Shown in pieces: positions 1 through 64,000 of a stretch of DNA of 64,000 bases. Position 1 is the first letter of the stretch. Every line of letters starts with the position of its first letter. A model generated the notes under the pieces. It was not told the DNA's origin and made no database searches. It saw only the letters and a program-made list of their open reading frames with translations. This DNA comes from Cladocopium goreaui (taxonomy: Eukaryota > Sar > Dinophyceae > Suessiales > Symbiodiniaceae). Location of the stretch: NCBI GenBank assembly GCA_947184155.2, contig CAMXCT020002657.1:445001-509000 (forward strand), in the 5' to 3' direction. A program made the position numbers and the translations under genes.

Positions 1-1100
1 GCGAGCCTTCCCGTGGACTTACGCAGAGACGGCGCTGGCGGAGCACGCCTGTGTTCCAAGATCTACAGGGCGGAGAGCCTTTGGTGGCAAAGATGGCAGC
101 TTTATTGGGAGATACTGGGGGTATAACCAACATGTTTAAATCATGTTTTAATGGGAGCAGAATGATTTGTAACCGTAGATTGCCGTAGATGATTTTTCTG
201 ATCACATGTATTTCACTGCCATAGAGTGTGATATGTCAAACAAATTGATTACACGTCGGTGCTCAAATGATAAATGGACCTTTAGATGCGAAAATCATGT
301 CAGTACAAATGGTTTCTGTAAATAGGGAATCTTCCATTGCCATGTTTGATTACCAGAGTGCTTGGCCAGTTGATGATAAACCGTTGATAGTTGAGTAGCT
401 GCCATCTATGCTGCAGACGTAGCAGCCATGAAGAGGCATGTGGAGGCATGTTGAGGTACTTGCACATGGCATTTACCCTCTGGTAATTTAACACAGCTAT
501 TGAACATGGCCATTTATAGTGAGTTTTCCCATTAAAAATTGTGATTTTCCATAGTTATGTTAGTTTACCAGAAGGTAGACACATCGGAATACACCACGGT
601 TGCAACGGATTTCCTTCACATTTGACTTAGTTCACATGGTGTTTTTGACGAGAGCTCCCCGCGAGGCAAACCTATTGTCCTATCTTGCGGCTGGGGACGC
701 ATCCAAGAAACTTGGCAAAATTCAGCGCTCAGCGTTGCCACGAGTTGCCAGATCGGGGCATGCCATCGGCAGCCTAAAATATAGGCTGCCAGCCTTTTTT
801 TTGTCTTTGGGATTTCCAGACCAAACATGGGTGATTTCCCATCTTTAGTGGGACTACCATATTATGATCAAGCGTTTCCATGGGCGATTCTCATTCATGA
901 TCCTATTTGCACACACTTGGCGATCGGCATTAAGGTGTAGCACCTCGGGCGATCTTGGGTTAAGTGACCTGAATCCCAGGGGGGCCAACGGCCACCTCTA
1001 GGACCCTAGCCACGACCGGCCGCTGGACGGGGATGGGTGAACACTAAGGAAGTCTCATTTGGACCAATGCTTCCGGCATGCCGAAGGCCCTAGCTGTGAG
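1..1100 (+). other. Region with a possible truncated exon at the left edge
   Basis: The first ~110 bases are GC-rich and open in more than one plus-strand frame; one frame reads RAFPWTYAETALAEHACVP, which looks like coding sequence cut by the window edge. I cannot identify it or fix its splice site. From ~120 to 1,100 I see AT-rich intron-like DNA, one short inverted-repeat element (474-576) and a GC-rich stretch near 900-1,050 with no convincing reading frame. Confidence 0.3.
474..576. mobile_element. Short inverted-repeat element, family 2 (TACCCTCTGG ends)
   Basis: The element begins TACCCTCTGGTAA and ends with the complement, CCAGAAGGTA, about 100 bp apart, with an internal AT-rich palindrome. 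Close relatives occur at 20,866-20,975, 22,766-22,875 and 25,689-25,791, and partial ones near 30,283-30,342 and 37,100-37,165. No coding capacity, so it is a MITE-like non-autonomous element. I could not establish a target-site duplication. Confidence 0.7.
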
Positions 1101-1153
1101 TTATTTAGCTGGGTAGCTCATGGTAGCTCTACATGTACAGTTTACATATATAT

Positions 1154-1230
1154 CTGGTTGGTGGTTTGGAACATTTTGTATTTTCCATAATATATGGGAT
1201 AATCCTTCCCATTGACTAATATGTTTAAAG
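1154..1230. mobile_element. Truncated short inverted-repeat element, family 1
   Basis: Starts with the CTGGTTGGTGGTTT terminus and shares the following ~70 bp with the family-1 copies listed below. The right-hand terminus is missing, so this is a 5' fragment. It lies between exon-like segments. Confidence 0.65.
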
Positions 1231-1594
1231 ATTGTTAAAGCTACCGTCCAGATATCACTTCTGCGTGCCTCACGTTGCCACGTTCCAAGAAGCCAAAATG
1301 GCCCCAAGGAAAACCCCTGATACTTTACTTAGCATCGTCTTCCATCGTTCTCCTTAACTTTGCCATGATTCTGAACTTAGTTTTCTCAGATACACTTCAT
1401 ATAAGTAACATGCATTGTTACAAATTTCGAAGCCAAATAGCAACTAATTTAGCATATTAATGACACTTGCCAAGTTACACTCATAAAGCAACATTTGGTG
1501 AATTGATGTAAAGTACATTGATATCTTCACCAGATGGAACTCGCTCAGGATCCCCACCGGGATCCCCCCAGCGGGATCCCCACGGTCGTCGTAG

Positions 1595-1697
1595 GTCCTG
1601 GGCTTTGATTCGCACTGCGAAGAGATGGATCGGCTGCTGAGGGAAGTGCACAACCTGCAGAATCAGCAGCTCGGGAAAGATTGGGCGCCATGGGAAG
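1595..1697 (+). CDS. Probable internal exon, coiled-coil-like peptide
   Basis: The segment is preceded by an AG acceptor (after GTCGTAG) and ends at an AG|GTGGGG-type donor. It is open in one frame (34 codons plus one base) and includes EEMDRLLREVHNLQNQQL, which has the heptad-like spacing of a coiled coil. Third codon positions are GC-rich compared with the flanks, as in the other host exons of the window. The gene is not recognised, and the flanking exons could not be joined with confidence. Confidence 0.5.
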
Positions 1698-1799
1698 GTG
1701 GGGGACCTTCTCGCCTCGCCAATAGGGTTTTAAGAGACACCAATGGGGTTGTTTTATGGTGTGCAACATGTTTTTGCCAAGGTATGAGTGTTAGAAATT

Positions 1800-2135
1800 A
1801 GAAACAACATTGACAGGTCCTGGATGTGGGATGATCACTCCTTCCCCTGGATGTGTTTGGTATTGATTCATGAACCATCCCAGTCAGCTGCAGAGATTTG
1901 AGAGTGTTTTACGCCAATGTCAAAGGAAGAGCCAAGATACCAGGAAAATCATTACTGGCTGGTGGTTATACTCACTATATACCATAATCCAATGGGACAA
2001 GAGACTGGAGGATGATGATTGGGACAAGAACTGGTGAACCGGCATACCCGAAGTATCAGTGTGTCGGGGATGAGTGGTTTGCTTTGGGCATGGCAAATTT
2101 GATAAGGTTATTGCCGAGCAGAACAGATGGCGATG
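1800..2135. other. Non-coding stretch
   Basis: AT-rich sequence without a supported exon; I see nothing but intron-like or intergenic DNA. Confidence 0.4.
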
Positions 2136-2137
2136 CA

Positions 2138-2200
2138 TAGAGAGAGAGAGAGAGAGAAAAAAAATATATATATATATAATTATATATATATATTATCAAA
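2138..2200. repeat. (AG)n then (AT)n microsatellite
   Basis: A run of AG dinucleotides passes directly into A-rich and alternating AT sequence. Confidence 0.9.
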
Positions 2201-2229
2201 GGAAGTTTAGGGGGAGAAACTTCCGTGTT

Positions 2230-2818
2230 ACGTTACGGACTTTTAGAATGTCAGGGAAAGAGTTAGTCAAAGAAAGAGTTAGCAAAGAAAGAGTTCGTCA
2301 GGGAAAGAGTTAGTCAAAGAAAGAGTTAGTCAAAGAAGAGTTACAAAGAAAGAGTTAGTGAGGGAAAGAGTTAGTCAAAGAAAGAGTTAGCAAAGAAACA
2401 GTTAGTCAGGGAAAGAGTTAGTCAAAGAAAGAGTTTAGTCAAAGAAACAGTTAGTCAGGGAAAGAGTTAGTCAGGGAAAGAGTTAAGAAAGAGTTAGTCA
2501 AAGAAAGAGTTAGTGAGGGAAAGAGTTAGTCAAAGAAAGAGTTAGTTAGTCAAAGAAACAGTTAGTCAGGGAAAGAGTTAGTCAAAGAAAGAGTTAGTGA
2601 GGGAAAGAGTTAGTCAAAGAAAGAGTTAGCAAAGAAACAGTTCGTCAGGGAAAGAGTTAGTCAAAGAAAGAGTTAGTGAGGGAAAGAGTTAGTCAAAGAA
2701 AGAGTTAGCAAAGAAAGAGTTAGTCAGGGAAAGAGTTAGTCAAAGAAAGAGTTAGTCAGGGAAAGAAGTCAAAGAAACAGTTAGTCAGGGAAAGAGTTAG
2801 TCAAAGAAAGAGTTAGTG
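2230..2818. repeat. 16-bp tandem repeat (satellite)
   Basis: About 36 degenerate copies of a 16-bp unit, AAAGAGTTAGTCAAAG, with variants carrying GGG or CAG and occasional deletions. Reading frames through it are repeat artefacts. Confidence 0.92.
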
Positions 2819-3621
2819 TAGGATCGTTCCCACAATGCAAATGGCATTGCAAGTGTTGCTGGTGGAGGATTTGCCGATGGAGTTTTGAAGGAAGTCTCGC
2901 ACGAAATGCGTTTTTGAGAGATAGCAGATGCACGAAACCCTGTGTTTTTCCAGACAAAGTGCGTCCCCGAACGTCGATGATCTACCTCTGCGGTGCGACG
3001 GGTGCGAGACGGTCTCGTGTGTGGTCGGATCATTCGGATCTCGGATCATGTCGGATCGGTTCCGCATTGTAAATGGGGTTTCACCTGTGTTTCGTGCATT
3101 TGCGGTCGACAGAATTCCATTGTGATTTGCAACTGTAGGATCGTTCCCGCAATGTAAATGGGATTGCAAGTGGTGCTGGTGGATGAGTTGCCGATGGAAT
3201 TCCATTGTGATTTGCAACTCTAGGATCGTTCCCTCACTGCAAATGGGATTGCAAGTGGTGCTGGTGGAGGAGTTGCCGATGGAGTTTTGAAGGAAGTCTC
3301 GCACGAAATGCGTTTTTGAGAGAGAGCAGATGCACGAAACCCTATGTTTTTCCAGACAAAGTGCGTCCCCGAACGTCGATGATCTACCTCTGCGGTGCGA
3401 CGGGTGCGAGACGGTCTCGTGTGTGGTCGGATCATGGGCGGATCATGCTCGGATCATGCTCGGATCATGTTCGGATCGGTTCCGCATTGTAAATGGGGTT
3501 TCACCTGTGTTTCGTGCGTTTGCGGTCGACAGCATTCCATTGTGATTTGTAACTGTAGGGTCGTTCCCGCAATGTAAATGGGATTGCAAGTGGTGCTGGA
3601 CGATGAGTTGCCGATGGAATT
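2819..3621. repeat. ~400-bp tandem repeat; target of the 11-kb fold-back insertion
   Basis: Two copies of a ~403-bp unit begin at 2,819 and 3,222, each starting TAGGATCGTTCCC. A shorter ~85-bp subunit repeats within them (for example at 3,136). The unit resumes at 14,652, after the fold-back element, so the array was interrupted by that insertion. The sequence TTGCCGATGGAATTCC at ~3,189-3,204 is an uninterrupted version of the insertion site. Confidence 0.88.
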
Positions 3622-5614
3622 AAGCCAGTGCCATTGCATTTGGGTCATTCATTTGCAAATGGGTTTTTCATGTTTGAGTCATAAAGAGGACAAATAAAGA
3701 TAATGAAAAGTCATAAAAGTGTGATGTTGCATTTAATGTTTATCAAAAGTGGGTCTTAATTATTTCATGTGCTAAAGTAAGTGGCTTCAGCATAATAATT
3801 TCGTAGACACATCATGGTTCCAGGTGTGGACATGGGGAAATCATGGTTGGGGGTCTGGATACCGGCCCTCAGCATTCTTGGTTACATGTGACATATTAAG
3901 AGCATGGTCACTACCCATTAGAATATTGTATGAGACCACTCACCCCCTACTGTTACCATAATCATCCATAACAATAACCATAACCTTACAAAAGACACAC
4001 ACACACACTTTGCTACTGCCCTCCGTGCCAGGTTCAAACTTGTCCGTGCCAGGTTTTGCTTCTTGCAAAAGGGCCGGAACCTTGAGTTTCTCTTTAAGCT
4101 TGAGTTGTTCAATTGATAACTCGAATAATGATAGCATTTACCATCAATGACCAGTCCATTTCTAATACCAGTCAATTGATGGCAATCTTTCATGTCTAAT
4201 ACCAGTAAATTTATGAAGTAATGTGGTTCATGTCTAATTAGTCTGTATAAATAATCTTCATGAAATTATTAAGGGGGGGCAGGGCGGAATGCATGCCTCA
4301 CAGGCTCACACTTCACTGGTCCTCGCTTTGTCCAGCCGTCAGTCATAGAGTCAGAGCAATCATTGTTAGTTAACATGTTATTTCATATCAAGTGATCCAC
4401 AAAGATAACTGATATTATCATGAAATTATCTGCATTGAAATCCGAACTTCATTGGTTTGTTGCATGTCTCATTTTTCAGGGGTTCTTACAAATCATTACT
4501 ATTTCCATCCTTATCAGGTTTTGCTTCAACTGCACTCCAGGGTTTGGCCACCGGCCCTGGAGTTACTAAGGTAGCTTTGAATTAAGGTAGCTTTGACTGC
4601 ACTCCAGGGTCTGGCCACTGGCCCTGGAGTCGCTCAGGTAAGACAATCTGGGTCTGGACACCGGCCCAGGTATCACTAAGGTAGCTTCTGGCGTGTGGCC
4701 CTTACTTGTTTTCATCATAGTTCAACATGATGTCACTCCGGCACTGTAAGTTTAACCCTAATTTTCAGAACAATGCATGTTAATTTTCAACATGCTAAAA
4801 TGGTTCTATTTCTAATTTTTTTAAATCTGGCAAGTTTGGCAAACACAGTCGTAGCAAAATATATCATTATTGCAACTAGACATGTTTATTTTTTCTTCCA
4901 TGTCAGCCTTTTAGTTTGCACACTTGTCAGGTGACAGCAGAACAAGCAAAGCCATGCAGTTTACCATCATAAGTGATTCATAGACTCTAGTCTGATTTTT
5001 ATCAATTCACAATGATGGATGACTCATAGTGGATTCATGGATGACTCATAGATGACTCATAGATGACTCACAGGTGTGTTGTAGATGATCCATAGATGAT
5101 TTTAGTAATATGTTTATTATGTTGTTAGATAAATCCTGGCACTTTGTTAGTAACTGTATTGTTAAACTGCATGGCTTTGTAACGGTCTGGGTGTCCGACC
5201 GTGTTTGTTCTGCAGGCCCGGACTCCGGCCTGTCGTCACATGTCCTGGATTCCGGGACTACTAAGGGACCAAGGTAGACCCAGCGCCTGGCTTCCGGCGC
5301 TGGGTTCAGGGACTCCAACCCGTGCCTGGCTTCCGGCACCGGGTTTCAACAAGCTGGTCACTACATACCAGTGCCTGGATTCCGGCACTTGGTAGCCCTG
5401 AGCCTCCTTCATACCAGTGCCTGGTTTCCGGCACTTGGTAGCCTTCTTCAGTCCGTTGCCCAGAGTCATCACAATCACCACCACCATCATCACCATTATC
5501 CTCATCACCATCATCATCACCACCAACATCTTCATCATCCTCATCCTCATCGTCATCATCATCATCATCATCATCAACCTCATCATCATCATCATCATCA
5601 TCAACATCATCCTT

Positions 5615-5659
<45 letters not shown>

Positions 5660-7268
5660 GCACATCATCACAACCGTGATCACCGTCATGTGTCTCATAT
5701 TTAAATGCATGTTCACAGCCATGTTCATCCTAATGTAAATCAACTAAGTCTGTTTTGCACTGTCTTTTTTGGGGTGCCACATTGTTTCAATGACCATCCC
5801 CATGGTCAAGTTCACCATTGCCTTTGATGTGATTAAGAAATTTGTGACCGGCCCCACACTAAACATCATCGGTACCATCAGAATGCTCCAGTGTCAGCTT
5901 CCTTATCCATAACCATCACCAACATGCTCACTCAGCATCACTTTTAATACTTTGATCATCAACCATTGATCAAAATTGTTTGGTGTATTGGTTGGTGAAT
6001 CTGTCAAACAAATTAGACAACATATCCGTGAGATTGACCTGGTTTGACCTGAACTACCTTTTGTTCTGTTTCTCCCAAAAAGTTTTATATAGGTTTTGAG
6101 AGTGCCAGTCAGACACATCTTGATTTGTGAATGGTAGATGTGGGCATCCACCATGTGAATATCATCAGTATGTGGCACACTGGCCATGGCCAAAAGTTTC
6201 AATAACCTTCATGAAGACCGCAATAGGTTGTAGGCATGTTAGTATGAGCAAACATTGTGACACATTTTGATTCTGGCCTCAATAGACCCCTGTCCATGCT
6301 AACCAGCACCCAAGTTGAATAGTAAGCATCACCTTCGAGGTCTGCAATGCTGAAGTGAAGGAAACTGTCCGGATGTCCCAGACTGGACGGACACCCAGGT
6401 TGCTGCATGGATGCGGAAATACTTTCAAATTCACATCGAATCTGTTGAGTTTGCATTGTTGAGTTTGCACATTATTTGCATTTACTGTTTTTGGACATCT
6501 GTCATATATATCAATAGCAGCCTCATCATCATATGTTCATCAGCAGTGACACTTAAACTTTCACTCAAGTGAAGACTGACTTGCACTCCGTCGCAAAATG
6601 AAAGCATGCAATACAAACATATGAATGACAGTTTTTCCATTGGAAAAAAAAGCCACAGGATCAAAATAATAAGACAAGGATTTCAGATTTATACTGTAAT
6701 GGTTCCTGATTTAGCTTGCCCAGTCTGAGGATGAACATGGAGCTGCAACATGGAAAAGTTCAAGCACTGAGCCCAGACCCTTGTATTGTGCAGTGTGTGG
6801 ATTGCTTGACAAGCTGTGGTTTTTGCAACTTTCATTATCTGATTTGTTGAATTTCAATCAACCAATGTGGTTTCAAACAACCAAGATGTCCAGGAAGTAT
6901 CTGGTCAAGTTGTGCAAAACGTATTTCTAAACATGCACCTACCCAAGCTACTTTGGCAAACCAATGTCAGTGTCTGGCCACCGGCACTGATCATTTCTTT
7001 GCCTGTGTCAGGATACCGGCACTGGGCACTAAGGTTGCAGAAGCCAGTAATTTAATACAATATAAGTTTTTGTATGTGTGCATGCCGGCAATGCTCAATA
7101 TTTCATCATTGGATTCAACTTGTTTCAAACTTGACCATTCACAGCGATGTGGGGCGTACCACATATTTACATATTTCTGGACAGAAAACTTGGACGACAT
7201 GTTAAATAGTGACTGGGATATCATCATCACACCGTTTCTACAAAGAGGCAAGTTCCAAGGTACTTAGG
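3622..7268. repeat. Left inverted arm of the 11-kb fold-back element
   Basis: The arm is the reverse complement of 11,038-14,651. It contains many short palindromes with a conserved TGG-NNN-CCGG centre (for example 4,534-4,563, 4,601-4,630, 5,279-5,304, 5,318-5,346, 5,366-5,394, 5,412-5,440, 6,968-6,990), an (ATC)n microsatellite and otherwise AT-rich DNA. No gene is supported in the arm. Confidence 0.88.
5459..5665. repeat. (ATC)n microsatellite
   Basis: Nearly pure CAT/ATC triplets. The inverted counterpart in the right arm (12,640-12,855) is shorter and differently interrupted, so slippage has continued since the arms formed. Poly-Asp, poly-Met and poly-His reading frames here are artefacts. 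Confidence 0.93.
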
Positions 7269-8527
7269 CAGAGTCAGTGTCTGGCCACCGGCACTGAATC
7301 TGAAGCAATCTCTTCACACTCGTGTCTGGATACCGGCACGGGGCACTAAGGACACCAAACTCACTAAGGTTCTGTCCAAGCATGGTCTGGACCCTGGCAA
7401 TTCTGCATCAAGTACTTTTTTTTGCATTTAGTCATTTCTCCTCTTGAATGTTAGTTGTAGTCTTTGAAATGTTCCTAGACAAGGTGTCCAAAGTCATTTC
7501 AGCATTTGGCACCTATCATGTGCTCAACCGCAATGGCTATAGACCAGGCCAAGGACACCATCAAGGTCTGTTCGAAGAGCTGTGTCCAGTCTGGACAGTG
7601 GACTGCAGCACCGCTGCCACGGAGCCCAGTTGTGGGTGGGGGCAATGGTACTTCGCTAAAGTTCTTTCTGCATGACTTTTTTTATTGGAAGACTAACCCA
7701 AAGCTTTGCCAGTGTTGGTTGAGCATAGTTTCTGATTTTTTTCTGTTCTGAAGTATTGTCAGATTTCAAATGAAATCAAGCTTCAAGATGCCCTCAGCTA
7801 TGATCATCAGCTCTCACATTCAATCATCAATCAGCTCTCAGCTTGAATCATCACCAGCCTGGTGTTACTGCGACCATTTCCAACCAATGCAGTCATTGTT
7901 TGCTATTTGAGGCTCTTTTGCTTGCTGAACCTTTGGGCCTTGCTGAGCCTTTGAGCCTGCCTGAGCCTCAACATGTCAATGTGGTTTTGGGAGTTTGAAT
8001 CATGTTATGAACCAGAAATCTCAGATTTATTTTTTTTCGGGAAGACCAAGTCAGTGGGAGTCACTCAGCTAGCAACACTCTTGAATGACAGTCAAATGGT
8101 TGAATAATTTACATGTCTTTTGTGAGTGCACGCAGTGTTTCAAGCATGGAACTGGTGGACTTGTCCAGCGCAATCAGCACCACAGGGCTTTTCAAACAGA
8201 ATAAAAAATGCATGGACTGCAAAGGCAGTGATAATGTTGATATATCCTGAAACATTTCACCTCAAGTAGTCCGTCAAGTTTTTTCAAACATAGATGAAAG
8301 CGGTGATCTTCAAAGGCGGTGATAATGTTGGTTGATATGTCCTGAAACGTTTCACCTCATGTAGTCTGTAAAGCGACGAACTGTATCTTCAGTTGTGCAA
8401 TGTAAATCCTTAGAGAGAGCAAGTCGGACAGTTCTCAGATTATCATTAACCTCTACACTCTACATTTAACTCACTGACACTTCACACTTCACACGTGATC
8501 ATCGACCTCTGTGCCTTTGCCGAAGCC
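7269..8527. other. Spacer of the fold-back element, non-coding part
   Basis: Two more TGG-NNN-CCGG palindromes lie at ~7,271-7,292 and ~7,322-7,339. The rest is AT-rich sequence with a few short open stretches (for example 7,545-7,660) that I cannot support as exons. Confidence 0.4.
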
Positions 8528-10990
8528 ATGCCTCCGAAGCAGCGAAGGGCAGTCAAGCTGGCTCGTGTGACCTGGCTCAAACACCATGACATGTACTCAC
8601 ACTGAAGACTCACAGTTGCTTCATTAATCTTTGGAGCACTTTTGGGGAACAGAGTCTAGTTTATGGATAGCTGCTCAGGATGAAGCGCGCAAGCTCAACA
8701 AAGCTGGCACTGGCCACTTCAGTGAAACTTGGCTGCTACAATGAAAAAAACAAGTTGACCAGCGTTGTGTGTCAACAACTGATCTCCTATGTCACTTGGA
8801 TTCTAACTGCACGCCGCCACTTTCTGAGGGAAGGCCTGACCAGGCAATGGCCATGCATGCCATGGAGGCAGGTGTGTGCTGCAATTTCCCACTCATGGTT
8901 TCGTTTTTGGTCACCTTGGCACTTCAAGAAGCATTGAATTCATTCTGTAAGGCGGCCATGAATCTGATGTCCACGGTGACTCAGAACTCCTTGGCGGCTC
9001 AGGCGAGGTGTTTCTGCTGGTGACCTGGACTTGCTGGTATCAGATTCAAACTTTGGTTGCCTCATTTGAGTTTGAAAGCTTTTTTTGGCGCAGGAAAGGC
9101 AAGGCAACTTGGTGGAATTGCTTCTACGCCAGGTGCCCCAAGCTGCTTCAATATGTGGTACTTTTTTTACACTTGCTTGAAGCAGCTCTTAGTCAATAGT
9201 TCCTGGCTGATATTTTGTTTGCATCTTCTGTGCAGAACATGGGGCTGCAGCCTGGAGCCACTTGCCTGCTTTAATTTATGTTTACTGGATTTGTTGTTGT
9301 TGTTGTTGTTGCTGTTGTTCTTGTTCTTGTTCTTGTTCTTGTTGTTGTTGTTGTTGCTGTTCTTGTTGTTGCTGTTGAGTGCATGGTGTAGTGGACAATG
9401 CATGAGATTTTGATTGAAACTTGCTCTTGTTCATGACTGGGAAGCTGCAGTTTTGCATGGCCACTGCCACTTTAAATCATTCAGGCCATGCCTCAGTTTC
9501 GGCAGCAAGATGCAGCAGCCACTCGTGCTGAAACATTGCTTTCCAGCATTATGATATGAAATGTGTGTTGCAGTTTTGAATGTAATGTAGAAAAACTTTT
9601 TTCCAGGGGAACTTTCACCTACCTATACCTCACATGGAACCTTGCAGCGAAGGAGTTGCTTTTCATCATATGTGTCTGTGGGCAACCTCCCATTGAATCT
9701 TTCAGGCTGGTGGAGATTCATTTCCTCCCGAACCACCAGCCACTCAGCTGAACCCTTCTTTACCACCAAAGCTGTTTCTCTGAGATGATGAAGCTGTCAA
9801 TGACATTTGCATGCCTTTTTGTTCCTATGAATCTCCGAGGCTGCGGTGCCAATGTGGCCGATCCCTGGGCAGGCCATCTGTTTGCACCCAGTCACTGATA
9901 TCCATGATGGGGAAACTGTTCATTTTTCGTTCAAAGCTGAAGCACCACAGCCACCGCAGCCTGAGGCCGGGCCAGTGTCTTTGCCTGCATTGTGCATGTT
10001 TGCAGTTGTTGGTTTCAGAACACATTTCATTGATGCTGATCTGCTCATTCTTTGGACTTACATTTTGAGTCTTGATATCCTTTCCAACTAGCCCACATCA
10101 GAGACATCTTCTTGCTTTGATCTGTAAATGGTTGTTCATGTTTGAAATGCTCGATTTCAGAGTGTTGATGGTGACTGGCGATGCCAATGAAATTATTTCA
10201 GAATGAGGTATGTAACCTCAATCTGTCTTTGGTGAGCTTCCTGAGGCAGCAGAGCGGCGGAAGAGGGCACCCCCAGAGCCAACAGCTTCTTGCCTGAATA
10301 AAAGTGTTTTCCTTCATCAGTCAGCAATTGTCTTTTTGCAGCTTGTGTGCGTACCTGCCCCAGCGTGACTTACTCTCAAAGCAAGCTGCCAGAAAAGGAT
10401 CCGCCGGCCCACGTGCTGAAGAAGGCGCCTTGGCAGTAAATTGTTTTACTTCATCATTGAGTCATTATCTTTGCAGCATGTGTCTGTCTCCCGCAATGCG
10501 ATACTTACTTTCTTTCAAATCCAGCCAACCCAGCAAGTGAACATTTCATGCAGGTCAAGCAGGAGGTGCCGCCTGAGAATCCGAAGGTATCTCGGAAGCA
10601 ATAATTTTCTTTTCACAATGAGTTCCTTTGTCTCATTGGTGATTTCCAACGTTCTACGTCTGTCTAATTTGTTCCAAATCAATCATTTGAGGTGAAGGTC
10701 CCCTTGCATATTGCTTGAACAGATTGCAGTTCAGGCAAGACCTGCTGGACCGCAGATTGCTCAGCCGGTGAAGCCAGCCTCCTCTCTGAGTTTTTGGCTT
10801 GAACTGCATTTGTGAAACCTGAACATGATAATTATTATAATAGTTTTTTTGTTGGTTCTCAATCTCTGTGGATTCACTTTGCTCAGAATGGCCAACTTTA
10901 CCTTTGGTTTTACTTTTGAACATGAACAACCGCTCCTCCACATTCAGGTGGCTGCAAAGGCAATGCCAACCCGGGGCGTATCTTGGCTCC
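8528..10990 (+). CDS. Candidate multi-exon gene carried inside the fold-back element
   Basis: A series of short GC-richer plus-strand segments with AG before and GT or GC after. It starts with an ATG at 8,528 reading MPPKQRRAVKLAR. Segments follow at 8,679-~8,744 (DEARKLNKAGTGHFSETW), ~8,762-9,007 (ending AAMNLMSTVTQNSLAAQAR), ~9,094-9,150, ~9,500-9,550, ~9,850-9,995 (TDIHDGETVHFSFKAEAP), ~10,360-10,437, ~10,553-10,590 (VKQEVPPENPK) and ~10,727-10,790. The peptides are Lys/Pro/Ala-rich. I do not recognise a family. Exon borders are approximate, and some segments may be chance ORFs. It could be a captured host gene or an unfamiliar element-encoded protein. Confidence 0.35.
9291..9377. repeat. 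(TTG)n microsatellite
   Basis: TTG triplets interrupted by CTG and TTC. The Leu-, Asn- and Gln-rich frames over it are artefacts. Confidence 0.92.
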
Positions 10991-11037
10991 TTTACAGTTC
11001 ACTGCCAGATAAGATTGCTTGGATTGGATTTGCCTTG

Positions 11038-14000
11038 GAACAGATAAGTATCTTGGAACTTGCCTCTTTGTAGAAACGGTGTGATGATGATATCCCAGTC
11101 ACTATTTAACATGTCGTCCAAGTTTTCTGTCCAGAAATATGTAAATATGTGGTACGCCCCACATCGCTGTGAATGGTCAAGTTTGAAACAAGTTGAATCC
11201 AATGATGAAATATTGAGCATTGCCGGCATGCATACATACAAAAACTTATATTGTATTAAATTACTGGCTTCTGCAACCTTAGTGCCCAGTGCCGGTATCT
11301 TGACACAGGCAAAGAAATGATCAGTGCCGGTGGCCAGACACTGACATTGGTTTGCCAAAGTAGCTTGGGTAGGTGCATGTTTAGAAATACGTTTTGCACA
11401 ACTTGACCAGATACTTCCTGGACATCTTGGTTGTTTGAAACCACATTGGTTGATTGAAATTCAACAAATCAGATAATGAAAGTTGCAAAAACCACAGCTT
11501 GTCAAGCAATCCACACACTGCACAATACAAGGGTCTGGACTCAGTGCTTGAACTTTTCCATGTTGCAGCTCCATGTTCATCCTCAGACTGGGCAAGCTAA
11601 ATCAGGAACCATTACAGTATAAATCTGAAATCCTTGTCTTATTCTTTTGATCCTGTGGCTTTTTTTCCAATGGAAAAACTGTCATTCATATGTTTGTATT
11701 GCATGCTTTCATTTTGCGACGGAGTGCAAGTCAGTCTTCACTTGAGTGAAAGTTTAAGTGTCACTGCTGATGAACATATGATGATGAGGCTGCTATTGAT
11801 ATATATGACAGATGTCCAAAAACAGTAAATGCAAATAATGTGCAAACTCAACAATGCAAACTCAACAGATTCGATGTGAATTTGAAAGTATTTCCGCATC
11901 CATGCAGCAACCTGGGTGTCCGTCCAGTCTGGGATATCCGGACAGTTTCCTTCACTTCAGCATTGCAGACCTCGAAGGTGATGCTTACTATTCAACTTGG
12001 GTGCTGGTTAGCATGGACAGGGGTCTATTGAGGCCAGAATCAAAATGTGTCACAATGTTTGCTCATACTAACATGCCTACAACCTATTGCGGTCTTCATG
12101 AAGGTTATTGAAACTTTTGGCCATGGCCAGTGTGCCACATAATGATGATATTCACATGGTGGATGCCCACATCTACCATTCACAAATCAAGATGTGTCTG
12201 ACTGGCACTCTCAAAACCTAAAACTTTTTGAGAGAAACAGAACAAAAGGTAGTTCAGGTCAAACCAGGTCAATCTCACGGATATGTTGTCTAATTTGTTT
12301 GACAGATTCACCAACCAATACACCAAACAATTTTGATCAATGGTTGATGATCAAAGTATTAAAAGTGATGCTGAGTGAGCATGTTGGTGATGGTTATGGA
12401 TAAGGAAGCTGACACTGGAGCATTCTGATGGTACCGATGATGTTTAGTGTGGGGCCGGTCACAAATTTCTTAATCACATCAAAGGCAATGGTGAACTTGA
12501 CCATGGGGATGGTCATTGAAACAATGTGGCACCCCAAAAAAGACAGTGCAAAACAGACTTAGTTGATTTACATTAGGATGAACATGGCTGTGAACATGCA
12601 TTTAAATATGAGACACATGACGGTGATCACGGCTGTGATGATGTGTGATGATGAGGATTTTGAGGATGATGATGATGATGATGATGATGATGGATAAGAT
12701 GATGATGATGATAAGGATGATGTTGATGATGATGATGATGAGGTTGATGATGATGATGATGACGACGATGAGGATGAGGATGATGAAGATGTTGGTGGTG
12801 ATGATGATGGTGATGAGGATAATGGTGATGATGGTGGTGGTGATTGTGATGACTCTGGGCAACGGACTGAAGAAGGCTACCAAGTGCCGGAAACCAGGAA
12901 CTGGTATGAAGGAGGCTCAGGGCTACCAAGTGCCGGAATCCAGGCACTGGTATGTAGTGACCAGCTTGTTGAAACCCGGTGCCGGAAGCCAGGCACGGGT
13001 TGGAGTCCCTGAACCCAGCGCCGGAAGCCAGGCGCTGGGTCTACCTTGGTCCCTTAGTAGACACGGTCGGACACCCAGACCGTTACAAAGCCATGCAGTT
13101 TAACAATACAGTTACTAACAAAGTGCCAGGATTTATCTAACAACATAATAAACATATTACTCAAATTTCATCTATGGATCATCTACAACACACCTGTGAG
13201 TCATCTATGAGTCATCTATGAGTCATCCATGAATCCACTATGAGTCATCCATCATTGTGAATTGATAAAAATCAGACTAGAGTCTATGAATCACTTATGA
13301 TGGTAAACTGCATGGCTTTGCTTGTTCTGCTGTCACCTGACAAGTGTGCAAACTAAAAGGCTGACATGGAAGAAAAAATAAACATGTCTAGTTGCAATAA
13401 TGATATATTTTGCTACGACTGTGTTTGCCAAACTTGCCAGATTAAAAAAAAATAGAAATAGAACCATTTTAGCATGTTGAAAATTAACATGCATTGTTCT
13501 GAAAATTAGGGTTAAACTTACAGTGCCGGAGTGACATCATGTTGAACTATGATGAAAACAAGTAAGGGCCACACGCCAGAAGCTACCTTAGTGATACCTG
13601 GGCCGGTGTCCAGACCCAGATTGTCTTACCTGAGCGACTCCAGGGCCAGTGGCCAGACCCTGGAGTGCAGTCAAAGCTACCTTAATTCAAAGCTACCTTA
13701 GAAACTCCAGGGCCGGTGGCCAAACCCTGGAGTGCAGTTGAAGCAAAACCTGATAAGGATGGAAATAGTAATGATTTGTAAGAACCCCTGAAAAATGAGA
13801 CATGCGAGAAACCAATGAAGTTCGGATTTCAATGCAGATAATTTCATGATAATATCAGTTATCTTTGTGGATCACTTGATATGAAATAACATGTTAACTA
13901 ACAATGATTGCTCTGACTCTATGACTGACGGCTGGACAAAGCGAGGACCAGTGAAGTGTGAGCCTGTGAGGCATGCATTCCGCCCTGCCCCCCCTTAACA

Positions 14001-14651
14001 ATTTCATGAAGATTATTTACACAGACTAATTAGACATGAACCACATTACTTCATAAATTTAGTGGTATTAGACATGAAAGATTGCCATCAATTGACTGGT
14101 ATTAGAAATGGACTGGTCATTGATGGTAAATGCTATCATTATTCGAGTTATCAACTGAACAACTCAAGCTTAAAGAGAAACTCAAGGTTCCGGCCCTTTT
14201 GCAAGAAGCAAAACCTGGCAGTGACAAGTTTGAACCTGGCACGGAGGGCAGTAGCAAAGTGCGTGTGTGTGTGTGTGTCTTTTGTAAGGTTATGGTTATA
14301 GTTATGGATGATTATGGTAACAGTAGGGGGTGAGTGGTCTCATACAATATTCTAATGGGTAGTGACCATGCTCCTAATATGTCACATGTAACCAAGAATG
14401 CTGAGGGCCGGTATCCAGACCCCCAACCATGATTTCCCCATGTCCACACCTGGAACCATGATGTGTCTATGAAATTATTATGCTGAAGCCACTTACTTTA
14501 GTACATGAAATAATTAAGACCCACTTTTGATAAACATTAAATGCAACATCACACTTTTATGACTTTTCATTATCTTTATTTGTCCTCTTTATGACTCAAA
14601 CATGAAAAACCCATTTGCAAATGAATGACCCAAATGCAATGGCACTGGCTT
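11038..14651. repeat. Right inverted arm of the 11-kb fold-back element
   Basis: Reverse complement of 3,622-7,268, with small indels. It contains the mirror copies of the palindrome family and a divergent (ATG)n tract at 12,640-12,855. No gene is supported. Confidence 0.88.
12640..12855. repeat. (ATG)n microsatellite
   Basis: Inverted counterpart of the 5,459-5,665 tract, differing in length and interruptions. Confidence 0.92.
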
Positions 14652-14655
14652 AATT

Positions 14656-15860
14656 CCATTGTGATTTGCAACTGTAGGATCGTTCCCGCAATGTAAATGG
14701 GATTGCAAGTGTTGCTGGTGGATGAGTTGCCGATGGAATTCCATTCTGCTTTGCAACTGTAGGATCGTTCCCGCAATGTAAATGGGATTGCGGTTTGCAG
14801 CTCAGTCTTTGCAGATCGCATTGTAGTGGCTGCGTCAAGGTTGCTTCCTGCTTTGGCTGCATGCGTAATACTATTGTCTTTTGCAGCAGGACTTCGTGAA
14901 TCGTATTGGAGTGGCTGCATGAAGGCTGCGACAGTGATTTGTCAGCAGATTTTCTCCATTTTGGCGCTAATGATTTTCCTTCTAAAAATCATTTTAAAAG
15001 TGCTTCAAAATCGTCTTTTTTTCGCTCTGCCGTCGAGATCCGGTTTTGGAGCTACAATTTCCGACGCCGTTGTGCGTAGTTCTATTGTGTTTTGCAAATC
15101 AGTCTCTGCAGATCGTATTGTAATGGCTGCGTCAAGGTTGCTTCGTGCTGTGGCTGCATTCGTAATACTATTGTCTTTTGCAGCTGGATCTCGTAAATCG
15201 TATTGGAGTGGCTGCATGAAGGCTGCGACAGTGATTTGTCAGCAGATTTTCTCCATTTTGGCGCTAGTGACTTTCCTTCTAAAAATCCTTTTAAAAAGTG
15301 CTTCAAAATCGTATTTTTTTTCGCTCTGGCGTCGAGGATCCGGTTTTGGAGCTACAATGTCCGACGCTGTTGCGCGTAGTTCTATTGTGTTTTGCAGCTC
15401 AGTCTCTGCAGATCGCATTGTAATGGCTGCGTCAAGGTTGCTTCGTGCTGTGGCTGCATGCGTAATACTATTGTCTTTTGCAGCTGGATCTCGTAAATCG
15501 TACCGGAGTGGCTGCATGAAGGCTGCGACAGTGATTTGTCAGCAGATTTTCTCCATTTTGGCACTAGTGATTTTCCTTCTAAAAATCCTTTTAAAAAGTG
15601 CTTCAAAATCGTCTTTTTTTTGCTCTGGCGTCGAGATCCGGTTTTGGAGCTACAATTTCCGACGCCGTTGCGCGTAGTTCTATTGCGCTTTGCAACTCAG
15701 TCTCTGCAGATCGCATTGTAATGGCTGCGTCAAGGTTGCTTCGTGCTGTGGCTGCATTCGTAATACTATTGTCTTTTGCAGCTGGATCTCGGAAATCGTC
15801 TTGGAGTGGCTGCATGAAAGCTGCGACCTGGATTTGTTAGCAGATTTTCTCGATTTTGGC
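14656..15860. repeat. ~300-bp tandem repeat, about 3.5 copies
   Basis: After a short continuation of the 400-bp repeat family (to ~14,790), a unit of 297-300 bp repeats with starts near 14,823, 15,120, 15,420 and 15,718. Because two of the period lengths are multiples of three, a 283-codon frame (14,826-15,677) stays open across three copies and reads as a hydrophobic repeat peptide. The third period (298) breaks the frame, and there is no ATG at the nominal start. I treat it as satellite DNA. Confidence 0.85.
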
Positions 15861-15884
15861 ACTAGTGTTTTTTTTGTCGCACGT

Positions 15885-16355
15885 AGGTTTAGAGCAGTGT
15901 GAAGTGTGGGGCGTGAAGAGTGCAGTGTGAAGTGTGCAGTGTGTAGGAAGCAGTGGGAAGTGAGAAGTGAGAAGTGTGGAGTGTGAAGTGTGAAGTGTGG
16001 AGTGTGAAGTTTGAAGTTTGGAGTGTGAAGTGTGGACTGTGAAGTGTGAAGTGTGAGGTTTGGAGTGTGAAGGAAGCAGTGAGAAGTGTGAAGTGTGGAC
16101 TGTGAAGTGTGAAGTGTGAGGTTTGGAGTGTGAAGGAAGCAGTGAGAAGTGTGAAGTGTGGAGTGTGAAGTGTGAAGTGTGAGGTTTGGAGTGTGAAGGA
16201 AGCAGTGAGAAGTGTGAAGTGTGAAGTGTGAGGTTTGGAGTGTGAAGGAAGCAGTGAGAAGTGAGAAGTGTGGAGTGTGAAGTGTGAAGTGTGGAGTGTG
16301 AAGTTTGGAGTGCGAAGAGTGCAGTGTGCAGTGTGAGGTGTGGAGTGTCGAGGGA
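15885..16355. repeat. 7-bp minisatellite with a higher-order period
   Basis: The heptamer GAAGTGT with variants (GAAGTGA, GGAGTGT, GAGGTTT) repeats for ~470 bp. Blocks of roughly 60 bp containing GGAAGCAGTGAGAAGTG recur. The Thr-Leu-His-Thr frames on the minus strand are artefacts. Confidence 0.93.
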
Positions 16356-16665
16356 AGGACACGGTCGGGACAGGTTGTCTTTGAACTATAGGTCATTTAT
16401 GTTTGGGAAACTTCCGCCGCCGGCTTGCCCGGGTCTATGTTATATACATATATACATGTGGAGCAAGAAACTTGTTCTTTTCCAGCCTGTGGACATAGGT
16501 TTGCACATGTACTGTTGCTATGGAACCAGCACATGACATATGATGGGTGAAAAGAGTCATTCTGCGGCATGAATCCTCATGATTGGAGGCGTGTCACATG
16601 TCACGTGTCTCTCCAATGTGGTTGAAATTTGACCGAACTCTCCACATGTTTGCACAATAAGATGA

Positions 16666-16779
16666 CTGGTCGGTGGTTTGGAAGTGTTTGGAACATTTTC
16701 TATTTTTCCATACATTGGGAAGAATCATCCCAATTGACTTTCATATTTTTCAGAGGGGTAGGGCTCAACCACCAACCAG
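16666..16779. mobile_element. Short inverted-repeat element, family 1, with ATGA duplication
   Basis: Terminal inverted repeats CTGGTCGGTGGTTT and ACCACCAACCAG. The flanks are ATGA at 16,662-16,665 and 16,780-16,783. It shares the internal block CTTTCATATTTTTCAGAGGG with the other copies. It lies immediately upstream of an exon-like segment. Confidence 0.85.
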
Positions 16780-16805
16780 ATGATCTGAATCCTGGGAAAT
16801 ACCAG

Positions 16806-18411
16806 GTCCATCCGGCATACAGGGCGCTTCAACCCATGGTGAACCACCACCAGCAGTAGCTCCGATGCCTAGGAAGAAGGAAACTCCGGTGCCGTATTTG
16901 CCCATGGACCAGCACGTGTCCGATGTTCAGCTGTTGCAGGCGCAGAGTGGTTGCTGCTATTGGGTTGTTGAAGGTTCAGATGTTTGACATTTTTATGGAA
17001 TTTATGTTTAAAGACCTGGAAGTGCAAGATAAATCAAGATAATGTAGTATTTGTATGATTTTGTGTGTATTGTTATGTTACTTTGGATCCAGCAGGTTGT
17101 GAGCTTTCTCTTTTCCGGGCGCATAGGGGCGTTTCGGCTTCCCCAGGAGAGATTGGACCGGGGCGTGCTGCCGGATGTCATCATGCCGACCTCCAACATG
17201 CCGGTCTGTCTCCCGGGGTCCCTTTGGCTCCAACAGCGATCGATCCATGAACTGAAGATTCCATCCCCAAACATAGGTGACTGGTAGGCCCAAAAAAAAA
17301 CACAGTTGGAATTTTCAGTTTTGTCAGCTATGTCTTATACCACAGGTAAGTTTTCATCACATATGATATCATACGTGTATGACTGTATGACATCCCTATT
17401 TATTGGTTCTTGTTTTCTCCCCACCTATAGCGAATCTGATATGTTCCTGGGATTCGGTGACCCAAAAGTTGAACAGTGCCGTCCAAATTACCCCAAAAGC
17501 CGTTGGCTTTGCCGGTCATTGCAAGGTGAGGTTAACTTCTGTTTATGGGGGGATATAATGATACAACTAAGATTAACTAAGTAACTATAGCATACTATAG
17601 CTGGCTTCGTGGTTTGGAACATGTTTTCCATATATTGGGAATAATAACCCCAACTGACTTTCATATTTTTCAGAGGGGTAGGCATACCACCAAGCAGATA
17701 GTATTCAAGGGGTTTATGAACCAACATTCACATCACTGCGGGGCCTCACCTTGTATCCACATTCCAGATATATCTCGGTAAATTATAACGACCTCACTGC
17801 GACCTCACTGGAATCATGGTTAGTAAGGGAAATCAATGGCCTTAATTCAGGTTAGTGAAATATTATAATTTACCCACAGTGCACCACGTTTTCCACCATT
17901 CCCAAGTGACTTCCGCAGGCAATGCATGGTGCAGAAGGGCAATGGCTTTGCAGCTCGGCGGGGAAAGCGGGCTGATGTTTGGTCAAGGCGGTTTGCATAA
18001 ATGCCCAATGTACAATGTGGGGTTGTTTTTCCTTCAATTGTCAGACTCGGACTAGTGGTGAGTTTTCAGTTTCTTAGTTTGAGGGGATCATCATGTTGTG
18101 GTGGAAACTGTGCTTTTTAAAGCCGCTGTGAAGACAAATGGGTCTTGTGTCATATCAGCAGTGGCTCACTTTTCCATATGCAATGTTTCTGATTTGTGTT
18201 TTTACCTCTATGTTTGTTAAATGATATTAAATATCAATGTTCATTCTTCAGCCAGGATCGTTGTTTCTTACCAGAAGACCTGGACTGCATCAAACCCTCC
18301 GCCAAGCTCCCAAGGAGATTATGGCAGTGGAAGAGGGTGACTGCGCGATCCATTGCTGACTTGTCTGCCTTCCCGGTCCTGAGAATCACTGGGCGACTTG
18401 TAAATAGTTGA
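16806..18411 (+). CDS. Unidentified intron-rich host gene (gene A), exon segments
   Basis: Exon-like segments occur at 16,806-16,949 (PMPRKKETPVPYLPMDQHVS, AG before, GT after), ~17,096-17,275 (two frames open), 17,431-~17,522 (SDMFLGFGDPKVEQCRPNY, donor AAG|GTGAGG), ~17,918-18,055 and ~18,252-18,411. The last can end at a TGA after CFLPEDLDCIKPSAKLPRR. The pieces are GC-richer than the introns and all on the plus strand. I do not recognise the protein, and phases do not let me fix one model. A family-1 element (17,601-17,697) lies in one intron. Confidence 0.4.
17601..17697. mobile_element. Short inverted-repeat element, family 1, with ATAG duplication
   Basis: Begins CTGGCTTCGTGGTTTGG and ends ACCACCAAGCAG, flanked on both sides by ATAG (17,597-17,600 and 17,698-17,701). 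Confidence 0.85.
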
Positions 18412-19200
18412 TCCTGCTGGGGGTCGATGGCCCACATGGCTACCACATGGCAGATTTATGGAGTCACCGGTCCTGGAGTCTTGGAGGATCGAAACGTGTC
18501 AGAGGTTTGTGTGTTATGTCAGAATGCAATGGGCATTGTGAGGCATAGGCCCAGGGTGCCAAGCACACAGCAATCGCATCCGAAAGGCCAAAAATGGCCA
18601 CTGCTTTCCTGGCCGCTAAGCGGCTGACACTCAGAGCTGGGATGAAAATGGCACTTTTTCCCCCGGCACCTGGGTTTGTTTGAAAAGAGGGCAGCCCCAA
18701 AATCTATCATCATTCTCCGTCTCTCTATTATCTATGGCAATTTTTGAGCATCCTCCATGCTTGAGACCATCAAGGGACCAACCTGTTCCCTTGCAATGGC
18801 CGACTGGTTCCATGTCCTTCTCTGAAGCCTAGTGCCTCCCAAGGGCTTGTCCAAGGCTTGAAACAGGGTTCCGCATTTTGATGCATGTGTTCCTTTCATT
18901 ATCTTGCAAGCATATGAGTAACCGACAAAATTAGCCGAAGACCAAAGTAGTGCAGAGTGGACATGGGATGTTCAAATTTGTGCGAAAACATTCGCAACCG
19001 ATAGGGGACCACCCACTTTGGCCATGTCCATTGCGGCTAGTAATTGAGTAATTTTGTCCGCCACTCATATGGGCATGTTGTGTGACAGAACCATGTTGCT
19101 CCTTTGCAGCCATGGGTAGCCTAATATGTACATGTTTATTCACATACAGCTTAACTCAGTTTAATGATATGATCAGATTAACATATGCGCAATATGTCAA
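18412..19200. other. Stretch without a supported gene
   Basis: A weak GC-rich open stretch lies near 18,540-18,690, and the rest is intron-like. I cannot support an exon. Confidence 0.35.
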
Positions 19201-19308
19201 CTGGTTGGTGGTTTGGAACATTTGGATTATTTTCCATATATTGGGAATGTCATCATCCCAACTGACGAACTAATATTTTTCGGAGGGGTAGGCTCAACCA
19301 CCAAGCAG
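19201..19308. mobile_element. Short inverted-repeat element, family 1
   Basis: CTGGTTGGTGGTTTGG at the left end and ACCACCAAGCAG at the right, with the family internal block. The flanking 4-mers (TCAA and CCAT) do not match, so the duplication has decayed or the right end was altered. Confidence 0.8.
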
Positions 19309-19462
19309 CCATTCTTTCTCGAGTTTGTTGTTCAAAGTCACGGTTCATTTCGGCATCACCTCCAGCTATTTGCCCCACCTCTTGCAGCTGAGCTCTTTCG
19401 GCCGTGCGATGAGTGCAACCACTGGGCACATCACACCATTCACCAGACAAATCACATTATGT
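19309..19462 (+). CDS. Possible exon directly abutting a family-1 element
   Basis: An open, GC-richer plus-strand stretch starts right after the element's terminal CAG and reads LEFVVQSHGSFRHHLQLFA and onward to CDECNHWAHHT. The minus strand is also open, so the assignment is weak. If real, the element's own terminal AG serves as the splice acceptor. Confidence 0.3.
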
Positions 19463-20378
19463 CACACACACATGTCTGATTAGAAATTATGGATTTAAGA
19501 TATGATTTAAATATTTCTATCATCATGGCGGGTGATATTGATTCAATATTTCTCAGTTCTGGCCTAACGCCTGATCCGTGCTTCTATTGACTCATCATGG
19601 CGTTGGGATCTGGCCTGTGCCTATTCCGCAGTCGTGGTTGGGGAGCCGGAGTTAGATCCTCTTGGGGATGGATTTTCCAATTTTTCGGGTTTCACTGTGC
19701 TATAATCAACAAGAAAAGTAGTATACCGATAATAGGATGGGGATTATTTCATGGATTTGGATCAAAACTTAGTATACCATCTTTTGGTGAATGAATCTCC
19801 ATTTGCCAGCTGTTTTGGGTGCTCAATAGGAGGTTCTCTGGTTTTGTAAACCATTTTCAACCACCATCCAAGTGGCAAGCGCCAGCTGTAGTGCGGCGCT
19901 TGGAGTTCCCATAGATTAAGATTATTCCCCAATATAATATATACATTCCATTTCATATAGATATATATATATATATACACATATTGAAATCCATGGTCTT
20001 GCGGATCTGTAATTCTTTGAAATATCATGGGTCGCCATTGCGTACTATTCTCTTGGGGAAGTTGGCTGGGTTGGCTGTTTCGGCTGTGCTTTCTTCTTCT
20101 CATAGTGTACCTTTTGATGGTTCTCAGAAAGACGGGCAGCCAGGCCCTTAGAGCAAATTGTTCCAGCATTATGTTCAATTGAAATGCGAATTTTTATGGG
20201 ATTTGTATCCCATCGAAAAACTACACGTTTCAGCATTTAGGCTCAGTTTAGTTCGGTTCCCGCGCCACTGCTTGGAGACAAACACGCAGCGCTTGGCCAA
20301 TCGTTGACGATTGGCCCACTGCTGGGCACCATTTGACCATGGCTGACATTGAAGATCTAAAGTGGCCTGGCGCTTCAG
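19463..20378. other. Intron-like or intergenic stretch
   Basis: Includes an (AT)n tract near 19,955-19,980. No exon is supported. Confidence 0.35.
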
Positions 20379-23300
20379 GGCCGGGGCGGGGGGCCTATTT
20401 GGGGTAGAAATTGAGATCCACAAAGCCACTCCAGGTGAGTCAAAGGTAGCAGGCGATTCTCTAAAAAAAGAGACCTCCCCAAACTTGGATTTTCAGTTAA
20501 CATCAAGTTCAATTGGGAGTTTCTTGAACTGCGGGATCTTCAAAACCATGAATTTCAATGCTAACATATGCTGAAATGAGCTAACAGCCTAAAGATTAGA
20601 AAACACAACACATTTCTGGACACCTCCAATCAGATATAGTGGTCTTTGTTCACCACCCGATGTTGACGCCGAAAACATCCAACACGTTACGGCGCCAACG
20701 ACGCGCTGAGGTTGGAATGTCGTGACATCCCCTCAGCCCCTTGGCGAGATGCTCGGGCAAGGGGACATGGCCTCCATTTGTTTCATGGGAAAATCCAGGG
20801 AAAACCCATGGGAAAACCATGGGAAAATCCACCATAAATATATAATATGGGAAAACTATGGGAAATACCCTCTGGTAAATGTTTGCATAGCTATTGAAAA
20901 TCATCATTTTTAATGGGTAAATCCACTATTTCTATGGCCTTTTTCAATAGCAAACTGTTAGTTTAACAGAGGGTAAACTGCCCATGGCCCAATCATGTTT
21001 GAGATTTCTGATGTCATGGGTCGATGAAGAGTGGTTGAGGAATTAAGGGGGCCACTCGGCTACTCATACTCCCAGAGTTAGCAAATTAAACCTTGTGCCC
21101 CTATGGCCCCTAATATTGATAAGCTGGAGGTTCCGGCTCTTGGGTTGACTAGTACTGGAGCTTGTTTTCGCCAAGGCTGTTGCACTATTCATGAAACCAC
21201 GATCTATAATACAGATAATTACAGAATGATTCAGACATAGATATCAACATATGTTATAAACATCATACATCAATAATTCACAGATTGACATATATGTCAT
21301 AGATATAAACATCATATATTAACAATATATCAATGGGAAATTCAGGATCCTAAAATGGAGGTACGTTAGTACCATATACAGCCATATTTTGGGTGTATAT
21401 CCCTTTACATAGCCCTTATACATAGGCCTGAAAAAAATGGTAGGTACCTCATATTTAGGTACCTAAAGTGGCCATTGAATATAGCAGCAGAATGACTTCC
21501 TGGTGGTTTGGAACATTTGGATTATTTGTCCATATCTTGGGAATGTCATCATCCCAACTGACTTTCACTCCATCATTTTTCAGAGGGGTAGGGCTCAACC
21601 ACCAACCAGGAATGTTATAATCGTTATAATCATTTAGGTACCATTTACGTGATTCAACAAAATCTATGTACCATTTAGGTAACATTCAGGTAAACCATTA
21701 TACATATAATTTATATTAACCATTAATATTAACCATTATTAACGAGGTATATTAACCAACCAGTTAACCAACCAGTTATTAACCAACCAATTCCCCATTG
21801 ATCTTTGGCACCTCGCCGAGGCCAGCGACCGTGGCTCGTCCTCGGACTCGGATGACTCAGGGAGTTCCTCCGGCTCGTCCTCGTCGTCCGGAAGCAGTGC
21901 CATGGCTTGGAGCATCAGTTGGTCATGAAAAGCCTGCCATAATATATATATATATGTATATAATATATATATATATCTACCTATATACCTATATATAATT
22001 ATATAATTATATATATATGTATATTTATATATATATACAATATTATGTATAGTTTTTTGTTTTTCTTTTTTTTTTGTAAGTTGGTTATATATAGTAGTAC
22101 TATTGAAATATAGCTATCTCGCCATGGATTACAGCCGCAGTTTTTCTAAACATGGATTTTACAATTCAACCGACCCATTGATATGCCATAGCTGGTCTCA
22201 TCAAACATGGAAAATCCAGAAAATCCAGAAACTGTCATGATTTTCCCAGCTAGAAACCTCCATTTCAGAAGGGCATTTCCCAGCTAGCCAGGTTTGATTA
22301 CGGGGCAGAGGGGGTTTTGGAGTATGATTTGCCACGATTTTTGGGTGTGTTTCTCATATCTCATCATGATGTAGCGGTTTTCTTTCGCTTCAGCTTTTGA
22401 TGGACAAAGCTAGGCACCGCATGGTGTGATAAACCATGAATACCACAGATGCACACTGTCAAACATAGTATGATATCTGTATCTTTGCACAAACAAATGA
22501 CCACATTGATTGACTTGCCATTTGAGTGATTTGATAACACTTGAAGATAATTGGGTGTTATTTTTGGTTTTGCTAGACTGTCCCTTTAAAACGACACCAG
22601 GATTTCTGATTTGTTTTTACAAATGGTAAGGGTAAAGGGGAATTACTGGGACCGCACAGCAGGATCTTCCAATGATTGGATCATGGTCACCTTTGGCATT
22701 TTGTTTGCCCTGGGGAGCATGGCCATCACTTGCAGAAAAACACATCAATTCTGCGAGTTTTCTCATACCCTCTGTTAAACAAACAGTTTGCTATTGAAAA
22801 TGACCATAGAAATAGTGGATTTACCCATTAAAAATGATGATTTTCAATAGCTATGTAAACATTTACCAGAGGGTATTTCCCATAGTTTTCCCATATTATA
22901 TATTTATGGTGGATTTTCCCATGGTTTTCCCATGATGTTATGTTATGTTATGTTATGTTTTGTATGTTTACCAGAGGGTAATGTTCACCGCAGCCATCTT
23001 CCCAGCTGTCAGGGCGGCAGGGCAACAAACGCCGCATGAGATCCCGAGAGAGGCAGCGCAAGCGGGCGCCACCGCGCAAGACGTGTCGCCACAGGACGGC
23101 TTTTTTAAACGTGTTTTCAACGTCCGAGTGGCATTTCCAGATGGTATTTCCCATGGTTTTCCCCATTTATGGTGGATTTTCCCATGGTTTGAATCGTCAA
23201 AGCTTTTAATATCCAAATTTAAAACTGGTTGGTGGTTTTAATCATGGCTTTTATTGTTCCATATGTTGGGAATGTCATCATCCCAACGGACTTTCATATT

Positions 23301-24801
23301 TTTCAGAGGGGTAGGTATACCACCAACCAGAAAATTATCAAGTTTGTGAACCATCAAGTATAAAACCACAAACACGATCTCCATTTGTAATCATCGAGTT
23401 GAGCATATCTCTGCATATTGCTGCTTTTGAATTGGCTTTAAAAACAAGTGAGCTTTATGTGGATCAACCATTGGGGCAATCATTTAACCAATCAAACGTT
23501 GTTGAACATCATTGAATCAATCGCGGAGGAACTTCCAGGTCGCCATGTTCTTAGTTTTCTCAATGTCTAGCAATTTCAAAAGGCCCCACCGAATTATTGA
23601 ATCAATGTCTAGTTTTCTCAATGTTTCAATGTCTAGTTTTTTTTCAATCAATATCCGGGGAAGCATTCCAAGAATTATTTTTGAGAACATCTGAATTCTG
23701 GCCTGCAATCCATCATGAATCCAGGAGAATGGTCCGAACATTGCCTTGAATACGGTTTTACAAGTTTCGGAGTAGCCAGGGGCATCATCTTCATGTTTTT
23801 TCTAACCACATAAACCATCAAACACCATCTGAACATTTGGGACTTGGGTTTGATTCACATATCCACGTTGGAAGGCCATGAAAATCTATTCTGCATGAAC
23901 ATGTGCCACCCCTCCAGGAGCGGTTCCTCTTCCTTGGAACGTCCGCCAGGCTCGAAAGCAACGACCGGAATGCCAGGGAGTGGGCCGTGCTGTTTGTTAA
24001 GTCCCCATTGTGATCCATCGTGGGTGGGTTACAGGGAACATCGGGGAAGATGTCTGTTTCAAAAGTAGTGAGTCTATGATGTCTGTAAGTCGTGTGGTCT
24101 TTACATGTGTTTGGTTTTTACATGTGTTTGGTGAGTCCGCTTTTGGTCCAACATGTCCAACCCAAACTCTTGTTGACCATCGTCCCATTTTCCATCAATA
24201 TTTCCACCCAAAAAAGGACGGTCCCCGGACCCGCCAAGGCAACTGGCGCGGCCGCGCCCGTTCCGAAGACTTCCGCCGTTCCAAGAGCCGCGACACGCCG
24301 TCGCCCCGGCGCTGTTCGCCCCGGCGCTGCTCGCCCCGGCGCGGCTCCCCGCGGCGCCGGACGCCGGAGCGCCACAAGCGCGATCGTTGCGCGGCAAAGG
24401 GCGGCCAGGGTGACAGGGATGTGGGGTATAGGATCCTATATATACCTTATCCACCCTGATAAACCATGATAAACCTAGATTATCGTTAATGTTAGAGCAT
24501 GTTAGAGCCTTAGAATATCATCAAATCCATAGGTGCCGTAGGTCCTACATACCAATATAAGAACTTGGGGGTTCATCTTCCCAGTGTCCGATGACCATTG
24601 TCCCGAGGTTACGATCGCCGCATGCCCGAAGACCGCCACAGATTCGACGACCGCCGCGGCTTCAGCCGCGACCGCGACCTGGGCTACGGCCGCCCGCGCT
24701 CGCCGCTGCGGCGGCGCCCCCGCAGCGACTCACCACGACGCTTTCGACAGCGGCAGCGGGATGTGAGGGATCCACCACCCAGCGATGCTTGGCAGATTTG
24801 A
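20379..24801 (+). CDS. SR-like (Arg/Ser-rich) protein gene, partial multi-exon model
   Basis: Segments with matching phases are 20,379-20,434 (ending EIEIHKATP, donor CAG|GTGAGT), 20,640-20,710, ~21,811-21,920 (Ser/Asp-rich, SSSDSDDSGSSSGSSSSSG), ~22,994-23,090 (RQGNKRRMRSRERQRKRAPP), possibly ~23,922-24,000, then 24,217-24,409 and 24,608-24,801 ending in TGA. The last two join in phase and give a C-terminal RS/RD region of ~125 residues with repeated SPRR units and DRDLGYGRPRSPLRRRPRS. Such tails are typical of pre-mRNA splicing SR-type proteins acting in the nucleus. No RRM was identified, so the exact family stays open. The first exons may belong elsewhere. Confidence 0.5.
20866..20975. 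mobile_element. Short inverted-repeat element, family 2
   Basis: TACCCTCTGG start and CAGAGGGTA end with a palindromic interior. Together with ~65 bp to its left it forms an inverted pair with 22,766-22,940. Confidence 0.8.
21500..21609. mobile_element. Short inverted-repeat element, family 1 (left end eroded)
   Basis: The left end is shortened to CTGGTGGTTTGG. The right end is ACCACCAACCAG and the internal block is conserved. No matching 4-bp flanks are visible. Confidence 0.8.
21940..22040. repeat. (AT)n-rich microsatellite
   Basis: Alternating AT and TATA-type runs over ~100 bp. Confidence 0.85.
22766..22875. mobile_element. Short inverted-repeat element, family 2
   Basis: TACCCTCTGTTAA start and ACCAGAGGGTA end. 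It is the inverted counterpart of 20,866-20,975, and the similarity continues to ~22,940. Confidence 0.8.
23225..23330. mobile_element. Short inverted-repeat element, family 1, with AAAA duplication
   Basis: CTGGTTGGTGGTTTT and ACCACCAACCAG termini, flanked by AAAA on both sides (23,221-23,224 and 23,331-23,334). It lies in an intron of the SR-like gene. Confidence 0.85.
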
Positions 24802-25188
24802 AGGGAAATTCATAGAGATTCTAAGGTGCTCCTTGAAGCTTGCATTTTTTTTGGAAGTTTCTATATTTCTATGTGCCTTGTTTGTGTGGGATTTCTTGTG
24901 GTGAAGTTTGTGCCCTCAAACAAGTCCGTTCCCTATTTCTATCACCAACAATGATTGAGGTACCATTAAGACTGGATTGCACAAAGCAAGCGGATTGGTC
25001 GAGCAATGCTTCTAAAGGGAGACCCCAACTGTCCTTGATTCATGAGGTTTCCAGGTCCCAGGGTTGAAGTTGAGCGTCCAAGCCAACAAAAACGAATGAA
25101 CTATCATATGACTCATAGATACTCATAGTATATAATAGCATTGCCAAGGCCGCCTTACGTTGTTGAAGATGTATTTTTCCCCGGGGAG

Positions 25189-28100
25189 ATGGGAGATGTG
25201 TCACATTTTGGATGGAAAATGGATGGAAATGCCGAGGATAAGCCCCGACGTTTCGGCATGAAAGTAATGGAGGAGGATCGTCATGTAGCCGCCCGAAACC
25301 CTCCTCTGATCATCTCATGTTTCTTGGTGATGCTGGTGCACTGTTGGGATTTCACCTGACAAAAGGGGCCAAAATCTTCGGAAAATTGGTATAAATTGGT
25401 AATAAGTGAACCATTACCAAATTCTGCTGAAAAAACTGGAGGATGGGCCCTACCAACACTGGACACCTCAGGTTTGAGAATATCTCACACTTTTTCCCTG
25501 AGGCATTTTCAGTTGGTTCATGCTGGTTGTAGTGAGGCTCGCGTCGAACCGATGTGCCCTGGGGATTCTTGCGGCAGTACCTCAATGGCTTTGAAGGTTG
25601 GAGGGGGCCCGAGGTTACCGGAGGGTGCCATAGGCCATAGGCCCCATGGATTTGGGGAAGCCTTGGATTGTGAACCGTCGTTATATGTTACCCTCTGGTA
25701 ATTTAACATAGCAATGGAAAATCACAATTTTTAATGGGAAAATCCACTATAAATGGTCATTTTCAATAGCTATGTTAGTTTACCAGAGGGTGTATATATA
25801 TATATATTGTAGAATTATATTGATTTATATTGCATACATCTGTCTATGGGGTCTATGTTCTTTACTTATATGTCAATGGTTGTTAATGAATGAAGTAATG
25901 AATGTGGGGTTATATAAGGCATACATGGGAAACAAGTTCGTGGCTGCTCAGTGCTTATGCTGGGCAGATCCTGAGAAAACAAAACATTGATGGTGCGTGA
26001 TCCCAGTATATGAAGGTTTAAAGTCATGGTGAGAGACAATGAGGAAAAGGCAAGGGCGGGTTCTTTCATGAAAATCATGTTCATTCATTTTTCAGTTTTA
26101 AGCCCCAATGGCATTCCCAATATTGACATGTCTTTCTTTTTCATAGGCAGCTAAACCACCATTTATAGTTGATCTTCATATTTTCCGCACTGCCCATGTT
26201 TGTTCGTTGCTGTTTGCTGCCGCCAGATGGTTTCATGTACATCGCCTCCGGTCCTCGCAAGAACCCGGTGGTTCGCGCGGTATGCGTGCAGCCCTACAAT
26301 CCTCAGACGGGCAAAGGAGTGATGTGCATTAGTTGGTGGTCGAAGAACTACAAGAATCTCAGCTGGAGCTGGATATAACATGGGTGATATGGTTGGCATG
26401 GATTGACTGAATTTTTACATGATAGGCCAGAGTAGATGCTTGGAAGAAGTGTTAATGACTGTAAAGTTTAAATTTTAGTTAGTCCAATCATGTGGGATCA
26501 TGTTCAATCCCTTTTTTGTTACTTATACATCTCCATGTGTTAGGCTGGTTGGTGGTTTGGAATATTTTATATGTTTCCATATGTTGGGAATAATCATCCC
26601 AACTGACTAATATTTCCCATAGGGGCTGAAACCACCAACCAGTAGGTGTTTCGCACTTGTCCAATAGCTGGTTTTGCCCATGGCTCAGGAAGTGGATCCA
26701 AGCATGGCAGAAACCGGACAGCGTGCTGCACCGTGTCCCTGCAGAAACCAGGGTTTACTCAGGGGCTTTGCGGATATTTTTGGACCATCAATTGGGGGTG
26801 TTTAAAGTTAGGATAGGATAAAACGAACTGGAGTTGCCACCTGTGCTTATGGGTTAAGTTTGGTACTTGAAACATTTTGAAACTCATTTTCTGGCTGGTA
26901 GTTTCGAACAACATGTTGCTGCCCCAGCCTTAAAAGATACCTACATCATATCTTCTGCAGGGGGGCGCCACATGGCAGAGCACCTGTCAGTTGTTGATGG
27001 AATATTATCGGAGCATTGCCATGATGATTATGATGCTTATGATCTTGGCCTTGAATTCAATGGGTAGGCTCAAACACCATCAAACACCAACAAAATAAGA
27101 ATCAACTGATATTAGATGTATATAAAATCTATCTGACTATCAATCTATAGATCAATCAGTCTATCCATCAACACTTCACATATGCAATCTGTAAAGCCAT
27201 CCCGTTTCAGTGGTCAGGTTATCCCGTGCACCTCTTCAACTACACCGTGAACTCTGAGAACTTAGCCCTGGAGCCGGGGGTGGACACCAGCTTGACGGAC
27301 GCTTCACCGGAGGGTTGCAGCCTGGAGGCTTAGGGTCCAACCCATAGGTCATTTTATGGAAAATCGATGGAAACTTGTTTTAACTTATGGCTATACCCAG
27401 GAGAAAAAAAAAACCTGATCTCTAGGCCTCTTTGGGAGCCATGCTGATGGAAAATCGTGTTTTTCCACCGCTGAGGAACGCTTGGGTCAACTGACTTTCC
27501 TGGTCCAAACCTTTGGCGCTCACGCGGTGTCTCCACGCTTTGATCCCATTGTGCACTACCGGAACCTGGTGGGTGGCACCTTGGTTGCTGTTTTTTGGGG
27601 GGTTGGAAAATGTGTCATTGTTGTTTGTTGAAAGGGCCATGGAAGATCATGGAAGAACCTGGAGGCTGCTGAGTTTTTGTTGCAGTGTGGTTTCATTGAA
27701 ATTTTCTTTGAGGTGTTGGTTTGGTTATGTTTGGTTCCCTTGATATGTTTGGTGAGTATCATTTCGATGGCGCAAAAATTGAACGGTTGAAATCTGAAGC
27801 CATCCATGGCTACCTCATGCTATCCAAAGCCTACTTGACTTACATGTCAATTTTTGTCCATGCTATGCAGCCTCAAAAGCACCATATTACTGACTTTGCT
27901 TGCCTTTGTCCAGAAGTCCCAGGCCCCAGGCATCTCGTTTCTGGCTTGCCAAGGACCAATCATGGACAACATGAAGGATTTCGAGGCAATGGTCACTATA
28001 GGGAAGAATTATGGGACTGAACCCCTAACACGTCCCTTTTTGCTTGAATAACCATGCAGCAATCCACCCCAGTGGTGAAGTCATCATAAGTGACCCCACT

Positions 28101-31100
28101 CAAATGAATTCGTCACCCAGGCATAGAATCCTCATGGCGCACTAGGGAGTCGAAACCATTGAAACATGTTTGAAAACAACTGGTTCACTGGTTACATAAA
28201 TCAGCTCGGTCCACCTTTTCGTGTCTCGCAGACCATTGTGCGACACGTGGGCAGCCTGGGAGTGGATCACATCGTCTTCAGCTTTTGTGGCTGGGTTGTT
28301 GGGCTAAAAGGGCTGCTGTCCCATCTGGTTCCTGGTGCAGTTCCTGGTGCAGTTCCTGGTGCCATAGGGGTATACCATGGTATACATCAATCTATGGTGG
28401 TTACCAATAATCCAATTATACCCATAACATCCCATAACAATAACCCCATTTGCCCAAGCCTCCCAGGAACTGCAAGGGTGTAATCCTGCTTCCTCTTTAG
28501 TGTGTTATGCATTGTTATCCCACCAAAATTTCCCCAACAAAAGCGCTGCGGCGTAGTCATACTTACTTGCTACCTGGCTAAACCGATCGTTATTGCCTCA
28601 TGCGGCTCATGCGTGCTGACTTGCTTTTCCATATATATAATATATATGGGAAAATGATATAATCAGGTTAGCCATGACAATTTGGGTTATCGCTATGTGT
28701 CCAAAGCTTTGGGACCTTATATACGACCAGCCCGTGCATGCTGAAGGTGTTTGTTATGAGTTGCCAGTACCCCCCCCCACGCCTACGTTTTCCTACCATT
28801 TGGGTCTATGAAACCACAGGCTGTTCAATCGCTAAGAAACTGGGTGCCACCTGTAAACGACAGTTCCAAACTACAATTCAGTCCAAGTCATTTTGCACAG
28901 CCGGGCGTGACCTTGAACATCTTGAATTTGAGTGAGTTTAGCCAGCCATGATCAACCATCATTATCATGTGTTTTTGTTGATTTCGAGGTTGCCCTTTTC
29001 CATCCTTTTCCGCTTGATTTCCAGCTCGCAGCTCGCCCAAGTCGCCGAGGCCAAGCGTATCCCAAGTCTGTACGCAACATGCGACTCTCAGGGATGGAGC
29101 CTCTCGGCCCCAAGTGTGACCAGCGGTGCTGGACGGCAGGAGTTCACATTTCTCTCGGGGGTTGCGACACTATTTTTGGGAACCTGCCTATATATATATA
29201 GATTGTTATAGAAACTCCTGAGGTTGTTAACTTCCCAGTGTACAAAAACCACTGATTCTGATTGACAACCAATCCAAGAGCTCTGGTGATTTTGTCATCT
29301 TTTGTCCAGAGGTTGGTGACATTGAACCGCGCGGAGCAATGTGCCGTGCTGGACAAGTTGATGCCCATCGCCCATCGCTATGGTGTGCAGATGCGCTGCT
29401 GTGGAGATAAGGGCATCGTGGGATATCCGATCACCAAAAGTGCCCTGATCGTTTCATTGCGACGTGTGGTGGTTTGGAACATGTTTTGTTTTCCATAACC
29501 CATAGGATCCATGGTGCTGCTTTATATGGTAACATGGATCCCATCAATATACCCCCAATGTTAGTATATATACCATACATGGATCCTATGGGTAATATAT
29601 GGATATATATGGGATAATCCTTCCCAACTGACTCTCATATTTTTCAGAGGGGATCAAGCCACCAACCAGATCGCTTTTGACCGGTGAAGGGCGTTTTTTT
29701 GGGGGGATTTAATCTGATTATACTCTGGAAAGCATGGGGATGTTTCATGAACAGTGGGATTCAATGGGACTTGAATCCACTTAGTGTGTACAGTAGTTGG
29801 GATTGTTGACATGGTGATTTTTTTGCATTTTCCCACTTGGAAATCCACCAACACTGGGGAATCTACTGGAAATCTATTTGATGTTTTGGAGGCACCTTCA
29901 GCAAATGCAATAATATAGAGAGGTAAAATATAGTAGAAGAATCGAACAAAAAACATCATAAACTTGAAATTGGATGATGTTCCAGATAAGCCTCGGTTTT
30001 TTCCACATGCCATGGCCTCCAATGGTGTCATCCCTTTTTTCTTTCCAGCGCTGCAATCCAGGCGAGACAGAAGGCTTAGTGGCCGCTGCACAGCGCGAGG
30101 AACAGAAGATGCAGGGAGCCAACTTCCCGGTGATCGGACAATCCAGGCGCGTTTCGATAAGGCTTCCAATGTTTCCATCAATCCCATACCCATAGGATCC
30201 ATGTATGGTGTATATATGCTAACATTTGGGGTATATTGATGGTAAATCTTACCATATATAGCATACATGGATCCTATGGGATAGTGGATTTACCTATTAA
30301 AAATCGTGGATCTTTCCATAGCTATGTAAACGTTTGCCAGAGGCTACTCCCTTACCACTGTCAGATTTTCTACTGTATACAGCCATGTGGCAGTGGGCCA
30401 TGTAGTGAAGCCGGTTATGGTGAAGCTGGCTATGGATGGTGCCCTGGCCTCGGCCAGGTGTGTGGACGCCCGCTTGGCTGACCGCATAGCGCGAGAGAAG
30501 GGATTGAATGTGGCTGCGATGCATAAAGGAGGCTGTGGAGTGTGGGGGAACCGTGATTCAAAACCTCTTGGTTGGTCGATGTGATTGGTTGATTTTAGCA
30601 ATGATTTAGTTGTTGAGTCTCAGCATCAAACAGATGGGGATACAAGATGGATTAGATATAGATGACGACTGTGACTCGATGATGATTAGTTCGTTGGTTA
30701 TCCTACCCTTGACCCCGGGGTTTATCATAATCCATGAGCTTTTAACCAGTAACCAGCCATTTTTTCATGAAATTGCAGAGGGTTTTGAAGCTCTTCCCTA
30801 TAGCCACCCGGAAATAGTGCTGGAAACCTTGAAACCGAGAAACAATTTGGTTAGGATCATCAGGAACCAGTTGTATCATTCTGTTTTCTACTTGATCTAC
30901 TTGCTAGAAGGTTGGTTTATAACGCACACAGATGTCTAAAAGTTGGACACCTAGAAATTCGCAAACATCCTCGAACCAACATCCTGATTTCTTCCGCCTT
31001 TCTCCATCTGTTTTTTGAATACGCCAGTCATGTGTCGCATCGCCTGAGGTTTTCATGTCCTTGGCAAAGGACCTGCGTCAGCGCAAGGATTGCGAATGCA

Positions 31101-31904
31101 CCAGGTCGACGGACATCGGACAATACACCCTGCAGTGCCCACATGGCTGTGCCCTGGGCCAAAAACCCAGAAAACCTCGGAGATCGTAGGTTTTTTTTTT
31201 TTTTTCGGGAGAAACATGGGGATTAAAGTTGAAATTAGGGATTTCACCGCGACAAACCGGATTTTACCAACAACAATGGGGATTCTATCTACCACTCAAA
31301 ATTGAGATTTCACCATTCAAAGTGGTGCTTTAGCATGATTCAATGATTCACCATACTGCTTGGCTATTTGTGGCGTTGTCCCTACTTCGTTTTACCCTCC
31401 CCTGCCAATGGGATGATGATCTCAAGTGATTTTCATATGTTTGGGATGGTTGAAGGGAACGCAGATGGATACCTTGCAAAGATGTTTTTTTTTGTGTATT
31501 GAAAGTATGTTACTGATGGTTGAAAACACAGGTTCGGTAAAGGCATGTGGGATGCTTGGTCGTGTTCAACTGATTCACCATCCTTCCCCACATGTGGGAT
31601 GCTTGGTGGTATTCGAAGTGAATGTACTCATGCGATTTGGAAGAAACACCATGGGTAAACGGTAAACACTTGGATAAACTCAGTATAAACCATCATCTCA
31701 ATACTGATCTTTGGAACATGACTGCAGAACCCTGTATGGCAAAATGGAGGTATAGCGTATCAGTTTTCATTTCATCCTTCGACCTCTTTCCGAGGTGTTT
31801 ATTGCTATGCCAATCCATTGAGAAGAAAGGGACAGAATGAACCCCCGCAGGTCACAAATCAGGCGCGAAACCTGTTGGATCCATGCTGCGGGGCAAATCT
31901 TTGA
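25189..31904 (+). CDS. DUF1848-family protein, 14-exon gene
   Basis: A phase-consistent model joins exons 25189-25318, 25537-25596, 26227-26361, 26961-26989, 27211-27327, 27476-27568, 27914-27991, 28232-28286, 29050-29113, 29312-29417, 30049-30146, 30383-30539, 31070-31148 and 31795-31904 (TGA). They total 1,311 nt, or 436 residues. Family landmarks appear in order: IISCSRRTDVP, WSKN, FNYTVN with LEPGV, PRFDPIVHY, SFCQAYPKSVRNM, YGVQMRCCGD, ASARCVDARL, CECTRSTDIGQY and finally CPHGCVYCYAN. DUF1848 proteins are uncharacterised. Their C-terminal cysteine cluster (here C-x3-C-x2-C) resembles a radical-SAM iron-sulfur motif. Ten introns start with GT and three (3, 5, 11) with GC; all end in AG. 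Exon 1 could extend upstream to ~25,141. The protein is longer than I expect for bacterial members because of an insertion in exons 11-12. Short mobile elements sit in introns 2, 3, 10 and 11. Confidence 0.85.
25689..25791. mobile_element. Short inverted-repeat element, family 2, in intron 2 of the DUF1848 gene
   Basis: TACCCTCTGGTAA and TTACCAGAGGGT termini ~100 bp apart, with a palindromic AT-rich interior. Confidence 0.85.
26545..26642. mobile_element. Short inverted-repeat element, family 1, with TAGG duplication, in intron 3
   Basis: CTGGTTGGTGGTTTGG and ACCACCAACCAG termini, flanked by TAGG on both sides (26,541-26,544 and 26,643-26,646). Confidence 0.88.
29464..29669. mobile_element. 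Family-1 element interrupted by a family-3 element, in intron 10
   Basis: The left end GTGTGGTGGTTTGGAAC is degraded; the right end is ACCACCAACCAG. The copy is twice the usual length because a ~94-bp family-3 element (29,499-29,592) lies inside it, so the family-3 insertion came second. Confidence 0.85.
29499..29592. mobile_element. Short inverted-repeat element, family 3 (CCCATAGGATCCATG ends), nested
   Basis: CCCATAGGATCCATG at the left and CATGGATCCTATGGG at the right, with TAA on both sides as a possible 3-bp duplication. A relative in inverted orientation is at 30,189-30,280. Confidence 0.85.
30189..30280. mobile_element. Short inverted-repeat element, family 3, beside a family-2 fragment
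   Basis: CCCATAGGATCCATG and CATGGATCCTATGGG termini flanked by ATA. Immediately to the right, ~30,283-30,342 matches the right half of a family-2 element. Both lie in intron 11 of the DUF1848 gene. Confidence 0.85.
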
Positions 31905-31940
31905 TTCAAATCATGTGTGAAAGCCTGAGATATCCCAAGA

Positions 31941-32049
31941 CTGGTTGGTGGTTTGGGACATGAATTTTATTTTTCCATATTATTGGGAATGTCATAATCC
32001 CAACTGATGAACTCATATTTTTCAGAGGGGTAGGTATACCACTAACCAG
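31941..32049. mobile_element. Short inverted-repeat element, family 1, with AAGA duplication
   Basis: CTGGTTGGTGGTTTGG and ACCACTAACCAG termini, flanked by AAGA (31,937-31,940 and 32,050-32,053). It begins 36 bp after the DUF1848 stop codon, in the short gap before the next gene. Confidence 0.88.
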
Positions 32050-32131
32050 AAGATTGTGTACTGCAATAAGTAGTAAGGACCAGCGGACTAGCGCTAGAAA
32101 AAAGGGTCTTTTTGCTGACACGAGCTGACAC

Positions 32132-33040
32132 ATGTCCCCGCAAGCCTGCAGCTGCAGCCAGTTGCCAGTTCTTGTCACTCATTTGGTGGTTCAAAGGCAA
32201 GTGGCCAGTGGTTATTTGCGGTTTGTAATGGTAAGTTTCACACTACAGCACAGAACCCGATTCAATATCCCATGTATACATTTTGGGTCTATATGGGGGA
32301 ACTTTATGTTGTGGAGAACAGGGTTTCTCAAGAGCACTCATTGGTGGCCCCATTTCTTAAGCTTCTTTTGAGGCGCCGGTGGTGTCTCATCAACAGCTGC
32401 CGCCACCGCCAATGATTCCGCATATGCCAGCACCGCAGTGCGCACCCACCGGCTACATGCCACCACATTACATGCCACTTGGCTGATAACTGGATTACAG
32501 GAAACCGTGGTTTTCGACAAATAGAGTTTGGATATCCCCGTAAATTTTCTGGGTCGCCCAATTCTTTGAACTGCTGTTTCGCTCGCTTGTATTTATGGGA
32601 GTGTGATATTTCATTGGTAGGCTAGTAGGCTCACCTGAAGTTTCAGTCACTGGTACTGCCATGTTGAGGTGATTGCATCTGGCATCCTGCAATCATCTCT
32701 TTATCTACTATTTATATGCATATTTTATATAAGTCTATAAGCCAACAGCAATTTACAGAGGTTTGTTGAGCTGAAAGTGACATATCCCAAGACACTTATA
32801 GTTTAATAACAAGTTCTTTAGTCCTTTCCTTCACCATTCTTCACCTCCACATTTCTCTCCAGGCCCTCTATGCCTGCAGTGGGGGTTCCCGGCATGCCAA
32901 TGCCCATGCCGATGCCCCCACCGCCTGGGCACCCTGGTGCCCCTGCCATGGCTGGTGGGGTACCGCCCCCTCCACCGCTGCCACAGCCCGGAGCCAATGC
33001 CTCCGAAATGATGATGAATGTTCCATGGCGGCAAGGCTGA
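32132..33040 (+). CDS. Pro/Met-rich protein gene, partial model
   Basis: A first exon at 32,132-32,230 starts with ATG and ends at an ideal ATG|GTAAGT donor. A second, 32,373-32,481, reads VSHQQLPPPPMIPHMPAPQ and joins in phase. A terminal exon, ~32,866-33,040, reads PGMPMPMPMPPPPGHPG and ends ASEMMMNVPWRQG followed by TGA. The phase between the second and last segments does not close, so at least one small exon is missing or a border is wrong. Pro/Met-rich tails like this occur in splicing-associated proteins such as U1-C and SF1, but that is only a composition match. Confidence 0.45.
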
Positions 33041-36000
33041 TGTAATTATGTATATAATCTCAAAGTTTGTCAATAGGGTTGTCTATTGTAGCTGGGTTTG
33101 GCCCGATGGTTTCGCTCAAGATTCGGAATGCATATATGAAAAACACATATGAAAGAATTCTCTTAACTCTTAAGTCTTACGCAACTGCATGGGTTTTGTC
33201 GCATTTTTATCCAATTGATTCCACTCAAACAATCAACACACTACCCACTGCCCAGTTACTGCGTTTGTTACCTTCAGACAACTTGTGAAACCATTCAGGA
33301 TCCACTTGATTTTCTGGACGATTTCAATACATTTGGATTTGACAAACTTCCCCTTGAAATGCGAGGCTTACAAGCTCAACTGGCCAGCGGGGTTGATGAC
33401 CTATGCTTCTCACGATCCAGGAGATGAAATGGGACCTGCTTCTCGTTCTGTTGCTTACGTCCAAATGGAGTGCCGCATTATACAATGCTTGCGCGCCAAG
33501 AAAGTATAATTTGATGTGTTGAGTCAACTAAGAATTTGATACGTTGAGCCAACCGACAACGCTACAGTAGTCAACTAAAAATTGGATGTGTTGAGCTCTT
33601 TCGTGGGAGAGTGGGGGTGTTTATGAATCTGGATTAAAAACATAGGGAACCTATTGATTGATGAAGGTTTCAAGGCATTCTTTCCCGCAGGATTTCGAAA
33701 TTCTCCCCCCACCCGCCAGGAGAGGTGCTCGCAAAAATGGCAGAGTGCCAAACGAGACCATGACATGCCATGGTTGGGATGGAAATCCATCCTTTTGCAA
33801 GTGCTTGGTCTGGCATTCAGACCCCCTGTTTTTTTCCCTCGAGGAATGTTCCTCGGATGTTTCAAGATGTTCCCAGGGCAGCCGATGCAAGGGAGATTCC
33901 ACCTAGCGCCGATGACGGGCTTTAAAGCATCCAGTTTTGAAGGGTTAGTTTTTTGTTGTTCTTTGCATACCTTGGACTGACAAAGCTGCTCTCGATGGAT
34001 GTAGCCCTACATGGAATTCCTGACTGCATCGCAGTGCCTAAAAGTCGCCAGTCTTGGGTTCTGGTTGAAAAGGGTCTCCAATATTGCCTGTTTGTATTCC
34101 AACAAATTCATTGATTACAAATTCCACAGGAAAAGTTGTTTTGATGGAGTTTTAGCTTGACGCATTTGCTTTTCAAAGTATTCTAAGACAATTCAATATA
34201 CTGTCTCCAGTGCCAAGTTTCGATCCAGAGGACTGGCAAAACGCAGGATGAAACCCAGCCCTGCACCAGTGGAAGGGTGTTGCTATTTTGCGCCTCCGGG
34301 CGCGGTGACAAGCCGTGCGGTCCAGAGCTGTGGTCTTCGCTGCGGTGTGGCAACAGACCGTTTAGGGCTGAAGATAGGCCCACTTTCTATGCGCAGCATC
34401 ATGCAGCTCAGCGCTGGTGTGAAAAAGAGTTTTTCATGACTGGGATGGCACTGACTTAAGTTCGAGGTATGGCTAGTGGATACATCCCATGCGTTCGCGG
34501 CAGACAATCGATACTTGACCGAATTTGACCGGAAAACAATACTAGGGCCCAGTTGACTCATATCTGTCAGCACTCGCATGCAGCATCCATTGAGGCACGC
34601 GGAGCCACGCAGTGGTCACTGCGCTGTCGTTTGGTATGCAATCTGGAGGGCACCGAGCTGCAACGGTGTAAATGGTGTCCTGATGTCATGGATGTATCCC
34701 AAGCATCGGTGGGATTGCCTAAGGGAACTCCAGGGAATTCCCATGGTCGTTCTTACTACGAGCGGCCAGAAAACATGCATTTGCCATTCTTCACATACCC
34801 CAATCGGCTTCAAGCATCGAGATGCTCCTCTACGCTCTCGGGCCATCCGTCATCTAGTTTACGTACATTAAGTTCGTATGTTTACTGGTTGATTTTATAT
34901 TGATTTTATATTTATGACTTATGACAGTCCTGTTCGTTGTTAATGCATGAGTATGCTTACTTTCTTACGGCTCCCCAAAAGATAAGAAAACACCACCGTA
35001 ACATGGAGATGTCATCACATGTCTTCAAGGACAGTTGCGGGTGTCAACATCCAAAGATGTCAAAATGAAACATCATAATTTAATATAATTTATTTTGAAC
35101 GAAATTGGTGTTTCCAGGACTGTTTTGCTACAACCTGAAGGCCTCTTTTGCGTGAATTTGTTAAGGACAAAACGTTTAGCGACGGGCCACCAGGCATGGT
35201 TCGTTCAACGACTAAGGCTAAGAGGTGAGCCGCACAAGTTGAGATGATTCTCCGGAATGATCCGAAGGGGGTTCAAGGTGTGGTCAGTCAGTAAGTTGGT
35301 AAAAACTAGATCGCATTGTCGCATAGTCTTGTCATGTCTTGTCCATATGTATTATTGGAGGGGACAGAAACAATTGAACAGTAGCAACAAATGGCGAGTC
35401 TGAGAGTCAAAATCCGGCGCTTTGCGACTTGGTTTGATGAGAAGACATTGGCATTGAGTTTTTGTGTCCCAGATGTAGCAAAGTGAAAAGCAACCACTGA
35501 AAAAAAAAAACAACGAAGAAAAAAGCAATGTGCATGTCAGCATGTGGCTTCGTATGGTTGCATGTCAGCGGAGAGAGGTTGTGTTGCAAAAGTCTTTTGT
35601 TTTGTGTGTTGCCGAAATGATTGGAACTGGTCCCTTCAGTTGGATCATCACACAGGTTAGCTCGACGAACTACCAGGGGAATTGTGGTTGTTCAGATGAA
35701 CTTATTTTTGCGGGTTAGTTTTGCAATTCACGCCATCACCTCCCAACTAACCTTTAGGGATTTTCGCAAAATATTCCGACTCCAATTGTGTCAATAATTT
35801 ATTGGCATGTTTTTTTTCAGTATTCAATCCCAGAACTTCAAAGGTGTTTTTTTCACAACGAGTAGGTTCAAACCTAGCCGTTGTGAAAATTATTGTCAAT
35901 TTTGTGGCAGCGCACCCCAAAAAAAAGCACAGTGATAACGATCTGTAAGATAGTGGGTTTTCAGCAGCATCAAGCAATGCATATGGCAACCATTTTTTTT

Positions 36001-39000
36001 ATAGACCCATGTAAAGATGCGTGCGTCCTTCCATTTTTTGCAGATTGTAAGATACGTGGAAACGAATGTAGTTGTCCATATTTGCAAATATTTGTCAAAT
36101 TTGATCAGTGTGATGGCTTTCAACACCAGGAACCCTCATGATCCGTTTGAGGTTATGTTTTAAACCAGACCCCGGATATCTTGCTTTGAGCGCAGAATTC
36201 ATGGGGTTTTTGGCATGCCTTCGATGAGGGGATGTCAAAAGAGATTCGTGAATGAATTGTCAGGGTTCTGCTTATTTTATTTCTCAGGGTGGAACACGGT
36301 ATGGAATAAATGTGTCAAAACACTGGAAGTGTGAAAAACCGACCAGAAGCCCGTGAACATATGCCGTGTTATATGCCTTGAAAAGGTCAGAAACCAATGC
36401 ATTTTTTGGAGAGTTCTCCCCCGGGCATCTCTTTGTCAGTTGCAATGTTTTGGTGACCTTTGCTTTTCCCAAAACCTGTGCAGCTGTCGCTGAGATAAAG
36501 ACACTCGGCGAAATCGCTTTCTTATTGGGAATGGCGATCCATCCTATATGCTGGCACGTCTTATGAAAGGAAATCAACTGTTTCAACGGTCCCAAAGTGC
36601 ACATACACATTATTGGTTCTTTTGAGGGGTATCAGTATAGTATAGAACTGGGTCACAACTTGCATCAAATTGTAATTAGCATAATTAGCAACGTATACTG
36701 TGCATACGGTATATTAAAATAGGTTTTTACAGGATGCACTGGCTAAGCGGGAAGCTAGCGATAGAATCAAAAGAAATGGCTTAACATGGCAAATACATGC
36801 AGAAATCAAGAATGCTGCTCGTGGGAGGAAAGTCATTTCAGACATTTCATCACGTTTATGTAAGATTGGACAATGCTAGCCTTTGGGTCTACTAGCTATA
36901 TCTAACCATAAAAACCACTGAGAACGGACCATCACCACCGGTGTGACCGCCATAGCGCGCCCTCAGAAGCTGAAGGTTGTGCCTGGGCCAAGTGATTTGC
37001 ATCTTTGGGAAGTTGGACGCGGCTGGATTCTTTGTTTTGGGTGGGGTACCCTCTCGTATCTCTAACAGTGTACTGAGAATGGCTCGTTTAACTCGATGGT
37101 TTACCTTAGGCTAAGAACAGTGATTTTCCATGATTTTCCATGGTGATGTTAAACTGCCAGAGGGTATGCTTGTGTTTTGTAGTTCCATTATGTTGTAGTA
37201 TCTTACGATGTCTGGATATTGTTTACCTTTTCTAAGTTTCCATATCCCAAATCAAATCATAGCAAAAATATCCCAAGGAAATCATGTTTTAAACACAAGT
37301 CTAGTATTATTCATACACAGAAACCGGTCGTTTGGACATTTACAGGACGTTTCTAGGCGTTCGGTAGTTTGAAAGCTATAGGTGCTCTTCCAATTCCAAT
37401 GAGAACATGGTTTCGCCTTTTGGTGGATTTTGGCGGTTTGGTTCGGTCTCGCAACCCAGGCTTTGAGGATGTGGAAGCTAAAGGGCGTATGTTTGGAACA
37501 TCTGCTTTGTGATATATCTACGCCCTGGGCAGGCAACCCCTCAAAATTTTACGCGTTTGTTTTGACACTTCGGGTTTGCCCGTGACAATGGCAAATACGC
37601 CCTCCGAATCTGACACACCGTGTGCTTCCAAGAGGGCCTTCTTTTCTCCCATGGACTTGATTTTGTTCTTTGACAGTCTCGCGTTGGTAATTTGTTGTGG
37701 CACACGTACGTTTGCTGTCAAGAAAATGCAAGCGCATGCAATTGCAACATGAAAAAGTTCGGGTCAGTGATTGCGGGCACTAGCAACCTGCTACCAACCC
37801 ATGATTTGCCAGTTCCAAACCCACGATTTGCCCGTGATTCCCCTTTTTTCCAAATGATTTTGAAACGCTTTGGATTTTTTTAATCACATTCTCCGTTGTC
37901 AGTTGCGTTTGAGATGGTGTGCGGGCATCAAGGACGAGCAGTCTGCAGAGCAGCGCGACATTGATGAAACACCCACCCCATTTAACAAACAATACTGCCA
38001 GGTGGGCGGTAATGAATTCGAAGGAAATGTGGAAACCTTGCGTTTGGTTTGTAATCTCTGAGTTTTCTTTGAAAACACTTGGTTGTTTTTTTCTGAAAAC
38101 GCTGCATATTTCTAATATGTCATGCACCCTGCAAAATGTTGTGGATTTGGGTGACTAGCGTATATGAGTTTTCAATGCGGTCAGTGAGGTGTGGTTCCAC
38201 CATTTGTTTTGTGAAAATCGCTGGTAGGGGGCAATTCGTATAGTCTCCCAGAATTTGTATGTTTCACAACGGTTGGAGGGGTTATTTATCCCTTGCGCGA
38301 TGCATATCGAGATGCGGGGCAGGAATGTTTCCATTGGCCAGCCATCAGTTGTGGCCGATCTCTCCAGTTCCACCTGCCTTTGAGGTAGCAGCACCACGTG
38401 CTGCAGGCTCACATGGGGATGGCAACCAGCCGGCAGTAGAGCACAGGCGTGTGAAATCTTATTTGCTCGCGCAGGTTTTTTCATCAACAGCACCTGAATT
38501 TGTGCGTGGAAGTTCCTGTTGAATTCTTGGATTGCCTCAACCTTTCTTCATTACAGGTGCTCAGAAACGAAAAACGCTAATTTCCAAAAACGTGCTACAA
38601 AAGCCCAAAAAGTGCTCACTTGGTTGTATCATTTTGCTGGGCACCCCGACATGCTGCAACAGCCGGATCCCCAAGGATTCTTGCAACCTACACTGACACA
38701 ATCACTATGCTTGGGATCACGCTATACTTGGGCCCTTCCCTACCAACATCTCTCGCTGCTGCCACGAGTATAAGTAATCAAATTTACTTGGGTGGGCCGA
38801 ACTAGACACTTAAGCTATTGAATCCATACGTAATTTGGGAGGCAAATGCCAGTAGAGCCCCTACACTTTTTGTTGAGTTGCGCCCCGAGCAAAGTTGCGC
38901 CCTCATTGCGCGAAATTGCGCCCCACAATGATTGCGTGGCACCAAGTTATCGAAACAGTCAAATCATGACAGAAAACAGACAAGAGGCGCAAAATCAAAT

Positions 39001-39012
39001 TCTTTGGAGCTT
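33041..39012 (+). other. Region with scattered unassigned exon-like segments
   Basis: GC-richer plus-strand stretches bounded by plausible AG/GT sites occur near 33,285-33,506 (open as LNWPAGLMTYASHDPGDEMG), 33,692-33,800, 34,207-34,440 (two frames open), 34,580-34,870, 37,908-38,050 (IKDEQSAEQRDIDETPTPF) and 38,344-38,475 (PVPPAFEVAAPRAAGSHGDG). I cannot join them into a gene or recognise a family. A family-2 fragment lies near 37,100-37,165. The rest is AT-rich. Confidence 0.3.
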
Positions 39013-39521
39013 CCCTATACGTCAGGCAAGGTTATTTGGAGCAAAATAGGTAACTCTAAAAAAATTACCTTTTTGAAGATAATTTTGGTCGTTTTTTTTT
39101 ACTATTAGTTAAAAAAATTACCTTTGAAGGTAATTATTGAGAACCTTTTTCAAGGTAATTTTTAAGGGCTATGTTTTTCACTTCGTTTTTACATATATAT
39201 TTATTTATTTTCTTTTGTTATATGGTATGTGTCTGATGTTCTCTTGGGGTTACTATATACGTGCTGCTGACATATGTGCATGGGTTTATTTCATGTATTT
39301 TGACAGGGTCTCATGTTTTTCCCTTGGCACTGATCAAATGATTTGATCATGGGTAGTGTTTGTGTCACTGACAAAATTTATGAAACAACAGCATGGCAAA
39401 AATGAGGAAAAGTCAGAAAAGGCATGAAACAAGATTATGGCAATAATGAACCAGTCATACTTGGCAATGAAGCATTGTCCAAGCATGCATTCTGTCTTTG
39501 AAAGCTCAGTGAGGGCATCCT

Positions 39522-40471
39522 TCAAAGTATCATTGATTTTTGGTCTTTCTTGTCTCTACCCAGTCGCTCCTGAACCACTTTGGTTTCTTTGATGTCATGC
39601 TGCACACTTGCCCAGCTCAGTTTAACAGGAGCATCAGAAATCGCTTTTGGCAATGCTGAGGATGAAGTAACCACAGCTGGTGTAGAGGAAGCACTGCTAC
39701 CACTACCACAACCACCACTACCACCACAACTAGCTCCAGTGCCAAACTGGCTCCAGGGCCTGCTCGACATGAATTGACTCACCTGCGAACTCTCATCCTT
39801 GGTGAGGTTGGCTTGGCCACCATGCAAGACCATGGCAGGGCACAATGGCTGTGGCTATTGTCTTGACATGATAGTAACCATCTTTCTGATAGACATCACC
39901 TCGTCTTTCTGCATCATTCAAAGCTTGCTGGTTTCCCTGGATTTTGTCCACAACCTAAGCCAACCCAGTAATCTGAGATTTGTTGCAAATCTCAGAATTC
40001 TTCTTGAAAACTTCGAACACTGGGTATTTCCAGGAGCAAACACAGACTCGCCTCTGGTGTTCAAGAGAATTCTGGGAGCCCTCTTCTTCATAGAGCTGCT
40101 GGAGATCTTCTGGCACCTGGCCACTTTTGATCATTCTGGCACATTTCCTTACCTTGGGGTAGCTTCGATGCTCATCATCAGCAACTGTTGCATCCTCCTC
40201 TTTAGGCTCCTCATCTTCTCCTTCTGCATGGTCATCAGGAACTGGCTCATCCCTGGTCTTCTTCCATCCTGCTGCCATCTCCTTGACAGTCTCCGCTTTG
40301 GCCTTGGCCTTCGCCTTCAGCTGCATCAGGTCGTGTCAGGATTTTCTTCATTGTGCTCTTGGCTTTTGCCTTTTGAGCTTTCATTGGCGAAGAAGTAACC
40401 CCAGGAGCTTTGCTGGCAGCAGCCTTGGCTTTACCTGCTGCCTTTGCCTTGACTTTAGATTTTGCTTTCAC
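39522..40471 (-). pseudogene. Decayed Lys/Ala-rich gene, left arm copy
   Basis: The minus-strand pieces lie in different frames. 40,471-40,247 begins MKAKSKVKAKAAGKAKAAA; 40,326-39,955 continues KVRKCARMIKSGQVPEDLQQ; 39,845-39,522 ends with a Gly/Ser-rich tract. Frameshifts and a loss of ~75-80 bp relative to the right-arm copy break it. From memory, proteins with an RKCARM-type motif after a Lys/Ala-rich head are common in dinoflagellate predictions, but I cannot name a function. Confidence 0.6.
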
Positions 40472-41089
40472 CTTGGCTTTGGCCTTTGCCTTGGGTGCTG
40501 CAGTATCTAAGAATCTAAGTCAGCTCATGGGGCAGTTTCTTCTGGAGAAGCCTGTTCTACAGATTCTGGTGCTGGTTCAGGTGGAGGCAACATGCAAGCA
40601 TAGCATCAGGTGGACAAGCAGGCCTCTTCATGAGGTTACCAACAGGGGCGACAAGTGACAAGTAACTTCAATCTTGAGCACCAGTGTGCTACACAGATGG
40701 TATATGCAATTGGGGATGTCTCAAAATAGGGGGCCCCAAGCCCTTGTTTTTTAGTGTGCAAAACAGAGCTTTGGGGCACTCCTATTTTGAGACATCCCTA
40801 AGTGTACACTTGACGTAAATTCCAGCCTTTCACCAAAAGTAACTCCATGAAGAACATGTTTTGCCCATGATGATGTCAGAAAAGCTTACAACAGAAATAC
40901 CAAAGACCTTGTGAATGTATCAATCAACAAATGTGATATCTATACTTCACAATGGATGTTGCATGGCTTTTTCATTTTCATTGAACAAAACTTAAAAAAG
41001 TAGAACTGGAGATGTCTCAAAACGTCTGAAAATTGGTTCCCGAAACCGAAGCCTAACATGTTCAAAAACTGGTTCCACAATGGTACCTA

Positions 41090-42140
41090 GGAAAATGAAA
41101 GGTGCTTTAAGCCATCTTAAGGTACCTTTCATTTTTTGGAAAAATATAACATTAAAAAAATAGAAATGGAGATGTCTCAAAATGTCTAGAGCAATTATTT
41201 TATTGCAATTTCAGTATTGTACATATCTTGTTTGTTTTGTTATTTATGTGCTGCTCTTGTCCTATGATTATATTGATGAAACTCTAAGACGTAATGTGCC
41301 TAAATATCACTGTCTATATATATATATTTTTAAATATATAAATATATGTATGCATTAATACGCATGTATTCAGGTGGTGTGGTGTTATTAGTCATTAGTT
41401 GGCTTGGGGTTACAGTTTTGCAAACCACACCCATTGCATGCCAACCAACCCTATAAGGTACCTTGTAAAATGAAAGGTGCTTTAAGCCCCCCTTCAGGTC
41501 CTTTTTTTTGGCAAAATAAAACAAAAAATAAAACGGTAATGTCTCAAAAATGTCTAGTGCAAATATCTGATTATAGTTTCTGTATTGTACATGTGTTTTT
41601 TCTTTTCTTATTTATGTATGTTCACCTAATGTAATTGCTCTTGCCCCATGTTTTTTTGATGACACTTTAAGGCATCATGTGACATAATGTACCCACATAC
41701 TAATGTGGAGGTATATGTGTATTCATGTGGTGTGGGGTTATTATTTGGCTTGGGGCTACTGTTTTCAAACAAAACCCATTGCATGCCAACCAACCCTATT
41801 AGGTACTTTGTAAAATAAAACGGTGCTTTAAGCCCCCCTAAGGTACCTTTTCATTTTTGGGAAAATAAAACAAATAAACATATAGATGTCGCAAAATGCC
41901 TAAGGCAAATGTTTGATTACAATTTCAGTATTGTACATGTGTTTGTTGGTGTTTTTTTCAATGTATGTTCACCTAATTTAGTTTCTCTTGTCCTAGGATT
42001 TTTTTGATGCAACTTCAAGACATCATGTACCCAAATACTGATGTGGAGGTATATATGTATATATGTGTGTATTCATTTGGTGTGGGGTTATAATTTGGCT
42101 TGGGGTTACTGCATTGCAAACCAAAACCATTGCATGACAA
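41090..42140. repeat. ~350-bp tandem repeat, left arm
   Basis: Three degenerate units marked by AGGTACCTT near their start and GTATTGTACAT near positions 41,212, 41,581 and 41,931. The mirror image is in the right arm at ~43,180-44,130. Confidence 0.75.
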
Positions 42141-42514
42141 CCAACCTATGTTTGGGGTTTCTATTTTGGAAACACACAGCATTCAATCAAACACAAACCA
42201 TGGTTGGTACTACATGTTTATCTAAACACCAGGCAACAATAACCTTCGTTTTTTATTTGATTTTTTAAATGAGAAAAACACTTACAAAGAATAGTAATCC
42301 ATATTTGGGGTTACTTCTTTTAAATGATCCCAACAATAGATCCCTATGTTGTTTTTATTTTTTCAACCAGTAGCATACATGAAACCTATTAAAAGAAAAC
42401 AAAATTGAAATGAAAAAACCATTTTTTTGAAACAAACAAACATGGTTTTCAAGAAAATAAACACTATTTTTTAAAAGAAAAAACCAGTTTTCTCTATATT
42501 TTTTGTTTACTGCC

Positions 42515-42865
42515 CTGAAAGTTTGTTGAAAGTTTGTTGCAAACTTTCAGTCAAACTTTCAGGGGGGGTTGCAAGTTTGACTGAAACTTTCAATGCAAAC
42601 TTGCAGGGCTGGATTGAAAGTTTCAATGCAAACTTTCAAGGCTGGATTGAAAGTTTAAAAAAACTTGCAGGGCTACATTGAAACTTTCATGCAAACTTTC
42701 AGTGTAGCCCTGCAAGTTTCTTTAAACTTTCAATCCAGCCTTGAAAGTTTGCATTGAAACTTTCAATCCAGCCCTGCAAGTTTGCATTGAAAGTTTCAGT
42801 CAAACTTGCAACCCCCCCTGAAAGTTTGACTGAAAGCTTGCAACAAACTTTCAACAAACTTTCAG
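42515..42865. repeat. Central stem of the palindrome, built of GAAAGTTTG units
   Basis: The inner ~175 bp of each arm consist of short direct and inverted copies of GAAAGTTTG and CAAACTTTC with CAGGGCT spacers. They meet at a ~25-bp loop. The unit spacing is irregular, and there are no distinct spacers as in a CRISPR. Confidence 0.85.
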
Positions 42866-43179
42866 GGCAGTAAACAAAAAATATAGAGAAAACTTGTTTT
42901 TTTCTTTTAAAAAATAGTGTTTATTTTCTTGAAAACCATGTTTGTTTGTTTCAAAAAAATGAGTGTTTCATTTCATTTTGTTTTCTTTAATTGGTTTCAT
43001 GTATGTTACTGGTTGGAAAAAATAAAAACACCATAGGGATCTATTGCTGGGATCATTTTAAAAGAAGTAACCCCAAATATGGATTACTATTCTTTGTAAG
43101 TGTTTTTCCCATTAAAAAAACAAACAGTGGTTGTTTATTGTGCAATTTGTTTTGACATGTTACACCCACCATGTCTAAA

Positions 43180-44130
43180 TGTGTTTTAAAAAGTAACCCA
43201 AAACATGGTTTGGTTGTCATGCATTGGTTTTGGTTTGCAATGCAGTAACCCCAAACCAAATTATAACCCCACACCAAATGAATACACACACACACACATA
43301 TATATATATATATCCACAGTAGTATTTGGGTACATGATGCCTTGAAGTTGCATCAAAAAATCCTAGGACAAGAGCAACTACATTAGGTGAACATACATAA
43401 ATAATACATCAACAAACACATGTACAATACTGAAATTGTAATCAAACATTTGCCTTAGGCATTTTGAGACATCTATATGTCTATTTGTTTTGTGATTTCC
43501 CAAAAAATGAAAAGGTACCTTAAGGGGGCTTAAAGCACCTTTTTATTTTACAAAGTACCTAATAGGGTTGGTTGGCATGCAATGGGTTTTGTTTGAAAAC
43601 AGTAGCCCCAAGCCAAATAATAACACCACACCACATGAATACACATATACCTCCACATTAGTATGTGGGTACATTATGTCACATTATGCCTTAAAGTGTC
43701 ATCAAAAAAACACAGGGCAAGAGCAATTACATTAGGTGAACATACATAAATAAGAAAAGAAAAAACACATGTACAATACAGAAACTATAATCAAATATTT
43801 TCATTACACATTTTTGGGGCATTCCCATTTTTATTTTTTGTTTTATTTTGCTAAAAATAAAAAAAAAAGGTACCTTAAGGGGGGTTTAAAGCACCTTTCT
43901 TTTTACAAAGTACCTAATAGGGTTGGTTGGCATGCAATGGGTTTGGTTTGCAAAACTGTAACCCCAAGCCAACCAATAACACCACACCAAATGAATACAC
44001 ATATATCTCTACATTAGTATTTGGGTACATTATGCCTTAAAGTTTCAAAAAAAACCTAGGACAAGAGCAATTACATTAGGTGAACATACATAAATAAAAC
44101 AAAAAGCCACATGTACAATACTGAAACTGT
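43180..44130. repeat. ~350-bp tandem repeat, right arm
   Basis: Inverted counterpart of 41,090-42,140, diverged by small indels. Confidence 0.75.
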
Positions 44131-44760
44131 AATATGTTTTTTGCCACATATACCACCACTGTTTATTGATTGAATACATATATATATATATACATACTGT
44201 ATATATATATACTATTTATTTGTTCATTTATTGTTTTTTGTTATTCATTCTTTATATATATATATGTTTTATTTTTCTAATTATATATTTGTTTATCTTG
44301 TTAATGTTTTTGAACACGAACCACTTCTTAAAGTCGCAGCATATCTTTAAGTATTGTTTTCCATTATTGCATGCATAGGACAAATATTCATTTCACAAAA
44401 ACATATTACCATCCAAAAATAAGAAAATCTCATGCAGCACCTTTTGTGAATGATAAATAGCACAATGGTTGGTTGATACATGCACGAGGTCTTTGGTATG
44501 TGGGCTACTTTTTTGGTGAAAGGTTGGAAAATATGTCAAGTGTACAAGTGCATTTACCATCCATGTAGCACACTGGTGCTCAAGATTGAAGTTACTTGTC
44601 ACTTGTCGCCCCTGTTGGTAACCTGATGCTATGCTTGCTTTTTGCCTCCACCTGAACCAGCACCAGAATCTGTAGAACAGGCTTCTCCAGAAGAAGCTGC
44701 CCCATGAGCTGACTTAGATTCTTAGATACTGCAGCACCCAAGGCAAAGGCCAAAGCCAAG

Positions 44761-45756
44761 GTGAAAGCAAAATCTAAAGTCAAGGCAAAGGCAGCAGGTA
44801 AAGCCAAGGCTGCTGCCAGCAAAGCTCCTGGGGTTACTTCTTCGCCAATGAAAGCTCAAAAGGCAAAAGCCAAGAGCACAATGAAGAAAATCCTGAAAAG
44901 ACCTGATGCAGCTGAAGGCGAAAGCCAAGGCCAAAGCGAAGACTGCCAAGGAGATGGCAGCAGGATGGAAGAAGACCAGGGATGAGCCAGTTCCTGATGA
45001 CCATGCAGAAGGAGAAGATGAGGAGCCTAAAGAGGAGGATGCAACAGTTGCTGATGATGAGCATCGAAGCTACCCCAAGGTAAGGAAATGTGCCAGAATG
45101 ATCAAAAGTGGTCAGGTGCCAGAAGATCTTCAGCAGCTCTATGAAGAGGGCTCCAAGAATTCTCCTCCCCCAAGGTTATTTAAGAGTCAATTCATCAACA
45201 AAGTCTTTCAGCAGAACACCAGTGGCGAGTTTGCTTTTGCTCCTGGAAATACCCAGTGCGAGGTTTTCAAGAAGAACTTTGAGATTTGCACCAACAAATC
45301 TCAGGTTACTGGGTTGCCTCACTCCATCATGTCGTGGAAAAAATCCAGTGAAACCAGCAAGCTTTGAATGAGCAGAAAGACGAGGTGATGTCTATCAGAA
45401 AGATGGTTACTATCATGTCAGGACAATAGCCACAGCCATTGAGAAGAAGCAGGGCAGTTCCATGGTCTTGCATGGTGTCCAAGCCAACATCACCAAGGAT
45501 GAGTTATTCGCAGATGAGTCAATTCATGTCGAGCAGGCCCTGGAGCCAGCTTGGCACTGGAGCTAGTTGTGGTGGTAGTGGTAGTGGTAGTTGTGGTAGT
45601 GGTAGCAGTGCTTCCTCTACACCAGCTGTGGTTACTTCATCCTCAGCATTGCCAAAAGCGATTTGTGATGCTCCTGTGAAACTGAGCAGGGCAAGTGCTC
45701 CCAGGAGCGACTGGGCAGAGATTGTCAAAGACCGGCTGTCAAAATCTTTTTTTTGA
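44761..45756 (+). pseudogene. Decayed Lys/Ala-rich gene, right arm copy
   Basis: 44,761-44,985, 44,906-45,367 and ~45,370-45,756 are pieces of one former reading frame, shifted against each other. Order: a Lys/Ala-rich basic head, an acidic linker, KVRKCARMIKSGQVPEDLQQ, a stretch with FINKVFQQNTSGEFAFAPGN that the left copy lacks, then VYQKDGYYHVRTIATAIEKK in another frame, and a Gly/Ser-rich tail. It is less decayed than the left copy. The function is unknown. Confidence 0.6.
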
Positions 45757-46300
45757 CAAGAAAGACCAAAAACTCAATTATACTTTGATGGATGTCCTCA
45801 CCGAGCTTTCAAAGACAGAATGTATGCTTGGGGTTACTTCATTGTAGCTTTGATGTTGTATAACATATCTTCAAAACATCCAATCAGATTTGATCTTCAC
45901 AAATAAAAACTTTGATTTGCTCAAACAAGTATAAGTTCAAACAATATAGTTTTTTGCACTTCCCAGTAATCATGTAGGACTGACTTCACACAAAATCAAG
46001 AAACATATTGTTAAAATACCTTTCAAGCAATTGATAATGTTCACTTTACTATGGTACAATGTTAAGAAAATGTCGAAATTCATTATCTTTTTTCCATGCA
46101 AAAAATGCAAAATTTCAAGGTAAAATTTGAAGGTATTTTAAACCCCAAAAATTACCTTGAAATGGACCCTTAAAAATTAACTATGTAGTTAAAAAAATTA
46201 ACTATTTTTGTTTCCTTAAAAATAAACTATTAGTTAGAAAATTGCCTCCAAAATCACTTTTACCTATTTTGCTCCAAATAACCTTGCCTGACCTATAGGG

Positions 46301-47880
46301 TTGGTCCCAATGTGCATCTTTCCCAGGAAGCAGAAATTAGGAGATAGGTTCTAATGTAGATGCAAAGCTCGCTTCCAGGATTGGCCTCAATTAGCTTGAG
46401 TGGATATCAGATACATAGGCGCGAAATGGGCTAGAACCACAAAAAGTGCTCATATCCATTGACACCACCAAAAAGTGCGCAAACTCTCAAAAAAACGCTC
46501 AGCAGTGGCAGAAAGGGTTTGCCAGAAAAAAGGTGCCACAATGGAATCTACAGGTGCATTTACTGAACTATCATTTCTTTGGTGGATTGGTGGTTGTGGG
46601 CCAATGTGAGTCCATGAATATTCCATGAAAGTGCCGATAGATAACAAACATTTGCGCTTTGACGATCCTAATCATGTTGCAGCGCCGTAAGAATTCCATG
46701 ACAGATATGGCAGATTTCAGATGCCTTGTCCGTTGAATGCTGCTACCCGATGCTGGCTTGTTTTTCTTTTTTGTATTATCAGGGTTGCGAGTGTCTAGAT
46801 GCCAAGTTTCAAAAAACCACATATAAGCATGTACAGTGCCATGGGCATCCTCTTGTTTTTCTTGAATTTCCAACTCGGGGTGTGGCATCCCCATATATGT
46901 CACCCTGGACAAGTGGTGGTTCTACAAAGGACTTGTAAGCCCAGAATTGAAAGCAGCCAGGAAAGGAGCCTCGCAGAAGGCTGTCAGGGAGTTTCAAGAT
47001 TGCGGATTGTTATTGTTGGTTTGCCAATACGACGAGGGATGAATCCAACAATTGGATTGATATCTCTAAACTGTAACAAGAAAATCTCGGAGTCAACATC
47101 GTGAACGGGGTTGGCAAGGATAGTGGCAATGAGGGATCCCACCGAGCAAGAATGGCGATAGATGTTCACATTTATTTATATCATATATATATATAATATC
47201 AATGACAGACAAGTTGGTGGTTTTATGTTTCGACTGTGAAGCCTTGTTTGAAAGATAGTCCCGACTGAGGAAACAATATGAGCCCATCCGGGGACCTTGG
47301 GATATTTGCCATATGTCATGGTGTACCAGCCGAACGAAAAATGATCAGGAACTCGTGGGTTTGTATTGCCTTGGGTGTTCAGTGAACAAGATGATGCTGG
47401 AGTTTCTTTGAGTCAGGATAGGTTCAGCACCATTCGGTAGAGTTCAAGCATCATCAAAAACTGACATTTGGCCCCATGCGGCGTCATGCAAGGATGAGCT
47501 GCTTGCTTTGTCCGCATGCTTCGTCCTGTGAATGGTGGATTGAGAAGCCCTTCCGCGGGCCAAGTTCATTGCGCCTATGGCCGAGGAGGCCCCGGTTTGG
47601 GGCCGGCAAATTAAATGCAGCATGCAGGGGCCAGGGGCCTTGAAAGCATGAAGGAGCAGACATGATTCCCAACTCCTTGGCCCTACAAATCAATTCTGCG
47701 ACATTATGGGACTATCTGATTATTATAAAGGTCTGAAATACCAATGTTGATCAGAGTTCATCAGTTCTTTGAGGGTCTCAGCAATCAGAATCTGAAAGGT
47801 TTGTTGGATGGTCTGTTGGGCCTTCCCTCTTGGCCCGCACAAGATGCAGACGAACCACTGCTTTCACCAAGTGTTTGACG
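46301..47880. other. Stretch without a supported gene
   Basis: A few short open frames on both strands (for example minus 46,984-47,169 and a GC-rich patch at 47,560-47,650) lack convincing splice sites or codon bias. One (AT)n run is near 47,180-47,200. Confidence 0.35.
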
Positions 47881-47881
47881 G

Positions 47882-48120
47882 GAGAGGGATCAAAAAAAAC
47901 AAATAAGGATCAAACAAAATAAATAAGGATCAAAAAAAACACATAGGGATCAAAAACAAAATCCAGAAAACATGAGAAAACACAAGGAAACTATCACAAA
48001 ATAAAGGCAAAACCCATGGATCAAAAAAACAAAATCAGGAAAGGAAAGAAAGAAAGAAACAGGGGAAGAAAGAAAGAAAGAAAGAAAGGAAGGAAGGAAG
48101 GAAGGAAGAAAGAAAGAAAT
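47882..48120. repeat. GGATCAAAA-type and (GAAA/GGAA)n low-complexity repeats
   Basis: Several copies of a ~24-bp unit containing GGATCAAAAAAAAC are followed by GAAA and GGAA microsatellite runs at 48,035-48,118. Confidence 0.85.
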
Positions 48121-48166
48121 AAGTAACCTTCTCTTGAAAAATGAAAGGAAAGCTTCCTTCTCTTGA

Positions 48167-48521
48167 CCCCCCACCCGCTTTTATTTTTTAGCCGGCTCCC
48201 CTTGCTACCTACTGTTTTTTTAATCACAAGCATCATCGTTGTTTATTTGGGTTCATTCAATCTTGATTGATATCCATCGCGACTTGTGCCTATGTACTTC
48301 TTTCTTGGTACGCATTGCGTGGGGAGGCGCTGCGCCCTCCCCCCTGCACCCCCCCACCCGCTTTTATTTTTTAATCGGTTTCCCTTGCTACCTACTATTC
48401 TTTTTGTTTTTCATAAGCATCATCGGTTATTTGGGTTCAGATCAACTTTATTGATATCCATCGAGATTTGTGCCTATGTGCTTCTTTCTTGGTACGCATT
48501 GCGGGGGGAGGCACTGCGCCC
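48167..48521. repeat. ~185-bp direct repeat, two copies
   Basis: Copies begin at ~48,167 and ~48,351 with CCCCCACCCGCTTTTATTTT. They share the blocks AAGCATCATCG, TTGATATCCATCG and TTCTTTCTTGGTACGCATTG. This lies just upstream of the retroelement leader and could be part of its 5' LTR or an older repeat. Confidence 0.8.
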
Positions 48522-48724
48522 TTGTTTTTGTTTCGACCTAATACCTACATAGGTACATGCATGAGTATTGAGCACATTTATATGCGCCCTTCAAGGCTCA
48601 AGAGGTATATAGAGTAACCCTGTAGACAAGCACTGACCGGCAACAGGCTGAGAGTAAAAGAGTGCTGTCATTGGGGAAGACGCCTTAGCTGATCTTGAAG
48701 TAGACGCTAGGGCCCCTCTTCAAG

Positions 48725-48736
48725 TGGTAGCGGAGC
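48725..48736 (+). promoter_or_regulatory. Possible tRNA primer-binding site
   Basis: TGGTAGCGGAGC begins with TGG and resembles the methionine-tRNA-type primer site of many copia elements (TGGTATCAGAGC, 10 of 12 positions). It follows TTCA, which could end a 5' LTR, and lies 44 bp before the ORF1 start codon. Assigned by position and resemblance only. Confidence 0.45.
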
Positions 48737-48779
48737 AGTGATCCCTCATTGAGGGTGAGCTCCAGGAAGAGCCCAAGCA

Positions 48780-51700
48780 ATGGCAAGCCATGGCTATGAT
48801 GATGATGACTTCGACATTGTCGATGCAAATGAATGGAACCAATATGACTCTTATGCAATGAGAAGAGCACCCCAGCATACACAGATTCATATGACGCAAC
48901 AGATGACCACAAAGGTTGCTCCAGCCTATGATGGGCGAACCAGCTTCTTTGCTTTTGAGGATGCAATTGATGACTGGTGTGACATTACGGAGTTAGAACC
49001 AGAGAAACGTGGTCCAGCATTGCGCAACAGACTGGAAGGAGATGCTCAACAATACAAGAGGCTATTGGATAGAGAATTACTCAGGGATCCCTATGAAGGA
49101 GTGGCTTATTTCAAAAGATTTCTACGACCTCATTTCATCAAAGGTGCCCAGAACGTGTTCTTATACCGTTTCATGCAGTTCATGAAGTTCAACAGAGGAA
49201 CCATGGATCTTCAGAAGTGGATGACTAGATTTCAACTCACTGGCAATAGACTTATTGAGTCTTGGATGGATTTACTTCCAGAAGTAACAGTGACTAGTCC
49301 TGAAGCAATTCTGTTTGTTCAACAACGACGTCAAGAACATGAACGAGATCAACAAGAGAGAGCTGAAGTAGCAGCAGCCTCAGGAACACCCCATGTAGCT
49401 GTTCCTTGGACAGATGAACTGGCACTAGCGGCATTCAGACAATTTCAGGAAAATCGTAGAGAAGCACAGCGACAAGCATTCCCACTGGGTGAAAATTTGC
49501 TAGCATTGATTTTTGTAAGTCTAGCTGACCTGAGTCAAGATCAGAGAAACACACTCACAAGTATCATGACACATCGTGGACGAACCCTCGATCGATACAG
49601 TATTCAAGAACTACGTGACCTGTTTTTGGAAATGTTTTGCACTACCAAAACAGCAGTTGACAATCCATTGATGCAACCCTCTGGCATGGCACAGAGAAGA
49701 TCTTTCCTCGTACTGGATGAAGGTGAATTAGAAGGAACCGACGGCTATTGGGCCGAAGATGAAGAAGACGGCGCAGAAGGATTCCTGGATGCCTTAGAAG
49801 ATGTTTTCTGGGTTTATGATGACGCCAACTTCACATGGTATCAGAGAAGGTTCCAAGGCAAATACATCAGACGAGGCAAAGGTAAAGGAAAGAGAAAAGG
49901 AAAAGGAAAAGGCAGAGGAGGACGAAGGTTCTTCAAATCAAGAAAAGGAAAAGGCCGAGGAAAAGGAAGAAGAAAAGGCCGTGCTCACATGGTGAGTGAA
50001 GAAGGTTATGAAGATGAATGGCAAGAAGATGAATGGAATGAAAACTATGACGGCTATTGGGCCGATGATCAAACCTGGAATGAAGGCTATTGGGCCTATG
50101 ATGATCTGTACTACATGGATGAGTATGGATACTTCCAGAAGAAAGGAAAAGGAAAAGGAAAAGGAAAGAAAGGCAAGAAAGGCAAGGATGATGATGGAAA
50201 AGGAGGAAAGCCAGGAGATGGAAAAGGCAAGTCGAACTATGTTCAACCTCAGACCACATCAGCTCCTGCCATACAGAATCAACCAACTCAACAAGCTCAT
50301 TATTCTTCTGCAGCTTCAAGTTCTGGTCATGGTTTCTTTTCATTTGGAACAACTGAACCAGCACGTGTTGATGTTGCAGAGACAGAGCCAGCACGTGTTG
50401 ATGTTTTGACATCCACGTATGCAGCACAAGATGAACAACGACGTACTCGTCGTGGAGGACAGAACCAACGTGATGCAAGAGCACATCAAAACAGGAGAGA
50501 AATGAAGAGATTCCCTGTTCTGGTTGGAGAAGTTGGTGCACTACGACAAGGTGTACAACAACGTCCAGCTGTAGTGCCCAGGCAAGTTGGTCTTCAAGAA
50601 GGTGAGGCTTCATGGAAGCCATTGGCAGAAGGCACATCATTGTTTTCACATGGATGCTCTACAGAGATAGAGGAACCATCACAGCAGAGTGCTTTTTCAT
50701 TTCATACTGTACAAACTGATCTGGCATGTGAGAATGGACTAGCTTTTCACACAGAGAATTCTGCACCACCAACTGTGTGTATTCTGGATCTTGGATGCAC
50801 AAGAGCTATGGGCTCTCGACGAGCAGTTGAAGCATTTTGCAGATATGTTGACTCACATCCCAACAGTGGACTCTGGTATGAAATTCAGCCAACAAGTTCA
50901 AGATTCTTCTTTGCAAACTCACAACAATCAAAATGTACTGAGAAGCTCGTGATATTCATGTATGATCATGGATGGAACACTCAGTTTACAGAATTCGACA
51001 TTGTCGAAGAAGGTGATGTCCCATTGTTGATGTCACTTCCACAGATGAGAAACCTTGGATTTCAATTTGAACTTACTCCAGAGAAGGCTTATTTGTCCTG
51101 TGCACGTATTGGCATGAGAAAAATGGTTTTGAGGACAGCCATTAGTACTCATCTCATTCTCGACCTACAAGATGTAGCATGGTACATGAGCCAAGTTCAT
51201 TTCAAGACTCCACAAGTCAAAAGTTTCTATTCACAACACGATCACTTTGAGTACAGCCAGATTGCTGTCAAACAAGATGATCATGAAGGAGAAGCTTTGG
51301 TGACTGGTGACTACTGGCAGGTTGATCCACTACGTCGTGAACTCATCAGGCACCACAAGGACAAGAGAATGAACTTACATGAGATGACTCGATCAGAGAA
51401 AACTCCAATTCCAAAAGATCAACTTCTTGATGAGAGAGAAACCCACATGGAATTCCAGAAGAGCAAGAAGAAGGTTCTTCACAAGGACAACTGGCGCACT
51501 GAGAAGAAGAGGTTTTCTGAACAGAGTGAAGAGTTCTGGAAGGGCAAGACCATCTACAAGATCAAGGAGGACTACGTGATCCCAGATGACATTGTCAGAA
51601 GTGACATTGATCGTGCAAGGCCCTTTCGTGGAAACATTGATGATCTTTTTCACCCTGAGTCAGCCTCTTCAGTGCCATCAGGTGTACAGAAGAAGAAGCC

Positions 51701-54700
51701 AAGCTCCTTAAAGAAGGAGGAAGGCAAACCGATTTCAAATGGACCAGGCTCGAAAAAGATTGAGGTAGGTCCACCTGCAGCCAAAAGACACGTAGGTAAG
51801 CAGAAACCTCAGGTTGTCGATGACTCTCAATCAGGTTCATCAAGAAAGAAGGTTGTTGTCTCCTATCCCAAGCTTGATGAAGAAGATGAGCTTGACAAGG
51901 TAGCTAGGGAATTAGGTTTGGACAAAATTGATTCAGATGAACCTCAAGTCATTGAACCAAAACATTCTGCACCTGCGCGCAACCGTGGTAAGCAAGATTC
52001 AGAAAGTCAAGTTGAGAAACTAGGTAGTGATGCTCTTGAGCCTAGGCGAGTTTCGATTCCACTGCCTGGTAGTGAAGTGCAAGCCATGACACCAGCATAC
52101 AGAAAGATGCTCAGGAAACTGGAGGATAGTGTGGAACTTTACAAGCTTCATATCAAACACTATCACATGTCTCCTACTCAATTCAGACGAAGGACTTCCA
52201 TGTTAGGACTTCCTGACTCTGTCTATCAGAAGTATGAGGAGATGTACAACAAGTGTCGTGTGTGTAGTACTTCCATTGCACCACCGCCGCGAGCCAGAAT
52301 TTCAGGCATACGATCCACCAACTTTGGAGATGTTATCTTTGTTGATCATGCTGAAATTCAGTTGAGGAAGAACAAGTACATGGTGTTGCTTGTTCTTGAT
52401 GGTGCAACCAACTTACTTTGGGCTACGGCACAAAACTCACTGAACAACAAGGAGACCATTCAGGCTCTAAGGTTGTGGAGTGATGAACACAATTGTATGC
52501 CTAAAGCCATTGTAGGTGATGAAGCTTTCTTTCAAGAAGACTTTCTGACTTATTACCGAACTCATGGTATCAAGGAATGTCCCTGTGGTTCAAGAACCCC
52601 ATGGCCTAACAGAGCTGAATCAGCTGTCAGACTTTTCAAACGACAATGGCAAATCATGTCCAAGAACCTTGAAGATGATAGGTTCAAAGGAATCACCATC
52701 AGAGAAGCTGTGAAGCGTACTGTTTGGGCCAGAAACACTCAACTCACTGTTAGTGGTTATTCTCCTTTGGAAATTGCCACTGGTAGAAGACCACCAGATC
52801 TTCTGGATATTGAGACTTCTGATCCTGCTCAACTTAGTGTTGATCCTTTACCTGAAGACAAAACACAACTCGAGTTGCAAAGGTTAGCACTGAGGGCACA
52901 TCAGGAAGCCAGACAAGCTGCTGACCTCAGACATGACATGGCCAAACGAACAATGCCATCAGATGGACCTTACAAACCAGGTGACAAGGTTTTCGTTTGG
53001 AGTTCCCCTGTCAATGCTAATGCTATTGCTTCAAAGGCATGGAAGAAGGAAAGATGGATCAGAGGTACTGTTATCTCTCAAGAAGGTGCTATGGTCAATG
53101 TTCATGTTGACAACGCAGTCATGCGTGTTAATCAATCGAAGGTGAGACGTGACCATGATGAATGGCATGATGTTGCTGTTCCTGGACTTGACACATCGGA
53201 ACCTGTTCCACTTGCAGTTGAAGATGAAGATGACTATGAACCAGACATCGCTGAATATGCTGAAGCCTACTTAGGTGAACAAGCTCACTGGTTTTGTCAA
53301 ACTGGCAAATGTGATGTTGTGGAACTCTTCAGTAGCAACACTGGTCTTAGTTGGCACATGGCACGATTGAACATGAAGGTTGGTGAACCCATTGACCACA
53401 AGCATGGTTGGAGTTTCAACAGCAAAAAGAAACAAAACCAAGTTTGGAAACAACTTGAGAAGCTTGATCCTGAATACGTGTTGATCACAAATCCTTCACC
53501 AAATTCCTGGAAATACTCGGTATTCAAGTTTTGCCTTGATGTGATGAAATGGCAAGCTGACCGAGGAAAAGGTTTCTTGGTGATTGCACCACCTGATTCA
53601 GGATTTGCTCAGTTTTTGGCTTGGAAGAAATTTCAGAAGGACAGAATCAAGTATCACATTGGTTGTTTCAACCTTGACATGACAAATTACTGTCGTTGTG
53701 ATCCTTCAATCAAGAACTTGCGTGTGTATTACAATCATGATGAAGACTTTGACATGTTGGAACCACAGCATGCCTTCAATAGAGAAGGGAAGCTTTGGAA
53801 TGATCCACAATGGAAGGTCTTACCATCTCACTTGTGTTCATTCATTGCGCAGTTCACACAACTTGTACCTTTGCAGAACATGAGACAATGTTTCTTGTTT
53901 GAAGATCTGTTGGAACATTTTGATGATGGAGCATTGTGTGGCACGTCAATGTTTTTGGACCGTGAACCTGAGTGCTCGTGTTTGTTGCAAGATTTGCATC
54001 ATGTTGAGACCTCGATTCCAGTGCCGTTGAAGCACATTCTTCCACAGAGATTTACCACTCAGTTACTTGTTCAAACATTGAGGAAGATTGATCAGTTGCC
54101 AAGGAGTACAGAGGCTAGTGTCAGAGAATCAACTGACCCCAGAATCATTGAACTGATTCCTGGACTTCAAGATGTCAGAAAGAAGACATTGCCTCAAATG
54201 TACTTTGAAGATTGCAGTGTGTTCAGAGGAACTTATGGAAGAGTGAATCCTTTGTTTCAACATCCTGAAGATGCTGTCCTACTTATTTGGAAACCTGGTG
54301 ACTATGATCATGTTTACTTCATGTTTGTGTCACAGTTGTATCCACATCATGAACAGTTCAAAATCCATGAATGGAGTATGATCGTCTTTTCACGAGAAAC
54401 GACTGGTGCTATCAAAAGGAGAGTTGAAGATCCTCCTAGTTCAAGTAGCACACCACCAAATGGTGACGATCCCATTCATCCAGATCAGCATGGTGATGTT
54501 CCACCAAATGATGATGAGATGTTGAGTGGTGATGAACCAGAAGATCCTCTGGATGATGATAATCAACCTGATTACAATACTGGACCCGATCCAGGTGATG
54601 ATGATGATCAAGAGTATATCATTCCAGATGATTATGGACCACCACCTGATGATGATTTGGATATGCCAGGAATACAGGACTCGGGGGAAACACATCAACC

Positions 54701-57700
54701 AAGTTCACCATCAACTCCGTTTTCCAATCCTGACATTCCAATCGAAGAGATTGCTGATCCTGGACAAGATGACGATTCACCACCAGGACCTGATCCGACG
54801 TCAGAGCCTATCAGAGTTCAAAGGAAACAGAGACAGATCTCAACTGATTCTACTGATGCTTTACCAAAGGCAAAGGCAAAGGTGATTATCAAGAGGCCAA
54901 AGGTTCAATTACCAGGTCATGTTCAGCCAATTTCAGTTCCTACTCAGAAACCTCATGAAGATGAAGATGAAGGACCTTCACATGATCCTACTGCCTCAAG
55001 TTCACATGATAATACAATTCCATTGCCTACTACTACACCAACATCGTTTACGCCAGGTGACTTTGCGCAGCCAGCGCAACAGCAGTCTTCACAAGGAACA
55101 CCAGAATTGGTATCATCACAACATGATGATGATGAAACAGAACCATATGAAACAGACGACACTCCTGTTTTGACTGAGGATGACATTGCTCAGCTTCAGG
55201 AAGAAGATGTGGACACTGAACCTTACACATCAGACCACTCTCATTTTGTCGATGTTGATGGTACTGTTTTCGTTCCTTTAGGACCAAAGGTCCAAGCTGC
55301 ACCTGAGTTTGGTTCATACGATGTTACTGGATTCAAACAGTTTGAACAGTATCTTGCCAAGAATGGAAAGAAGCAGCCAAAGGCAGAATCAGTTATCACT
55401 CAAGAAGTCTTGAGAAAGTATGCTAAGGAGATCAAACAAGCCAAGCTTGAAGAATTCAGAAGTTTTCTGGATTTCACTGCCATGACTTTCAGAGACAAGA
55501 GACGTCATAAGATTGATAACTATGTCACTGGCAGATGGGTGCTTACCATCAAGGTTGATAAGGATGGACAGTTCAAGAAGTTCAAGGCTAGATGGGTATG
55601 TAGAGGCTTTCAAGATGCTCAAAAGTATGACTTACAGACTGACAGTCCTACTGCTACCAGGTATGGTTTTCGTGTGGCATCTCAGCATGCAGCCTCGATG
55701 TACTGGGATTTACTCCATTTAGACTTGAAAACTGCCTTCCTTCAGGGGGAAACATACGACTTAGACCGCCGCGTTATCCATGTTCAGTTGCCTACTGACA
55801 TTGGTTTGCCTCCTTACTTGGTTGGTTTGTGCACTCGTTCCGTCTATGGACTTGCGGACGCACCACGTAGATGGTGGAACCGCCTTGACAAATTTCTGAT
55901 TTCGCTTGGTATTCAACCTACAAGAGCTGACAGGTGTACATATGTATGCTATGATGGTGCTTTCAAGGAGCCAAAACAGGTTAGCTTTGCTGACTCTGAG
56001 GCAACAGAACCAGCACCTGTGACATACTACGTAAGCTCACAAGACAGTGAGGAAACGCGTGATGAATCCTCCGACATTGCTGAGGAAGTTCATAAGTCTC
56101 TTTTGGTTGAAGAAAGATTGTTTTCAGCTTGCTATCAACAAACCCAAACATGGAAACAGAGGAAAGAGTTCAAGGAGAAGAAGGTTGAAGATTGTGCTTG
56201 GACTCCTGTTGTTGATGAAACTTTGTTGAAGTTTTTGGAATCTGTTGAACACAAGTCTGGTTGGTATCCTTTTGAAAATGGTCATGCTCAAGTTGCTTAT
56301 CGTGCAAAAGCTTTGAGAACTCCTGATTCACATTATGATCGAAAGAAGTTTCACTTGAGAACTTCTATTGTGAAGAGGAAAGGAGTTTGGTGGTTGCTTG
56401 AGATGAATCATGACATGAACAAGGACAATGTTTCCACAAGTTTGGAAGAAGAAGCTGAAGTACTTGTTTCAGTCTTCTTACCTTCAGAGCGTACTTATCT
56501 TGCCACGACACCACAGTTGACACCAGAGATTGTTGAACAACTCTTGGAACACTTCATGGACCCTGTGAATGGCAGTAATGCCAAGGGAAGAAAACCTATT
56601 GGCATGTGTTGTTTGCATGTTGACGACTTGTTCATTACAGGAACTCCAGAGTTTCTGGAGAAGTTCAAGAAAGTTGTCAAGTCACAATTCAAGATTGGTC
56701 ATGAAGATGTGAATGATTTGATGTTCACTGGTCAACGTGTGAAATGGATCATTGATGAGAAGACCAAGAAGAAATCACATATCACTGTTGAACAATCACT
56801 TTGCGTCAGTGAACTTACTGAGGTTGTCATACCAAAAGGTTTGAAGGATGAAGACAAATGTGACAAAGATCTCCACACTGCCTACAGATCACTCTTAGGT
56901 AGTATCAATTGGTTACAATCAAGAACTCAATTTCAGTCATGTTATCAGTTTTCACGTTGTGCTTCTGCCGCTGCTTCCCCCACCATAGGTGATTGCAAAA
57001 CGCTGAACAAACTTTGCAGGCAAATTGTAGGTGACCCGATGGAACTTATGTTCTGGCCACTGCAAGGTGATCCTAGATTAGTTGCAATGCCAGATGCAGC
57101 GTTTAGGAACAACAGCGACAAATCCTCACAGCGCGCAATGGTTATTTTCATGGCTGAACCGAGAAAGGAAAAGAGCAAAAACACCAGAGGTTCTCTTATT
57201 TTCTTTGAATCAACCAAAATCAAACGTACCACGTTGAGCACAACTGTTGCAGAGTTGTATGCACTCATGAAGTGTTATGGTACATGTCAAATGTTGAGAG
57301 GACTGATCAAGGACATCACTGGACTTTCAAGTGAGATTCATATGAGGACTGATGCAAACAATCTTGTGACTACTGCCAGCACTACTCATGTTCCTGAACA
57401 ACAAGAGACCATTCATATGATTCAGATGCTTAGGAAAGAAGCATGTTCAGGTTCCATTGCTGACTTGTCACATATCAGAACTCAATGGTGTTTAGCCGAT
57501 TGTTTGACCAAGAAATCTGCCAATCCTCAGAATCTTATCGATGCTGTTCGACAAGGTGTTCTTAAAGAAGTTGATGCTCATCCACCATTCAGATCATTAC
57601 TGGAACACAAGGCTTACCTCAGGTCATGGTTGCCAACAGTTTGCAGTCATGTTGATTTCAGACATGATGTATTTCTGTTAGGTGACACCTTGAGGGATTC

Positions 57701-57704
57701 TTGA
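48780..57704 (+). CDS. Copia-type Gag-Pol polyprotein (ORF1)
   Basis: 2,974 residues from the ATG at 48,780. Gag-like helical N-terminus (1-350), then Lys/Gly-rich tracts (~361-404 and ~454-490) separated by a Trp/Tyr/acidic segment; no CCHC zinc knuckle is visible. Aspartic protease signature LDLGCTRAMGS with Asp670. Integrase: HHCC zinc site (His1124, His1127 or 1129, Cys1159, Cys1162) and catalytic Asp1189, Asp1247, Glu1280. A methyltransferase-like region at ~1503-1650. An acidic Pro-rich linker at ~1880-2180. Copia reverse transcriptase (RVT_2): RWVLTIKVD near 2250, LHLDLKTAFLQG (Asp2315) and HVDD (Asp2615, Asp2616), with ~210 extra residues between. RNase H Asp2772, Glu2825, Asp2858. 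It ends at a TGA in the context TGA CTA. The product would drive particle assembly, cDNA synthesis and integration. Confidence 0.93.
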   Translation: MASHGYDDDDFDIVDANEWNQYDSYAMRRAPQHTQIHMTQQMTTKVAPAYDGRTSFFAFEDAIDDWCDITELEPEKRGPALRNRLEGDAQQYKRLLDRELLRDPYEGVAYFKRFLRPHFIKGAQNVFLYRFMQFMKFNRGTMDLQKWMTRFQLTGNRLIESWMDLLPEVTVTSPEAILFVQQRRQEHERDQQERAEVAAASGTPHVAVPWTDELALAAFRQFQENRREAQRQAFPLGENLLALIFVSLADLSQDQRNTLTSIMTHRGRTLDRYSIQELRDLFLEMFCTTKTAVDNPLMQPSGMAQRRSFLVLDEGELEGTDGYWAEDEEDGAEGFLDALEDVFWVYDDANFTWYQRRFQGKYIRRGKGKGKRKGKGKGRGGRRFFKSRKGKGRGKGRRKGRAHMVSEEGYEDEWQEDEWNENYDGYWADDQTWNEGYWAYDDLYYMDEYGYFQKKGKGKGKGKKGKKGKDDDGKGGKPGDGKGKSNYVQPQTTSAPAIQNQPTQQAHYSSAASSSGHGFFSFGTTEPARVDVAETEPARVDVLTSTYAAQDEQRRTRRGGQNQRDARAHQNRREMKRFPVLVGEVGALRQGVQQRPAVVPRQVGLQEGEASWKPLAEGTSLFSHGCSTEIEEPSQQSAFSFHTVQTDLACENGLAFHTENSAPPTVCILDLGCTRAMGSRRAVEAFCRYVDSHPNSGLWYEIQPTSSRFFFANSQQSKCTEKLVIFMYDHGWNTQFTEFDIVEEGDVPLLMSLPQMRNLGFQFELTPEKAYLSCARIGMRKMVLRTAISTHLILDLQDVAWYMSQVHFKTPQVKSFYSQHDHFEYSQIAVKQDDHEGEALVTGDYWQVDPLRRELIRHHKDKRMNLHEMTRSEKTPIPKDQLLDERETHMEFQKSKKKVLHKDNWRTEKKRFSEQSEEFWKGKTIYKIKEDYVIPDDIVRSDIDRARPFRGNIDDLFHPESASSVPSGVQKKKPSSLKKEEGKPISNGPGSKKIEVGPPAAKRHVGKQKPQVVDDSQSGSSRKKVVVSYPKLDEEDELDKVARELGLDKIDSDEPQVIEPKHSAPARNRGKQDSESQVEKLGSDALEPRRVSIPLPGSEVQAMTPAYRKMLRKLEDSVELYKLHIKHYHMSPTQFRRRTSMLGLPDSVYQKYEEMYNKCRVCSTSIAPPPRARISGIRSTNFGDVIFVDHAEIQLRKNKYMVLLVLDGATNLLWATAQNSLNNKETIQALRLWSDEHNCMPKAIVGDEAFFQEDFLTYYRTHGIKECPCGSRTPWPNRAESAVRLFKRQWQIMSKNLEDDRFKGITIREAVKRTVWARNTQLTVSGYSPLEIATGRRPPDLLDIETSDPAQLSVDPLPEDKTQLELQRLALRAHQEARQAADLRHDMAKRTMPSDGPYKPGDKVFVWSSPVNANAIASKAWKKERWIRGTVISQEGAMVNVHVDNAVMRVNQSKVRRDHDEWHDVAVPGLDTSEPVPLAVEDEDDYEPDIAEYAEAYLGEQAHWFCQTGKCDVVELFSSNTGLSWHMARLNMKVGEPIDHKHGWSFNSKKKQNQVWKQLEKLDPEYVLITNPSPNSWKYSVFKFCLDVMKWQADRGKGFLVIAPPDSGFAQFLAWKKFQKDRIKYHIGCFNLDMTNYCRCDPSIKNLRVYYNHDEDFDMLEPQHAFNREGKLWNDPQWKVLPSHLCSFIAQFTQLVPLQNMRQCFLFEDLLEHFDDGALCGTSMFLDREPECSCLLQDLHHVETSIPVPLKHILPQRFTTQLLVQTLRKIDQLPRSTEASVRESTDPRIIELIPGLQDVRKKTLPQMYFEDCSVFRGTYGRVNPLFQHPEDAVLLIWKPGDYDHVYFMFVSQLYPHHEQFKIHEWSMIVFSRETTGAIKRRVEDPPSSSSTPPNGDDPIHPDQHGDVPPNDDEMLSGDEPEDPLDDDNQPDYNTGPDPGDDDDQEYIIPDDYGPPPDDDLDMPGIQDSGETHQPSSPSTPFSNPDIPIEEIADPGQDDDSPPGPDPTSEPIRVQRKQRQISTDSTDALPKAKAKVIIKRPKVQLPGHVQPISVPTQKPHEDEDEGPSHDPTASSSHDNTIPLPTTTPTSFTPGDFAQPAQQQSSQGTPELVSSQHDDDETEPYETDDTPVLTEDDIAQLQEEDVDTEPYTSDHSHFVDVDGTVFVPLGPKVQAAPEFGSYDVTGFKQFEQYLAKNGKKQPKAESVITQEVLRKYAKEIKQAKLEEFRSFLDFTAMTFRDKRRHKIDNYVTGRWVLTIKVDKDGQFKKFKARWVCRGFQDAQKYDLQTDSPTATRYGFRVASQHAASMYWDLLHLDLKTAFLQGETYDLDRRVIHVQLPTDIGLPPYLVGLCTRSVYGLADAPRRWWNRLDKFLISLGIQPTRADRCTYVCYDGAFKEPKQVSFADSEATEPAPVTYYVSSQDSEETRDESSDIAEEVHKSLLVEERLFSACYQQTQTWKQRKEFKEKKVEDCAWTPVVDETLLKFLESVEHKSGWYPFENGHAQVAYRAKALRTPDSHYDRKKFHLRTSIVKRKGVWWLLEMNHDMNKDNVSTSLEEEAEVLVSVFLPSERTYLATTPQLTPEIVEQLLEHFMDPVNGSNAKGRKPIGMCCLHVDDLFITGTPEFLEKFKKVVKSQFKIGHEDVNDLMFTGQRVKWIIDEKTKKKSHITVEQSLCVSELTEVVIPKGLKDEDKCDKDLHTAYRSLLGSINWLQSRTQFQSCYQFSRCASAAASPTIGDCKTLNKLCRQIVGDPMELMFWPLQGDPRLVAMPDAAFRNNSDKSSQRAMVIFMAEPRKEKSKNTRGSLIFFESTKIKRTTLSTTVAELYALMKCYGTCQMLRGLIKDITGLSSEIHMRTDANNLVTTASTTHVPEQQETIHMIQMLRKEACSGSIADLSHIRTQWCLADCLTKKSANPQNLIDAVRQGVLKEVDAHPPFRSLLEHKAYLRSWLPTVCSHVDFRHDVFLLGDTLRDS

Positions 57705-57707
57705 CTA
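57702..57707 (+). promoter_or_regulatory. Probable stop-codon readthrough site (UGA CUA)
   Basis: The only stop between ORF1 and ORF2, which share one frame, is TGA at 57,702-57,704 followed directly by CTA. UGA CUA is the core of a known efficient readthrough context in animal and viral genes. The frame then stays open to 60,008, so readthrough would append 768 codons to Gag-Pol. That it works in this organism is inference. Confidence 0.55.
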
Positions 57708-60011
57708 TTTTTTGAATTTGTGCCTGCGGCTCAAGAGGCAGAGTCTCGAGGATCGCACTGTTTCTTCAACATGTCGAGCTCTAGCCGGTGGAACAGGGCC
57801 TCAGCCGCATCATCTAGTGATCAGGCACAATCGAACACTCGAGGTCAAGAATATCAAAGCTATGATTTTAGCAGAAGACATTCAGCTGATGGATATGCTC
57901 TGAGAAGATCAGAGGAAATCCCAGCTGACAGATTTCGAACACCATCAACGTTACCCGATGAGGATCATTTATCATTTTGCTATGATTACAGGCGCCAAAC
58001 AGACTGGTTTCAGGCTCACGAGCAAGTGAGGAAGAAGAGAGAGCGCAATTTACATACATTGATGGGTCCACACAACATGAGACCAACTGACAGACATGAA
58101 ATGTTCATGGACGCAATAGCTTGGATTTTGCACTGGGGAACTAGTCATGGAGAATTTGATGAATCTTTGAAATGGACTTCAAGTTTTCTGAAGTATCTCT
58201 GTGGCTTTACAACTCAGGCAGAAGAAAACTGGTTTGATGAACGATGCAATGATTTCCACGTGGACATGACTAGCTCATCAAGGAGAAGTTATTATATGTC
58301 ATGTAGCAAGAGGCTATCCAATGTGTTGAGACATTGCAGAGACAAAACGTTATTCACTGCCAGTGGAGCTATGAACATTTCCTTACTGTTTGATCAGATG
58401 CAAGGAGACAATCCAAAGGAATATCACATGTCTGGAGCAGATTTTGCTGCTATGTTACTGTGTAATCCAAAACAACGTTTCTTTGTTGAGATCTCCATGA
58501 GATGGCAGTGGTACCCATACAGCTCAATGGCAGAGTATCCATTCGACGTTCGTCTTGGTGCTTTTCAAGGACATAGCAACCAAGTTGTCGATCCCACTGT
58601 GGCACACCACCAACTGACATATGATGAGGCTATGAGTTTGGGCTGGATTTTTCATGTCACTGATTACATGAATTTAGATTCCATTCAACAATCAGGCCTG
58701 AAGACCTTTGTGAAAGGAAGTGGAAAAGGCAGAAGGGATGCAGTTCACTTCATGTACCACAATGACAATGGTCAGGGCTACATAAGGATGGCAGAGGGCA
58801 CGAAGCCTCCAAGAAACTATAGGCGACCAGTGTACCTCGTGTTGGATCCAAGTTTTATTGTGGACAACCAACTCTATCTGACAAAGAATGGTGTCATTTT
58901 ATTTCATGGTGACATTCCTTTCCAGTACCTCCATGTCAAGGAACAACTCCCTACCATTGCATGTAACGTTGTTCATCAAGGACGTGGTCATTCTCTACCT
59001 CCATCAGTTACAGGTGGTTCATGGCACACCAACACAACATGGAACCATGTCATGAAGGAGAAAGGTCCAACATTTATTCCTGGACAAGACATTCCTGAAG
59101 AAGTCAGAATCACAGCATGGGAGTTCATGGGTCAACAGGTTCCACAAAACTATGGAAGATTAGTTTTTGGTACACCACTATGCAACGAGAATGACTTTGA
59201 CCCGATTGTGGAATCAATCTATGGTGCAGCAGCAGAAGGCTCTCGAGAAAGAGAGGTATCTGCAGCAGAAGGCTCTCAAGAAAGAGAGGTATCTGCGCAG
59301 GCTGATGAACCCATGGAAAATCCATATGAACAGCCATCAAGAAGAGGACGCTCTCAAGAAAGAGAGGAACCTCAAGATGCATGGGAGCAACAACGCTCCT
59401 CATCAGGAAGTCCAGAATCACCACAACATGATGATCCTCAACAAGATGCTCAAGACAATCAACAAGAGGAGCCATCAGTGGACGTCCATGACGACCCAAT
59501 GGGTGAAGAGGCTGTCAATCTCTGGGAAGCAGAAGATCCACCAGATGATATTGAAGACCCTGTGGTAGAACAGGCTACCAAAAGTTCAATTTCTGCATCG
59601 AATCCCTGGGTCCTGTATGAGGCAGGTATTGTCTGTGCAAGAGAAGAGAGCGGTGAACTCATCAAGAACTCCTCAGGAGAAAAAGTGATAGTTCTGCGTG
59701 AATGGAACCTACTACTCTCTTCACAAAAGATAGCACTTCGTAGACAATCGATCACTCGCTCAGACTGGGAGAAGTTACCATGGACAGGACATCTATGCTT
59801 ACTCTTCACAAGAGCTTGGGAGATTGGACGCATGTTGGCACACTTCCATCGAGAAGGAAACATTGAAGCCATGGAAGGTTACATGACTCTTGTCGACAAT
59901 ATTGGACAGACTGGATGCGAGGTCAAGTTGCCCCAACAGGTTGGGAAGACAGACACAGTATCAACAGAGACGAATGGAGAGAGAAGTTCTTGCTATACGA
60001 AAGAGACTTAG
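57705..60011 (+). CDS. ORF2: Tpt1/KptA-like RNA 2'-phosphotransferase domain protein
   Basis: In frame with ORF1 after one TGA. The first ATG (57,771) would give 746 residues, and numbering follows it. Residues ~178-415 match Tpt1/KptA from end to end: SKRLSNVLRH (Arg187, His188), NPKQRF, DVRLGAFQGHS (Arg261), FHVT with SIQQSGL, GRRDAVHFM (His326), NYRRPVYLVLD (Arg351/352), NGVILFHGDIPF (Asn373). Tpt1 enzymes use NAD+ to remove the 2'-phosphate from spliced tRNA, and some ADP-ribosylate 5'-phosphate nucleic-acid ends. All four signature Arg-His-Arg-Arg positions are present, so activity is plausible. The ~180-residue N-terminus is novel. Residues ~489-533 carry SQERE repeats, followed by an acidic linker and an unknown ~140-residue C-terminus. 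The end overlaps ORF3 by 97 nt. Confidence 0.88.
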   Translation, partial: LFFEFVPAAQEAESRGSHCFFNMSSSSRWNRASAASSSDQAQSNTRGQEYQSYDFSRRHSADGYALRRSEEIPADRFRTPSTLPDEDHLSFCYDYRRQTDWFQAHEQVRKKRERNLHTLMGPHNMRPTDRHEMFMDAIAWILHWGTSHGEFDESLKWTSSFLKYLCGFTTQAEENWFDERCNDFHVDMTSSSRRSYYMSCSKRLSNVLRHCRDKTLFTASGAMNISLLFDQMQGDNPKEYHMSGADFAAMLLCNPKQRFFVEISMRWQWYPYSSMAEYPFDVRLGAFQGHSNQVVDPTVAHHQLTYDEAMSLGWIFHVTDYMNLDSIQQSGLKTFVKGSGKGRRDAVHFMYHNDNGQGYIRMAEGTKPPRNYRRPVYLVLDPSFIVDNQLYLTKNGVILFHGDIPFQYLHVKEQLPTIACNVVHQGRGHSLPPSVTGGSWHTNTTWNHVMKEKGPTFIPGQDIPEEVRITAWEFMGQQVPQNYGRLVFGTPLCNENDFDPIVESIYGAAAEGSREREVSAAEGSQEREVSAQADEPMENPYEQPSRRGRSQEREEPQDAWEQQRSSSGSPESPQHDDPQQDAQDNQQEEPSVDVHDDPMGEEAVNLWEAEDPPDDIEDPVVEQATKSSISASNPWVLYEAGIVCAREESGELIKNSSGEKVIVLREWNLLLSSQKIALRRQSITRSDWEKLPWTGHLCLLFTRAWEIGRMLAHFHREGNIEAMEGYMTLVDNIGQTGCEVKLPQQVGKTDTVSTETNGERSSCYTKET

Positions 60012-63000
60012 CAATACAGAAGGACATGGAGTATCTCTCAGAAGCAGTCTTTGTCTTTTACACTAAGCATCTTGATCAGTTCATTAGAGAGAACAACAAA
60101 CTCTGGGGAGATTTCTGCAGGAGAAAGAAGGACCGTGATGGTAACATTTTGGATGCACTGGAGTTGAACACACATGGGTATGACATGACTATTCAAGGAA
60201 TTACAGTTCCCATGAACAAGAGAACAGTCATCCCAGAACCTGAACGGCATTTCTCGTTTTCCACAAAGATGATGATCATGGCAATCGATCTGTATGAAGA
60301 TGAAGCACCTGCTAGCTTTAGCCATTTCACAGTTTTTGCTTTGAACAAGCTTCGACAATTTGTGGATAGCAGAAAGGAATTGACAGCTCAATCCTACAGA
60401 TTCTTTGTTGAACATGCCTACAATCAATTCTTTCAGCATGAAGCATTCCATCAATCTGCAAGAGCAAGGACAAAGGTCAGGGAATGCGGTTCAGGTGACT
60501 TCCACACATCTACAAAGCTCGATGGCTACATCTGGGTAGCTGGAAAGGACAAGATCGCTCACATCCCAGGATCAGAGCAACAGAATGTGGACATGGAAGG
60601 TCACGATGATGATGATGCTGAAGATGATTTGGAGTTTTTGCCAAGACTACAAGTTTTTGTCAGGAAAGAGGAGGAAAAGGCATCAGGCTCTCAGGAAAGA
60701 GAGGAAGAAGGTGTATGCTCTCAAGAAAGAGAGGAAACACAACCACAACAAGAAAGTGAGGTATTACCTGATGCAAATCCTCGAAGAAATATGGAAGATC
60801 GACAGGGACTGTTTATAGTCAGGCAACTCAAACCAGAGCACAGACAGATCCTCCATGATATTACACTCCAAGGCCAATCAATCCTCACAGAAGATGATCT
60901 TGAAGGAGGTCGACCCCTTGAACGTGGTGACATAAGCTTCTTCTCATTATGGTTGATGATGTCAGCATTATCAGATGCTTCTTTTTCAACATTTATGGAG
61001 CAGTATGCACCTATGATGGGTTATGAGATCTCTTACGACAAGTACTATGAGTTCAAACTGGATATTGACCAAGTTCTCAAGGACAATGAACACCTTGGCG
61101 CAGAAAATTTCTTTGGAGCAGAGGATCCTCATATGGTGGACGATGATCCAGACACTCCACTTCCAGATCTTCAAAGACCAGGCGCAGGTGATCCTGAGTA
61201 CAAGCATACCATTGAAAGTTTGAACATTGAGGACAAACATATCATTTTGGAAACTGATGATGACAAATTGGTTGAGTGTACATTGAAATGGATCAGTATG
61301 TGCAATCAGAATGTTCAACGAAAGATCAAGGAAAGTTTTGTCAAACCAGAAGAAGGACAAGAGAAAGAAAAGGATGAAGAAGAGAAGATTGCTGACGAAG
61401 AAAAAGAAGAAGAAAAAGACACACAGGAGCCACATGTCCCAGCTGAAGGCTCTTCAGAGAAAGAGGAATCAGCTCCACCTGAACGCTCCTCAGAAAAGGA
61501 GGAATCAGGGGAGAAGAAGACAGACATTCAAGATGATGAGACAGCTCCTGAAGTGAAACCTGCAGTTCGACTTTACTATGGTCAAGATATCACTGGAAAC
61601 GAAGATGATTCAGTTTTTCGAAGATTGAAGGATTGTTTTTCAGATGGTTACCATGGTGAATGGGCAGGATTTTACAACAAAGGTTATCCAGCGTCTTCGA
61701 AGCATCGACATATGTTTTGGCATGTTAAGTACAGGAAGACCATGTCTCCACATCATGATTTTTGGTACCATCTTACAGATGACCAGTTGATGGTTGAGTA
61801 CATTGCCAGACACAAGAATCAGGATCCACAACTAGAATTACAAGAACTTAATCAGCGCATTGAATATGGTTGTAGTGATCCAAGGATGCATCCTCTTCAT
61901 CAAGACAAAGCAGAAAGATCCTCAAAAGAAGCAGAAAAGAGGATTGATGACGATTTTGGAAATCTCACAAGGGTACTCCAAGATTACGTTGAGGACCACA
62001 AGGTCTTGCCTTACTGTATGATCTTGCATAGCTTGGCTTACAGGTATTTAGGTGGAGGCCTATCAGACCCAACATACAAGGATGCCGAATTTCCATACAG
62101 ATCCTCTCCACAGATAACAGCAATGTTTTGGAATTTGGGAAACTGGTGCAGAAACAGATTTGAAAAATGCCCGGTTCCAGAAAGATTTCAACAATTCATT
62201 CCACACATTGACTACACTATCGATGAGGATCATGAAAAATTTGATGAAACCAAATCACAGTTCAACAATTACTTCATCAATGTCATCAAGAACTTTGGAG
62301 GACATCTTTTCATGAATTGCGAGGCTGGTTCGTTGTATCCTCACAGAGAAAGACTCGACGAGGTTGACTTTAAAACTTGCTTCAATGACTATCATGACTT
62401 GATGGTGGCAGCTCGCCTTGGAAAGGATGGCTATATCAAGCAAATTGCTGGATATCACACAGATGACAACGACACACGAGTTCGACAAGTCTCATGGGCA
62501 ATCTTTGAAGTATCTTGGGGAAAGACAAAGGATCGAGATACAGATGAGATTGTTGACTTGACAAGAGCTAGGATGAGAATGACACGTGTGTGCGTTTATC
62601 ACGTCGGACAGAAGTATGCATCAGACTCTGCTGGGATTGTTGGTGAGTGCTTAGCTGTTATGGCTTTTGAGTGTGCCAGATATCAAGTTGACTTCATCGC
62701 AGGTGATGGAAACAAGGCATGCTATTACAGCACACCAAAATCTCCAGGTGTCCCTACATATCAACACAGCCTTATCCAATTCTGGATTAACAGAATGGTA
62801 GGTGTTGCAACACAAGCCATGCGCAAGAATTTTGATCCAACTTGCCCTCCAATCAGGGTCAAGCATTTCATTTCTTGCAGTTATCGTGACTTGGATTTTC
62901 TTGCAACGCACTTGGATGGCATTACAACAGCAACATACACCGACGAGCTCATGAACAAGACAAATGGTAAAGGTGATTGTTGTATGTTAACAGTTGTTGA

Positions 63001-63388
63001 GTGGGGTCATTCACGTTTGATGTGTGAGGAACACCCAGAAGACTTTGAGGATGAAGATCACATGAACTATGTGGGTGAATTTTACTTCAAGGTAAATGAA
63101 ACTTGCTTACATGGTGATCACAACATCTTCATGGTTGCTCCAAATGATCGCGATGCTCATAATCCAATTCTTATCCATCTTGATCCTTCTGATATGTCAT
63201 GGAATGAACGACATCATTACAAACAGGCCTACAAGAAGAAGCAGTATGCTGATTCAAGAAAGGAAAGACAGAAGGAGAAAAAGAGAAAGGCATATGAAGA
63301 TCAAGCATCGACGTATCAGGGCAACACAGAGTGGGGTGGATCCTCATCTTCAGCGTCCAGACCATGGAGATCAAGTGAGTGGCGATGA
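59915..63388 (+). CDS. ORF3: 1,157-residue protein with a C-terminal EEP-like domain
   Basis: Starts at an ATG inside the end of ORF2, in the -1 frame relative to it. The N-terminus (1-~225) is helical and unrecognised. Acidic and Glu/Lys-rich linkers carry SQERE-type repeats at ~250-280 and ~505-535. Residues ~735-1040 resemble the endonuclease/exonuclease/phosphatase fold, with landmarks in order: FWNLGNW (Asn740), MNCEAGSLYP (Glu803), VCVYHVGQ (His896), AGDGNKA (Asp931, Asn933) and WGHSRL (His1032). The usual final SDH is not intact. The basic C-terminus contains KKRKAYED and a Ser-rich tail. EEP enzymes cut nucleic-acid or other phosphoesters; this one could nick DNA or process nucleic-acid ends. 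The match is by motif order only. Confidence 0.7.
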   Translation: MRGQVAPTGWEDRHSINRDEWREKFLLYERDLAIQKDMEYLSEAVFVFYTKHLDQFIRENNKLWGDFCRRKKDRDGNILDALELNTHGYDMTIQGITVPMNKRTVIPEPERHFSFSTKMMIMAIDLYEDEAPASFSHFTVFALNKLRQFVDSRKELTAQSYRFFVEHAYNQFFQHEAFHQSARARTKVRECGSGDFHTSTKLDGYIWVAGKDKIAHIPGSEQQNVDMEGHDDDDAEDDLEFLPRLQVFVRKEEEKASGSQEREEEGVCSQEREETQPQQESEVLPDANPRRNMEDRQGLFIVRQLKPEHRQILHDITLQGQSILTEDDLEGGRPLERGDISFFSLWLMMSALSDASFSTFMEQYAPMMGYEISYDKYYEFKLDIDQVLKDNEHLGAENFFGAEDPHMVDDDPDTPLPDLQRPGAGDPEYKHTIESLNIEDKHIILETDDDKLVECTLKWISMCNQNVQRKIKESFVKPEEGQEKEKDEEEKIADEEKEEEKDTQEPHVPAEGSSEKEESAPPERSSEKEESGEKKTDIQDDETAPEVKPAVRLYYGQDITGNEDDSVFRRLKDCFSDGYHGEWAGFYNKGYPASSKHRHMFWHVKYRKTMSPHHDFWYHLTDDQLMVEYIARHKNQDPQLELQELNQRIEYGCSDPRMHPLHQDKAERSSKEAEKRIDDDFGNLTRVLQDYVEDHKVLPYCMILHSLAYRYLGGGLSDPTYKDAEFPYRSSPQITAMFWNLGNWCRNRFEKCPVPERFQQFIPHIDYTIDEDHEKFDETKSQFNNYFINVIKNFGGHLFMNCEAGSLYPHRERLDEVDFKTCFNDYHDLMVAARLGKDGYIKQIAGYHTDDNDTRVRQVSWAIFEVSWGKTKDRDTDEIVDLTRARMRMTRVCVYHVGQKYASDSAGIVGECLAVMAFECARYQVDFIAGDGNKACYYSTPKSPGVPTYQHSLIQFWINRMVGVATQAMRKNFDPTCPPIRVKHFISCSYRDLDFLATHLDGITTATYTDELMNKTNGKGDCCMLTVVEWGHSRLMCEEHPEDFEDEDHMNYVGEFYFKVNETCLHGDHNIFMVAPNDRDAHNPILIHLDPSDMSWNERHHYKQAYKKKQYADSRKERQKEKKRKAYEDQASTYQGNTEWGGSSSSASRPWRSSEWR

Positions 63389-64000
63389 GTGAGTGTACAC
63401 TTCTTTAATTGAAGATAACACAGCATGAGAAGCCGTGTACAGTTTTTCTGTGCGTTCAACTTATTTCACACAGATGGCATATACTCTTTTAGATAGAGAT
63501 AATGCCACAAGTGTCTGAACTTCAATTTAATGTAAAATAGAGACTCTTGTAAATAGAGATACTATATACATTTATCTCCATGAATCATCCGGCGAGCAGA
63601 CCACTCCGAATGGAGCGAACTTCAAAAATTTACCAACTTCGATTTCAGTCCATTGTTTGCTTGAATGAGCAACTTTGGAGATCCGCTATTTCCGTTTATT
63701 TCGTGATTTGGTCAATTGTTTTCGTATGACCTGAATTTCTGAATCTTGCGAACCCGAACTTTTCAATTCGAACTTTCACCGGTAGAGCGAGGCATTTTGC
63801 CTGTGGAGAGACCGTGCGCGAAGCACCATTGGTCACTACTGGAAAAATTAGCGAATCCGCTGTTCTTTTTCGACATGTCCTTAGGACATTCGCTGCTTTC
63901 ACGTGTTTTTCAATTCGAAGCCACTGCGTAACTCCGGTTTCTTTTGCTATTTGCCATTGTGTAGAGAAGTCAGGAAGATACTCTTAATACCAATTGGGTA
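63389..64000. other. 3' flank of ORF3
   Basis: No ORF is supported. AAATAGAGA appears twice near 63,536 and 63,554, and a small hairpin ATGTCC-TTA-GGACAT lies near 63,875. This may be the 3' UTR or the start of a 3' LTR, but I found no matching 5' copy within the window. Confidence 0.35.

Follow-up and report, generated by a model that had tools for sequence, protein, structure and literature searches.

Known Systems

The Tpt1/KptA/TRPT1 enzymes (PF01885) combine a two-lobe fold with the motifs LRH, QGHS and H-x-T and a fourth arginine. For CthTpt1 the essential tetrad consists, according to PMC6333775, of Arg18, His19, Arg68 and Arg121, with Lys66 being non-essential; step 1 of the reaction is the ADP-ribosylation of the phosphate, and the R64A variant of RslTpt1 had step 1 lowered threefold and step 2 lowered 210-fold. 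The same paper regards it as an open question what Tpt1 does in organisms that lack yeast-type tRNA splicing. ADP-ribosylation of 5'-phosphate RNA is described for human TRPT1 as well as for a bacterial KptA, and that of DNA for TRPT1; the exchange of any tetrad residue of TRPT1 for alanine led to complete loss of 5'-phosphate ADP-ribosylation (PMC6582358).

The closest precedent for the locus described here is provided by the DNMT-carrying retroelements of Symbiodinium, SymbioLINE-Dnmt and SymbioDIRS-Dnmt3, followed by KptA-containing polyproteins of RNA viruses. The former are likewise dinoflagellate retroelements with a captured nucleic-acid-modifying host enzyme under purifying selection; the abundant copia superfamily in Symbiodinium is described as having no DNMT domain, and in the present case it is a copia-type element that carries an ADP-ribosyltransferase fold (PMC5890265). 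Neither "phosphotransferase" nor "PTS" occurs in the main text of that article. In two RNA viruses KptA is embedded in the polyprotein of an RNA-based selfish element, as it is here, but these viruses are positive-strand and not reverse-transcribing, in contrast to a retrotransposon; the words retrotransposon and retroelement are absent from the text of the paper reporting them. Titles and abstract openings of the open-licence literature yielded no report of a retrotransposon with Tpt1/KptA. Retroelements with captured enzymes are already known; what appears to be new is the identity of the enzyme, the change in its tetrad, and the location downstream of a leaky-type stop codon.

Architecture of the Element

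The window, that is, the whole 64,000-nucleotide stretch of Cladocopium goreaui DNA analysed here, ends inside the element, and the contig runs on as L029. The 3' LTR, a 204-bp repeat with TG...CA termini at 64046-64249, is located on this continuation, and both LTRs are flanked on their outer side by GCCCT. The sequence TGGTAGCGGAGC next to the 5' LTR presumably resembles the initiator tRNA-Met site. On the basis of the LTR pair, the GCCCT duplication and TGGTAGCGGAGC, the unit 48523-64249 is therefore a complete, young copia-type LTR insertion which encloses both ORF2 and ORF3. The features of the locus are compiled in Table 1.

Table 1. Features of the copia-type element and its Tpt1/KptA domain (window coordinates).
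Feature	Positions	Strand	Basis or remark
Target-site duplication GCCCT, 5' copy	48518..48522	.	same 5 bases after 3' LTR, window-scale 64250-64254 (L029)
5' LTR, 200 bp, TG...CA	48523..48722	+	matches 64046-64249 bar one 4-bp indel
Primer-binding-site-like TGGTAGCGGAGC	48725..48736	+	2 nt inside 5' LTR; complement ends CCA
ORF1, Gag-Pol, 2974 aa, uninterrupted	48780..57704	+	reverse transcriptase by Pfam; protease, integrase, RNase H by eye only
Reverse transcriptase; strongest RVT_2 match at aa 2249-2394	55524..55961	+	PF07727, E 1.9e-17
UGA-CUA, ORF1 stop in readthrough-type context	57702..57707	+	same frame as ORF2; TGA CTA in frame in 15/20 copies
ORF2 frame	57705..60011	+	listed from GTG 57720; first ATG 57771
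Tpt1/KptA domain, winged-helix RNA lobe and NAD lobe	58299..58904	+	profile and predicted fold
Arg-His of LRH (CthTpt1 Arg18-His19)	58329..58334	+	Arg 72/73, His 71/73 readable relatives
Arg at non-essential Lys66 position (counted in the initial annotation)	58551..58553	+	ungapped alignment to RslTpt1
Gly (GGT) at essential Arg68 position	58557..58559	+	alignment to QGHS
His-Val-Thr (HGT motif, holds NAD)	58653..58661	+	His 78/79, Thr 78/79 readable relatives
Arg of RDAVHF (CthTpt1 Arg121)	58734..58736	+	Arg 81/81 readable relatives
ORF3, 1157 aa, continues ORF2 in relatives	59915..63388	+	frame break from ORF2 in window copy

The copia-type reverse transcriptase (PF07727) and the TG...CA LTRs with a target-site duplication assign the element to Ty1/copia, with which it shares the RVT_2 domain, a putative integrase ahead of the reverse transcriptase (by eye), short LTRs and a 5-bp duplication. 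The integrase profile rve scores below its cut-off (E 0.2) at the expected place upstream of the reverse transcriptase, where HHCC and D-D-E can be discerned by eye. In contrast to Ty1/copia, the present element measures 15.7 kb, with a Gag-Pol of 2974 residues and approximately 1.9 thousand extra residues past pol.

Two side observations concern this unit and its surroundings. Within ORF1, inspection by eye of the stretch VVELFSSNTGLSWHM... (window 53300-53700, approximately aa 1510-1640) suggests a likeness to a degenerate methyltransferase fold; Pfam gave no methyltransferase match for it. Both the window element (after 48167-48522) and its downstream neighbour (L029 past 750) are preceded by GCGCCCT within a 184-bp tandem repeat, a shared setting that hints at a preferred target site or at duplication of the unit as a whole.

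The Tpt1/KptA Domain

PF01885 recognizes residues 194-395 of ORF2 with E 2.1e-9 and 38.1 bits (cut-off 26). Solved Tpt1 chains could be matched by sequence with the alignment of ORF2 relatives (best E 5.1e-6), and a PDB sequence search with ORF2 as single query gave no Tpt1 match. The AlphaFold2 model matches solved Tpt1 chains by fold, and both the winged-helix RNA lobe and the ART-type NAD lobe are present in the predicted structure. Profile and model support the initial annotation in its view that the copia-type element codes for a genuine domain of the Tpt1/KptA fold. The motif series read there holds in its order (LRH, NPKQRF, QGHS, HVT, SGL, VHF, RPVYLVLD, NGVIL) but not in its spacing, which is R-x4-QGHS instead of R-x5 and R-x2-VHF instead of R-x3. 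Compared with the cellular enzymes, Arg68 is replaced by glycine, the HGT motif for NAD keeps its histidine and threonine with valine for the middle glycine (HVT), and the domain resides in a retroelement frame with long unrelated flanks.

The Position of Arg68

The initial annotation had counted all four essential residues (Arg, His, Arg, Arg) as present. In the ungapped alignment to QGHS, VRLGAFQGHS of ORF2 pairs with EKIRANQGHS of RslTpt1, such that the arginine of ORF2 falls on the lysine and its glycine on the essential arginine; the residue which had been counted lies two residues ahead of the essential position of the family. The tetrad is hence incomplete, with three residues retained and glycine as the third member. 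Alignment of all 89 ORF2 relatives to the window, with uncovered positions taken as unreadable, revealed at the Arg68 position of 79 readable relatives Gly in 73, Arg in 3, and Ser, Ala and Trp in one each; the Trp case (P0083) is apparently poorly aligned, being odd at Arg18 and Thr103 as well. The Lys66 position is occupied by Arg in 50 of 79, by Tyr in 14, Phe in 13, and His and Ser in one each, and His101 and Thr103 are conserved as given for the HVT motif in Table 1. In the bacterial control, the best 80 of 190 confirmed loci (49-66% identical to the query and near kin of one bacterial Tpt1), Arg18, His19, Arg68 and Arg121 are each found in 80/80, and the Lys66 position varies.

The role of 2'-phosphate removal, as put forward initially, is weakened because in RslTpt1 it is the absence of this very arginine that stalls step 2. 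Arginine is found at this position in P0024, P0035 and P0040, and also in the genomic copy L009; a full enzyme is possible in this branch, as far as the residues tell. Since P0024 nests within the Gly-bearing family in the domain tree, the branching suggests that glycine may be the older state and arginine may have been regained.

Copies, Relatives and Selection

A search of the genome (1.166 Gb) with the 329-aa domain region as query, which counts carriers of the domain, returned 515 candidate places; 122 were scored, all of them at 98-100% identity over 328-329 of 329 residues, and a single one contained an internal stop. In 20/20 copies sampled from these 122, the end of pol lies directly ahead of the domain. 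The 89 relatives in the protein database, mostly from ENA contigs and one from EukProt, extend down to 28% identity. Among 53 IMG/VR stretches that fit a search pattern, none encodes a relative.

Compared with L032, the adjacent element copy on the downstream side, the domain of the window exhibits 18 synonymous and 5 nonsynonymous differences (dN/dS 0.064), versus 0.28-0.36 for the remaining three pieces of ORF2. For the distant copy L009, which is broken by 4 stops in ORF2, the domain gives 0.176, the other ORF2 pieces 0.301, 0.104 and 0.164, and ORF1 0.179. By these ratios the domain is under purifying selection, and its rank as the most constrained piece of ORF2 holds for the close pair window/L032 only. 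As a separate observation, the window and L032 do not differ over the final 336 residues of ORF1, with ORF2 92% identical, and the comparison with L009 gives dS 0.38 for ORF1 and 1.2-2.4 for ORF2; modules seem, by these values, to have been exchanged between element copies.

The Gag-Pol/ORF2 Junction

ORF1 and ORF2 lie in one frame, and from ORF1 to where ORF2 ends this frame is interrupted by a single stop, the UGA at 57702. The junction UGA CUA UUU UUU GAA UUU GUG is identical in the window, L032, L009 and L113, a sameness that may be due merely to the low divergence of the adjoining ORF1 (dS 0.38). Twenty further copies, selected largely by frame length (1883-1901 aa in 18, 3191 and 3472 aa in one each), displayed TGA CTA in frame in 15 cases, TGA TTA in frame in one, CGA CTA in one, and a longer T-run that puts ORF2 out of frame with the stop in three, so that these are rates for long-framed rather than for all copies. 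The copy with CGA for UGA (G000:C2073:111387-112373) has an open frame of 3191 aa. Another copy, C865:22884-23870, is open over 3472 aa with its TGA kept; this frame therefore arises elsewhere than from a change of the Gag-Pol stop.

Sixteen relatives, among them P0049 (43-45% identity), share a similar peptide (PAAQ...) between UGA and the first ATG, and another three, P0009, P0051 and P0052, have Trp at the stop position (TGG, or UGA called Trp by the gene caller of the source). The ATG at 57771 (MSSSxRW), 23 codons past the stop, is found in relatives as well. A 21-base sequence which we take to be the spliced leader DinoSL occurs in 172 exact copies in this genome, versus 0 for its reversed control, which marks the host as a dinoflagellate. 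High readthrough is known for the motif UGA CUA G (PMC12233894); the seventh base is U at the present junction (CUA-U) and not the G of the full motif. A structured readthrough signal 3' of the stop was considered and is unsupported, the downstream RNA having no folding advantage over shuffled sequences (z -0.99). That ORF2 is a gene of its own is doubtful, judging from the reading frame, because it lies in frame behind a leaky-type stop.

ORF3

ORF2 and ORF3 form one protein in P0092 (884 members), and the first part of ORF3 is joined in P0005 as well. The commonest open frame among the 122 scored copies is 1894 aa (14 copies), and 37/122 fall at 1880-1905 aa. Because such a frame would reach approximately from the UGA to where ORF3 ends, ORF2 and ORF3 are, by frame lengths, normally a single frame, and the window copy, with a frame of 768 aa, is broken between them. 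ORF3 has no Pfam match, and in its 16-member alignment just four Pfam families were touched, each by a single member (E 0.057 at best). The AlphaFold2 model of ORF3 (pLDDT 49.5) had no Foldseek match at E<=0.001. An endonuclease/phosphatase-like motif, VDFIAGDGN, noted by eye, was unsupported and was dropped.

Other KptA Classes in the Same Genome

Searching the genome with PF01885 yielded 1496 candidates; scores were obtained for 150, and every one of these exceeded the cut-off. L001-L003 are canonical Tpt1 genes with a complete tetrad. Judged by eye, L001 is of eukaryotic appearance, and L002 and L003 are of bacterial appearance and may come from contaminant contigs. Twenty lower-scoring loci were sampled and comprise one of the window's family (L009), 14 of class 3, two relatives of class 3 (L013, L018), two of a fourth class (L010, L012) and one of class 2 (L025). 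The idea that all matches of about 50 bits belong to the window's family was abandoned, as tblastn leaves only L009 among the 20.

Class 3 is a copia-like polyprotein, the second such in the genome: the 2615 aa of L017, for example, include YVDD and RNase H motifs recognized by eye (RVT_2 E 0.0071, below cut-off) and, after these, KptA (E 5.4e-12). In class 3 Arg68 is kept and the histidine of LRH is lost. Class 2 (L004-L008, L030, L031 and L025, with L005 inside L030) bears KptA at 94.7 bits within a 2107-aa frame that is unlike the window's polyprotein by tblastn; its RT- and RNase H-like motifs, seen by eye, are in regions that Pfam does not recognize, and its Arg68 position is Ala in all members, including L031 at 43% identity. 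Both classes are called retroelements here from their motifs and copy number. Pooled pN/pS values amount to 0.342 for KptA and 0.193 for RT-RNase H in class 3 (16 copies), and to 0.352 for KptA and 0.389 for an upstream piece in class 2 (6 copies); by this measure the KptA domains of both are under selection, which in class 3 is looser than on the reverse transcriptase. By domain content, no fewer than two further polyprotein classes of the genome carry KptA domains. A tree of 32 domains, with bac_L087 left out, grouped class 1 (support 100/99), class 2 (99/99) and class 3 (100/99); the order of the classes relative to cellular Tpt1 is weak, and long branches meet. Independent capture of KptA by the classes is likely on this sequence evidence.

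Proposed Function and Alternatives

The interpretation which we prefer, at a little under an even chance, is that of an accessory step-1 ADP-ribosylating domain of a copia-type family, made by UGA-CUA readthrough and tagging nucleic acid ends. A cellular Tpt1/KptA would have been captured long ago by the LTR family and kept by selection. Made at a low level and attached to the C terminus of Gag-Pol, the domain would be brought by this fusion into the particle together with element RNA, where it may bind NAD+ and a phosphorylated end of element RNA, cDNA or primer tRNA. It would perform mainly step 1, the joining of ADP-ribose to the phosphate, and step 2, the removal of phosphate, would be slow since Arg68 is glycine; the step-1 assignment was proposed because R64A in RslTpt1 spares step 1 and cripples step 2. 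The capped or tagged end could protect the nucleic acid of the element against nucleases, phosphatases or ligases of the host. Against this model it has to be held that the TRPT1 tetrad mutants are dead on 5'-phosphate ends, unlike RslTpt1 R64A with 2'-phosphate (PMC6582358), and that the apparently stronger selection on the domain derives from the one close pair window/L032. A broader form of the proposal, in which unrelated families captured Tpt1 and at least two independently lost the step-2 arginine (to Gly or Ala), yielding a readthrough-delivered end ADP-ribosyltransferase that would cap or tag retroelement RNA or cDNA, is offered tentatively, with the chances leaning against it.

Alternatively, the domain could be real but belong to a separate protein started at ATG 57771 by reinitiation or trans-splicing. 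That ATG is common to relatives, in 3/20 copies ORF2 does not share the frame of the stop, and the spliced leader occurs 172 times in the genome; however, the stop-to-ATG peptide is conserved as far as P0049, and the UGA stands in frame in 16/20 copies, with a sense codon in 1/20, which makes an independent start rather unlikely, if still a serious contender. A dead Tpt1 fold retained as a binding module for RNA ends or NAD, for example in packaging element RNA or primer tRNA, would agree with the inactivity of the TRPT1 mutants on 5'-phosphate RNA (PMC6582358), with alanine at Arg68 in class 2, and with the lost LRH histidine in class 3. Mere binding would not obviously need the NAD-holding His and Thr, Arg18 and Arg121, which are nevertheless kept almost throughout in relatives down to 28% identity, and we consider this module unlikely.

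A complete RNA 2'-phosphotransferase, with some other basic residue in place of Arg68, would heal 2'-phosphorylated RNA from host ligation or RNase attack. It can be rationalized by the three retained tetrad residues and His-x-Thr, by the nearby arginine at the Lys66 position in most readable relatives, and by Arg68 itself in P0024, P0035, P0040, L009 and class 3. This Lys66 position is Phe or Tyr in 27/79 readable relatives, however, leaving no substitute for Arg68 there, and the invariance of Arg68 in the bacterial controls as well as the 210-fold slower step 2 of RslTpt1 R64A (PMC6333775) point the same way, such that a complete enzyme appears improbable. A host gene fragment or a chance insertion into one copy, for which no supporting evidence was found, has practically no chance in view of the 122 nearly identical places with the end of pol directly ahead in all those sampled, the 89 relatives, and the position of the domain within LTRs and a target-site duplication.

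Implications

A domain amplified in more than 100 selfish copies offers a natural setting for finding the substrate of Tpt1. The repeated loss of one arginine leads to a sharp biochemical prediction, namely a step-1-only enzyme. ADP-ribosylated RNA or cDNA ends in dinoflagellates, if true, would constitute a new layer of the conflict between retroelement and host.
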